From Alphaproteobacteria bacterium (lineage in GTDB: Bacteria > Pseudomonadota > Alphaproteobacteria > SHWA01), in NCBI GenBank assembly GCA_009693995.1, contig SHWA01000005.1, positions 1 to 54,990 of the forward strand: 54,990 nucleotides of DNA, written 5' to 3'. This document shows positions 1-54,990 of this stretch, one piece after another; position 1 is the stretch's first letter, and each line of letters starts with the position of its first letter. The notes under the pieces were generated by a model. It saw only the letters and a program-made list of their open reading frames with translations, searched no databases and was not told the DNA's origin. The position numbers were made by a program, and so were the translations under genes.

Positions 1-146
1 GGTGTGTCCGACCAGGGCATCTACGAGGCGCGCGCACTCCCACGCGACAGCGGCACCCACGATCCCTTACGCGGGTCTACCGGTCGCCACATGAGTTGGG
101 ATTCTAGACTGAACCGGGCCCGACCGGCAGCCCGTCGATCGGCACT

Positions 147-818
147 TCAGCCGGCCAGGCGCTTGCCCTCGGCGTTTTCTGGCGGCGAGTCGGGGGGCAG
201 GATGGTGCGTGCCGCCGCCTGCAATTCGTGCACGCTCGGACCCATGGCACGCGGCCCGGAGATCCGGCCCGTGATGGCGCTCATCAGGTGCTCGATGACC
301 TCGCCGACCTCGGCACCATCGCCGGTCTGGCAGATCACCTTGCGGATGGCGCGCGGCATGGGCCGGCCGATGTCGCTGGCAAACCGGACCAGGGCATCGG
401 CCACCGCGACGTCGGCGGGCTCGTTCGCGAGCACGTCGAGATAGGTGCTGCGGCTGCTGGTGACTTCGCCGTGCCGCAGGCAGTTGCGCAGCCTGACCGC
501 ATCCCAGTCGAGAGCGGCGAGAGTGCGACCAACATCGTTCAACAGCGCCGCCATCAGGAGCGCCTCGGGGAGCATGCCTTGGCGGGGGCAGAGATCCTCG
601 ATCTTGGCGCGCAATTGGCGCGCGCTGGCGAGCTTGGCGCGCTCGCCATTGAGCTTGAGGTCGTGGGTGATGATGCGCGCGAACAGGGCATCGAACTTCA
701 TGATGAAGTTCATCGCGTTGCACTTCTGGTTCACGCGCCGCAGCAGGAGAAAGCTGGCCACCATGCCGGCAAGAGCGACCACCAGGCCGACCGTTAGGAC
801 ACCCACCATCACCGACAT
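147..818 (-). CDS. hypothetical protein with N-terminal transmembrane segment
   Basis: 223 aa ORF; N-terminus MSVMVGVLTVGLVVALAGMVASFLLL is a clear TM helix; no family recognised. Confidence 0.6.
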   Translation of the reverse strand: MSVMVGVLTVGLVVALAGMVASFLLLRRVNQKCNAMNFIMKFDALFARIITHDLKLNGERAKLASARQLRAKIEDLCPRQGMLPEALLMAALLNDVGRTLAALDWDAVRLRNCLRHGEVTSSRSTYLDVLANEPADVAVADALVRFASDIGRPMPRAIRKVICQTGDGAEVGEVIEHLMSAITGRISGPRAMGPSVHELQAAARTILPPDSPPENAEGKRLAG

Positions 819-974
819 GAACCAGATTCCTTCCGCGAGCCGCAGGGAGTTGGGAGGAGCCTAGCCGGGGTAAAGTAAACAAGACGTAACCGTGGGCCGC
901 CGCAAAGGGCCGCTTGACGCAGGTCAACGCCCGGACTCCAGGGGTCGCGGTATCAGGGTGCGGTGGTGCCGAGA

Positions 975-1260
975 AAGCCGGATGGGATCGGGTCGCACGC
1001 TCGCTTGTGGAGCCTTATCGCCTTCCCGGTGGCCGGCACGATGCTGGCTCAGCCGGCGGCTGCCGACTAGCAGGCCGAGCTGTCCGACCAGATTCTGGCG
1101 CACCATCGCTGCGAGCTTTGCGTTCCTGACCCAGGTTCTGGAGCGCCCTTCGGCGACTGGCACCATGGTCGCCGCCAAGGCCCACTGCGTCGATGGGCGC
1201 AGCTTCGATGCGCTCCGCGCCGGCGACTTCGAACCCTTCACCCTCAAACTCCTGCACGCC
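975..1260 (+). pseudogene. possible decayed small secreted protein
   Basis: Frame 3 reads LWSLIAFPVAGTMLAQPAAAD (signal-peptide-like), then TAG at 1068-1070, then QAELSDQILAHHRCE; continuation in frame 1 reads FLTQVLERPSATGTMVAAKAHCVDGRSFDALRAGDFEPFTLKLLHA. Confidence 0.3.
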
Positions 1261-1287
1261 GGTAGACCAGCGCGCGTGCTTGAGCCC

Positions 1288-2079
1288 TCAGCGCGCCTCG
1301 AGGAAGGCGAGGGCGGCGTCCGCCACGGCGTCCGGCTGGTCCAGGTCGGCCAGGTGGCCGGCGCCGTCGATCAGGCGGATCGTAGTCGCGCCCGGAAGGC
1401 GGTCAGCGAACCGCTTGGCGTAGCTGGGCGGCACCACCTTGTCCTCGCGTCCCCACAGCAGCAGCGTGCGCTGCCGGATGCGCGGCAGGCGCTGCGCCAG
1501 CTTGGTATCGGAGAGCGGCCAGAGCAGACGGGCCGCCGCCTCGCTCGCCCGCACCTGGATGATCTGCCACTCGATCGGGTCGTTCACCCCCTCGGGCGCA
1601 GCGACCAGGGCATTGAACTTGGCTGGGTCCTGGCACACGAGGCCGGCCACCTGGCCGGGGCGTTGCGCCCAGAGGTCGGCGACCGGCTCGGCCTCGTCGT
1701 AGATCCCGAGCGGCGCGACCAGGATCAGCCGCTTCACCATCGGACCGAAGATCGCGGCGACCTCGGCTGCCAGGGCGCCGCCGACCGAAGCCCCCATCAG
1801 GTCGGCCCCGTCGAGCCCCGCCTCGCCGAGCAGATCACGGGTCGCCAGCACCCAGTCCAGCAGCACGTCGAGCTGGTCGTGCCCCATGTCGGCGCCGGGG
1901 AAGCCGGGCAGCGACGGCACGATCACGCGCCGCTTCGCCGCCAGCCTGTCGAGCACCGGCGTCCAGCGCGGCAGGCCGCCGAACCCGGCCAGGTAGCCGA
2001 GCGGCTCCCCCTGCCCCTTTTCCCAGACCCGGCAGGTGCGACCGTTGACGGTGACCTGGCGTTCCTTCGGTTCGGTCAT
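1288..2079 (-). CDS. alpha/beta hydrolase
   Basis: MTEPKERQVTVNGRTCRVWEKG...; nucleophile-elbow-like GASVGG; C-terminal LLLWGREDKVVPP and GAGHLADLDQP typical of alpha/beta hydrolases. Confidence 0.85.
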   Translation of the reverse strand: MTEPKERQVTVNGRTCRVWEKGQGEPLGYLAGFGGLPRWTPVLDRLAAKRRVIVPSLPGFPGADMGHDQLDVLLDWVLATRDLLGEAGLDGADLMGASVGGALAAEVAAIFGPMVKRLILVAPLGIYDEAEPVADLWAQRPGQVAGLVCQDPAKFNALVAAPEGVNDPIEWQIIQVRASEAAARLLWPLSDTKLAQRLPRIRQRTLLLWGREDKVVPPSYAKRFADRLPGATTIRLIDGAGHLADLDQPDAVADAALAFLEAR

Positions 2080-3341
2080 CAGGCGACCGCCCGGACGGAC
2101 GCGGGCATGCGCGCCGCGCGGGGCATGGCTTTCGGCCACCAGTGATCCACCCAGCGGTCGGCGAATAGGTCGCGCAGCTGCGGCATGACCTTCTCGGCAA
2201 ACAGGCGCGTGTTGTACATGGTCAGGTCGCGGCCCATGTTGCCGAACTGCAAGAGCAGCATGAGGTGGCCGACATTCAACTCGGTCGCCACCTGGCGCAA
2301 TTGGGCGGCCACCTCGTCCGGGCTGCCGATGATGACGTAGCCGCGCGCGACGATGTCGTCGATTTCGGTTGCCGCCTTGACGCGGCCGAGCGCGGCGCCG
2401 ACCGCCTGGTCCGCCGCCGTCAGGACCTGCGACCGCACGCGGGCGCGGATGGTGGATTCGGAGGTGTATCCCGACGGCTGGGCGAAGCGCGGGTCCACGT
2501 GCAGGCTGCGGCCGTAGAAGTATTCCGCTGCCTCCTTGTAGAGGTCGCGCGCTTCCTTCTTGGACTCGGCCACGCCGACGAACTGGAGGAAGCCGGCGCG
2601 GTAGGGATTGCGGTCCTTGCCCAAACGGTCCATCTCGCGCCAGAAGCCGTTCATCACGTCCATGCCCAGCTTGTAGCCGAAGTAGGACAGGTAGCAGTAG
2701 ACGTAGCTCTGGGCCGCGCACCACTGCCAGGTCTCGACCGAGCCCGAGCCCGGAATCCAGATCGGCGGGTGCGGCTTTTGCACCGGGCGCGGCCAGATGT
2801 TGACGTAGCGCTGCTGGTTGAAGCGGCCGTTGAAGGCGAACGGCTTGTCCTCGGTCCAGGCCTTGAGGATCAGGTCGTGCGCCTCGTGATAGCGCTGGCG
2901 CAGTTGACTCGGGTTCTGGGAGTAGGCGTAGCAGGTGTCCATCGGCGTGCCCACGGGGAAGCCGGCGATCAGCCGCCCGCCCGAGATGCAGTCGATCATC
3001 GCCATCTCCTCGGCGACCCTGACCGGCGGGTTGTAGAGGGCGAGGGAATTGCCCATGACGCAGATCGCGGCATCCGATACGCGCCGCGAGAGCGCCGAGG
3101 CGATCAGGTTGGGCGATGGCATCAGCCCGTAGCCGTTGTTGTGGTGCTCGTTCACACACACCGCGTCGAAACCGACCTCGGCGGCGAACTCGAGCTCGTC
3201 GATGAATTCGTTGTACATGCGGTGCGCGCGCTCAGGGTTGAACAGCGCCGGGTCGATGTCCACCCAGACCGAGGGATGCTTCTCGCGGAAGTCGTCGGGA
3301 AGCTCGGTATAGGGCATCAGATGGAAATACATCTGCTTCAT
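2079..3341 (-). CDS. LLM class flavin-dependent oxidoreductase
   Basis: 420 aa; VCVNEHHNN, GRLIAGFPVGTPMD, IGSPDEVAAQLRQ luciferase-like motifs; stop overlaps start of the next gene (ATGA). Confidence 0.88.
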   Translation of the reverse strand: MKQMYFHLMPYTELPDDFREKHPSVWVDIDPALFNPERAHRMYNEFIDELEFAAEVGFDAVCVNEHHNNGYGLMPSPNLIASALSRRVSDAAICVMGNSLALYNPPVRVAEEMAMIDCISGGRLIAGFPVGTPMDTCYAYSQNPSQLRQRYHEAHDLILKAWTEDKPFAFNGRFNQQRYVNIWPRPVQKPHPPIWIPGSGSVETWQWCAAQSYVYCYLSYFGYKLGMDVMNGFWREMDRLGKDRNPYRAGFLQFVGVAESKKEARDLYKEAAEYFYGRSLHVDPRFAQPSGYTSESTIRARVRSQVLTAADQAVGAALGRVKAATEIDDIVARGYVIIGSPDEVAAQLRQVATELNVGHLMLLLQFGNMGRDLTMYNTRLFAEKVMPQLRDLFADRWVDHWWPKAMPRAARMPASVRAVA

Positions 3342-3476
3342 GGCCGGCTATCCTCGCGGTTCTCGGCTCCGCCCCCCCTTGGGATTCCTGAGCGGCGCGT
3401 CGCCACCATAATTGGATTGCGGTCCGATCATCAATAGATTGCGTCAACGGGTGCGGATTTCGCCGCCGCGGCACCG

Positions 3477-4232
3477 CTAGGTCAGGCGGAGCGCGTGCAG
3501 GCGCCGGTACGCGCCTTCCGCGGCGGCGGCGACGGCCGCGTACTCGGGTGAGAGGGCGGGAACGCGGGAGGAGGGCGCCGCGAAGCCGGTCGAGGCTTCG
3601 ACCGCGCCGTACCAATGTTGGCCCCAGATGCCATCGGTCGCCCGCCGCCCCGCCGGCCAGGACAGCATGTGCGCATCAAACGGCACATCGAGCGCCGCCG
3701 TCAGGCGGCGCAGCATGCGATCCGGGTCGGCCAGCACGTCGGCCGCGTCCACGATCGGCGGTGAACTCCCGGTCGCCGCCACGACGGCGTCGTAGATCGC
3801 CGCTTCCCGCTCGAGGCCGATGTCGGCCGGCGTCACCTCGGAGCGCTTCTGCACATAGGAAGCAACCACCAGGATGGGATCGCGGATCAGGAAGGCGTGG
3901 CGCATCCCCGCGAACCACTCGCAGCCGATCTCCGGCAGCATGTGGTGGGTCATGTGCTTCTGGTAGAAGAGGCGCCGCCCCCCGGGCACCGGCCCGAGCA
4001 CGGCCTCGACCACGCGCCGCCAGTCGGTCTGGTAGCGGGCGATGATTGCCTCGCGCTCCGGATGGTCGATCCCGGTCGCTTGCAGAAAGCAGGCATAGAA
4101 GGGCTCGTCCCAGACTGCGGTATCGGGTCGGTTCTCCCAGGCGCGCATCATCGCGGTCGAGATGTTGCGCGGACCCGACCACATGGCGATGCGGATCACC
4201 TCTGCCATGGCCTCCCCTCCGCTGTTGCTCAC
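3477..4232 (-). CDS. sulfotransferase-like protein
   Basis: IAMWSGPRNISTAMMRAWENRPDTAVWDEPFYA...; FLIRDPILVVASY sulfotransferase signature; start may be internal Met (MAEVIRIAMW). Confidence 0.75.
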   Translation of the reverse strand: MSNSGGEAMAEVIRIAMWSGPRNISTAMMRAWENRPDTAVWDEPFYACFLQATGIDHPEREAIIARYQTDWRRVVEAVLGPVPGGRRLFYQKHMTHHMLPEIGCEWFAGMRHAFLIRDPILVVASYVQKRSEVTPADIGLEREAAIYDAVVAATGSSPPIVDAADVLADPDRMLRRLTAALDVPFDAHMLSWPAGRRATDGIWGQHWYGAVEASTGFAAPSSRVPALSPEYAAVAAAAEGAYRRLHALRLT

Positions 4233-4289
4233 CTCGGCCGGGGCAGCCTAGCATCCGCGCGTGCCGCCGACACCCGCCGAGGAAGCCCC

Positions 4290-5444
4290 ATGAAGATCAC
4301 CCGAATCGAAGCGATTCCCTACCGCCTGCCGGTCCGCCGCAACTTCACATGGGCCGGCTCACAACAGGCGCTGGGCAGCTTCGTCATGGTGCGGATCGAG
4401 ACCGATGCCGCCCTGATCGGTTACGGCGAAGCGATTGCGCTTCCCGACTGGGGCGGCGACTGGGGCCGCAAGGGCGGCGAGACCCCCGGCACCGTAATCG
4501 AGCTGGTGCGCACGCTGTTGGGGCCGGCCCTGATCGGCCACGACCCGACGGAGATCGAGCGCGCGCACGCCACCATGGACGGGCTCCTGCGCGGCAACAC
4601 ATACGCCAAGGCGGCGATCGACATGGCACTCCACGACCTCTGGGGCAAGGCGGTTGGACTGCCGGTGCACAAGCTGCTCGGTGGCACCGTGCGCGACGGC
4701 GTGCGCATCGCCCACATGGTCGGCCTGATGCCCGAGCGCGAGGCGATCGAGGAGGCGACTGCCGCGGTCAAGGACGGCGTCACCGCCCTCCAGATCAAGG
4801 GCGGCGTCGAGCCCGAGCGCGACATCCGCCTGGTCAAGGCGCTGCGCCAGGCCCTCGGGCCGGACGTGTTCCTGCGCCTCGACGCCAACCAGGGCTACCG
4901 CCGCGCCAAGCGGGCGCTCGGCGTCCTCGCCAAGATCGGCCCCGGCGTGATCGACATGCTGGAGCAGCCGGTGATGGGCCACGACGAGATGGCGGCGGTG
5001 ACCGCGGCGGCTTCGGTGCCGGTGATCGCCGACGAGAGCTGCTGGGATCCGCGCGACGCCCTGGAGCTGGTCCAGGCGCGGGCGGCGGATGCGATCTCGA
5101 TCTATCTCGCCAAGGCCGGCGGCATCGCCAAGGCGCGCCGGGTGGCGGCGATCGCCGAGGCGGGGGGGCTCACCTGCGACGTGAACGGCTCGATCGAATC
5201 GGGCATCGGCAACGCCGCCAACGTGCAGTTCGCCCTGGCGACGCCGGTCGCGGTGACGCCCTCGGTGATTCCCATCACGGCCCCGGCCGGCACCCACCCC
5301 AACGCCGTCGGCGGCCACTATTTCGAGGACGACATCGTGACCGAGCCCTTCGCCGTCGCCGGCGGCATGATCCTTCCCCTCACCCGGCCCGGCCTCGGCG
5401 TCGAGGTGGACGAGAAGAAGCTCGCCAAGTACCGCCTCGATTGA
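4290..5444 (+). CDS. mandelate racemase/muconate lactonizing enzyme family (enolase superfamily)
   Basis: MKITRIEAIPYRLPV...; ALQIKGGVEPERDIRLVKALRQALGPDVFLRLDANQGY; MLEQPV; VIADES. Confidence 0.9.
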   Translation: MKITRIEAIPYRLPVRRNFTWAGSQQALGSFVMVRIETDAALIGYGEAIALPDWGGDWGRKGGETPGTVIELVRTLLGPALIGHDPTEIERAHATMDGLLRGNTYAKAAIDMALHDLWGKAVGLPVHKLLGGTVRDGVRIAHMVGLMPEREAIEEATAAVKDGVTALQIKGGVEPERDIRLVKALRQALGPDVFLRLDANQGYRRAKRALGVLAKIGPGVIDMLEQPVMGHDEMAAVTAAASVPVIADESCWDPRDALELVQARAADAISIYLAKAGGIAKARRVAAIAEAGGLTCDVNGSIESGIGNAANVQFALATPVAVTPSVIPITAPAGTHPNAVGGHYFEDDIVTEPFAVAGGMILPLTRPGLGVEVDEKKLAKYRLD

Positions 5445-5480
5445 GCACGTCGCCGGTGCCTACTGCGGTGCAATCCGCCG

Positions 5481-5684
5481 TCAGCGGGTGCCTTCGGTGA
5501 CGAGACCGCCGACGGTGTCGCAAAGCTGGGCGTGTTCGTGGCTCAGGGCGGAGATCTCCTTGGTCAGGAGATCGAGCCGCTTCACGCTGTCGCGCAGGAT
5601 ATCGCTGAGTTCGCCGATCGACCGCTCGTTGTTGGCGAGGCCCGTCTCGATGCGCACCAGGCGGGCGTCCAGATCCTTGTTCAC
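5481..5684 (-). CDS. SlyX-like small coiled-coil protein
   Basis: 67 aa; RLVRIETGLANNERSIGELSDILRDSVKRLDLLTKEISAL resembles SlyX; 14 nt downstream of the HPF/CSD gene. Confidence 0.5.
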   Translation of the reverse strand: MNKDLDARLVRIETGLANNERSIGELSDILRDSVKRLDLLTKEISALSHEHAQLCDTVGGLVTEGTR

Positions 5685-5698
5685 GGGCTCTCTCCTTG

Positions 5699-6289
5699 TC
5701 AGCCGATTATGTGGTGGCGTCCGACCGCAGTCACGGTCGACGCCTGGGGGCCTTTCTCCGACTCGCCCTCCGCCTCGACGAAGCGCACCTCGGCACCAAC
5801 GGCGAGCGCGGTGAAGCCGTCGTTGGTCACGCTGTTGCGATGGAAGTAGACCTCGCGGCCGTCGGAAGTGGTGATGAAGCCGTAGTCGGGAAACAGGCGC
5901 GCGACTTGGCCGTGGGGCGGCACCGTGTGGGTCTTGACCTCGCCCCGACCCCGGCGCGCGTGGTCCTCCAGCATGCGCCCGGCGGCGGCGAAGGCGTCAC
6001 GCAGCGCCACCTTGATGTCGGCGTGCTCGGGGTTGTGGCGTCCCTTGTGCGAGACCACGATCTCGCGCCCCGGCACAGCCATCTCGATGCGCACCGCATA
6101 GAGCTTGCCCTTGAGCTGGTGCTGGTGCGGCGCCTCGATCACCACGCGCGTACTGACAATGCGGTCGAAGAACAGCTTTAGCTTGGCGAACCGGTCGCGC
6201 ACGTCGGCCTCGATCGCGGGCGAATGGCCCATCTGGTGGAAGGCGATGTGGAGTTTGGTCTGCATTCGTGTGCCTCTCGGTTGCGTCAT
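5699..6289 (-). CDS. HPF/RaiA (S30AE) ribosome-associated domain fused to C-terminal cold-shock domain
   Basis: N-terminal MQTKLHIAFHQMGHSPAIEADVRDRFAKLKLFFDRI (S30AE-like); C-terminal GQVARLFPDYGFITTSDGREVYFHRNSV...GAEVRFVEAEGEKGPQAS-type cold-shock fold; ATGA overlap with rtcB stop. Confidence 0.85.
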   Translation of the reverse strand: MTQPRGTRMQTKLHIAFHQMGHSPAIEADVRDRFAKLKLFFDRIVSTRVVIEAPHQHQLKGKLYAVRIEMAVPGREIVVSHKGRHNPEHADIKVALRDAFAAAGRMLEDHARRGRGEVKTHTVPPHGQVARLFPDYGFITTSDGREVYFHRNSVTNDGFTALAVGAEVRFVEAEGESEKGPQASTVTAVGRHHIIG

Positions 6290-7716
6290 CCCTTGACGCT
6301 GATGAGTGGAGCGAGCCGGGCGACCCGGCGGGCGAGCCCCGCGCGTTCGGCGGCCAGCACCACCGCGCTCACGTCCTTGTAGGCGCCGGGCGCCTCCTCG
6401 GCGATGCCGCGCCAGGACGGGCTGCGGACCAGGGTACCGAGGCGGGCGAGCGCCTCTGCCACCGCGCGCCCCTGGAATTGGCGGGTGGCGGCGTGGCGGC
6501 TGAGCGCGCGGCCGGCGCCATGGCAGGCGGAACCGAAGGCCTTCGCCTCCCCGTCCGCGGTACCGACCAGCACGTAGGACGCCGTGCCCATGCTGCCGCC
6601 GATCAGCACCGGCTGGCCGGTCGCGCGCAAGCGCTCGGGCAGGTCGGGATGGCCGGGACCAAGCGCCCGCGTCGCACCCTTGCGGTGGACGTGGAGCGCT
6701 CGCGACACGCCGTCCACCACATGGGTCTCGGCGCGGAGGGTGTTGTGGGATACGTCGTAGAGCAGGTCGAGGCGCGCCTCGGGGAGATGGTGGCGGAACA
6801 CCTTGCGGGTCAGGTGGGTGAGAATCTGGCGGTTGGCCAGGGCGCAGTTGATCGCCGCCCGCATGGCACCGAGATAGCGCCGGCCGAGATCGGAGTCGAT
6901 CGGCGCGCAGGCGAGCTCGCGGTCGGGCAGATGGATGCCATGACCCGGCGCCGCGACCGCCATGTCGCGCAGGAACTCGGCGCCGATCTGGTGGCCGAGG
7001 CCGCGCGAGCCGCAGTGGATGGTGACCACCACCTCGCCCTGGCGCAAGCCGAAGGCGGTGGCGGTGGCAGAGTCGAACACCTCGGTGATCGCCTGCACCT
7101 CGAGGTAATGGTTGCCTGATCCGAGCGTGCCCATCTCGTCCCGCTGCCGCCGCTTGGCCCGATCGGAGACCTGGTCGGGCCGGGCGTCGGCGACGCAGCC
7201 GCCGTCCTCGATCCGCGTCAGGTCGTCGGCATCGCCGTACCCTTCCCCGACCGCCCAGCGCGCCCCGCCGGCCAGCATGGCGTCCGTGGTCGGGGCGTCC
7301 AAGCGCAGCCGGCCGGTGGAACCGACGCCGGCCGGGATCGTGCGCGCGAGATCGTCCGCCAGCTTGTGCTGAACCGCCATGACATCGGCCAGCCTGAGGC
7401 CGCTCAGCATGGTGCGCACGCCGCAGGAGATGTCGAACCCGACTCCACCGGCGGAGACCACGCCGCCCGCTCCTGCGTCGAATGCCGCCACCCCGCCGAT
7501 GGGAAAGCCGTAGCCCCAGTGCGCGTCGGGCATGGCATAGGCGGCGCGCACGATCCCGGGCAGGGTGGCGACGTTGGTCAACTGCTGGAACACCTTGTCA
7601 TCCATGGCGCCGATCAGGGCCGCGTCGGCGAAGATCACGGCCGGCACGCGCATGGCACCGGTCGGCGCCACCCGCCACGCGCAAGGACCGATCTGTTCGA
7701 ACCGACCGAGGTCCAC
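6286..7716 (-). CDS. rtcB: RtcB RNA ligase (tRNA-splicing ligase/RNA repair)
   Basis: Conserved VSAGGVGFDISCGVRTML, LGSGNHYLEVQ, IHCGSRGLGHQIG, GSMGTASYVL, CHGAGRALSR; likely GTG start at 7716 (the 618 aa ORF is over-extended upstream). Confidence 0.93.
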   Translation of the reverse strand: MDLGRFEQIGPCAWRVAPTGAMRVPAVIFADAALIGAMDDKVFQQLTNVATLPGIVRAAYAMPDAHWGYGFPIGGVAAFDAGAGGVVSAGGVGFDISCGVRTMLSGLRLADVMAVQHKLADDLARTIPAGVGSTGRLRLDAPTTDAMLAGGARWAVGEGYGDADDLTRIEDGGCVADARPDQVSDRAKRRQRDEMGTLGSGNHYLEVQAITEVFDSATATAFGLRQGEVVVTIHCGSRGLGHQIGAEFLRDMAVAAPGHGIHLPDRELACAPIDSDLGRRYLGAMRAAINCALANRQILTHLTRKVFRHHLPEARLDLLYDVSHNTLRAETHVVDGVSRALHVHRKGATRALGPGHPDLPERLRATGQPVLIGGSMGTASYVLVGTADGEAKAFGSACHGAGRALSRHAATRQFQGRAVAEALARLGTLVRSPSWRGIAEEAPGAYKDVSAVVLAAERAGLARRVARLAPLISVKG

Positions 7717-7733
7717 CGCCCGTCCACTCCCGC

Positions 7734-8162
7734 CTAGACGTCGACCACGCAGGCCGCGCGCCACAACCCGTCGGGACCGAGCGCGACGCTGAGCGCCGTC
7801 AAGGTCGCGCCCTTCACCTCGGCGGCCGGCTGGTGCCGCACCGGATCGACCGCCTCGCCCCACGCCTCGGCCGTAAGCCGGCTGCCGTCGATGTGCACCC
7901 GAAACCGGCCGAAGATCAGGTTCCGGACTCCCATTTCGTAGACGATGGTATTCAGCCACTCCACCAACAGGTACTCGAGGTCGGGTGCCGCGCACTGCAT
8001 CATCACCCGGACTTGGCCGCGGACCGTGGCGGGGTCGGCAATCACGGCGACCAGGGCGAGGGCGGCCTGCTCGAACGCCGCCGCCACCGTCCGCCCCACA
8101 CCACGGACTCCCATATCGGCATCGTGCGCGAAATGCTGCCACTGCTCCGTGCTCACACCCAT
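7734..8162 (-). CDS. archease
   Basis: MGVSTEQWQHFAHDADMGVRGVGRTVAAAFEQAALALVAVI...LLVEWLNTIVYEM...EAWGEAVDPVRHQPAAEVKGATLTAL; directly upstream of rtcB; alternative start at 8183. Confidence 0.92.
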   Translation of the reverse strand: MGVSTEQWQHFAHDADMGVRGVGRTVAAAFEQAALALVAVIADPATVRGQVRVMMQCAAPDLEYLLVEWLNTIVYEMGVRNLIFGRFRVHIDGSRLTAEAWGEAVDPVRHQPAAEVKGATLTALSVALGPDGLWRAACVVDV

Positions 8163-8207
8163 CGCGTCCTCATTTGGAATCATTCGCACCGATGCGCGCC
8201 GGCGATG

Positions 8208-8221
8208 TTGACATGGATCAT
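8208..8221. promoter_or_regulatory. FNR/FixK-like site TTGACATGGATCAT
   Basis: 8/10 match to TTGAT-N4-ATCAA; a TATTCT -10-like hexamer lies at 8243-8248, giving near -41.5 (class II) geometry for the DUF3775 gene. Confidence 0.5.
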
Positions 8222-8289
8222 GAGAGCAGGCCGCGGTTGGTCTATTCTGTTCATGGGTGCCCACACGGGCCTCTGACCGCGAGGTGACG

Positions 8290-8688
8290 ATGCTCACGAT
8301 CTCGCCCGAGAAGGCGTTCTTCATCCTGATGAAGGCGCGCGAGTTCGACGCCAAGGTCGAACCCGACGATCCGGAGTCTGGCTCCAACCCGAGCGACGAC
8401 AAAGGGGTCGCCATCCTGGAGGACTTTGCCGACGACCCGACCTACCAGGAACTGACCGATGCGCTGAAATCGCTCAACGAGGACGAGTTGACCGATCTTT
8501 TGGCACTCGCTTGGCTGGGGCGCGGCGACGTGGAAACCTGGGACCAGGCGGTCGCCCAAGCGCGCGGCGCGCAGGACGCCAATGCCGCGCGCTATCTGGT
8601 CGGCACGCCACTGCTCAGCGACTATCTGGAGAACGGACTCAGCGAGCTCGGCTATTCCCTCGAGGACTACGAGCTCGGGCGGCTGTGA
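8290..8688 (+). CDS. DUF3775 domain-containing protein
   Basis: MLTISPEKAFFILMKAREFDAKV...DDPTYQELTDALKSLNEDELTDLLALAWLGRGD. Confidence 0.8.
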   Translation: MLTISPEKAFFILMKAREFDAKVEPDDPESGSNPSDDKGVAILEDFADDPTYQELTDALKSLNEDELTDLLALAWLGRGDVETWDQAVAQARGAQDANAARYLVGTPLLSDYLENGLSELGYSLEDYELGRL

Positions 8689-8708
8689 GCCCCGGCGCGG
8701 CCACTGGC

Positions 8709-8803
8709 GAAAAAAAGGCCGGGCGTACCTGCCCGGCCAATTTGTCAACAGAGAGGCGAACGGATAGGAGTTCGCGGTAGGTATCCCTCTCTAAAGCAAG
8801 CGC
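8709..8803 (-). ncRNA. candidate intergenic sRNA (minus strand) with Rho-independent terminator
   Basis: Minus strand: AGAGAG-GGATACCTACC-GCGAAC-TCCTATCC-GTTCGC-CTCTCT (nested 6+6 bp stems, CU-rich loop), then GTTGACAAATT, then GGCCGGGC-AGGTAC-GCCCGGCC-TTTTTTT; 5' end is a guess. Confidence 0.5.
8710..8738 (-). terminator. Rho-independent terminator
   Basis: Perfect 8 bp stem GGCCGGGC/GCCCGGCC (8717-8738) followed on the minus strand by seven T (8716-8710); plus side has only AATTT. Confidence 0.75.
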
Positions 8804-8833
8804 CGGGCCAGAATCGGAAATTCCGCAGAATTC

Positions 8834-8847
8834 TTGAGTTTTCTCAA
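8834..8847. promoter_or_regulatory. FNR/CRP-superfamily-like dyad TTGAGTTTTCTCAA
   Basis: Perfect TTGAG-N4-CTCAA palindrome in the intergenic region upstream of hemN, a classic FNR-family target. Confidence 0.6.
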
Positions 8848-8931
8848 TATGTTAAGGTTAATGTGCACAGTCCGTTGTAAGCCCTATCGACAGTCAGGGC
8901 CGGTACACCGGGCAGCGGAGAGAGGTGCCGA

Positions 8932-10097
8932 GTGATGGACCCGGCGCTGGTCACCCGCTTCGGTGACGCGCGCATCCCGCGCTACACCAGCTATCCGACC
9001 GCGCCCCATTTCCGCGCGCCTTTCACCGACCGGGACCTGCGCGCTCCTCGGCGTGGTGGAGGAACGGGCGCCGCTCTCGCTCTACCTTCACATCCCCTTC
9101 TGCGCCAGCCTCTGCTGGTTCTGCGGCTGCCACATGCGGGTGGTCAGGAGCGACGCCGCCATCGATGCCTACGTCGGGGCACTGGTCGCCGAGATCGGCC
9201 TGGTGGCGGCGGCGCTGCCGCACCGCGCGCGCATCAGCCATCTGCACTTCGGCGGCGGCACGCCGACCCATGTCGGCCCCGACCGCTTCCGCCGGATCAT
9301 GGCAAGCATCGGCCGCGCGTTCGATTTCGCACCCGAGGCCGAACGTGCCGTCGAGGTGGACCCCCGCACCCTGGATACGCCCATGATCGAGGCGCTGGCG
9401 GCGCACGGCGTCAATCGCGCCAGCCTCGGCGTGCAATCGCTCGACCTCCGCGTGCAGCGGGCGGTCAACCGGGTCCAGACCATGGCGGCGACCGAGGCCG
9501 CCATCACATCCTTGCGCGCTGCCGGAGACGACCGACCGCCTCGCCCGGTATCAGGCCACCGCGGGCCGGCTGGAGCGAGCCGGCTACCTGCCCATCGGCC
9601 TCGACCACTTCGCGCTGACCACCGACCCCCTGGCGCGGGCGTCGTCGGCCGGGCGGTTCCGGCGCAACTTCCAGGGCTACACTTCCGATTCGGCGACGAC
9701 GCTGATCGGCCTCGGTGCCTCGGCGATCGGCAGCTTCGACCACGCCTATGTGCAGAACACGACCGACATCAACCAATGGCGCAGCCGTGTCCTTTCGGGA
9801 CAGTTCGCGGTCCAGCGCGGCATCCGCCTCGACGCCGAGGACCGCGCCCGGCGCGCGCTGATCGAGCGGATCATGTGCGATCTGACCGTGGACGTGGCCG
9901 CCGTGGCCGCGCCCTTCGGCTTCACGGCGGCCGACTTCACTACCGCGCTCCTGGCGATCGAACGCGACGGGCTGGCACGGGTGGATGGTACCCGGGTCAC
10001 GCTTGCGCCTGCCTTCCGCCCCTTCCTGCGCACCGTCGCGGCCGCCTTCGACACCTATCTGTCGCCAGAGGGCGGCCGGCACGCCCGCGCCGTCTAA
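8932..10097 (+). pseudogene. hemN: oxygen-independent coproporphyrinogen III dehydrogenase, disrupted (two frame changes and internal deletion)
   Basis: Frame 1 N-term ALVTRFGDARIPRYTSYPTAPHF; frame 2 RAPLSLYLHIPFCASLCWFCGCH...VNRVQTMAATEAAITSLRAAG; frame 3 ETTDRLARYQATAGRLERAGYLPIGLDHFAL...FRRNFQGYTSDSATTLIGLGASAIGSFDHAYVQN...; DLIYGLP region absent. Confidence 0.85.
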
Positions 10098-10173
10098 GTC
10101 GAGGGGCGCACGCCGGGACTCATCCGTTGCCCCTCGGTTCGCTATAGTCCGCCCCGATCACAGGGGGTGGACC

Positions 10174-10950
10174 ATGGGACAGCGGCTCGCGGACGCCGTG
10201 GCAGTCGTGACCGGAGCCGGTTCCGGCATCGGCCGCGCGATCGCGCTCGCCTTCCTGCGCGAGGGCGCGCTCGTGCTCGGCATCGACCGCAACGCGGTCG
10301 GCCTGGGCGAGACCGGCGCGTGCGCCAGCTCCGACCGCTATTCCAGCCTGGTCGGCGACGTGGCCGACCCGAGATTGCCCGATACCCTGCAACGCGCGCT
10401 GGCCGCACGCGGTGGGCGCCTCGACATCCTGGTGAACAACGCCGGGATCGGCGGCAACGCCGACGCGGAGGAGACCACCGACGCCGACCTGCAGCGCTTT
10501 CTCGACGTCAACGTCCTCGGCCTCTTCCGCCTGTCGCGGTTCGCGGTCGGGATCATGCGCGGGCAGAAATCCGGCGTGATCCTGAACACCGCCTCGGTCT
10601 TCGCCCTGATGGGCGCGACGCGCTCCCCCGCCTATTCGGCGAGCAAGGGGGCGGTGACGGCCCTCACCCGCCAGATGGCGACCGACTACGGCCCGTTCGG
10701 CATCCGGGTGAACGCGCTGGCCCCGGGGCTGATCGACACGCCGCTCACGGCGGAGCGCATCCGCACCGAGGCCTGGCGGCGGCGCATCTGCATCGAGCAG
10801 ACGCCGCTCGGCCGCGCCGGCACGCCCGGAGACGTGGCCGGCGCCGCGCTCTTCCTCTGTTCCAATGAGGCCGCCTTCATCACCGGCCAGGTGCTGGTGA
10901 TCGACGGCGGCTGGGACATGTGCGGCTTTCCGCGCGAGCCCGGAACTTGA
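10174..10950 (+). CDS. SDR family oxidoreductase
   Basis: VVTGAGSGIGRAIAL, NNAGIGG, YSASKGAV, GWDMCGFPRE C-terminus. Confidence 0.92.
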   Translation: MGQRLADAVAVVTGAGSGIGRAIALAFLREGALVLGIDRNAVGLGETGACASSDRYSSLVGDVADPRLPDTLQRALAARGGRLDILVNNAGIGGNADAEETTDADLQRFLDVNVLGLFRLSRFAVGIMRGQKSGVILNTASVFALMGATRSPAYSASKGAVTALTRQMATDYGPFGIRVNALAPGLIDTPLTAERIRTEAWRRRICIEQTPLGRAGTPGDVAGAALFLCSNEAAFITGQVLVIDGGWDMCGFPREPGT

Positions 10951-11022
10951 CCGGGCGACCTCCTGCCAAAGACTCCCGACATGGGCTAGGCTCGCGCGCC
11001 CAACCGCCACCGAGCCCGCCTG

Positions 11023-11616
11023 ATGACCGACCTCCTGACCCTCGCCACCCTCGACGATCTGCTCCGCTTCATCGCGACCCACGGTGACGGCGTCTACCTG
11101 ATCGCGTTCACGTTCGCCTTCGCCCGCACCGGGTTCCTGCCGCCCCTCCTCGCCGGGTACGCGGCGCACAAGGGCGCCCTCGACCCGGCGGCGACCTTCC
11201 TGGTCTTCGCCGGCGGCAGTTGGCTCGGCGACGAGCTGCGGTTCTTCATCGGCCGGCGCTGGGGAGCGGCCATCGTCGCCCGGGTCAGGTTCCTGCAGCG
11301 CCCGGTCGAGATCGTCACCCGCGTGCTCGGTGCCTATCCGACCGGATTCATTCTCACCTACCGCTTCGCGCGCGGCCTGCGCACGGCGGCCGCCCTCGGC
11401 CTCGGCATGACAAGGATCGCCTGGAGCCGGTTCTCGCCGTTCAACGCCGTGGGCGCCGCCCTGTGGGCCGCGGTCTTCACCGGCGCTGGCTTCTCCCTCG
11501 GCCACCTGTCGGAGAAGCTCCTGGGCGAGGCGGCCAATACCGCGACCTTGGCCCTGCTTGCGGTCTTCCTGCTCGCCGGCTGGCTGATCAGCCGGCGCAT
11601 CCCGGCGGTGCGCTGA
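11023..11616 (+). CDS. DedA family/VTT-domain membrane protein
   Basis: GSWLGDELRFFIGRRWG, YRFARGLRTAAALGLG, multiple TM segments. Confidence 0.8.
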   Translation: MTDLLTLATLDDLLRFIATHGDGVYLIAFTFAFARTGFLPPLLAGYAAHKGALDPAATFLVFAGGSWLGDELRFFIGRRWGAAIVARVRFLQRPVEIVTRVLGAYPTGFILTYRFARGLRTAAALGLGMTRIAWSRFSPFNAVGAALWAAVFTGAGFSLGHLSEKLLGEAANTATLALLAVFLLAGWLISRRIPAVR

Positions 11617-11773
11617 ACGGCGGCGTCAGGAACGCGGTCGCGCGGCCTCCGTCACGCCGCTGAGATAATCAGCATAGGCCGCCTCGTATCCGGCTGCCGC
11701 TTCACCGGCACTTCGATCGCCTTGCACCGGAGCCCGTGCGACCGCTCCGCTGCCAAGTGCCATCATCTTCCTC

Positions 11774-12640
11774 TTGCGGCGGCTGCCGCGAGCGCCGGAG
11801 ATCAGCTATCGACCCAAGAGCACTTATGATGGCTACAGGATTGAACAGGGACACACCAACCTTGCGCAGGAGCTGGGATTGATCGACGAGATACCGCAGG
11901 CGGCAGTTGAGGCTTTGGAGTTTTACGTGTACCGGCTGGTGGACCCGCGCAACGGCAAGACCTTTTACGTTGGCAAAGGGTCCGGTCAACGCGCATTGCA
12001 GCACTTACGGGCGGCACTCAGAGACGCAGTGCCTTCCGACCCCTTAGACGACTGTATTCAAAAAATTCTAGCGTCCGGAAACGAGGTCACGGTGATTATT
12101 CACCGGCACGGGATGGACGAGCCGACAGCGCTGGCGGTTGAGGCGGCTCTCATCGACGCATATCCGGGCCTGACCAATCTCGTTGACGGCCACCGGGTCG
12201 AATTCGGCGCCGCCCCGCTTCCAGAGATAATTGAACGCTACGCTGCGCGCCCAGCGGAGATTCGAGTCCCTGCGATCCTAATCAGGATCGAACGGGAGTG
12301 GCACCCAAGTCTAAAAGCCGAACAGCTCTATGAGCGGACACGCCGCTACTGGGCATGCACCCCGGAGCGGCGGACACCGCCACCCACGCACGCCATGTCT
12401 GTCGCGCGTGGACTTATTCGCGAAGTCTATCGGATCACCGGATGGGAGAAATACCGTGACTGGCCGGCGGATCGTGATCCGTCCCGGCTCAGTACCGGCA
12501 GAGACAAGTGGAAACCCGGCCAGCTCAGGAGAGGTTTCGTTGGCGAGGTCGATGCAGGATTGTCGCACCTCCGGGGCTGCTCAGTCCGTTATCTCATGAA
12601 GCCCGGAGCTCAAAATCCGATCACCTACGTGAACTGCTGA
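11774..12640 (+). CDS. LEM-3-like GIY-YIG domain-containing protein
   Basis: EFYVYRLVDPRNGKTFYVGKGSGQRALQH...IIHRHGMDEPTALAVEAALIDAYPGLTN; C-terminal NPITYVNC; start uncertain. Confidence 0.75.
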   Translation: MRRLPRAPEISYRPKSTYDGYRIEQGHTNLAQELGLIDEIPQAAVEALEFYVYRLVDPRNGKTFYVGKGSGQRALQHLRAALRDAVPSDPLDDCIQKILASGNEVTVIIHRHGMDEPTALAVEAALIDAYPGLTNLVDGHRVEFGAAPLPEIIERYAARPAEIRVPAILIRIEREWHPSLKAEQLYERTRRYWACTPERRTPPPTHAMSVARGLIREVYRITGWEKYRDWPADRDPSRLSTGRDKWKPGQLRRGFVGEVDAGLSHLRGCSVRYLMKPGAQNPITYVNC

Positions 12641-13110
12641 CAGACGCCACCCTCGCCCCCAGTCAGAGAAACGCCAGGAAACGCAAGCTGCCGTCCCGGT
12701 GCTCAGACGTCCTGTCCTGAGCGAGTAATCCACCTGACAGGTGCCACCTTGTGGTTGACGGTTGGGCGCTTTGCGGACCGACGCTGTTCGACCCTGGGCC
12801 GAGCCACCCACAAATCCACAATGGCGGTGGCGAGGATCAGGTCGCCGTGCTTTCTGGTGCGCTCTGCATAGGTCGCCCGGCGACGAAGGGGGCCACGCAC
12901 TACAGAAAGCGGCGCAAAATCTGCTCCAATCGGCCAGGGGGTACTTACATTTTCTCCCTCGCGCGCTTTTCCACCCCCGCCGAGTGGGGACCACCGGTGT
13001 TCGGGCGTCGAGGCGTGTAAGGGGTCGCCCATCACGGGCCGTTGCCGTGCGCGTATCTGCAAGCCCGCGAAATCCCCGCGCTTTCTACCTATCCGCTGCC
13101 CGAACCGCTC

Positions 13111-13140
13111 AAGGGGTCGGCCATCCCTGGCCAACCCCTT
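13111..13140 (-). terminator. hairpin downstream of tRNA-Pro (possible terminator/processing element)
   Basis: Minus strand AAGGGGTTGGCCA-GGGA-TGGCCGACCCCTT: 13 bp stem with one G:U and a GNRA tetraloop; no U tract. Confidence 0.4.
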
Positions 13141-13147
13141 GATCTAT

Positions 13148-13225
13148 TGGTCGGAGCGAGTGGATTTGAACCACCGACCCCCAGTCCCCCAGACTGGTGC
13201 GCTAACCAGGCTGCGCCACGCTCCG
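13148..13225 (-). tRNA. tRNA-Pro (anticodon GGG), CCA encoded
   Basis: Minus strand CGGAGCGTGGCGCAGCCTGGTTAGCGCACCAGTCTGGGGGACTGGGGGTCGGTGGTTCAAATCCACTCGCTCCGACCA; full cloverleaf. Confidence 0.95.
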
Positions 13226-13276
13226 TGCGAGTGAGGAGGCCGACTATATCGCCGGGATCCAGGCCGCCGCAACCGG

Positions 13277-13726
13277 TCAGGCGCGCGCGCGGAGCGAGTC
13301 GCGGACTGCGGTCAGCTCGGCGGTGAGCGCCCGGAGCCGCCGCGCGCGGGGATCGGGTGGCGACGCGGCGGGCGGCGCGGCTTCACGGGCCGGCGGAGGT
13401 GGCGGCGGCGGTGCCTCCGGTGCTCCGCCCTCCGTCTCCCGCGCGCCCCGGCTGCCCTCGCGCAACAGCTTCTGCACGCCCTTGATGGTGTAGCCGTCGT
13501 CGTAGAGGAGGGCGCGGATGCGGCGCAGGAGCGCCACGTCCTCGGGGCGGTAGTAGCGCCGGCCGCCGCCCCGCTTCAAGGGGCGCAGCTGGGCGAAGCG
13601 CGTCTCCCAGAAGCGCAGGACGTGCTGCGGCACGGCCAGCTCGTCGGCGACCTCGCTGATGGTGCGGAAGGCCTTGGGCGATTTCACGACCGGCTGCCGG
13701 CCGTCGCCGTCGAGTGCGTCCACCAT
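13277..13726 (-). CDS. MerR family transcriptional regulator
   Basis: [69 protein letters not shown]; usual neighbour of ihfA in alphaproteobacteria. Confidence 0.92.
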
Positions 13727-13733
13727 GTGCCCC

Positions 13734-14051
13734 TCAGCCGCCTGCCGCTGCCTTGGCCAGGCCGGCGTTGATGCGGTCCTTGAGCACGTGGGAGGCGCGG
13801 AACACCAGCACCCGCCGGGGCAGGATCGGCACCTCCTCCCCGGTCTTGGGGTTGCGGCCGATGCGCTGTCCCTTGCTGCGCACCGAGAAGCTGCCGAACG
13901 ACGAGATCTTCACCGTGCCGTCGCGCGACAACGATCCGGCGATTTCCGCCAGCACCGCCTCGACCAGGTCGGCGGACTCGTTGCGCGATAACCCGACCTC
14001 CTGGTAGACCGCTTCTGCCAATTGCTGCCGTGTGACTGTCGCAGCGGCCAT
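13734..14051 (-). CDS. ihfA: integration host factor subunit alpha
   Basis: [30 protein letters not shown]...[30 protein letters not shown]. Confidence 0.95.
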
Positions 14052-14143
14052 CGGTCGCCCCCCCCTGACCCGCCCGAAAGTCCGATACTGCCAGGAAAAG
14101 CTGGCTCATTTCAAGTAGATGACTGGCTCCAACGGGAACGATT

Positions 14144-15115
14144 CTACCAGCGCAGCAGGTTTGCACCCCAGGTGAAGCCCCCGCCCATGGCTTCCAGCAG
14201 CAGCAGGTGCCCGCGCTGGATGCGCCCGTCGGCCACCCCGGCCGCGAGCGCGAGCGGGATCGAGGCGGCCGAGGTGTTGGCATGGCGGTCGACGGTGACG
14301 ATCACTTTTTCCGCCGGGATGCCGATCTTGCGCGCGGTCGAATCGAGGATCCGCCGGTTGGCCTGGTGCGGCACCAGCCAGTCCACCTCGTCGAGCACCA
14401 GGCCGTTGGCCGTCAGCGCCTCCTCGACCACCGCCGACAGGTTGGTGACGGCGTGCTTGAAGACGTCGCGCCCGGCCATGCGCAGGTGGCCGACAGCGGC
14501 GCCGCTCGAGGGGCCGCCATCGACGTACAGGAGATCATGGTACCGCCCGTCGGAATGCAGGTGCGAGGAGAGCACGCCGCGGTCGCGCTTGTCCCCCTGG
14601 CCCTCCCCCACGCCGAGGACCAGCGCGCCGGCGCCGTCGCCGAACAGCACGCAGGTGCTGCGGTCGGTCCAGTCGAGGATGCGCGAGAAGGTCTCCGCGC
14701 CGATCACCAGGGCGGTTGCCGCCTGGCCGCAGCGCAGCATGCTGTCGGCCACGGCGAGCGCGTAGACGAATCCGGAGCAGACCGCCTGCACGTCGAACGC
14801 CGCGCCGCGGCGCATGCCGAGCGCCGCCTGCACCTTGGTCGCCGTCGCCGGGAAGGTGTCGTCGGGGGTGGCGGTCGCCAGCACGATCAGATCGAGGTCG
14901 CTGGCGCCGATGCCGGCGGCGGCCAGCGCCGCCTCGGCCGCGCGGGTGGCAAGGTCCGAAGTTCGCTCGCCCACGGCGGCGATGCGCCGCTCGCGGATAC
15001 CGGTGCGCTCGACGATCCACTGGTCGTCGGTGTCGACGATCCGGGCGATGTCGTCGTTGGTCATCCGCCGCTCCGGCAGATAGGCCCCGCAGCCGAGCGC
15101 GACCGACCGCCTCAT
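14144..15115 (-). CDS. fabH: beta-ketoacyl-ACP synthase III
   Basis: [53 protein letters not shown]. Confidence 0.95.
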
Positions 15116-16173
15116 GCGCCGGCCGCTGTCGCCGGCTTGGCCGGCGGCCCGGGAAAGGCGCGGCTGAGTTCCTCCATCACCTGGCGATTGTAGCCCTGGG
15201 CGGCGAGCCCGATGGCGAACTCGACCGCGGTCGAGAAGCCGAGCGCGTCGGTGCCGCCGTGGCTCTTGACCACGATTCCGTTCAAGCCGACCAGCATGCC
15301 GCCGTTGTAGAGACGCGGGTCGAACTTGCGCCGGAGCGCCCCGATCGCGCCGCGCACGAAGAGATAGCCGACGCGGTTGAGCCACGAACTCGCGAAGGCC
15401 TGGCGCAGGAACTGGCTGTACATCTTCACGGTGCCTTCCAGCACCTTGAGCGCCACGTTGCCGGTAAAGCCGTCGGTGACCACGACGTCGACCGCGCCGG
15501 CCATCATCTCGGTTCCCTCGACGAAGCCGCGGAAGTCGATCGGCAGCGTGCCATCGCGCAGCCGCGCGGCCGCGGCCTGGACGCGCTCGTTGCCCTTCAG
15601 CTCCTCCACCCCGACGTTGAGGATGCCGACGCTCGGCCGTTCGATCCCGAGCAGCAGGCGGGCAAACACCTCGCCCATCACGGCGAACTGCACCAGGTTC
15701 TCGGCCGAGCACTCGATGTTGGCGCCGAGATCGAGCATCACATAGGGCCCGCGCTGGGAGACCAGCTTGGAGCAGATCGCCGGACGGTCGATGCCGGCCA
15801 TGGTGCGCAGCACCACCTTGGCCATGGCCATCAGGGCGCCGGTGTTGCCAGCCGAGACCACGCCCGCCGCGTCGCCCTTGTGCACCGCCTCGATGGCGAG
15901 CCGCATGCTGGAATCGCGCCGCTGACGCAGTGCGGTCGAAGGCTTGTCCTCGCCCAGGACGACCGAGGCCGCGTGCCGCACGGTGACGGCATCGGCCACC
16001 CGCGGGTATTTGGCGAGCAGACCGGTCAAGGTCGGCTCGTCGCCGAACAGCAGGAACCGGACGTCGGGATGGCGACCGCGCAGCAGGTCGATGCCGGCAA
16101 TCACCATGTCCGGCGCCTGGTCACCACCCATGGCGTCGAGTGCGATCACCAGTGGCTGCCCGGCTGTCGACAT
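15112..16173 (-). CDS. plsX: phosphate acyltransferase PlsX
   Basis: [58 protein letters not shown]. Confidence 0.95.
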
Positions 16174-16209
16174 CAGCGGATACCCCGCCTCTGCCTCGGC
16201 ACGACGGAT

Positions 16210-16395
16210 CTAGGCCCCGCTTTCGACGGCGACCACCTCGCGCCCGTCATAGTGGCCGCAAGACGAACAGACGTGATGCGGGCGCTTCAGCTCGCCACAA
16301 TTGGGGCACTCCGCCCGCGGGTTGGGTTTGAGAGCATGGTGAGAGCGCCGCATGTCGCGGCGCGACTTGGAAACTTTCTTCTTCGGAACAGCCAT
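16210..16395 (-). CDS. rpmF: 50S ribosomal protein L32
   Basis: [55 protein letters not shown]. Confidence 0.97.
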
Positions 16396-16469
16396 AGTTG
16401 CGCATCCCTTCGGCCACTGCGCTTTAGGCGGAGGTTAGTATCGGAAATGGGCCCACCCGGCAAGCCCGC

Positions 16470-17011
16470 TCACCCGCCCCGCCGCCGTCCTGGCCAATCC
16501 TTCAGGCGTTCGAATGCCGGCGCCCTGGCAGTTTGTGTCGGCTCCTGCCGCCCCTCCTCCGGCGCGGGCAGATCGGGCCGGCGCGGATAGGGGTCGATCA
16601 TGGCGCCCAGCAAGTCGGCGGCCAGATCGCCGAGGTCGACCCGCTCGTTCACCAGCGGCTCGGGCGGATCGCCCTCGCCCCAGTGCAGACTGAATTCGCC
16701 GTCCTCTGCTACGTCGCGGCGGAACTCGCAGGCGAACTCGTCCACCAGGACCGACGTCACCGGCTCCAGGGTCACCACGCAGGTCTGCTGCACGGTCGCC
16801 TCGACCCGAAGGTCGACCCGCAGCCCGTGACCGGTGCGCAGCACGCGCCCGCCCACGTCGAGCCGGTCAAGGGCACCCAGGGCGAACCGCCGTGCCAGCG
16901 CCGTGCATTCGCCCGCGGTTGCACGCAGGACCACTTCGAGCCCCTCGGCCGGCACGTCGGCGACGCGAAGGGAGCGGGAAAACTCGGGCTCGGGCAGCGC
17001 CTTGTCGGGCA
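16470..17011 (-). CDS. DUF177 (YceD-like) protein
   Basis: MPDKALPEPEFSRSLRVADVP...QQTCVVTLEPVTSVLVDEFACEFRRD...LGDLAADLLGAMIDPYPR; upstream of rpmF. Confidence 0.88.
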
Positions 17012-17014
17012 TGG

Positions 17015-17620
17015 TCACGCCTCCGCATCCGCCAGCGGCGCTGGAAACCGGCAATTGCCCGCGAGCAGCGCCGCCACCGGTTCCGCCGCCAACAGCGCCC
17101 GCGCCCTCCTGGCATAGCCCGCCACGGCGAACGCCTGGGGCCCCGGCGGTGAGGGGTCGCCGTAAAGATTGCGCTGCAACGCCGTGGCGAGCGCGGTGTC
17201 GTCCGCGGCGATCGCCGCCAGGTACGCGCCACGGCGGCCATTGAAGCCGGCGGCCATCGCCTTCACCTGCTTGCCGACCCCGAGATCGCCCACACCGGCC
17301 TCGCGCACCGAGCGGTCCATGTCGTCGAACATCAGGTCGAGCAAGGCCTGGCCGGTTGCCTGCGCGACCGGCCCGGCGCTCTGCAACCGGTCCAGCACCA
17401 GGAAGACATGCAGCGCCAGGCAGTCGAAGCGGCCGTTCCAGGTGTCGGGAACCGAAAGGGCGGCGAAAAACGCCGGCGCACGGGCCTGGGTCAGAATCTG
17501 CCCGTAGAGCCCTTCCGCCGCCGCCCGAGCCGGGTTGCGCCGCCACCAAGCCGCCCCCGCCACGCCGCCTCCGTTGACAGTACCTTGCGAACGCCCCCAT
17601 GTTACAAGATGACCGACCAC
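17015..17620 (-). CDS. ubiquinol-cytochrome c chaperone family protein
   Basis: LYGQILTQARAPAFFAALSVPDTWNGRFDCLALHVFLVLDRL...MFDDMDRSVREAGVGDLGVGKQVKAMAAGFNGR. Confidence 0.85.
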   Translation of the reverse strand: MVGHLVTWGRSQGTVNGGGVAGAAWWRRNPARAAAEGLYGQILTQARAPAFFAALSVPDTWNGRFDCLALHVFLVLDRLQSAGPVAQATGQALLDLMFDDMDRSVREAGVGDLGVGKQVKAMAAGFNGRRGAYLAAIAADDTALATALQRNLYGDPSPPGPQAFAVAGYARRARALLAAEPVAALLAGNCRFPAPLADAEA

Positions 17621-17643
17621 GGTGCGACTGGCGAAAACGACCC

Positions 17644-18123
17644 ATGACCGATCGACCTACAACCCACGGTCTGCGGCCGCTCCTGGCGGGGATTGCGCTC
17701 GGGGTGACCATGCTCGCGTCCGGCTGTCAGCCGATGACCAATGTCGCGGGACAGTTGCCCGAGCCCGAGCGGGTGGCGCAGATCCAGTCGGGGGTCTCCA
17801 CCAAGAACGACGTGCGTCAGATGCTCGGGTCGCCATCGAACGTCGGCACGTTCGACGATGCGGTCTGGTATTACATCTCGCGCAAGACCGAACAGCTCGC
17901 CTTCTACGAGCCCAAGGTCCTCGAGCAGACCGTGATCGCGGTCCAGTTCGACAAGCAAGGCCGGGTGAGCGACATCGGCCGGCTCGGCCTCGACGAGGCG
18001 CGCGCGCTGGAGCTAGAGGACCGCATCACGCCGACCCGCGGCAAGAAGCTCGGCTTCCTCGAGCAGTTCTTCGGCAACATCGGCCGTTTCACCGACAAGA
18101 CCGGCGCCAAGGGCTACAAGTAG
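17644..18123 (+). CDS. bamE: outer membrane protein assembly factor BamE (SmpA/OmlA)
   Basis: Lipoprotein signal LASGCQP; IQSGVSTKNDVRQMLGSPSNVGTFDDAVWYYIS. Confidence 0.9.
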   Translation: MTDRPTTHGLRPLLAGIALGVTMLASGCQPMTNVAGQLPEPERVAQIQSGVSTKNDVRQMLGSPSNVGTFDDAVWYYISRKTEQLAFYEPKVLEQTVIAVQFDKQGRVSDIGRLGLDEARALELEDRITPTRGKKLGFLEQFFGNIGRFTDKTGAKGYK

Positions 18124-18132
18124 CCGGCCGGC

Positions 18133-20211
18133 TCAGGCCGCCAGGACCGCCAGCAGCAAAAGCGCGACGATGTTGATGATCTTGATCATCGGGTTGACTG
18201 CCGGCCCGGCGGTGTCCTTGTAAGGATCTCCCACCGTGTCACCGGTGACGGCAGCCTTGTGGGCGTCCGACCCCTTGCCGCCGTGGTGCCCTTCCTCGAT
18301 CAGCTTCTTGGCATTGTCCCAGGCGCCGCCGCCAGAGGTCATGGAGACCGCGACGAACAGCCCCGTGACGATGGTGCCGAGCAGCATCGCGCCGAGGGTG
18401 GAGAAGGCGGCCGACTGCCCGGCGATGGCGGTGATCACGAAGTAGACCACGATGGGCGCCAGCACCGGCAGCAGCGAGGGGACGATCATCTCGCGGATCG
18501 CCGCCCGGGTCAGCAGGTCGACCGCCTTGCCGTACTCCGGCTTCGCCGTGCCCTCCATGATGCCCTTGATCTCGCGGAACTGGCGGCGCACCTCGACCAC
18601 CACCGCCCCGGCCGCGCGCCCGACCGCCCGCATGCCGAGGGCACCGAACAGGTAGGGCAGCATGCCGCCGAGAAAGAGCCCGACCACGACAAAGGGACTC
18701 TGCAACTGGAACGAGACCTTCAGGTTCGGGAAGTAGTGGGTGAGGTCCTCGGTATAGGCGGCGAACAGCACCAGCGCGGCGAGGCCGGCCGAGCCGATGG
18801 CATAGCCCTTGGTCACCGCCTTGGTGGTGTTGCCGACGGCGTCCAGCGCATCGGTCGTCTTGCGCACCGCCTTGTCGAGCCCCGCCATCTCGGCGATGCC
18901 GCCGGCGTTGTCGGTGACCGGGCCATAGGCGTCGAGGGCGACCACCATGCCGGCCAGCGCCAGCATGGTGGTGGCGGCGATGGCGATGCCGAACAGGCCG
19001 GCGTTGAGGTAGGCGACCAGGATGCCGGCCGAGATGATGAGTGCCGGCAGCGCCGTCGCCTCCATGGAGACGGCGAGGCCCTGGATGATATTGGTGGCAT
19101 GGCCGGTGGTGGAGGATTGGGCCACGCTCTTGACCGGGCGGTAGGCGGTGGAGGTGTAGTACTCCGTCACCCAGACCATGAGCCCGGTGACCACCAAGCC
19201 GACCAGGCCCGAATAGAACAGGTGCCGCCCGGTGAAGGTGAGGTCGCCGACCTTGAGCACGGTCGCGCTGCCGATCACCCACTCGATCAGCGGCCAGAGC
19301 GCGACCGCCGAGAGCACGCCGGTCGCCATCAGCCCCTTGTAGAGGGCGCCCATGATGTTCTGGCTGGCGCCGAGGCGCACGAAGTAGGTGCCGATCACCG
19401 ACGTGATGATGCACGCGCCGCCGATCACCAGCGGCAGCACCATGAGGCGCGACTGCACGTCGCCGGTGAAGAAGATTGCCGCCAGCAGCATGGTCGCGAC
19501 CACGGTGACGGCGTAGGTCTCGAACAGATCGGCCGCCATGCCGGCGCAGTCGCCGACGTTGTCGCCGACATTGTCCGCGATCACCGCCGGGTTGCGCGGG
19601 TCGTCCTCGGGGATGCCGGCCTCGATCTTGCCCACCAGGTCGGCGCCGACGTCAGCTCCCTTGGTGAAGATGCCGCCGCCGAGGCGCGCGAAGATGGAAA
19701 TCAGGGAGGCGCCGAAGCCGAGCGCGACCAAGGCCTCAAGCACCTGGCGCTGCAGCAGGTCCATGCCCATCAGGACGCCATAATAGACCGCTACCCCGAG
19801 CAGGCCGAGGCCGACCACCAGCATGCCGGTGACCGCGCCGGCCTGGAAGGCGATCGCGAGCGCGGGCTGCAGCCCACCCCGCGCCGCCTCGGCGGTGCGC
19901 ACGTTGGCGCGGACCGAGATGTACATGCCGATATAGCCGGCGGCGCCCGACAACACGGCGCCGATCACGAAGCCGATACCGACATAGCGGCCGAGCAGGA
20001 ACGTCAGCAACAGGCAGATCGCCACGCCGACGACGCCGATGGTCAGGTACTGGCGGTTGAGATAGGCCCCCGCGCCTTCCTGGATCGCGCCGGCGATCTC
20101 CTGCATCCGCGCCGAGCCGGGGCTGGCCGCGAGCACCACGCGGCTGGTCACCAGACCGTAGACCAACGCGACCACACCGCACACGGTGGCAAACATCAGA
20201 CCGGCGGACAT
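18133..20211 (-). CDS. hppA: membrane-bound H+-translocating pyrophosphatase, predicted K+-independent
   Basis: [74 protein letters not shown] (Lys at the K+-dependence position). Confidence 0.95.
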
Positions 20212-20385
20212 GCTCACCCCGTCCTCCCTCGTCAGATTGAACCGATTCGGTGCGACCTCGTTGCGGACTGCGGGCGCAGCCGCCGCAGCGCGGGCGCCTG
20301 AGGCGCCGTACTGCAAAAGCGCGCGGAACATGCCAGAGAAGACGGGTCAAGGCAACCCGTGAGAGCGACCAAGAAGGCGGGTTCC

Positions 20386-20826
20386 CTAGCTCTGGCGCGG
20401 GTCGAACCAGTGCACGACCAGGACTTCGCTCACCAGGTCGCCCTTGAGGACCCGGTTCGCAATCATGCGGACCCGGCGCCGGAACGCCGCCAGATCCATC
20501 TGCGGCTGATCGCCGGTGGTGTTCAGGGCCTGATGCTGGAGATCGAGCAGGATGGCATCGCGCAGCCGGGTCTCGAAGGCGGTGGCGGCCTTCAGCTCCT
20601 CCTCGCCACGCAGCTCGAGGCTGATCTGGATCTGGCCGTACCGGCTGATGCGCCCCTCGCGCACGAGGGGCACCTTGAACGGCGCCATGGCCAGCAGCGG
20701 CGCCGGCTCGGAGAGCGCCACTGCCACCGGCTGCGCGACCGGCTTCTTCATGAAGAACAGGTAATACCCCGCCCCGCCGCCGCCGAGCAGCAGGAGGACG
20801 AGGCAAATCACGATCAGCTTCTTCAT
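20386..20826 (-). CDS. FliL-like membrane protein
   Basis: MKKLIVICLVLLLLGGGGAGYYLFFMKKPV; FKVPLVREGRISRYGQIQISLELRG; no other flagellar genes in the window. Confidence 0.5.
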   Translation of the reverse strand: MKKLIVICLVLLLLGGGGAGYYLFFMKKPVAQPVAVALSEPAPLLAMAPFKVPLVREGRISRYGQIQISLELRGEEELKAATAFETRLRDAILLDLQHQALNTTGDQPQMDLAAFRRRVRMIANRVLKGDLVSEVLVVHWFDPRQS

Positions 20827-20867
20827 GGGGCGGGGGCTCTCCCGCCGGACAGCCTAGGCCGCCACCC

Positions 20868-21383
20868 TTAAGGATTGGCCAACGGCGTGCGCCGGCCGCC
20901 GCGCAAAGCGGCAATCAGCGGCGCCTGATCCGCGGTTGCCGGCTGGTAGTAGGCGCGGTAGCTGGCACCCGCCTTGCGCCACTCCGCCACCAGATCGGGC
21001 AGCGCCGCTGCGAAGGCGTCGAACCCGCAGCGCCCCATGTGCAGCAATTGATCAGCCAGCACCTCGCCGGTCGCCCGCAGCTCGCCCTGAAACCCGAGGC
21101 GCTGGCGCAAGACGCGCGCCTGGGTGAAGGCGCGGCCGTCGCCAAAGCGGGGGAATTCGAGCGCAATCAAGTCGATCCGGTGCAGATCAGGGGCCAGAAC
21201 CTCGACCGCATCGGTGTTCCGGCAGCGCACCCCGAGCTTGCCGCCCCGGGCCAGGAGCGCCTCGCGTTCCGCCAGGAAGCGCGCCAGCGGCACGACCACG
21301 TCGCCCTGGGCCGGCACCGGCTCCGCGTCGGCCAGGGCGCGCCACCCGTCGGCAACCTCGACACCGCCCTTAAGCAGCGGCAT
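20868..21383 (-). CDS. DUF934 domain-containing protein (sulfite reductase-associated)
   Basis: RIDLIALEFPRFGDGRAFTQARVLRQRLGFQGELRATGEVLADQLLHMGRCGFDAF. Confidence 0.88.
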   Translation of the reverse strand: MPLLKGGVEVADGWRALADAEPVPAQGDVVVPLARFLAEREALLARGGKLGVRCRNTDAVEVLAPDLHRIDLIALEFPRFGDGRAFTQARVLRQRLGFQGELRATGEVLADQLLHMGRCGFDAFAAALPDLVAEWRKAGASYRAYYQPATADQAPLIAALRGGRRTPLANP

Positions 21384-23025
21384 CGAGGCGCTCGCGAAAG
21401 GGTGCCACGCCGACGCGGCGGACAGTATCCAGGAAGCGCTCGCCGGGGCGGCGGAACGCCAGGTAGCCAGCGATGATGGTTTCCACCGCAGCGACGATGC
21501 GGGCCGCCGGTATCGCCGGACCGACCAGCTCGCCGATGCTCGCCCCCTCGCCCGGCTCGCCTCCGAGCGTCACCTGGTAGAATTCGGCACCGGCCTTCTC
21601 GACCCCCAGGATGCCGATGTGCCCGACATGGTGGTGGGCGCAGGCGTTGATGCAGCCGGAGATCTTGATCCGGAGTTCGCCGATGTCCTGCTGCCGGGCG
21701 AGATCGGCGAAGCGGGTTGAGATTGCTTGCGCCACGGGAATCGAGCGCGCATTGGCGAGTGTGCAGTAGTCGAGCCCCGGGCAAGCGATGATGTCGCTCA
21801 CCAGCCCGAGATTGGGGACCGCGAGGCCGAGCCCATCGAGGGCCCGCCAGAGGGCCGGCAGGTCCCCCTCGCGCACGTGAGGCAGGACCAGGTTCTGCTC
21901 GTGGGTCACGCGCACGTCGTCGTGCCCATAAGTTTCGGCGAGGTCGGCCAGCGCCTCCATCTGCGCGGCGCTGGCGTCCCCCGGCGGGGCGCCGATGGGC
22001 TTGAGCGGCAGGTTGACGATGCGGTGCCCGGGCACGCGGTGGGCGACGGTGTTCGCATCCAGCCAGCGGCGGAACGCCGGGTCGATCAGAGGCAAATCCT
22101 CGACTGCCCGCACGGGCGCCGGATCCGGAGTCAGCGCAGGGCCGGCGAACCGGCCGGCGATCTCGGCCACCAAGTCGGGATCGAGCCGCAGGTCGCCCCC
22201 CCGCAGCCCCTCCCATTCGGCTTCCACCTGCCGGCGCATCTCGTCGCTGCCGAGGTCATTCACCAGGATCTTGATGCGCGCCTTGTAGGGGTTGTCGCGC
22301 CGGCCATGGCGGTTGTAGACGCGCATGATCGCCTCGAGATAGGCGAGCAGCTCTGCTTTCGGCAGGAAGGGGCGGATCACCTTGCCGATCACCGGCGTGC
22401 GGCCGAGGCCGCCACCGACCAGCACTTCGAATCCGACTTCGCCGTCGGCGTTCCGCAAGAGGCGGAGCCCGATGTCGTGGAACCGCACTGCTGCGCGGTC
22501 GCGGGCCGCCCCGGTGACTGCGATCTTGAACTTGCGCGGCAGGAAACTGAACTCGGGGTGCACGGTCGACCATTGACGGATGATCTCGCACCAGATGCGC
22601 GGGTCCTCGATCTCGTCCCTAGCGGCACCCGCCCACTGATCGGCGGTGACATTGCGGATGCAGTCGCCGCTGGTCTGGATCGCATGCAGGTCGGCCGCGG
22701 CCAGGTCGGCCATGATGTCGGGAGCGTCGGCCAGGCGGATCCAATTGAACTGGATGTTCTGACGGGTGGTGAAGTGGCCGTAGCCACGGTCGTAGCGCCG
22801 CGCGATGGCGGCCAGCGCCCGGAGCTGGCGCCCGTTCAGCGTGCCATAGGGAACCGCCACCCGCAGCATGTAGGCGTGGAGCTGCAGATAGAGCCCATTC
22901 TGCAGGCGGAGGGGGCGGAACTGCTCTTCGCTGAGCACACCCGTGAGCCGCCGCGCCACCTGGTCGCGGAACAGCGCGACGCGGTCGGCGAGGAAGGCGC
23001 GGTCGTGTTGGTCGTACTGGTACAT
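21370..23025 (-). CDS. cysI: nitrite/sulfite reductase (siroheme hemoprotein)
   Basis: GHFTTRQNIQFNW, NVTADQWAG, PGLDYCTLANARSI, KISGCINACAHHHVGHIGILG. Confidence 0.92.
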   Translation of the reverse strand: MYQYDQHDRAFLADRVALFRDQVARRLTGVLSEEQFRPLRLQNGLYLQLHAYMLRVAVPYGTLNGRQLRALAAIARRYDRGYGHFTTRQNIQFNWIRLADAPDIMADLAAADLHAIQTSGDCIRNVTADQWAGAARDEIEDPRIWCEIIRQWSTVHPEFSFLPRKFKIAVTGAARDRAAVRFHDIGLRLLRNADGEVGFEVLVGGGLGRTPVIGKVIRPFLPKAELLAYLEAIMRVYNRHGRRDNPYKARIKILVNDLGSDEMRRQVEAEWEGLRGGDLRLDPDLVAEIAGRFAGPALTPDPAPVRAVEDLPLIDPAFRRWLDANTVAHRVPGHRIVNLPLKPIGAPPGDASAAQMEALADLAETYGHDDVRVTHEQNLVLPHVREGDLPALWRALDGLGLAVPNLGLVSDIIACPGLDYCTLANARSIPVAQAISTRFADLARQQDIGELRIKISGCINACAHHHVGHIGILGVEKAGAEFYQVTLGGEPGEGASIGELVGPAIPAARIVAAVETIIAGYLAFRRPGERFLDTVRRVGVAPFRERLDAAA

Positions 23026-23034
23026 GGCATCACC

Positions 23035-23349
23035 TCATTCGGGGTAACGCGTGGCATCGGCGGCGATGGCGGCGACTGTCGGGCCGTGCGCGCGAATCCG
23101 CTCACGCAGCGCCAGCGGGCGCACCTCGCCGGCAGCGAGCGCCACCAGATAGGGATCGACCACCTCCTGCCGGGCGACGCTCGCCGCCGCTATGGCCAAA
23201 AGCCGTTCGGCGCTGGCCGCCTCGGTTGCCACCGCCGCGCGGCCGATGTCCGCGACCCAGCCGCCGGCGGCGGCGAGGAAGACCGCCTGGCCATCGGCCA
23301 GCCGATTGGCGGTGACCACGTTGATGCTGCCGGTCCGGGTCTTGGCCAT
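23035..23349 (-). CDS. DUF2849 domain-containing protein
   Basis: VVTANRLADGQAVFLAAAGGWV...VDPYLVAL; position between cysG and cysI. Confidence 0.8.
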   Translation of the reverse strand: MAKTRTGSINVVTANRLADGQAVFLAAAGGWVADIGRAAVATEAASAERLLAIAAASVARQEVVDPYLVALAAGEVRPLALRERIRAHGPTVAAIAADATRYPE

Positions 23350-24689
23350 CAGGAGGCCTGCGCCAGATCGGCGACGGCGGCGTGGCCGGCGGCGAGGCGC
23401 ACCACCTCGCCGACGAACAGGAGCGCGGGCTCCCCGCTCCGGTGCAAGGCCGCCAGCGCCGGCAGGGTCGCGAGCGAGCCGTAGGAGACGCGCTGGTCCG
23501 GCAGGGTGCCACGGGCGACGATGGCGACCGGCGTGGCGCGGTCCAGGCCGGCCGCGAGCAGCCGGCCCTGCAACTCGGCCGCGGTCGCGAGGCCCATGTA
23601 GATCGCGAGCGTCTGCCCGCGCCCGGCGAGCGCGCGCCAATCCGGCGCGTCGCTCCCCGCCGCCATCTGCCCGGTCACGAAAGTAACATTGGAGGCGATG
23701 CCGCGCTGGGTGAGCGGCATGCCGATGGCCGCGGCGCAGCCGAGGGCGGCGGTGATGCCCGGGACCACGGTGACCGCAATCCCGGCTTCCCGCAGGGCCG
23801 CGACCTCCTCGCCGGCGCGACCGAACACATTGGGATCACCGCCCTTGAGGCGAACCACCTGCCGCCCGGTGCGGGCGTGGCCGACCATCAGGGCGTGGCA
23901 GTTCTCCGGCGTCATTACCTGCCAGCCGCGGCGCCGGCCGACCGGAACCAGCAGCGCATCGCGCCGCGCCAGCGCGAGGATCTCAGCGCCGACCAGTTCG
24001 TCGTGCAGCACCACATCCGCGGTCTGCAAGGCATGCAGGGCCTTCAGGGTCAGGAGATCGGGATCCCCCGGCCCGGCGCCGACGATCTGCACCGCGCCGG
24101 TGGCCGGCGCACCCGTGGCCGACCCTTCCAGCGCGGCGGCGAAGGCTAGCTCCGCCGCGGCGTCCTCGCCGGCCGCGACCAGGCTTGCGACCGGGCCAGC
24201 GAGCGCCCGTTCCCAGAAGCGGCGGCGCGCCAGAGTGTCGCGGATCCGTTCACCCACGCGCTGGCGCCAGCGGCGTGCCAGGTCGGCAAGGGCGCCGAGG
24301 CGCGCCGGCAGCACCTGCTCGATCCGCTCGCGGAGTGCGCGCGCCAGCACCGGCGCGGCACCGCCGGTCGAGATGCCGATCACCACGTCCCCCCGCGCGA
24401 CGATCGCGGGCACCAGAAAATCGGAGAGCTCGGGGGCATCGACCACGTTGACCGGCACCCCGCGCGCACGGAGAGTCGCCGCATGGGCAGCGTCAACGGC
24501 GCCGGCGCCGGTGGCGATGAAGGCGAGCACCGGCGGGGGTAGCGCCTGGTCCTCATCCGGCCCGGCGACGTGGCGAACCACGGCACCGGCGGCGGTGGCG
24601 AGCCGAGCCTTGGCAGCGGCCGCCGGGGTGGCGCCGACCACCAGCACGGGCCGGCCTGAGACGGCGAAGAACCCGGGAAAATGGCGCAT
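23349..24689 (-). CDS. cysG: siroheme synthase (CysG; SUMT + precorrin-2 dehydrogenase/ferrochelatase)
   Basis: N-terminal VSGRPVLVVGATPAAAAKARLA; C-terminal VQIVGAGPGDPDLLTLKALHALQTADVVLHDELV, RLKGGDPNVFGRAGEE, GITAALGCAAAIGMPLTQRG. Confidence 0.95.
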   Translation of the reverse strand: MRHFPGFFAVSGRPVLVVGATPAAAAKARLATAAGAVVRHVAGPDEDQALPPPVLAFIATGAGAVDAAHAATLRARGVPVNVVDAPELSDFLVPAIVARGDVVIGISTGGAAPVLARALRERIEQVLPARLGALADLARRWRQRVGERIRDTLARRRFWERALAGPVASLVAAGEDAAAELAFAAALEGSATGAPATGAVQIVGAGPGDPDLLTLKALHALQTADVVLHDELVGAEILALARRDALLVPVGRRRGWQVMTPENCHALMVGHARTGRQVVRLKGGDPNVFGRAGEEVAALREAGIAVTVVPGITAALGCAAAIGMPLTQRGIASNVTFVTGQMAAGSDAPDWRALAGRGQTLAIYMGLATAAELQGRLLAAGLDRATPVAIVARGTLPDQRVSYGSLATLPALAALHRSGEPALLFVGEVVRLAAGHAAVADLAQAS

Positions 24690-24747
24690 GTCTGGTCTCC
24701 TGCCGCCGCCCCCTTGGTGGAGTGGGACGGCCTGGCTAGGAGATAAC

Positions 24748-24830
24748 TATTCTCTTTCCTGGCGAGCAATGCCTGGTAGAGAATAAAAATATTCTTCCAT
24801 AATACACTCGCGTAGGGCAGATTTTATTCT
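24748..24830. promoter_or_regulatory. candidate operator: repeated TATTCT elements with a central palindrome AGAATA-AAAA-TATTCT
   Basis: TATTCT at 24748-24753, 24790-24795 and 24825-24830; inverted copy AGAATA at 24780-24785; sits between divergent cysG and Lrp-family genes. Confidence 0.5.
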
Positions 24831-24851
24831 CCGCTGGCAAGGCCGCCCGAC

Positions 24852-25331
24852 ATGGACGTCATCGACCGCAAGATCCTCGACCTGGTGCAAATCGACGCCT
24901 CGCTCTCGATCGCGGCCATCGCCGCGAGAGTGGGCCTCTCCGCCACGCCCTGCTGGAAGCGCCTGCAACGCCTCGCGCGCGCCGGCGTCATCCGCCGCCG
25001 CGTGGTGCTGTTGGCGCCGGAGTTGCTCGGCCTCGGCCTGGTGGTGTTCGTCTCGATCGAGGCGCCGGACCACTCCCCCGCCTGGCTCGACCGGTTCGCC
25101 GAGCGGGTGGCGACCATGCGCGAGGTACTGGAGGTGCACCGCATGGCCGGAGATGTGGACTACCTGCTCAAGGTGATCGTCCCCGACATGGCCGCCTACG
25201 ACGCCTTCTACAAGCGGCTGATCGCGGCGGTGTCGCTCAAGAACGTCAGTTCCCGCTTCGTCATGGAACGGATCAAGGAAACCACCGCGCTGCCGCTTCA
25301 GGCCGATTCTGTTACAAAATATCAAAAATAG
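24852..25331 (+). CDS. Lrp/AsnC family transcriptional regulator
   Basis: MDVIDRKILDLVQIDASLSIAAIAARVGLSATPCWKRLQRLARAGVIRRRVVLL...DVDYLLKVIVPDMAAYDAFYKRLI. Confidence 0.95.
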   Translation: MDVIDRKILDLVQIDASLSIAAIAARVGLSATPCWKRLQRLARAGVIRRRVVLLAPELLGLGLVVFVSIEAPDHSPAWLDRFAERVATMREVLEVHRMAGDVDYLLKVIVPDMAAYDAFYKRLIAAVSLKNVSSRFVMERIKETTALPLQADSVTKYQK

Positions 25332-25406
25332 CGGTGTACACAGCCGTTGCAATCGACCGCTATTGGCGCCTCAATGGCGCCATAAGAACATCAGGAGGAA
25401 ACACCC

Positions 25407-25985
25407 ATGGCAGCGACCATCTCGATCCATTCTTCCGTCGATACGGGGCTGAAACCCGCAGCGGCCGGATTCAAGGGCGCCACCCTCGCGTGCAAGTGCA
25501 AGCAGAACCCCGTCGAGGTCAGCATCAAGGGCCAGTGCGCGCACAATCACGTCTGCGGCTGCACCAAATGCTGGAAGCCCGCGGGCGCGCTGTTCTCGCA
25601 GGTGGCGGTGGTCGCGAAGGACAACCTCAAGGTCACGGCGAACGGCGACAAGCTGCAGATCGTCGACCCGGCGGCGACCATCCAGCGCTATGCCTGCAAG
25701 GGCTGCGGCGTGCACATGTACGGCCGGATCGAGAACAAGAAGCACCCGTTCCACGGTCTCGACTTCATTCATACCGAGCTTTCGCGCGAGCCCGGCTTCG
25801 CCCCGCCGGAGTTCGCGGCGTTCGTCTCCTCGATCATCGAGTCGGGCTGCGATCCGGCGCAGATGGGCGGGGTTCGGTCGCGGCTCAAGGAACTGAAGCT
25901 CGAGCCCTATGACGCGCTCTCGCCACCACTGATGGATGCCATCGCGACCCATGTCGCCAAGGCGTCGGGCAAGCTCAAGAGCTGA
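25407..25985 (+). CDS. gfa: S-(hydroxymethyl)glutathione synthase (glutathione-dependent formaldehyde-activating enzyme)
   Basis: [43 protein letters not shown]...[31 protein letters not shown]. Confidence 0.94.
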
Positions 25986-25992
25986 CGATGGG

Positions 25993-26025
25993 GCCGCCCC
26001 GGATCCATCGTCGGTCCGGGGCGGC
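25993..26025. terminator. GC-rich hairpin between convergent genes (possible bidirectional terminator)
   Basis: Perfect 11 bp inverted repeat GCCGCCCCGGA / TCCGGGGCGGC, 11 nt loop; no U tract. Confidence 0.45.
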
Positions 26026-26034
26026 ACTGGCCCT

Positions 26035-26442
26035 TCAGTACGAGATGCAGGCGGCGTTGACCACGCCCACCGCGAGCGAGGTGACGGCGAGCGTGGTGCC
26101 GGCCGCAATATCGCCCCGCTCGATGCGGGCCGAGACTTCGCGCAGCGCCAGGTTCACCGCCAGGAAGACCGCAATCTGAACCGCGAGCGCGATCGCGCCC
26201 CAGACCGCCATGTCGAGCAGCGACACGCTGTGCACGATCGCGCTCGCCAGCGGCAGCGCGAAGCCGAGCACGGCGCCGCCCAGGCTGATGGCCGCGGCCA
26301 CGTTGCCGGCGCGAATCAGCGCCGCCTCGTGGTGCGTGGTCACCGCCATGTAGAGAACCAGAAACAGGACCAGCGCCAGCAGGGCCGCGCCGAAATAGAG
26401 CAAAAAATTGCCGACGGTCACGAGCGACATGACGATGGCCAT
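26035..26442 (-). CDS. DUF350 domain membrane protein (YjfL-like)
   Basis: MAIVMSLVTVGNFLLYFGAALLALVLFLVLYMAVTTHHEAALIRAGNVAAAISLGGAVLGFALPLASAI. Confidence 0.85.
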   Translation of the reverse strand: MAIVMSLVTVGNFLLYFGAALLALVLFLVLYMAVTTHHEAALIRAGNVAAAISLGGAVLGFALPLASAIVHSVSLLDMAVWGAIALAVQIAVFLAVNLALREVSARIERGDIAAGTTLAVTSLAVGVVNAACISY

Positions 26443-26452
26443 GGCGGCCTCC

Positions 26453-27583
26453 TCAATCGAAGAAGTGGGGCACGAAGCGGCTGCTGTCGCGGGTGATGGC
26501 GGTGGAGTCCTCGCGGATGCCGATGCCGGCCGGCTCACTCGCCACGACCCAGGACCCGATCACGGGATAGTTGCCGCCCAAGTCCGGCAGCGGCGCGTAT
26601 CCCTGGTAGACGAAGCCCTCGGCGCCGTAGGCGCCGCCGGTCTCGGCCACGACCCGTTCCCCCTCCAGCACCTGGATGTTGGCGCCCTCGCGGCTGTAGA
26701 TCGGCTTGCGCACCACGCGCCCCTCGATCACCCCCGGCTCCAGGGCGGCGGGCAGCAGGTTGGGGTGGCCCGGCGCCATCTCCCAGAGGAACGCGAGGGC
26801 CGCCTTGTTGGACAGCACCATCTTCCAGGCCGGTTCGATCACCTTGGCGACGCCGGTCAGGAGATGCTGCCCGAACGCCTCGCCGACCAGCCACTCCCAC
26901 GGATAGAGCTTGAACAGCACGCCGATGCGGCGGTGGTCGAGGTCGAGAAACTCGCGCCCGTCCCAGCCGATGTCCTCGATGGCGATGCGCACGGTCTGGA
27001 ACCCGGCCTGGACCGCGGTATCGCGCAGGTACTCAACCGTGCCCTGGTCTTCGGCATGGTCCTTCACGGCCGCGAAATAGATGGTCCGCCGCCCGATCCC
27101 CAGGTTCTTCCACGCTTCGATCAGGCGCTCGTGCAGGGAGTTGAACTGGTCGTGCTCGGGCCGGACCGCCTGCAGCCAGTCCCACTGCACCACCGCCGCC
27201 TCGAACAGGGCCGTCGGCGTGTCGGCGTTGTATTCCAGCAACCGGGGCTGCCCGGCCCCGTCATAAGCCAGGTCGAAGCGGCCATAGAGGTTCCGCTCCT
27301 TCGCCTTCCAGCTACCCTCGATCGCCGCCCAGGCAGCGGGCGCGATGCCGAGGCGCCGATAGGAGGCCTCGCCGGCCTTGACCACGCGATCAACCAGTTC
27401 GAGCGCCATCTGCTCGAGCTCGGCAGTCGCCGCCTCGAGCGCGTCGATTTCGGCCGCGCTGAACTGGTAGCACGCGGTCTCGTCCCAGTAGGGTGCGCCG
27501 TCGATGGTGTGGAAGGCAAAGCCCAGGTCGCGTTCGACGTGGGCGCGCCACTCCGCGCGCGGCTCGACCGTCAGCCGCTGCAC
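26453..27583 (-). CDS. glutathionylspermidine synthase family ATP-grasp ligase (YgiC/YjfC-like)
   Basis: YWDETACYQFS, RFDLAYDGAGQPRLLEYNADTPTALFEAAVVQW, IGVLFKLYPWEWL, KPIYSREGANIQVL; GTG start at 27583. Confidence 0.9.
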   Translation of the reverse strand: MQRLTVEPRAEWRAHVERDLGFAFHTIDGAPYWDETACYQFSAAEIDALEAATAELEQMALELVDRVVKAGEASYRRLGIAPAAWAAIEGSWKAKERNLYGRFDLAYDGAGQPRLLEYNADTPTALFEAAVVQWDWLQAVRPEHDQFNSLHERLIEAWKNLGIGRRTIYFAAVKDHAEDQGTVEYLRDTAVQAGFQTVRIAIEDIGWDGREFLDLDHRRIGVLFKLYPWEWLVGEAFGQHLLTGVAKVIEPAWKMVLSNKAALAFLWEMAPGHPNLLPAALEPGVIEGRVVRKPIYSREGANIQVLEGERVVAETGGAYGAEGFVYQGYAPLPDLGGNYPVIGSWVVASEPAGIGIREDSTAITRDSSRFVPHFFD

Positions 27584-27588
27584 GTTTC

Positions 27589-28122
27589 CTAGCTGCCGGC
27601 CGTGCTGCGGAAAGCCGTGGCGGTGGTGCCGAAGCCGCCGCGCGCCACCTGGGTGACCTGGGCCGCGGGACGGAAGCCAGAGGCGCCCTGGACGCCGCTG
27701 CCGGCGAAATTGCCGACGTTGAACGCCTTGCCTCCGCGTGGCATCACGGCCGAATTGTCGGGGCCGCGGTAGACTGGCTGGTTGAAGCGGTTCCCACCCA
27801 GGGCATTGCCGATCATGTAGCCCATCAGCAATGGCATGAACATGCTGCTGCCGCCATCGGCGGCCGCGCGGGTCTCGCAACTGCCGGCGCCGAACTCGGC
27901 CTCGCATTCCTGCTTACGGGTGAAGCGCGGCGCCTCGGCGGCGTAGACCTTGTCGGCCTCGACCTTGGCCTCGCCGCATGCGGCGTCGCCATGGATCGCC
28001 GTGCACTCCTTCAGGTCGGCGAAGAAGCGGGCATCGGTCGGCACGCCATCGTCGCCGCAGGCGGCCAGCACCATGCTCGCGCTGCCCAGGAGGACAAGGC
28101 GAACCGAACTGGACTTCTTCAT
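27589..28122 (-). CDS. DUF1190 (YgiB/YjfM-like) lipoprotein
   Basis: LVLLGSASMVLAACGDDG lipobox; ECEAEFGAGSCE, SMFMPLLMGYMIGNALGG; upstream of ygiC-like gene. Confidence 0.8.
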   Translation of the reverse strand: MKKSSSVRLVLLGSASMVLAACGDDGVPTDARFFADLKECTAIHGDAACGEAKVEADKVYAAEAPRFTRKQECEAEFGAGSCETRAAADGGSSMFMPLLMGYMIGNALGGNRFNQPVYRGPDNSAVMPRGGKAFNVGNFAGSGVQGASGFRPAAQVTQVARGGFGTTATAFRSTAGS

Positions 28123-28268
28123 GCTGGGTACCTCCGCTAGGGGACACGCACTATGCCAAGAAGAGATGGGGCGCGATAGGGGCGCCCGCCAGGGCCCCGG
28201 CCACTTTCGCTGCCACACGCGCGGACTCTGGGCTAACATCCTTGCAAATAGCCAAACGGGAGGAAGAC

Positions 28269-28880
28269 ATGGCGGACCCAATTCTGTTTGCCGGCACCGT
28301 GGAGTGGTCGGGCGAGAACCCGGGCATCTCGCTGAAGGAGAAGCCGGACGGCCCCTTCACGACGCAGGCGAGTTTCTTTCGCGTGGTACTCTCGCCCCAC
28401 GGCCGCGGCCACGCGCTGGTGCTGCTGCAATCGCCGCAGAACGCGAGCCCGCCGGCGGACCGGCCCAACATCTGCTTCCACGACAACGAAAAGCTCGCGC
28501 GCTACCTGGTCGGCGAGTTCATCGCCAATTTCGGCGCCTACAAGGGCCTACCCAGCCTCGGCAGCATGGTCTACCGCAAGCTCGACTCGGTCGCCTCCGA
28601 GGGCGACCCGGCCAACACCTACAGCGAGATCGTGAAGGCGGGCGATACCACCGTGCGCATGACCTGGAGCGGCCTCGGCAAGCCGTTCTGCTTCGCGCTG
28701 CCGCCGGACAAGTCGGCGACCGGGCGCCACTACATGCCGAGCCTCTTCATCGGCTGCAAGGAGGCGGCAATCACGGTCAACGGCAAGGTGCTGCCGGGCA
28801 AGCCGGCACCGCGCGAGGTCGCCGGCAACAAGATCTCGACCGCCATGCTGGCGTTCTCGGAGACCTGGATTCGCACTTAG
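28269..28880 (+). CDS. hypothetical protein
   Basis: 203 aa, good coding character; no family recognised. Confidence 0.65.
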   Translation: MADPILFAGTVEWSGENPGISLKEKPDGPFTTQASFFRVVLSPHGRGHALVLLQSPQNASPPADRPNICFHDNEKLARYLVGEFIANFGAYKGLPSLGSMVYRKLDSVASEGDPANTYSEIVKAGDTTVRMTWSGLGKPFCFALPPDKSATGRHYMPSLFIGCKEAAITVNGKVLPGKPAPREVAGNKISTAMLAFSETWIRT

Positions 28881-28889
28881 GCGGAGGCC

Positions 28890-29360
28890 GTGACTGCGGG
28901 CGACCTCGCCGAGCGGCTTGCCGCGCTGGAGGCGCGCGAAGCGATCGCGGCGTTGAAGGCCAGGTACGCCGAACTTTGCGACAGCGGCTATTCTCCAGAT
29001 GCGCTCGCCCTGCTGTTCGCCGAGGACGGCATCTGGGAGGGCGGCCTGCACCGGGTCCGCCTGGTCGGGCGTGCGGCCATAGGCGACTATTTCTCGGGCA
29101 TGGCCGGGAAGATCCAATTCGCCCGGCATCTGATGGTCAACGCGATCATCGACGTCAGCGGCGATCGCGCCACCGGGCGCTGGGATATGCTGTTGCCGAT
29201 GGCCGTGACCGAGGGCGACACCGTCCGCCCGCGCTGGCAGCTCAGCACCTATCACGAATCCTATCGCCGCGTTGCCGGTTGCTGGCTGTTCGCCCATCTT
29301 GCAGCGGCCCCGAGCTACCTCGATCCCGATTGCGACCTCTGGAAAGACTACGGTGCCTGA
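28890..29360 (+). CDS. nuclear transport factor 2 (SnoaL-like) family protein
   Basis: LEAREAIAALKARYAELCDSGYSPDALALLFAEDGIWEGG...GRAAIGDYFSGMAG; GTG start. Confidence 0.8.
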   Translation: MTAGDLAERLAALEAREAIAALKARYAELCDSGYSPDALALLFAEDGIWEGGLHRVRLVGRAAIGDYFSGMAGKIQFARHLMVNAIIDVSGDRATGRWDMLLPMAVTEGDTVRPRWQLSTYHESYRRVAGCWLFAHLAAAPSYLDPDCDLWKDYGA

Positions 29361-29447
29361 ACCGGACCGGGAGTGCGTTTTGGCTCCGGAGGCGCTCGAT
29401 CCGGATGTTTACTTGCGCGGGTTGCATCGATCCAAGGAGAACGATTC

Positions 29448-30200
29448 ATGAGACTGGCAACAAAAGTCGCGATCATCACCGGCGCCGCCTCCGGCATGGG
29501 CGCGGCGACGGCCAAGCTGTTCGCCCGCGAGGGCGCGACGGTGGTCATCGCCGACGTGCTGGAGCCGGAGGGGCGCGAGATCGCCGCGGAGATCGGCAAG
29601 GCGGGCGGGCGCGCCAGCTTCAAGAAGCTGGACGTGACCGACGAGGCGGCCTGGAAGGCGGTGGTCGCGGCGGTCGTGGCCGAGCACGGGCGCCTCGACA
29701 TCCTGGTCAACAACGCCGGGCTCGCCGGCTCCACCACCCGCGACTATGTCGACACCGACGCCTGGGACGCGCTGATGGCGATCAACGCCAAGGGGGTCTT
29801 CCTCGGCATCAAGTACGCGGTGCCGCCCATGCGCGCGGCGGGCGGCGGCAGCATCGTCAACCTGTCGTCGCTCTCGGGCAACGTCGGCCAGAGCTACACC
29901 CACATGGGCTACAACGCCTCCAAGGGCGCAGTCCGCACCCTCACCAAGCAGGCCGCCGTGCACTACGCCAAGGAGAACATCCGGGTGAACAGCATCCATC
30001 CGGGCGTGATGCCGCCCATGCGCACCGCCAAGCTCACCGCCGATCCGGTGCAGCGCCAGCGCATGATCGACCGCGTGCCCATGGGCCGGGCCGGGCGGGT
30101 GGAAGAGGTCGCCTATCCGATCCTGTTCCTGGCCTCCGACGAGGCCTCCTACATTACCGGCGCCGAGCTTTGGGTGGACGGCGGCTACCTCGCCGCCTGA
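29448..30200 (+). CDS. SDR family oxidoreductase
   Basis: VAIITGAASGMGAATAKLFAREGA, NNAGLAG, YNASKGAVRTLTKQ. Confidence 0.93.
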   Translation: MRLATKVAIITGAASGMGAATAKLFAREGATVVIADVLEPEGREIAAEIGKAGGRASFKKLDVTDEAAWKAVVAAVVAEHGRLDILVNNAGLAGSTTRDYVDTDAWDALMAINAKGVFLGIKYAVPPMRAAGGGSIVNLSSLSGNVGQSYTHMGYNASKGAVRTLTKQAAVHYAKENIRVNSIHPGVMPPMRTAKLTADPVQRQRMIDRVPMGRAGRVEEVAYPILFLASDEASYITGAELWVDGGYLAA

Positions 30201-30225
30201 AGCGCGAAGGCGCGCGGGCCGCGGC

Positions 30226-31509
30226 TCAGGCGAGGCGGTTCACGGCGATCCGGCCGTCCTGCACCACCAGCTTGATGCGCTCGATCTTCTGCAGATGGGC
30301 GATGGAGTCGAGCGGGTTGCCGTCGACCGCGATCAGGTCGGCGATCTTGCCGGCCTCGACGGTTCCGAGGTCGGGCAGCATGCCGATGGCGTCCGCCGCA
30401 TTCCGGGTCGCGGTCTGGATCGCCTGCATCGGGGTCAGGCCGAGGGAGACGTAGATTTCCAGCTCGCGCGCGTTGGAGCCGAACAGCGGGTGGAAGCAGG
30501 TGTCGGTGCCCATGGCGATCTTCACCCCGGCGGCACGGTAGCGCTCGAACGTCGCGAAGCAGTTGTCGGCGATCTCCTTCGCCTGGGTCAGGACGTATTC
30601 GGGGGCGCCGCGCGCGCGCCGCTCCGCGATCACCGATTCCTCGCGCAGGGCCAAGGTCGGCACGTTGTAGCGCCCGGATGCCGCCAGCCGCTGGACCGCC
30701 TCGTCGTCGGCGTAGGTGCAGTGCTCGATCGTATCCACGCCCGCCTGGAGCGCCATCTTCACCGAAATCGGCGTGTGGCAGTGCGCGGCCAGAGGCTTCT
30801 GGTACGCGTGCGCCTCGTCGGCCATGGCATCCAGTTCCTCCTGGGTGATGTTGCGGTCCCAGAGGTCGTCGTGCCGGTCGAACGAGCACTGCCCGCCCGA
30901 GACGCACGCTTTCAGGAAGTCCGCCCCGTCGCGCAGGTTGAGCCGCGAGAGGCGACGAATCTCCCAGGGGCCATCCGCCTGGCGCTCGAGATCGCGGCGG
31001 AAGACGCGGGGCTGCATGCGGTCGTGGTGGCTGCCCGTGGTCAGTATGAAGGCGCCGGCGATCAGCCGGGGACCGGGCAGCTTGCCGGCGGCAATGGCAT
31101 CGCGGAGCGCGCCTATCTCCTGGACGAAGTTGCGCCCCAAGGGCGTGACCCAATCCATGTCGCGGAGCGTGGTGAACCCCGCCTCCAGCAGCACCCGGGC
31201 GTTCTTGGCGGCATCCAGCAGCATCTCGGCCGGGGTGCGGATCACCATGGCAAGATCGAGGTTCTGGTAGTCGGCGCTGTTGGGGCTCGCCAGGTGAAGG
31301 TGCAGATCCATCATGCCCGGCATGAGGGTGCAGCCGCGGCAATCGACCACCCGCGCTCCCGTCGGTGGCTTGACGCTCGCCCCGTGTTGCACGGCGGCGA
31401 TCCGGCTGCCCTCGATCGTGATCACGGGGTCGGATACCGGCGCGCCCCCGTTGCCGTCGATCAGGAGGCCGCCCTTCAGGAACCACGGTCGATTGGTTGT
31501 GCTTGCCAT
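30226..31509 (-). CDS. amidohydrolase family protein
   Basis: VVDCRGCTLMPGMMDLHLHLA, HCHTPISVKMALQAGVDTIEHCTYADDEAV, MGTDTCFHPLFG, GTVEAGKIADLIAVDGNPLD. Confidence 0.92.
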   Translation of the reverse strand: MASTTNRPWFLKGGLLIDGNGGAPVSDPVITIEGSRIAAVQHGASVKPPTGARVVDCRGCTLMPGMMDLHLHLASPNSADYQNLDLAMVIRTPAEMLLDAAKNARVLLEAGFTTLRDMDWVTPLGRNFVQEIGALRDAIAAGKLPGPRLIAGAFILTTGSHHDRMQPRVFRRDLERQADGPWEIRRLSRLNLRDGADFLKACVSGGQCSFDRHDDLWDRNITQEELDAMADEAHAYQKPLAAHCHTPISVKMALQAGVDTIEHCTYADDEAVQRLAASGRYNVPTLALREESVIAERRARGAPEYVLTQAKEIADNCFATFERYRAAGVKIAMGTDTCFHPLFGSNARELEIYVSLGLTPMQAIQTATRNAADAIGMLPDLGTVEAGKIADLIAVDGNPLDSIAHLQKIERIKLVVQDGRIAVNRLA

Positions 31510-31519
31510 TGTCTCTCGC

Positions 31520-32318
31520 CTATCCCTTGCAGCGTGCGGCGACCGCGGCGATCAGAGCCAGTGCATCCACGGTGCCGTCGGCTTCTGCCCTTCTCGAAAT
31601 CACCCGCGACCTGCGCCATCTGGTTGGTGACGTGCGCGAAGCATATCACCGCCCGGCCGGTCGCGGCGGCGAATGCATAGAGGGCCGCCGCCTCCATCTC
31701 GACCGCGAGCAGTCCCTCGGCACGGCGTGCGGCGATCGCGGCAGCGGTTTCGCGAAACGGCGCGTCCGTCGTCCAGGTGGGTCCCGACCGGACCGGCACC
31801 CGCAGGCCGTCGAAGGCGCCTTGCAAGTTGCGCAGTAGGTCGGCGGGCGCGTGGCTGAACCGCGCCGGCGGCTGGTAGTGGCAGCTCGTGCCCTCGTCCC
31901 TGAGGGCGCGGTCGATCAGGATGAAATAGGGGGGAGGGCCGATCGGCAGCAGTTGTCCCGCCGAGGTGACGCTGATGAGTATCGCGCAGCCGCAGGCAAA
32001 GAGCTCCTCAGCCACCAGCACCGCGAAGGGCGCGCCCACGGCGCAGCCGATGATGCCGACATCGAGCCCGCCTTCGGTCAGCCGAAAGAGGTCGGTGTGA
32101 TAGCAGGCCCATTCGCCATCGCGCGTCGCCCGGCCGGAATCGCGCAAGCGGCGGACGAGGTCGCCGTCCGGATCGAGGACGCAGACGGCCGGCACGCGCC
32201 GCTCCTCCAGGCCCTTCTGGCGGCGCGCCTCGCGCAAGAGGCCAGCGGCCGTGAACACCGAGGGCGCCCGGTAGTACTTGTCTTCGACCAGGGGCGTGGC
32301 CGGCGGAGTGCGGTCCAT
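31520..32318 (-). pseudogene. nucleoside phosphorylase family protein with C-terminal 1-nt frameshift
   Basis: MDRTPPATPLVEDKYYRAPSVFTAAGLLREARRQKG...GLLAVEMEAAALYAFAAATGRAVICFAHVTN; after FEKG the other frame continues EADGTVDALALIAAVAARCKG* if the T at 31586 is dropped. Confidence 0.75.
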
Positions 32319-32534
32319 TATGACGCTCGCAGTCGTCGAAGGGTGCAACGTGGGGGATCCCTCGGGTGGAGGTGTCGCACGGTGCGGGCGCCATTGCCAA
32401 GCGGGCATGGCCCGGTCCGCGATCGAGGCAATCACGAGGACTTGTAAAGCCGTCGACCCTCGCCGACGCTAGCCTCGGTCATCCGGGGCCGTTATCCGGC
32501 AAACCGGCTTGGACCAAGGCTCGGGAGGGACAGA

Positions 32535-33284
32535 ATCGCAACCGCGGCCATCGGCATCATCTGCAAGACCCCGCAGCCGGGAAAGAGCAAGACCCGGCTC
32601 CTGCCGCTGCTTGGCGCCGAGGGCGCGGCGGAGTTGGCCGGCGCATTCCTGCGCGATATCGCGAGCGCCATCGATGCCGTGCCCGAGGCGGTGGGCCGGA
32701 GCGGTTACGCGGTCTATGCGCCGCAAGGGTCCGAGGCGGTGCTGCGGCCGCTGCTGCCGGCCCACTTCGGTTTCCTCTGCCGTCATGATGCGACCTTGAG
32801 CGGCGTACTGCCGAGCGCGACCGAGCATTTCCTGGCCCACGGCCACGACTGCGTGGTGCTGGTGAACGCCGACAGCCTGACGCTGCCGACGGTGCTAATC
32901 ACGGCGGCGGTGGCCGCGCTGCGCGCGGCGGGCGATTCTGTGGTGCTCGGGCCGGCGACGGATGGCGGCTACTACCTGATCGGGCTGAAACGCCCGCACA
33001 CACACCTGTTCGAGGGCATCCCGTGGAGCACCGCCGGCGTGCTGTCGGCCACGGTTGCGCGGGCGGCCGAGATCGGCCTGCCCGTGAAGGAACTACCCCT
33101 CTGGTACGACATCGACGACGCCACGACCTATGCCTGGCTGGGCGATGAACTCAGCGGTCGAGCGCTCCCGTTCGCGGCTTCGGGGCTGAGGGGAGGGCCC
33201 GCCCTCGCCACCCGCGCCTTTCTGGACCGCGCCCGCCCGACGACTGCAGCTGACACCGTGACCGGGCGCACGGCCAAGGCATGA
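32535..33284 (+). CDS. TIGR04282-like glycosyltransferase/nucleotidyltransferase-fold protein; start codon unclear
   Basis: In-frame N-term IATAAIGIICKTPQPGKSKTRLLPLLGAEGAAELAGAFLRDIA; VLVNADSLTLPTVLI; VLGPATDGGYYLIGL; IPWSTAGVLSATVARA. Confidence 0.82.
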   Translation: MATAAIGIICKTPQPGKSKTRLLPLLGAEGAAELAGAFLRDIASAIDAVPEAVGRSGYAVYAPQGSEAVLRPLLPAHFGFLCRHDATLSGVLPSATEHFLAHGHDCVVLVNADSLTLPTVLITAAVAALRAAGDSVVLGPATDGGYYLIGLKRPHTHLFEGIPWSTAGVLSATVARAAEIGLPVKELPLWYDIDDATTYAWLGDELSGRALPFAASGLRGGPALATRAFLDRARPTTAADTVTGRTAKA

Positions 33285-34630
33285 CGGCCGCGACCACCGC
33301 CACCGCGCGGCGTGCCGACCGGCACCTGGTATTGCTGGGCGTCCTCCTGGTCGCGCTGACCGCCTTTGGTCCGACCTTGCACCTTCGCTTCGGCGACGGC
33401 GCCCATGGCGCCCTGATGCTCCTCTCCGGCCTCGGCGCGGCCTGGGCCTATTGGCGCTCGGACCGCTTCAGTGCGAGGTTTGGCCTTCTGGTCGTGCTGC
33501 CGGGTGCGGCGGCGATGCGGTTGGCGCTGCTGTTTGGCGAGCCCTACCTCTCGGACGACGTCTGGCGCTACATCTGGGACGGGCGCGTCCAGGCCGCGGG
33601 CATCAATCCCTACCGCTACCTGCCGGTGGCGCCGGAACTCGCTTTCCTGCGGGATGCGGAGGTCTTTCCCAACATCAACCGGGCCAGGGACGCGCCGACC
33701 ATCTACCCGCCGGGTGCCCAGGTTTTCTTCTACCTGGTGACGCGCCTCGGCGAGAGCCTCACGGTGATGAAGCTCGCACTGGTCGGGTTCGAAGCGGTCG
33801 GCATCCTGTGCCTGGTCGCAATTCTGCGCATCCTGGGCCGGCCACCGGCTGCTGTGGTCGCCTATGGGTGGCATCCGTTGCCGATCTGGGAGATCGCCGG
33901 CAGCGGGCATGTCGACGCGGTCATGGTGGGCCTGCTGATGCTCGGGCTATGGGCGTACCTGCGCGGCCGGACGCTCAGCGCGGGGCTGGCGGTGACCATC
34001 GGCGCGCTGTGCAAGCCAGTGGCGCTGCTGGCACTGCCGGCGTTCTGGCGGCCGTGGAATTGGCGGCTGGTCCTGGTGTTCGCCGCGACCGTCGCGCTCT
34101 TTTACCTACCCTATCTTTCGGTTGGCTGGCGCGTGCTCGGGTTCCTGCCGGAATACCTGCGCCAGGAAGGAATCCTCGACGGTTCCGGACTCTGGTTGGT
34201 GGCGGCCTTGCAGCGGGTCGCCGGACCGATCGCGAACGGGGCCCAGATCTACCTCGCCGGGTCGGCGCTGCTCCTGTTCGGGCTGGCGATCAGGATCGGA
34301 TTTCGCAGGGACCGGTCTCCGCAAACGACCCTTGCGTCGCTCCATTGGCTGCTGCTCACATACTTGGTGTTATTGTCACCGATCTATCCTTGGTACTTCG
34401 TCGTGCTCACTCCGCTCCTCGCTTTGACGCGGTTGACGGCGCCGTGGGTGCTCGCGACGGGATCGTTCGTGCTCTATGACGTGATCCCGGATGACGCGAC
34501 CGCGGTGCCGTTGGCGGCGTGTCAGGCCATGCTTTATGGGGGCACGCTGGCCGCGATGGCATTCGATGCCTGGTCGGGTCGAACGCGTGGCACCGATGCA
34601 AAGCGCGATTCGAGAGAGGCTCGAACATGA
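33281..34630 (+). CDS. GT-C fold polytopic glycosyltransferase (GT87/mannosyltransferase-like)
   Basis: Many TM helices; YLSDDVWRYIWDGRVQAAGINPYRYLP, PTIYPPGAQVFFYLV; ATGA-type overlap with upstream gene. Confidence 0.8.
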   Translation: MTAATTATARRADRHLVLLGVLLVALTAFGPTLHLRFGDGAHGALMLLSGLGAAWAYWRSDRFSARFGLLVVLPGAAAMRLALLFGEPYLSDDVWRYIWDGRVQAAGINPYRYLPVAPELAFLRDAEVFPNINRARDAPTIYPPGAQVFFYLVTRLGESLTVMKLALVGFEAVGILCLVAILRILGRPPAAVVAYGWHPLPIWEIAGSGHVDAVMVGLLMLGLWAYLRGRTLSAGLAVTIGALCKPVALLALPAFWRPWNWRLVLVFAATVALFYLPYLSVGWRVLGFLPEYLRQEGILDGSGLWLVAALQRVAGPIANGAQIYLAGSALLLFGLAIRIGFRRDRSPQTTLASLHWLLLTYLVLLSPIYPWYFVVLTPLLALTRLTAPWVLATGSFVLYDVIPDDATAVPLAACQAMLYGGTLAAMAFDAWSGRTRGTDAKRDSREART

Positions 34631-35697
34631 CCACGTCACCGGCGCAACCCGGGCCACGGGTCGATCCCCGCCGCTGCCACGAAGCGGCGGAAGACGGCCT
34701 CGGCCCCATCGCGCGTCATCGGCCGGTCTGCCTCTATCTCGAGACCACCAACCGCTGCAACCTGCTCTGCACCAGCTGCCCGCGAACCTACGAGACCCTG
34801 GAGCCTCCGGCCGATCTGAGCTGGGAGCTGTTCACGCGCATCGTCGATCAGATACCGGACATCGCCCGCGTCGTGCTGCACGGCGTCGGCGAGCCGATGC
34901 TGGTGAAGGACCTGCCGCGGATGATCCGCTATCTCAAGGATCGTGGCGCCTATGTGCTGTTCAATACCAACGGCACGCTGCTGACCGCACGCAAGGGCCG
35001 TGCACTGGCCGATGCCGGCCTGGATGAGCTGCGTGTCTCCCTCGACGCCGCGGACGCCGCGACGTTTCTCCTGGTGCGCGGCAAGGATTACTTCCATCGC
35101 ATCGTCCGCAACGTGCGCGCCTTCACCGCGGCGCAGGCGCGTGAAGGGCACGACCGGCCGCGGGTGTCGCTCTGGCTCACCGGCCTCAAGGAGACGGTGG
35201 CGCAGCTCCCCGCCTTCGTCCGGGTCGCGGACGACATCGGCGTGAAAGAGGTCTATCTCCAGCGCATGGTCTTCTTCGACCAGGAGGCGATCGGCCTGGC
35301 CCGACCGGACCAGGCCCTCTTCGAGCGGCTGACGCGGGAAGAGGCCGGCCATCTGGCCGCCGCGGAAGCGCTGGCGGCGTCCCTCGGCATCACCTTCAAC
35401 GCCTCCGGCGCGACCGATCCCGAGACCAGCTTGCAGAAGGCGGGCGAGGCGAGCCCCTGGTCGCTCTGCCGGCGCCCGTGGACCGTCATGTACTTCACGG
35501 CCAACGGCCGGGCGCTGCCCTGCTGCATCGCGCCCTTCTCGCAGCGCGGCTACCAGAACTACACCCTGGGCGACGCCACCCAGGAGACGCTGCGCGAGAT
35601 CTGGAACGGCGCGCCCTACCAGGCCTTCCGCGCGGCGCTCCATTCCGACGCGCCGCCGAGTTCCTGCGCCAATTGCGGCCTGCGGTGGAGCCTCTAG
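34627..35697 (+). CDS. radical SAM protein with SPASM-like C-terminal domain
   Basis: LETTNRCNLLCTSCPRTY (CxxxCxxC), VVLHGVGEPML, LFNTNGTLL; C-terminal LCRRPWTVMYFTANGRALPCCIAPF...SCANCGLRWSL. Confidence 0.9.
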   Translation: MTTSPAQPGPRVDPRRCHEAAEDGLGPIARHRPVCLYLETTNRCNLLCTSCPRTYETLEPPADLSWELFTRIVDQIPDIARVVLHGVGEPMLVKDLPRMIRYLKDRGAYVLFNTNGTLLTARKGRALADAGLDELRVSLDAADAATFLLVRGKDYFHRIVRNVRAFTAAQAREGHDRPRVSLWLTGLKETVAQLPAFVRVADDIGVKEVYLQRMVFFDQEAIGLARPDQALFERLTREEAGHLAAAEALAASLGITFNASGATDPETSLQKAGEASPWSLCRRPWTVMYFTANGRALPCCIAPFSQRGYQNYTLGDATQETLREIWNGAPYQAFRAALHSDAPPSSCANCGLRWSL

Positions 35698-36449
35698 CGG
35701 ACCGGTGGCCGGCGCGGCGCGCGGGCGGCGCCAACGATCGCGTGGCGGCGATCGTCCCCTGCCTGGAAGAGGAGACGGCGATCGGACCGGTGGTCGCGGC
35801 CCTGCTGGGCCACGGCATCAATGAGGTGATCGTCGTCGATGGCGGCTCGCGCGACCGGACGGCGGAGCGCGCCGCCGCGGCCGGGGCGCGGGTGATCGTC
35901 GAGCCGCGCCGCGGCTATGGCCGCGCCCTGTTGACCGGACTCGCCGCGGTCGAGCGGGCCGCCGACATCATCCTGTTCATGGACGGCGACGGCAGCGATC
36001 GGCCGGAGATGATCCCCGCGGTGCTGGCGCCGATCCGCTCCGGTGCCGCCGGCCTGGTCCTCGGCTCGCGTCTCCAGGGCGAGCGGGAACCGGGCAGCCT
36101 GCTGTGGTCGCGGGTGATCGCGGGCTGGCTCGCCGGCCGCCTCCTGCGGCTGGTCTATGGCGTCCGCTGCACCGACATGTCGCCGTTCCGCGCCATCCGG
36201 CTCGCGGCCCTGACCAGACTCGGCATGGGCGAGGAGTCGTTCGGCTGGAACCTGGAAATGCAAATGCGCGCAGCCGGAGCCGGCCTGCGCATGGTCGAGG
36301 TGCCGGTGGGTCAGCGCCGGCGGGCGGGCGGAGTCTCGAAGGTCTCAGGCAACCTGGCCATATCGGCCAAGGTTGCCTGGGTCCTCGCCAAGACCTTCCT
36401 CCGGCTCGCCCGGACGCTCCGGCGCGAGGCTCAGCCGACGCGGCGGTAG
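35685..36449 (+). CDS. glycosyltransferase family 2 protein
   Basis: VAAIVPCLEEETAIGPVVAALLGHGINEVIVVDGGSRDRTAERAAAAGARVIVEPRRGYGRALLTGL...FMDGDGSDRPE; probable GTG start overlapping the radical SAM gene. Confidence 0.88.
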   Translation: MEPLADRWPARRAGGANDRVAAIVPCLEEETAIGPVVAALLGHGINEVIVVDGGSRDRTAERAAAAGARVIVEPRRGYGRALLTGLAAVERAADIILFMDGDGSDRPEMIPAVLAPIRSGAAGLVLGSRLQGEREPGSLLWSRVIAGWLAGRLLRLVYGVRCTDMSPFRAIRLAALTRLGMGEESFGWNLEMQMRAAGAGLRMVEVPVGQRRRAGGVSKVSGNLAISAKVAWVLAKTFLRLARTLRREAQPTRR

Positions 36450-37105
36450 ATCCTCGCGATCAGCCCGTCACCCTTGAACGGACCCCATGGCCGGCGGGCG
36501 AGCCAAGCATCCGCTCCCAGGCTGCGGCCGGCATTGTTGATCACGAAGAAACCCAGGACGAAGATCAGGAAGATATAGAGCCATGGCCACTCGGCGGGAT
36601 GCTTGTAGAGGCCGAGCCACAGGTGCACCACGAACAGCATGCCAACGACCGAAAGTGGCCTGACCATGAACCCGAGCAGCAACGCGGTCGCCATCGAAAG
36701 CTCGGTCAGGTAGACGATCGGGTCGATGATGTGCAGCAGCGGCAAATAGACCGCCTCCACCAGCGCACCATGGATCGGGAAGGCGGCGTTCTGCACCATC
36801 TCGGTGGTCCAGCCCTTGAAGCCGCCCGGGACCGGCAGCGGCAGCTTCCAGATCGAACCCTGGAACCACATGCAGCCGATCATCGCCCGCATGAACCACG
36901 TCGCCAGGTGCGCCGGCGTGCGCTGGTTCGGATCGTCGCGCCAATTCATGTACGCGATGGCGATGCTGCCGACGGCGAGCACCAGGAACAGGATCACCAG
37001 GAGCGGTCCGACACCGCTGCCCATGTGATCCTCGGTCTGGCCCATGAGGAACAGCCAGCTGTCGTAGAACGGATTGGTTTTCATGGTTGCCACCTCGATT
37101 GACAC
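36431..37105 (-). CDS. DoxX/TQO small-subunit-like membrane protein
   Basis: FMRAMIGCMWFQGSIWKLPLPVPGGFKGWTTEMVQNAAFP...ELSMATALLLGFMVRPLSVVGMLFVVHLWLGLY; convergent 19 bp overlap with GT2 gene. Confidence 0.75.
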   Translation of the reverse strand: MSIEVATMKTNPFYDSWLFLMGQTEDHMGSGVGPLLVILFLVLAVGSIAIAYMNWRDDPNQRTPAHLATWFMRAMIGCMWFQGSIWKLPLPVPGGFKGWTTEMVQNAAFPIHGALVEAVYLPLLHIIDPIVYLTELSMATALLLGFMVRPLSVVGMLFVVHLWLGLYKHPAEWPWLYIFLIFVLGFFVINNAGRSLGADAWLARRPWGPFKGDGLIARIYRRVG

Positions 37106-37298
37106 GATTTACGCAACGAGCACCGGCGAACCGCTGCCATCACAATTCTGTTGCGGACGGTCCAGCGGAAACATCGCGCATCATTGTTTAGCCGCTCCGC
37201 CCGCATCCGGGTAATGCCGAGACGTCATCGAGCCATGACCACAATATGGCACCTGCGTCGCGCCTGCTGCGGGGCCAAGTACGACCGAGAGGAACAAT

Positions 37299-37841
37299 AT
37301 GGACGACGCCCGTCGGCGCTTGTTTCGCCACTTCGAATCCCTGGGGATCGACGCACCCACAGTGCCGTATCCGGCCCACAAGACGGTCGCTGAAGGCAAG
37401 GCCCAGCGGGGCGCCATGAAGGGTCAGTTCACCAAGAACCTGCTGCTCAAGGACAAGAAGGGGCGCCTCTATCTGGTGGTTGTCCACGAGGACCGAACCG
37501 TGGACCTGCGGACGCTCCACACGCGCTTGGGTGCGAATGGCCGGCTGGGATTCGCATCCGCGGATCAAATGCGCGCGGCCCTCGGTATCGAGCCCGGCGC
37601 GCTCACGCCGCTCGCGCTCCTGAACGACGGCGCAGGCGCGGTCACGGTCGTGATCGACGCGGTACTCATGGGGTCCGAGCAAATCAACTTCCACCCGCTG
37701 ATCAACACCGAAAGCACCGGAATCGCGCCGCGCGACTTGCTCGCGTTCATCGCGTCTTGTGGCCGCGAGCCCGCGATCGTCAACTTCGGCGGCGGTGGCG
37801 AAGAGTCGGTACGCCAGGACCGCTCACCGAGCAAGGGCTAG
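37299..37841 (+). CDS. YbaK/ProX-type prolyl-tRNA editing protein
   Basis: LGIDAPTVPYPAHKTVAEGKAQRGAMKGQFTKNLLLKDKKGRLYLVVVHEDRTVDLRTLHTRLG...VIDAVLMGSEQINFHPLINTEST. Confidence 0.9.
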   Translation: MDDARRRLFRHFESLGIDAPTVPYPAHKTVAEGKAQRGAMKGQFTKNLLLKDKKGRLYLVVVHEDRTVDLRTLHTRLGANGRLGFASADQMRAALGIEPGALTPLALLNDGAGAVTVVIDAVLMGSEQINFHPLINTESTGIAPRDLLAFIASCGREPAIVNFGGGGEESVRQDRSPSKG

Positions 37842-37952
37842 GCAGTCCGACCCCGGGCACCAGCCATAGTTACCGGCCGGGTGGCAGGGCCGGTGGCTTT
37901 GCCGTAAGGTGCGCGGAAATCGAGGCTCGAAGACCGCGAGAGCACTCCGCCT

Positions 37953-39617
37953 ATGACCGATTCCCTGGCCATCGCCGTCGCCCAAACCAACCCGACGGTC
38001 GGGGCGATCGGCCACAACATCGCCCGCATTCGCGCCGCCCGCGCCGAGGCAGCGGCGCTGGACGCCGAGCTGGTGGTGATGACTGAGCTGGTCGTCTCCG
38101 GCTACCCGCCCGAGGACCTGGTGCTGAAGCCTGCCTTCCTGCACGCCGCCGAGGCGGCGGTCGGGCGCCTGGCCGAGGAGACCGCGGACGGCGGCCCGGC
38201 GTTGCTCATTTCCAGTCCCTGGCGGATCGACGGGCGCACCCATAGCGCCGCGATCCTGCTCGATGCCGGCCAGGTGGCCGGCGTGCGCGCCAAGCACGAC
38301 CTGCCCAACTACGGCGTGTTCGACGAGAAGCGCGTGTTCGCCGCCGGGCCGATGCCGGGGCCGATCAATTTCCGCGGCGTGCGGCTCGGCGTGATGACTT
38401 GCGAGGACATGTGGACCCCCGCGGTCGCCGAGTGCCTGGCCGAGACCGGCGCCGAGCTGCTGATCGTCCTCAACGGGTCGCCGTTCGAGTCCGAGAAGAT
38501 CGACCAGCGCCTCAACCTGGCGGTGGCGCGGGTGCGCGAGACCGGGCTGCCGCTGATCTACGCCAACCAGGTGGGTGGCCAGGACGAGCTGGTGTTCGAC
38601 GGCGCCTCCTTCGCCCTCGATCCCGACTGCCGCCTGCGCCTTCAACTGCCGGCCTTCCGGGAGTTCGTCGCCCTCGGCCGCTGGCAGCGCGGCCGGGACG
38701 AGCGCTGGCGCTGCACCGCGGGCGTAATCGAGCGCCTGCCGGAAGGGCTCGAGTCGGTCTACGCCGCCATGGTGCTGGGCCTGCGCGACTATGTCGGGAA
38801 AAGCCGGTTTCCCGGGGTCGTCATCGGCCTCTCGGGCGGCATCGATTCGGCACTGACCGCCGCCTGCGCGGTGGATGCCCTCGGCGCCGACCAGGTGCGC
38901 TGCGTGATGATGCCGTCGCGCTTCACCTCGCAGGACTCTCTCGATGACGCCGCGGACTGCGCCAAGCTCTTGGGCATCCGCCTCGACCAGGTCGCCATCG
39001 AGCCGGCGGTCGCCGCCTTCGACCAGATGCTTGCCGGCGTCTTCCAGGGACTCGCCCGCGACGTGACCGAGGAGAACATCCAGGCCCGCATCCGCGGCCT
39101 GCTCCTGATGGCAGTCTCCAACAAGACCGGGTTCATGGTGGTGACGACCGGCAACAAGTCCGAGATGTCGGCCGGCTACGCCACCCTCTACGGCGACATG
39201 TGCGGCGGCTATTCGGTGCTGAAGGACGTCTACAAGACCATGGTGTTCGCGCTCTCACATTGGCGCAACCAGCATCGCTCCGACGGGCTGCTGGGGCCGG
39301 CGGGCCGGGTGATCCCGGAGCGCGTCATCACCAAGGCGCCCTCGGCCGAGCTGCGTCCCGACCAGAAGGACGAGGACAGCCTGCCGAAATACGCCAACCT
39401 CGACGCCATCCTCGACTGCCTGGTGGAGCACGAGCTGCCGGTCGAGGAGATCCTCGCCAAGGGCTTCGCGCGCGAGGACGTGGCGCGGGTGCAGAAGCTG
39501 CTCTACGTCGCCGAATACAAGCGCCGCCAGGCCCCGCCCGGGGTCAAGATCACGTCACGCGCGTTCGGCCGCGACCGGCGCTATCCGATCACGAACGGGT
39601 TTCGCGAGACCCTATGA
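37953..39617 (+). CDS. nadE: glutamine-dependent NAD+ synthetase
   Basis: Nitrilase-like N-terminus ([16 protein letters not shown]); C-terminal [42 protein letters not shown]. Confidence 0.96.
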
Positions 39618-40954
39618 CGGTGCGCGTCCGCTTCGCGCCGAGCCCGACCGGATACCTCCACGTCGGCAACGCGCGGACCGCGCTGATCAACTGGCTGTTC
39701 GCGGCGCGCGCGCAGGGCCGCTTCATCCTGCGCATCGACGATACCGATGCCGAGCGCAGCCGCCCCGAATATGCCGCCGCGATCGACGTGGACCTGCACT
39801 GGCTCGGCCTGGCTTGGGCCGAGCGCGTGGTCCAGTCGAGCCGGTTGGGTGCCTACGCGGCGGCGCGGCAGGCGCTCGGCGCGACCGGCCGGCTCTATGC
39901 CTGTTACGAGACGGCGGAGGAACTGGAGACGGCGCGGCGCCTAGCGCTTTCTCGCGGCCGGCCGCCGGTCTACGACCGCGCCGGGCTCGATCTCGATGCG
40001 CCGGCGCGCAGCCGGCTGGAAGCCGAGGGTCGCTCGCCCCACTTCCGTTTCCGTCTCGATGACCGGGCGATCGCCTGGCAGGACGGGGTGCGCGGCCCCA
40101 GCCACGTGCCGGGCGGCAGCGTCAGCGATCCCGTGCTCTTCCGCGCCGATGGCCGACCGACCTACACCCTGGCGTCGGTGGTGGACGACATCGACCTCGC
40201 CATCAGCGACGTGATCCGCGGCGAGGATCATGCCGCCAACACGGCGGTGCAGATCCAGATTTTCCAGGCGCTCGGTGCGGCCCCGCCCCGCTTCGCCCAC
40301 CACGCGCTGCTGGTGGACGCGAGCGGCGCCGGCTTCTCCAAGCGCCTGGGCAGCCTGTCGCTCCGCGCCTTGCGGGAGGAGGGAGTGGAGGCCATGGCGC
40401 TGGCGAGCCTGCTCGCGCGCCTCGGCACGGCGGATGCCGTGACGCCCGAGGGCGACCTCGCCGCCCTCACCGCCAGTTTCGATCTTGCACGCCTCGGCCG
40501 GGCGCCGGCCCGGTTCGATGCGGCCGATCTCTGGCGGCTGAACGCCGAGCTGCTGCGCCGCATGCCCTTCGCCGCGGTCGCGGAGCGGCTGGCGGCGATC
40601 GGCCTGGAAGCGGCCGATGCGCGGTTCTGGGAGGCGGTCCGGGGCAACCTCACCCGGCTTGCCGAGGCCCGCGACTGGTGGCAGGTCGTGCGCAGCGACA
40701 TAACCCCCGTCCGCGAGGACCCGGACGTGCTCGCCGCCGCCGCCAGACTGCTGCCGGCGGAACCTTGGGACGAGACCACCTGGGCCGCGTGGACCGGTGC
40801 CCTCGCCCAGGCCACCGGGCGCAAGGGCAAGGCGCTCTACCATCCGCTCCGCCTCGCCCTCACGGCGCGCGACTCCGGGCCGGAACTGAAGCGCCTCTTG
40901 CCGCTGCTCGGGCGCGTGCGTACCCTCGCTCGCCTTCAAGGCCCGGGCGCCTGA
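39614..40954 (+). CDS. gltX: glutamate--tRNA ligase
   Basis: [27 protein letters not shown]-type HIGH motif, [24 protein letters not shown] overlap with nadE. Confidence 0.96.
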
Positions 40955-40967
40955 GGCGGAGGAAGCG

Positions 40968-42344
<1,377 letters not shown>

Positions 42345-42375
42345 GCGCGCACCGCCAGCCCGTCTGACCCGCCCC

Positions 42376-43161
42376 ATGGCCGGCACTGACCATACCAAGG
42401 CGGCCGCCCCTGGCGGGCCGGCGATCATCCTGGTCGAGCCGCAGCTCGGCGACAACATCGGCGCCGCCGCCCGGGCCATGTTCAACTTCGGCCTCATCGA
42501 CCTGCGCCTGGTGCGCCCGCGCGACGGCTGGCCGAACGTCAGGGCGGTGGTTTCGGCGTCGGGGGCGGATACGGTCGTGGACGGGGTGCGGGTGTTCGCG
42601 ACTGTCGCCGCCGCCGTTGCCGATCTGCGCTTCCTCCTCGCCACCACCGCGCGGCCGCGCCACCTGGCGAAGCCGGTGGTCACCCCGGCCGAAGCGGCCC
42701 GCGCCCTGCGGGAGGCGGCCGCCGGTGGGCGAGCGGCGGGAATCCTGTTCGGCGCCGAGCGGCGCGGGCTGGTGAACGAGGATCTCGGCCTCGCCGACGC
42801 GATCCTGACCGTGCCGATCAACCCGGCCTTCGCCTCCCTCAACATCGCCCAGGCGGTGCTGCTGGTGGCCTACGAGTGGTATCAGGCGCAGGCGACCGCC
42901 CCGGCCTCGGCGACGCTGCCGCTCGACCAAACCCCGGCCAGCAAGGCCGATCTGGAGGGCCTGTTCCAGCACTTGGAACAGGCGCTGGAGGTGGCCGGCT
43001 TCTTCCGCCCGCCCGAGAGGCGCCCGAGCATGGTCCTCAATCTACGCGCCATGCTGCTGCGCGCGGGCCTGCGCGAGCAGGAAGTGCGGACCTTGCGCGG
43101 GGTGATCGCCGCCCTGGCCCCGGGTGCGCTGCACCGGCGCACGCCCCCGGGATCGGTTTGA
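42376..43161 (+). CDS. trmJ: tRNA/rRNA 2'-O-methyltransferase (TrmJ family)
   Basis: IILVEPQLGDNIGAAARAMFNFGLIDLRLVRPRDGWPN, GILFGAERRGLVNEDL, ASLNIAQAVLLVAYE. Confidence 0.9.
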   Translation: MAGTDHTKAAAPGGPAIILVEPQLGDNIGAAARAMFNFGLIDLRLVRPRDGWPNVRAVVSASGADTVVDGVRVFATVAAAVADLRFLLATTARPRHLAKPVVTPAEAARALREAAAGGRAAGILFGAERRGLVNEDLGLADAILTVPINPAFASLNIAQAVLLVAYEWYQAQATAPASATLPLDQTPASKADLEGLFQHLEQALEVAGFFRPPERRPSMVLNLRAMLLRAGLREQEVRTLRGVIAALAPGALHRRTPPGSV

Positions 43162-43257
43162 CAGGGGCAGGAGCCTGCGTATAGTACCGCCTCTCCGCCG
43201 CCGCCCCTTCCGCCGATCTGGGGCCGGCGGTGGACATCCTTTGTTCGGACATCCTGC

Positions 43258-43875
43258 ATGACCAAGCGCGCCGCGTCGAAGTACAAGATCGCCCGCCGTC
43301 TCGGCGAGAACCTCTGGGGCCGGCCCAAGAGCCCGTCCAACCGGCGCGAATACGGCCCCGGCCAGCATGGGCAGCGGCGCCGCAAGAAGCCGACCGACTT
43401 CGGCACCCAGTTGATGGCCAAGCAGAAGCTCAAGGGCTACTACGGCAACATCACCGAGCGGCAGTTCCGCAACATCTATGCCGAGGCGGTCCGCCGCCGC
43501 GGCGACACCGGCGAGAACCTGATCGGCCTGCTGGAGCGGCGGCTCGACTGCGTGGTCTATCGCATGAAGTTCGTGCCGACCGTGTTCGCCGCCCGCCAGA
43601 TGGTCAGCCACGGCCATATCTCGGTGAACGGCCGCCGCGTCACGATCCCCTCCTACGTGGTGCGCGAGGGCGACCGCATAACGCTCAAGGACAAGATGCG
43701 CGAGCACGGCACGGTGCTCGAATCCATGGGCTTGTCCGAGCGCGAAATCCCCGACTACATCCAGGTCGACCACAAGAAGATGGAAGGCACCTTCGTCCGC
43801 ACGCCGCAATTGGCCGACGTGCCGTACCCGGTGCGGATGGAGCCGAACCTGGTGGTCGAGTTCTACTCGCGCTGA
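43258..43875 (+). CDS. rpsD: 30S ribosomal protein S4
   Basis: [72 protein letters not shown]. Confidence 0.97.
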
Positions 43876-43883
43876 GCTGCGGC

Positions 43884-45037
43884 ATGCCCCGCGCCCTGGT
43901 GCGGGTCTCCAATCTGCCGCGCGCGATCCGGTTTTTCCTGGCGCTCGCCTCGGGCCTGTCCCTGGCGGCGGAGGTGCGGGCGGAACTCTTCGACACCGCG
44001 TTTGCCAGCCGCCCGGCGGAGGTGACCCGCGCCCTCTGTCAGATGCGGGTGTTCCAGGACCGGACCGGACCGGGGATCTCGATCTGATCCCGGAAATCTT
44101 CGCGGTCGCCACGCCGCAGTCCCAGATGGAGCCCAGCAGCCTGTTCGGCAAGCCCATGGCCGGCCTCGCCGCGCGCTGCCTGGGCGAGGATGCGGCCGCC
44201 TGCGCCAGCTTCCGCAGAAACCTGCTGCGGGCGGCGGCGGCGGACTCTTTCCACCTCGATTGGCAGCGGTGGTTCGCGAGCGGCCGCGACGACCATTACA
44301 ACGCCACCCTCACCGGCAACAACTTCATGGTCCAGGTGGCGACGGCCTACGCCGTGCTCCGGGACCGGCTCGATCTCGCCCCCGGGGAACGCGACCAGAT
44401 CGAAGGCTGGCTGGGGCGGCGCGCCGAGGAATACTTCAACCGCTGGCCGTTCGATGGCACCACCCGGGAAGGCAGCAACCACTATGCCGCCAGCGCATCG
44501 CTGCAGATGGCCGTCGGCGTGATCCGGGGAGACGCCACGCGATACCAGCGGGGGATCGAGCAGTTCCACCGCACCATGGGCACGCTACGCGCCGATGGCA
44601 GCCTGCCCAATGAAACGCGGCGCACCCAGCACGCCCTCATGTATACCAGCAAGACCCTGAGCCACCTGGTCTACCTGGCGGAAGTCGCGGCCCACCGGGG
44701 CAGCGACCTGTACGCCGAAGGCGCGCCGCGCACGCTGCACGCGGCGGTCACGTTCTTCCTGGATGCCATGAACGACCACCGGCTGATCGAGCCCTATGCC
44801 TGGGCGCAGGACCAGCCCGCGGGCGGCGCAGCCCCCATGCCGCAGGACCTGACCTTCATCGCCCGCTTCCGCCTGGTGGCCTGGTTCGAACCCTATCTGG
44901 CCCGCTTCCCCGACCACCCGAATGCGCCCCGCCTGCGCGCGCTCGCCCGACACTACGGCATCACCAAGCCCCTCGGCGTCGAGGACTGGTTCGGCGGCCA
45001 GACGTCCTGCTATTTCGCCCGCACCCTGGACTGGTGA
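43884..45037 (+). pseudogene. alginate lyase-domain family protein, frame-disrupted at a pentanucleotide repeat
   Basis: Frame 3 N-term with signal-like LPRAIRFFLALASGLSLAAEVRAELFDTAFASRPAEVTRALCQMRVFQDRTGPGISI*; frame 2 continues DLDLIPEIFAVATPQSQMEPSSLFGKPMAGLAARCLG...EEYFNRWPFDGTTREGSNHYAASASLQMAVGV. Confidence 0.6.
44057..44071 (+). repeat. (GGACC)3 pentanucleotide tandem repeat inside a coding region
   Basis: Direct reading: caGGACCGGACCGGACCgggg; removing one unit fuses the two reading frames. Confidence 0.85.
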
Positions 45038-45052
45038 GGCCGGCGACCAGGA

Positions 45053-45382
45053 TCAGCCCTTCTTGTCGGTCATCACCTGTTTGCGCGCTTCGGCCAACAG
45101 TTCGTCCATGCGCCGCTGCAAGCGGTGCTCGGACATGTCGATCCCCTTGGCCTTCAGGTCGCGCAGCACCTTATCAACTACGTCGCCGTCGCCTGGCCTG
45201 TCGAAGTCGGCGATCACCACTTCCTTCGCGTAGGTCTCGGCGGCAGCGGCGCTAAGGCCGAGGAGTTCGGCGGCCCACAAGCCGAACAGCTTGTTGCGAC
45301 GAGACCGCGCCCGGAACTGCACATCCTTGTCGTGGCTCCAGCGCGCCTCTTCGGACTGTTCGCGCTTCTCGAAAGTGGTCAT
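45053..45382 (-). CDS. DUF1476 (ATPase inhibitor subunit zeta) protein
   Basis: MTTFEKREQSEEARWSHDKDVQFRARSRRNKLFGLWAAELLGLSAAAAETYAKEVVIADFDRPGDGDVVDKVLRDL. Confidence 0.92.
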   Translation of the reverse strand: MTTFEKREQSEEARWSHDKDVQFRARSRRNKLFGLWAAELLGLSAAAAETYAKEVVIADFDRPGDGDVVDKVLRDLKAKGIDMSEHRLQRRMDELLAEARKQVMTDKKG

Positions 45383-45479
45383 TGGCCCGTCGCTCCCCAG
45401 GTTCCATATCTGCCGACCGGCGCGGCGGCGTCCGTCGGTTCCGTGTCTTATCGACCTATGATATGGGTATCAAGAGCTC

Positions 45480-46220
45480 ATGTGCACTACAGTATTGTTG
45501 CGTCGTCCCGGTCATGCATGGCCGCTCCTCCTGGCCGCCAACCGGGACGAGCGGCTGACGCGGCCGTGGCGGCCGCCGGGCCGGCACTGGCCCGACCGCG
45601 ACGTGGTCGCCGGCCTGGACGAGACGGCGGGCGGCACCTGGCTCGGCATCAATGGCACCGGACTGGTGGCGGCGGTCATGAACCGAGTCGGCTCGCTCGG
45701 CCCGGCACCCGACAAGCGCTCGCGGGGCGAGCTGGTGCTGGAAGCCCTCGACCACACCGAGGCGGGTGCGGCGGCAACGGCCCTCGCCGACCTGGATGGC
45801 AGCGCCTACCGTTCCTTCAACCTGGTGGTGGCGGACGCGGTGGACGCCTTCTGGGTGCGCGGCACCGGGGACGCAGAGGTGAGCGTGCGCCCGATCCCGC
45901 CCGGCCTCTCCATGTTGACCGCGCGCGAACTGAACGACCCCGCCTGCCCGCGCATCCGCGGCTACCGATCGCGCTTCGCGGCGGCGCCCCTTCCCGACCC
46001 CGCGCGTGCCGACTGGGGCGGTTGGCAGAGCCTGCTTGCCGACCGGGGCGGCGCCGGCGGCGACCCCCTCGGTGTCATGTGCATCGTCGGCGAGGATTAC
46101 GGCACCAGCTCCAGCTCATTGATCGCATTGCCGGAGTCGCCTAGCACCGAGGTACGCCCGCGCTGGCTGTTCGCGCCCGGCCGGCCTGACCGGGCGGCGT
46201 TCGTGCCGGTTGACTTCTAA
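45480..46220 (+). CDS. NRDE (TANGO2-like) family protein
   Basis: [69 protein letters not shown]. Confidence 0.9.
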
Positions 46221-46356
46221 GCCCCCACCGCCATATGCATTTGAGGGATACCATCGCTCCCGGACCGGATCGCGCCACGCGGCCGCGCATGGCGCGCGGC
46301 GTCACCGACCCTTGGCCGCAGCCGCGTTCGTCGTTTCCTCGGTTAGGAACACCGCC

Positions 46357-47115
46357 ATGTCCCGCCGCAAACGGGTCTACGAAGGCAACGGCAAGGTCCT
46401 CTACGAGGGACCCGAGCCCGGCACCCTGGTGCAGTATTTCAAGGACGATGCCATCGCCCGGCAGAAGCGCGGCGTCATCACCGGCAAGGGGGTGCTGAAC
46501 AACCGCATCTCCGAGTACCTGATGCAGCGCCTGGGCGAGATCGGCATTCCGACTCACTTCCTGCGCCGCCTCAACATGCGCGAGCAGTTGATCCAGGAAG
46601 TGGAGATCATTCCGCTCGAAGTGGTGGTGCGCAACGTGGTCGCCGGCAGCTTGGCCGAGCGCCTCGGCATGGCCGAGGGCACGGCCCTGCCGCGCTCGAT
46701 CGTCGAATTCTATTACAAGTCCGACGACCTGGGCGATCCGCTGGTCACCGAGGAGCACATCACCGCCTTCGGCTGGTCCACGCCGCAGGAACTCGACGAG
46801 GTGATGCACATGGCGCTGCGCATCAACGACTTCCTGTGCGGGCTCTTCTATGGCGTCGGCATCCGCCTGATCGACTTTCGGGTCGAGTTCGGCCGCCTGT
46901 GGCAGAACGACGACATGCGCATCGTGCTGGCCGACGAGATCAGCCCCGACAACTGCCGCCTGTGGGACTTGAAGACCAACGAGAAGCTGGACAAGGACCG
47001 CTTCCGCCGCGACCTCGGCCAAATCGCCGAGGCGTACCAGGAAGTGGCGCGCCGCCTCGGCATCCTGCTTGAGGGCGGGCCGACCGACATGCGCGGGCCG
47101 GAGACCATGCAGTGA
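46357..47115 (+). CDS. purC: phosphoribosylaminoimidazole-succinocarboxamide synthase
   Basis: [67 protein letters not shown]. Confidence 0.96.
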
Positions 47116-47357
47116 AGGCGCGGGTCCACATCACGCTGAAACGCGGCGTACTGGACCCCCAGGGCAAGACCATCGCCCGCGCCCTCGGCTCCCTCGGCTT
47201 CGCCGGCATCAACGAGGTGCGCCAGGGCAAGACCGTCGAGATCGACCTGGCGGAGACCGATGCCGCCGCCGCGCACAGCACGGTAGCCGCCATGTGCGCC
47301 AAACTGCTCGCCAATCCGGTGATCGAGGATTACCGGATCGACCTCGCGGAGGGTTGA
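47112..47357 (+). CDS. purS: phosphoribosylformylglycinamidine synthase subunit PurS
   Basis: [49 protein letters not shown] start. Confidence 0.94.
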
Positions 47358-47365
47358 GCGGCGTC

Positions 47366-48054
47366 GTGCGGGCCTGCGTCGTCGTCTTTCCCGGCTCCAA
47401 CTGCGATCGCGACGTGGCCGTGGCGCTGCGGCAGGCGACGGGCGCCGATCCGGTCATGGTCTGGCACCGCGACGCCGATGTTCCCGCCGTCGATCTGATC
47501 GTGCTGCCGGGCGGATTCTCCTACGGCGACTATCTGCGCTCCGGCGCCATGGCGGCTCACTCGCCGATCATGCGCTCGGTGATCGACGCCAACCGCCGGG
47601 GCACCCCGGTACTCGCCATCTGCAACGGCTTCCAGGTGGCGACCGAGGCCGGGCTGCTGCCGGGGGTCCTGATGCCGAACGCGCACCAGAAGTTCGTCTG
47701 CCGCGACGTGACGCTCCGGGTCGAGACCAGCCAGTCGATCTTCACCAGCCGGTATACCGCCGGCCAGGTGGTGCGCATTCCCATCGCCCATCACGACGGC
47801 AACTACCATGCGGATGCGGCGACACTGAATGCCCTCGACGACCAGGGCCTGGTCGCGTTCCGCTATTGCGACGCCGACGGCCGCCCCTCGCTCGATGCCA
47901 ACCCGAACGGCGCCCAGCGCAACATCGCCGGCATCTTCAGCCGCGACCGCACCGTGCTCGGCCTGATGCCGCACCCCGAGCGCGCGGCCGAGCCGGCGCA
48001 CGGCGGCACCGACGGGCGGGCGCTGTTCGACTCCCTCCTCGCCGCACTCGGCTG

Positions 48055-48055
<1 letters not shown>
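47366..48055 (+). CDS. purQ: phosphoribosylformylglycinamidine synthase subunit PurQ
   Basis: [56 protein letters not shown]; alternative TTG start at 47354. Confidence 0.95.
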
Positions 48056-50241
<2,186 letters not shown>

Positions 50242-50259
50242 GAGCAGAGGAACGCCGCG

Positions 50260-50502
50260 ATGGCGATGGACGCGGGCGAGATCGAACGCCTGATCAAGGA
50301 GAGCCTGCCGGACGCCAAGGTTCTGCTCCAGGATACGCGGGGCGACGGCGATCACTATGCGGCGCGCGTGGTATCGGCGGCCTTCAAGGGCAAGTCGCGG
50401 GTGCAGCAGCACCAGATGGTCTACCAGGCGCTGCGCGGTAAGATGGGGGGCGAGCTGCACGCGCTCGCGCTCGAGACCGCGCCGCCGGACGAAGCAAATT
50501 AG
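50260..50502 (+). CDS. BolA family protein
   Basis: IERLIKESLPDAKVLLQDTRGDGDHYAARVVSAAFKGKSRVQQHQMVYQALRGKMGGELHALALET; upstream of grxD. Confidence 0.93.
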   Translation: MAMDAGEIERLIKESLPDAKVLLQDTRGDGDHYAARVVSAAFKGKSRVQQHQMVYQALRGKMGGELHALALETAPPDEAN

Positions 50503-50526
50503 GTTTTCACGAGAAAGGCACGTGTG

Positions 50527-50874
50527 ATGTCGACAGTCGAAACCAACCCCGTCTTCGAGCGCATCCAGGGCGAGATCGGAACCAGCAACGTGGTGCTGTT
50601 CATGAAGGGCACGCCGGTGTTCCCGCAGTGCGGGTTCTCGGCCATGGTGGTGCAGATCCTCTCCCAGCTGGGGGTCAAGTTCAAAGGCATCGACGTGCTC
50701 GCCGACCCGAGTATCCGCGACGGCATCAAGCGCTTCAGCGACTGGCCGACGATCCCGCAGCTCTACGTCAAGGGCGAGTTCGTCGGCGGCTGCGACATCG
50801 TGCGCGAGATGTTCCAGTCGGGCGAGCTCGCCACGATGATGAAGGACAAGGGCGTCCCCGCCACCACCGCGTGA
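50527..50874 (+). CDS. grxD: monothiol glutaredoxin (Grx4 family)
   Basis: [48 protein letters not shown]. Confidence 0.95.
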
Positions 50875-51021
50875 GGGCGGGTCGGACGCCCGACGCTCGC
50901 GCTTGCCTGCGACAAGCAGGTGGCGCGCCTGCCGGCGGCGGCCTGCCGGCATCGCCCATCCGGACATGCTCGCCGCGATCGTTGACGCGGCGCGGCGCCG
51001 CCTCGGCCTGCCGTCCCACCC

Positions 51022-51948
51022 CTACCCCGGCCCCGCCTGACCCGCGGCCGAGCGGAACCACCCGTCGAGGCGGGCCCGCGCCGAGATGCCAGCGATCAGG
51101 TTCCAGCCGTTCACGATCGCCAGGCGGAATCCGCCGGGCGGCATCGCATGGGCGGCGGGCGAGCGATCGGAATGGAACGTGATCTGCACGCTGCCGAGTG
51201 CCCGGTCCTGCAGCAACGAGGCGACCAACACCGCCGGCGGCGGGCGATAACGCTGACCATGGGGTCCGAACAGGACCACGCTGAAGCCATCGCGGCGGTC
51301 GCTGTCGGCGTACTCCCAGATTCCTTCGGCATAGAGCCGCACCATCGCCTCGAGCCAGCCGCGGCCGTAAAGGTCCGGCCACTGGTCGGCGAAGCGCAGG
51401 TGCGCCTCGATGATGGTGGCGCCGATGGTCTCCAGGTTGACCATGCCGGTGTAGCCGGCGAGGTGACGGCGCAGCCAGTCGCCGACCGGCCCCTCGATCT
51501 CGGGCCGCCGGCCGGCAAGCACGGTCCAGTGGTCGAAAGTGCCGCCGCTCTGCGCCTGGCCGATCGCGTGCCGCCACCAGCGCGGCTCGCCGTCCACGAC
51601 CGCCACGTCGGAGGAGACGTGTTCGCCCGCGAGCAGGGGCATCCAGAGGTGTCCCGGTGTGGAATGCGCCGCCATCTCGGCGGCACTGCGAATGACTCGG
51701 CTGCCGGCGCCCATGCCGCGCAGGTTGTAGATCGGCTTGCTGAACACCGGATATTCGGGCGGCGGCACGCCGTGTGGCGCGTGGGAGAGCCCCTGGGTCT
51801 CACAGATCAGCAGCTTGTTGTAGACCCAGCGTTGCCGCGGATACCAAATGTACGAATCGGTGTCTTCGGTCGGGATCGACACCGACTCGGGACAGGCGAC
51901 GTCCGCGAAATATTGCAGCCGCCAGGGATCGCGTTCGACGATCGGCAT
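51022..51948 (-). CDS. uncharacterised protein with ATP-grasp-like motifs
   Basis: VFSKPIYNLRGMGAGSRVI, LLAGEHVSSDVAVVDGEPRWWRHAIG, GMVNLETIGATIIEAHLRFADQWPDLYG. Confidence 0.55.
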   Translation of the reverse strand: MPIVERDPWRLQYFADVACPESVSIPTEDTDSYIWYPRQRWVYNKLLICETQGLSHAPHGVPPPEYPVFSKPIYNLRGMGAGSRVIRSAAEMAAHSTPGHLWMPLLAGEHVSSDVAVVDGEPRWWRHAIGQAQSGGTFDHWTVLAGRRPEIEGPVGDWLRRHLAGYTGMVNLETIGATIIEAHLRFADQWPDLYGRGWLEAMVRLYAEGIWEYADSDRRDGFSVVLFGPHGQRYRPPPAVLVASLLQDRALGSVQITFHSDRSPAAHAMPPGGFRLAIVNGWNLIAGISARARLDGWFRSAAGQAGPG

Positions 51949-52106
51949 GATCTCAGCCTGGGTCCGGTGCACCCGATTTACTCGGCTGCCAGAGCGCGAC
52001 GCGGTTCGCCCTCGGGATCCATGACCCAGGCGAAGCGTCCTCCCACCGGCCCGCGCCGGCCGCACGAGCCTAGCGGGTGGCATCGCGGACGACCAGACCC
52101 GCCGCT

Positions 52107-53837
52107 TCAGGCGTCGTAGTCGGAGGCGTCGCGGTGGCTGGCGGCCGGGTCGATCTTGACGTCGACGACGGCCGGCCCGCCCGCCTTGTGGGCCGCCTCC
52201 AGCGCGTCGCGCAGCTCGCTCCGGTGGGTCACGGTGAAGCCCTTGGCGCCCATGCCCTCGCCGACCTTGGCGAAGTCGATCTCGCCGTAGTCGACGGCGA
52301 TCCGTTGGTTGCCGAGGTTGTCGCGCACCATGCCGAGGCCCTTGTTGTTGGCAACCACATAGACCACGTCGAGCCCACGATCGACCGCGGTCGGAATCGC
52401 GTTCATGGTCATGGCGAAGCCGCCGTCGCCGCTGACGCTGGTGACGCGCTTGGCGGGGTGCACGAGCTTCGCGGCGGTCGCCGCCGGCGGGCTCCAGCCC
52501 ATCCCGCCGAGGCCCCCCGGCGCGACCAATTGGTTCGGGTGGCGCAGGCGGAGCGCGACAGTGGCCCAGATGCGGTTGGTGCCGGCATCCAAGGTGAGCA
52601 GATCGTCGGGGCCCAGGAAGTCCTGCAGGGTGCGCACGATGTCGGCGTTGTGCAGCGTGCCGGAGATGGTCGGGATCTCGGGGATATGGCCGTAATCGGT
52701 CTCGGCCTTGATGCGCTCGATCAGGGCGAGCCGTGTCTCGCGTCCTTCCGCCGGTAGATCGAGCGCCGCCAGCATGTCGAGAGCGTCACCCACGTCGCCG
52801 GTGATGGCGAGCTGGACCGGATAGACCCAGCCCGCGTTGCGCGGATCGACGTCGATCTGGGCCAGGGTCTGCTCATCGGGGCGGATCAGGCTGCGGCTGC
52901 GGAATTTGGTGTATTCGGGGCCCATGCTGACGCCGAGCATCAGCACGAAGTCCGCCGTGCCCACCATCCGGTTGGCGCAGCGGGCGCCCCAGTTGCCCAT
53001 CATGCCGACGGCGATGGGGCAGGTTTCGTCCACCACGCCCTTGCCGTGATAACTGGTGGCAACCGCGATGCCGAGACGCTCGGCGAGGGCTTGCAGCTTG
53101 GGGCCGCTGCCGCTCATGTAGACGCCGTTGCCGGCGACGATAACCGGATGCTTGGCCGCACGAATCATCTCGCCCAGCCGCCCGATCGCCAGCGGATCGG
53201 GCCGGGCCGGGGTGAACTTCAGATAGCCGGGCGTGCCGTAGAGGCGGGCGCGCGGCGCCTCCGGCAAGTCTTTCAGGATGATGTCGGTCTTCATGATCAC
53301 CGCCGCCGGCCCCTGGCGCGGCAGCGCCGCGTGCTTGAGGGCGAGCTGGATGCCATAGACCGCCTCGACCGGCTGGGTGGCGTAGGTGGTGAACTTGGTC
53401 ATGGTCTTGAGCACGGCCATGGCGTCGCCGGCGCCGTAGTCGCCGGTCATGGTCTGATAGACGCCCATCTGAGCGAAGCCGTCATAGCAGGAGGTGTCGG
53501 TCAGGATCACCATCGGCGAGCCGGAGTAGTAGGCCTCCAGGATGCCGAAGCCGCCGGTGGTGGTGGCGAAGGCGCCCTGGCCCATGAACACCCCCGGCCG
53601 CCCGGTCAGTTTGCCGGTCACCTGGGCCATCACCGAGGCGCACTGCTCGGAGCGCGTGAGGACCACGTCGAACTCCTGGCGCCGGGCATGGAACGCCCTG
53701 AGCGACCAAGTGATGCCGAGCCCGGGCAGGGTGAAGGCGCGGGTCGCGCCGCCCTCGATCAAGGCCTGGAGGACTCCTTCGTTGGTGCGCATGACGCCCC
53801 TGCTTGGCCGCTTGCCGGTGAAATTGCGCGCGATCAT
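52107..53837 (-). CDS. thiamine pyrophosphate-dependent enzyme (acetolactate synthase-like)
   Basis: N-terminal GGATRAFTLPGLGITWS...VLTRSEQCASVMAQVTGKLTGRPGVFMGQG; C-terminal SVSGDGGFAMTMNAIPTAVDRGLDVVYVVANNKGLGMVRD. Confidence 0.9.
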   Translation of the reverse strand: MIARNFTGKRPSRGVMRTNEGVLQALIEGGATRAFTLPGLGITWSLRAFHARRQEFDVVLTRSEQCASVMAQVTGKLTGRPGVFMGQGAFATTTGGFGILEAYYSGSPMVILTDTSCYDGFAQMGVYQTMTGDYGAGDAMAVLKTMTKFTTYATQPVEAVYGIQLALKHAALPRQGPAAVIMKTDIILKDLPEAPRARLYGTPGYLKFTPARPDPLAIGRLGEMIRAAKHPVIVAGNGVYMSGSGPKLQALAERLGIAVATSYHGKGVVDETCPIAVGMMGNWGARCANRMVGTADFVLMLGVSMGPEYTKFRSRSLIRPDEQTLAQIDVDPRNAGWVYPVQLAITGDVGDALDMLAALDLPAEGRETRLALIERIKAETDYGHIPEIPTISGTLHNADIVRTLQDFLGPDDLLTLDAGTNRIWATVALRLRHPNQLVAPGGLGGMGWSPPAATAAKLVHPAKRVTSVSGDGGFAMTMNAIPTAVDRGLDVVYVVANNKGLGMVRDNLGNQRIAVDYGEIDFAKVGEGMGAKGFTVTHRSELRDALEAAHKAGGPAVVDVKIDPAASHRDASDYDA

Positions 53838-53897
53838 AGTGAGCCGACCCACATCCGTCCAACTACGGCCACTCTCGCGCAGCCTTCGGAATCCGGC

Positions 53898-54845
53898 TTG
53901 AGCGCCTCCGCCACGCCTCCCATCCCGCCCGTGCTGGTGACCGGCGCCGCCGGCTTCCTCGGCGCTTGGACCATCGCGCACCTGTTGCGCCGGGGCGCCG
54001 CGGTCACGGCCTTCGACATCGAACCGGACCGCCGCCGCCTGACCCAATTGGTGGGGGAGCCGAGCGCGGCGACGGTGCCCTGGATCACCGGCGACATCAC
54101 CGCTGGAACGGTCCTGCACTCAGCCATGGAACGATCGGGTGCGCGCGCCCTCCTGCACCTGGCGGCGTTGCAGATCCCGGCCTGCCGGGCGAACCCAGTG
54201 CTGGGCGCCGAGGTCAACGTGATCGGACAGTTGCGCGCCTTCGAGGCGGCGCGCGCCCTCGGCCTCGAGAAAGTCGTCTACACCAGTTCCATCGCCGCCC
54301 TGCCGCGCGGGGCGCTGGCCGCGCCCGGCAACCTCTACGGGGTCTTCAAGCGCGCGGCTGAGGACATCGCCAAGGTCTATTGCCAGGACCACGGGGTGCC
54401 GAGCCTTGGCTTGCGCCCCTATGTCGTCTACGGCGTCGGCCGTGATGCGGGGGAGACCGCGCCGATCACCACGGCGATCCGGGCCGCCGCCTTCGGCGAA
54501 GATTACGCCATGCCCTTTGCCGGCAGCGGCGCCTTCCAGTACGCGGCCGAGGTCGCCGACATCATCGTCCGCTGCCTCGGCGCGCCGATCGCCGGCGCGG
54601 CGGTCGCCGACCTCTCGACCACGACTGTGACCGTCGACGACGTGATCGCGGCGATCCGCCGCCAGGTGCCGGGGGCGCGCATCGTGCCATCCGCCGAGCC
54701 GCGGCCCGCCCCTGCCGTCGCCTTCGACGACGGGCCGCTCCGCCGGCTGATCGGCGACTGGGGGCGCGTCTCGCTGGACGAGGGCATCGCGGCGACGATC
54801 CGAGCGTTCCGCCGCGTGGCGGCGGGCCATCCCGCGCTCGGCTGA
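53898..54845 (+). CDS. NAD(P)-dependent epimerase/reductase
   Basis: VLVTGAAGFLGAWTIAHLLRRGAAVTAFD, ALLHLAALQIP, YTSSIAAL, NLYGVFKRAAEDIAK; TTG start. Confidence 0.9.
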   Translation: MSASATPPIPPVLVTGAAGFLGAWTIAHLLRRGAAVTAFDIEPDRRRLTQLVGEPSAATVPWITGDITAGTVLHSAMERSGARALLHLAALQIPACRANPVLGAEVNVIGQLRAFEAARALGLEKVVYTSSIAALPRGALAAPGNLYGVFKRAAEDIAKVYCQDHGVPSLGLRPYVVYGVGRDAGETAPITTAIRAAAFGEDYAMPFAGSGAFQYAAEVADIIVRCLGAPIAGAAVADLSTTTVTVDDVIAAIRRQVPGARIVPSAEPRPAPAVAFDDGPLRRLIGDWGRVSLDEGIAATIRAFRRVAAGHPALG

Positions 54846-54990
54846 GAGCTTGGAAATGTATTGGGCCGTCAACGGCGGAATGGGCGGGTGGATTGCGGAA
54901 CGTTGGAGCGGCGGTGGCTGGGGGTGCCGGGGCGGTGCGGGGGCGGTCGTTTGGTGCGCGTGGCGGCCGCCTGGCGAGAGCGTAGGGTCG

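Follow-up and report, generated by a model that had tools for sequence, protein, structure and literature searches.

A candidate sigma-54-dependent small RNA gene of the SorX/αR8 kind beside hemN in an alphaproteobacterial genome

SorX of Rhodobacter sphaeroides is a 75-nt RNA consisting of a 5′ hairpin, an open linker of 17 nt containing a CUCYCUGUUG core, and a G+C-rich terminator; it arises when RNase E cleaves the 3′ UTR of an OmpR-type gene (PMC6238624, PMC8625941). SorY is transcribed from a promoter of its own (PMC6238624) and resembles the RNA described here in linker and terminator. The αR8 sRNAs (MmgR, RF00519; SisA-D of Caulobacter) are also short, with a weak 5′ hairpin, an open anti-Shine-Dalgarno (anti-SD) core (CCUCCCU) and a terminator, and occur as several siblings per genome, each with a separate promoter. 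The four siblings SisA-D are transcribed from unrelated promoters and have in common a target-repressing anti-SD 10-mer (PMC12559287), and their anti-SD core binds targets as well as the sponge RNA CrfA on Hfq (PMC12559287). A single αR8 copy usually lies beside an N-formylglutamate amidohydrolase gene, extra siblings elsewhere being equally normal (PMC12559287). MmgR of Sinorhizobium is induced by NtrC, and both RpoD and RpoN are listed for it in a review table (PMC7143759); it is repressed by AniA/PhaR (PMC12542648).

A candidate of comparable architecture was found in the 54,990-nt stretch of alphaproteobacterial DNA analyzed here (the window), on the minus strand between a DUF3775 protein gene and hemN. 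Its parts and its convergent neighbor are:

8290-8688, plus strand: gene for a DUF3775 protein (PF12616, E 1.2e-24), convergent with the RNA
8710-8784, minus strand: predicted sRNA of ~75 nt, from fold z and the SorX and R2 matches; start predicted, 12 nt past the GC of the −12 element
8756-8775, minus strand: 5′ hairpin GCGAAC-UCCUAUCC-GUUCGC, 6 bp with CU-rich loop, from inverted-repeat and fold analysis (arm GCGAAC at 8775-8770, loop TCCTATCC, arm GTTCGC at 8761-8756)
8739-8755, minus strand: open CU-rich linker of 17 nt, CUCUCUGUUGACAAAUU, from the alignments; likely base-pairing seed
8710-8738, minus strand: Rho-independent terminator GGCCGGGC-AGGUAC-GCCCGGCC with seven U, G+C stem of 8 bp (arms GGCCGGGC at 8738-8731 and GCCCGGCC at 8724-8717; seven T at 8716-8710)
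8792-8786 and 8756-8750, minus strand: AGAGAGG and CCTCTCT, arms of an outer stem proposed earlier, from the repeat list

The initial annotation had read this region as a set of nested stems, and all of the sequence elements it listed, including the seven T, an FNR/CRP-type dyad (8834-8847) and a GATTCT motif (8815-8810), were found in place. The inner hairpin and the terminator were borne out by the fold of the 76 nt from 8784 to 8709 (z = −5.2; reached by 0 of 200 shuffles). The outer stem is a different matter: its AGAGAGG arm lies between the sigma-54 promoter match described below and the predicted start (~8784), which means that this stem is probably absent from the RNA and that the CUCUCU stretch would be left open.

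Between 8600 and 9100 there were two terminator-like sites where 0.3 would be expected, and each lies on the minus strand. According to the list of open reading frames, there is no minus-strand gene upstream of the sRNA, hemN running the opposite way, and a terminator without such a gene indicates a stand-alone transcript starting somewhere between ~8935 and 8784. The locus might instead hold no sRNA at all and only a terminator for antisense or read-through transcripts, perhaps one acting bidirectionally for DUF3775. The stem does form on the plus strand too, but only on the minus strand does the U tract lie 3′ of it, no gene on that strand feeds into the terminator, and hairpin, core, linker length and promoter would be superfluous despite matching a known family, all of which makes this explanation very improbable.

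When the locus was compared with Rfam, as had been proposed initially, no family matched above its gathering score, but a clear sub-threshold match to SorX was obtained (RF02784; 31.1 bits, E 1.6e-5, gathering cut-off 46.6). The alignment spans the full length of the model (positions 1-73) with the same 17-nt linker and one core change, CUCUCU in the window versus CUCCCU in SorX, and the order of hairpin, 17-nt linker with CUCCCUGUUG, terminator and U run is present in the window RNA. SorY (RF02651) gave 18.1 bits (cut-off 111), and with the suhB model (RF00519) the window gave no match at E values up to 5. Other hallmarks of αR8 were also missing: the open 10-mer UUUCCUCCCU (as defined in PMC12559287) is replaced by CGCCUCUCUG, the neighbors are DUF3775 and hemN and not an N-formylglutamate amidohydrolase gene, and a PhaR/AniA-like box is not found upstream.

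Searching 296 alphaproteobacterial genomes with the SorX model revealed a recurring group of RNAs with an ACGUC-UCCCA-GACGU hairpin, a near-invariant CCUCCCUGUU core and a terminator. Its members match both SorX and suhB/MmgR (RF00519; 24-35 bits for the latter), mostly below threshold. From 28 alphaproteobacterial loci other than the window, whose sequence was left out, a model termed R2 was built, with the structure given by hand. Covariation within the family was pronounced in 54 distinct sequences, aligned by fitting to the R2 model itself: double changes occurred in 10 of the 12 pairs, a value as high was seen in 0 of 500 shuffles, and slid controls stayed near zero. In the window, the candidate RNA was the sole match to R2 (28.6 bits, E 6e-5; the whole-genome E is only 0.0026), whereas members outside the host genome scored between 36 and 86 bits. 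Linker and terminator account for most of this match; the layout is that of the group, but the sequence of the 5′ hairpin differs. At the alignment position of the CCUCCCUGUU core, the window copy carries CCUCUCUGUU, which is the linker CUCUCUGUUGACAAAUU preceded by the C that closes the stem and which departs from the family core by one C-to-U change (CCUCUCU in place of CCUCCCU). Judged by this conservation, the likely seed is the open linker CCUCUCUGUUG and not the UCCUAUCC loop alone; the CU-rich loop to which the initial annotation had assigned this role does exist. Owing to the outlying score and the core change, the RNA would not formally be filed under SorX or αR8; from its sequence, it looks like a diverged cousin of the αR8/MmgR and SorX kind. 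The original proposal of a stand-alone, probably trans-acting minus-strand sRNA with a CU-rich anti-SD stretch is supported, and the RNA resembles an experimentally known sRNA family.

The host genome contains three R2 copies, the other two being:

contig C87 of the host genome (G000), 19949-20022: sibling L135, next to an ABC-transporter-like operon and with the canonical core ACCUCCCUGU
contig C11 of the host genome (G000), 4983-5050: sibling L038, whose core reads GCUUCCCUGUUG and whose loop is rich in CUGUCCUCC; an acetylhomoserine-lyase-like gene lies downstream

Across the group, PhaR/AniA-like boxes (TTGC-N3-GCAA/G) lie within 250 nt upstream of 19 of 56 members, about one-third of the CCUCCCUGUU sRNAs (L132, L009, L014, L015, L024, L125, L126, L128 and others). 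The background is 5.5%, and this sixfold excess suggests PHB-linked control of CCUCCCUGUU sRNAs across the class. At some loci (L004, L007/L134, L027, L030), copies occur in tandem, a few hundred bases apart. Linkage of the sRNA to DUF3775 or to hemN was seen in none of the relatives examined. DUF3775 relatives in the scanned genome contigs share 49-59% identity. Adjacent to DUF3775 in the window are genes for the RNA ligase RtcB and its helper archease (6286-8171, minus strand), and one other genome (G229, locus L071) retains this trio.

Upstream of the RNA lies an element that had been overlooked:

8795-8810, minus strand: match to a sigma-54 −24/−12 promoter, TGGCCCG-GCGC-TTGCT, 11 of 12 consensus positions

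The promoter test identified TGGCCCGGCGCTTGCT, with the GG of the −24 element, the GC of the −12 element and the exact spacing between them (consensus TGGCACG-N4-TTGCW). The pattern TGGCNCGN4TTGCW has a single match in the 55-kb window, this one (0.07 expected), and a start set by it (~8784) would open a SorX-like RNA with the identical 17-nt linker. RpoN is encoded in the genome (PF04552, E 1.5e-64), as are five matches to the sigma-54 activator domain (PF00158). By eye, the list of inverted repeats contained no clear NtrC site upstream; a TGTGCACA palindrome lies at 8862-8869. The SisA-D siblings have unrelated promoters, and MmgR is induced by NtrC and listed with RpoD and RpoN; sigma-54 control of a single sibling agrees with this pattern.

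The RNA could belong to the same family and the sigma-54 match still be coincidental, transcription then starting from another type of promoter (e.g., one served by a stress sigma factor, like those of the Sor RNAs) or the RNA being released by processing. A looser pattern matched 7 times in the 2.28-Mb genome (reversed control, 2), and of the six sites other than this one, most lie within reading frames and are probably due to chance. In addition, a sigma-54 box was found in no other member of the sRNA group examined, and a combined pattern of box and core returned, from 395 genomes, only the window and four matches of chance-like appearance. SorX itself, moreover, is cut from a 3′ UTR (PMC6238624). 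Nevertheless, at the genome-wide density of matches, one on the correct strand and no more than 10 nt from the required position has an estimated chance of ~3e-5, no sigma-70 promoter-like site was found between 8600 and 9100, and there is no upstream minus-strand gene that could yield the RNA by processing; SorX derives from a longer transcript, whereas the window RNA stands alone behind its predicted promoter. Coincidence is, on balance, an unlikely explanation.

The remaining control element lies between the RNA and its divergent neighbor:

8834-8847, strand not assigned: TTGAG-TTTT-CTCAA, a dyad of FNR/CRP type attributed to the hemN promoter
8932-10097, plus strand: hemN, divergent from the RNA; its Radical_SAM and HemN_C matches do not share a frame

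In the assembly, hemN is broken by two or three frameshifts and spread over at least three frames (~9036, ~9530, before 9750), which reflects either decay of the gene or local assembly errors; genes nearby look intact. The dyad had been taken as a sign of an oxygen-responsive sRNA. FNR-type boxes, however, are a common feature upstream of hemN (17 of 29 relatives; background 8%), and no sRNA accompanies them at those relatives' loci. Because the boxes are frequent at hemN also where the sRNA is missing, the dyad is best read as a control site of hemN and not as one dedicated to the sRNA, although it may additionally affect the latter. Neither did the GATTCT motif retain the role of −10 element given to it: the first base of the sigma-54 −24 element falls within it, and a −10 function is improbable. 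The model implied by the initial annotation, a longer RNA that starts at 8799 or farther upstream, is activated by FNR and hides its seed in the outer AGAGAGG/CCTCTCT stem, draws on the dyad center being 41.5 bp upstream of ~8799 and on the perfect pairing of that stem. It is nonetheless improbable: hemN explains the dyad, the only −10 on offer is GATTCT, with no sigma-70-like promoter nearby, the outer stem would sequester the core, which in the family stays open between the two stems, and the longer RNA (8709-8803) folds less distinctively (z = −3.3 versus −5.2).

Taken together, we consider it probable, with moderate confidence, that an sRNA gene in its own right occupies the minus strand from 8784 to 8710, encoding a trans-acting, SorX/αR8-like RNA of ~75 nt with an anti-SD seed and transcribed by sigma-54 RNA polymerase. 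The structure, the family resemblance, the promoter match, the siblings and the presence of RpoN are computed directly; from them, we infer transcription, start site, activator, involvement of Hfq, targets, effect and physiological role. Sigma-54 RNA polymerase would probably transcribe the sRNA from the promoter at 8810-8795, starting at ~8784 and activated from farther upstream by an enhancer-binding protein (e.g., NtrC), and induction would probably occur upon nitrogen limitation or another sigma-54 signal. The sRNA, probably together with Hfq, would then pair through CCUCUCUGUUG, the UCCUAUCC loop, or both, with the start regions of mRNAs, which would block their translation. With it, the host genome would have at least three siblings that combine a common type of seed with separate promoters.

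Candidate targets were sought among 305 start regions from sample stretches of the host genome. On average, the core pairs with SD-like places better than do 99 of 100 shuffled versions, as expected of an anti-SD seed. The strongest pairing was computed for the FAD subunit of a molybdopterin dehydrogenase (−29.4 kcal/mol; frequency in random stretches 1e-4), followed by a ubiquinol-cytochrome c chaperone (window 17563-17015, minus strand; −27.6 kcal/mol, 3e-4). Shuffled cores often reach equally strong SD-like sites, and both genes are to be taken as leads only. The start region of the chaperone gene (17015-17563, minus strand) has long complementarity to the sRNA linker, GUCAAC...GGAGGCG, and is a possible target. 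The divergent neighbor also offers a pairing site:

8919-8925, plus strand: SD sequence of hemN, AGAGAGG, complementary to CCUCUCU of the sRNA (9 pairs, one of them G-U)

By pairing energy, hemN ranked 36th of 305, which is statistically unremarkable, and it was dropped as a special target. It is a distinctly speculative and very unlikely idea that the sigma-54-driven sibling, its seed changed from CCUCCCU to CCUCUCU, pairs with the SD sequence of the divergent, FNR-controlled hemN; if it were true, a single intergenic region would tie nitrogen status to anaerobic heme synthesis.

For the biology of the locus, the reading of the FNR box is corrected, in that it is assigned to hemN and not to the sRNA. 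For the family, in which the best-studied member, MmgR, couples carbon storage to nitrogen status, the window RNA adds a sibling with a direct, predicted sigma-54 promoter to a widespread group of alphaproteobacterial sRNAs. It suggests that one layout, re-wired through promoter exchange, is common to SorX, the αR8 sRNAs and the class-wide CCUCCCUGUU group.
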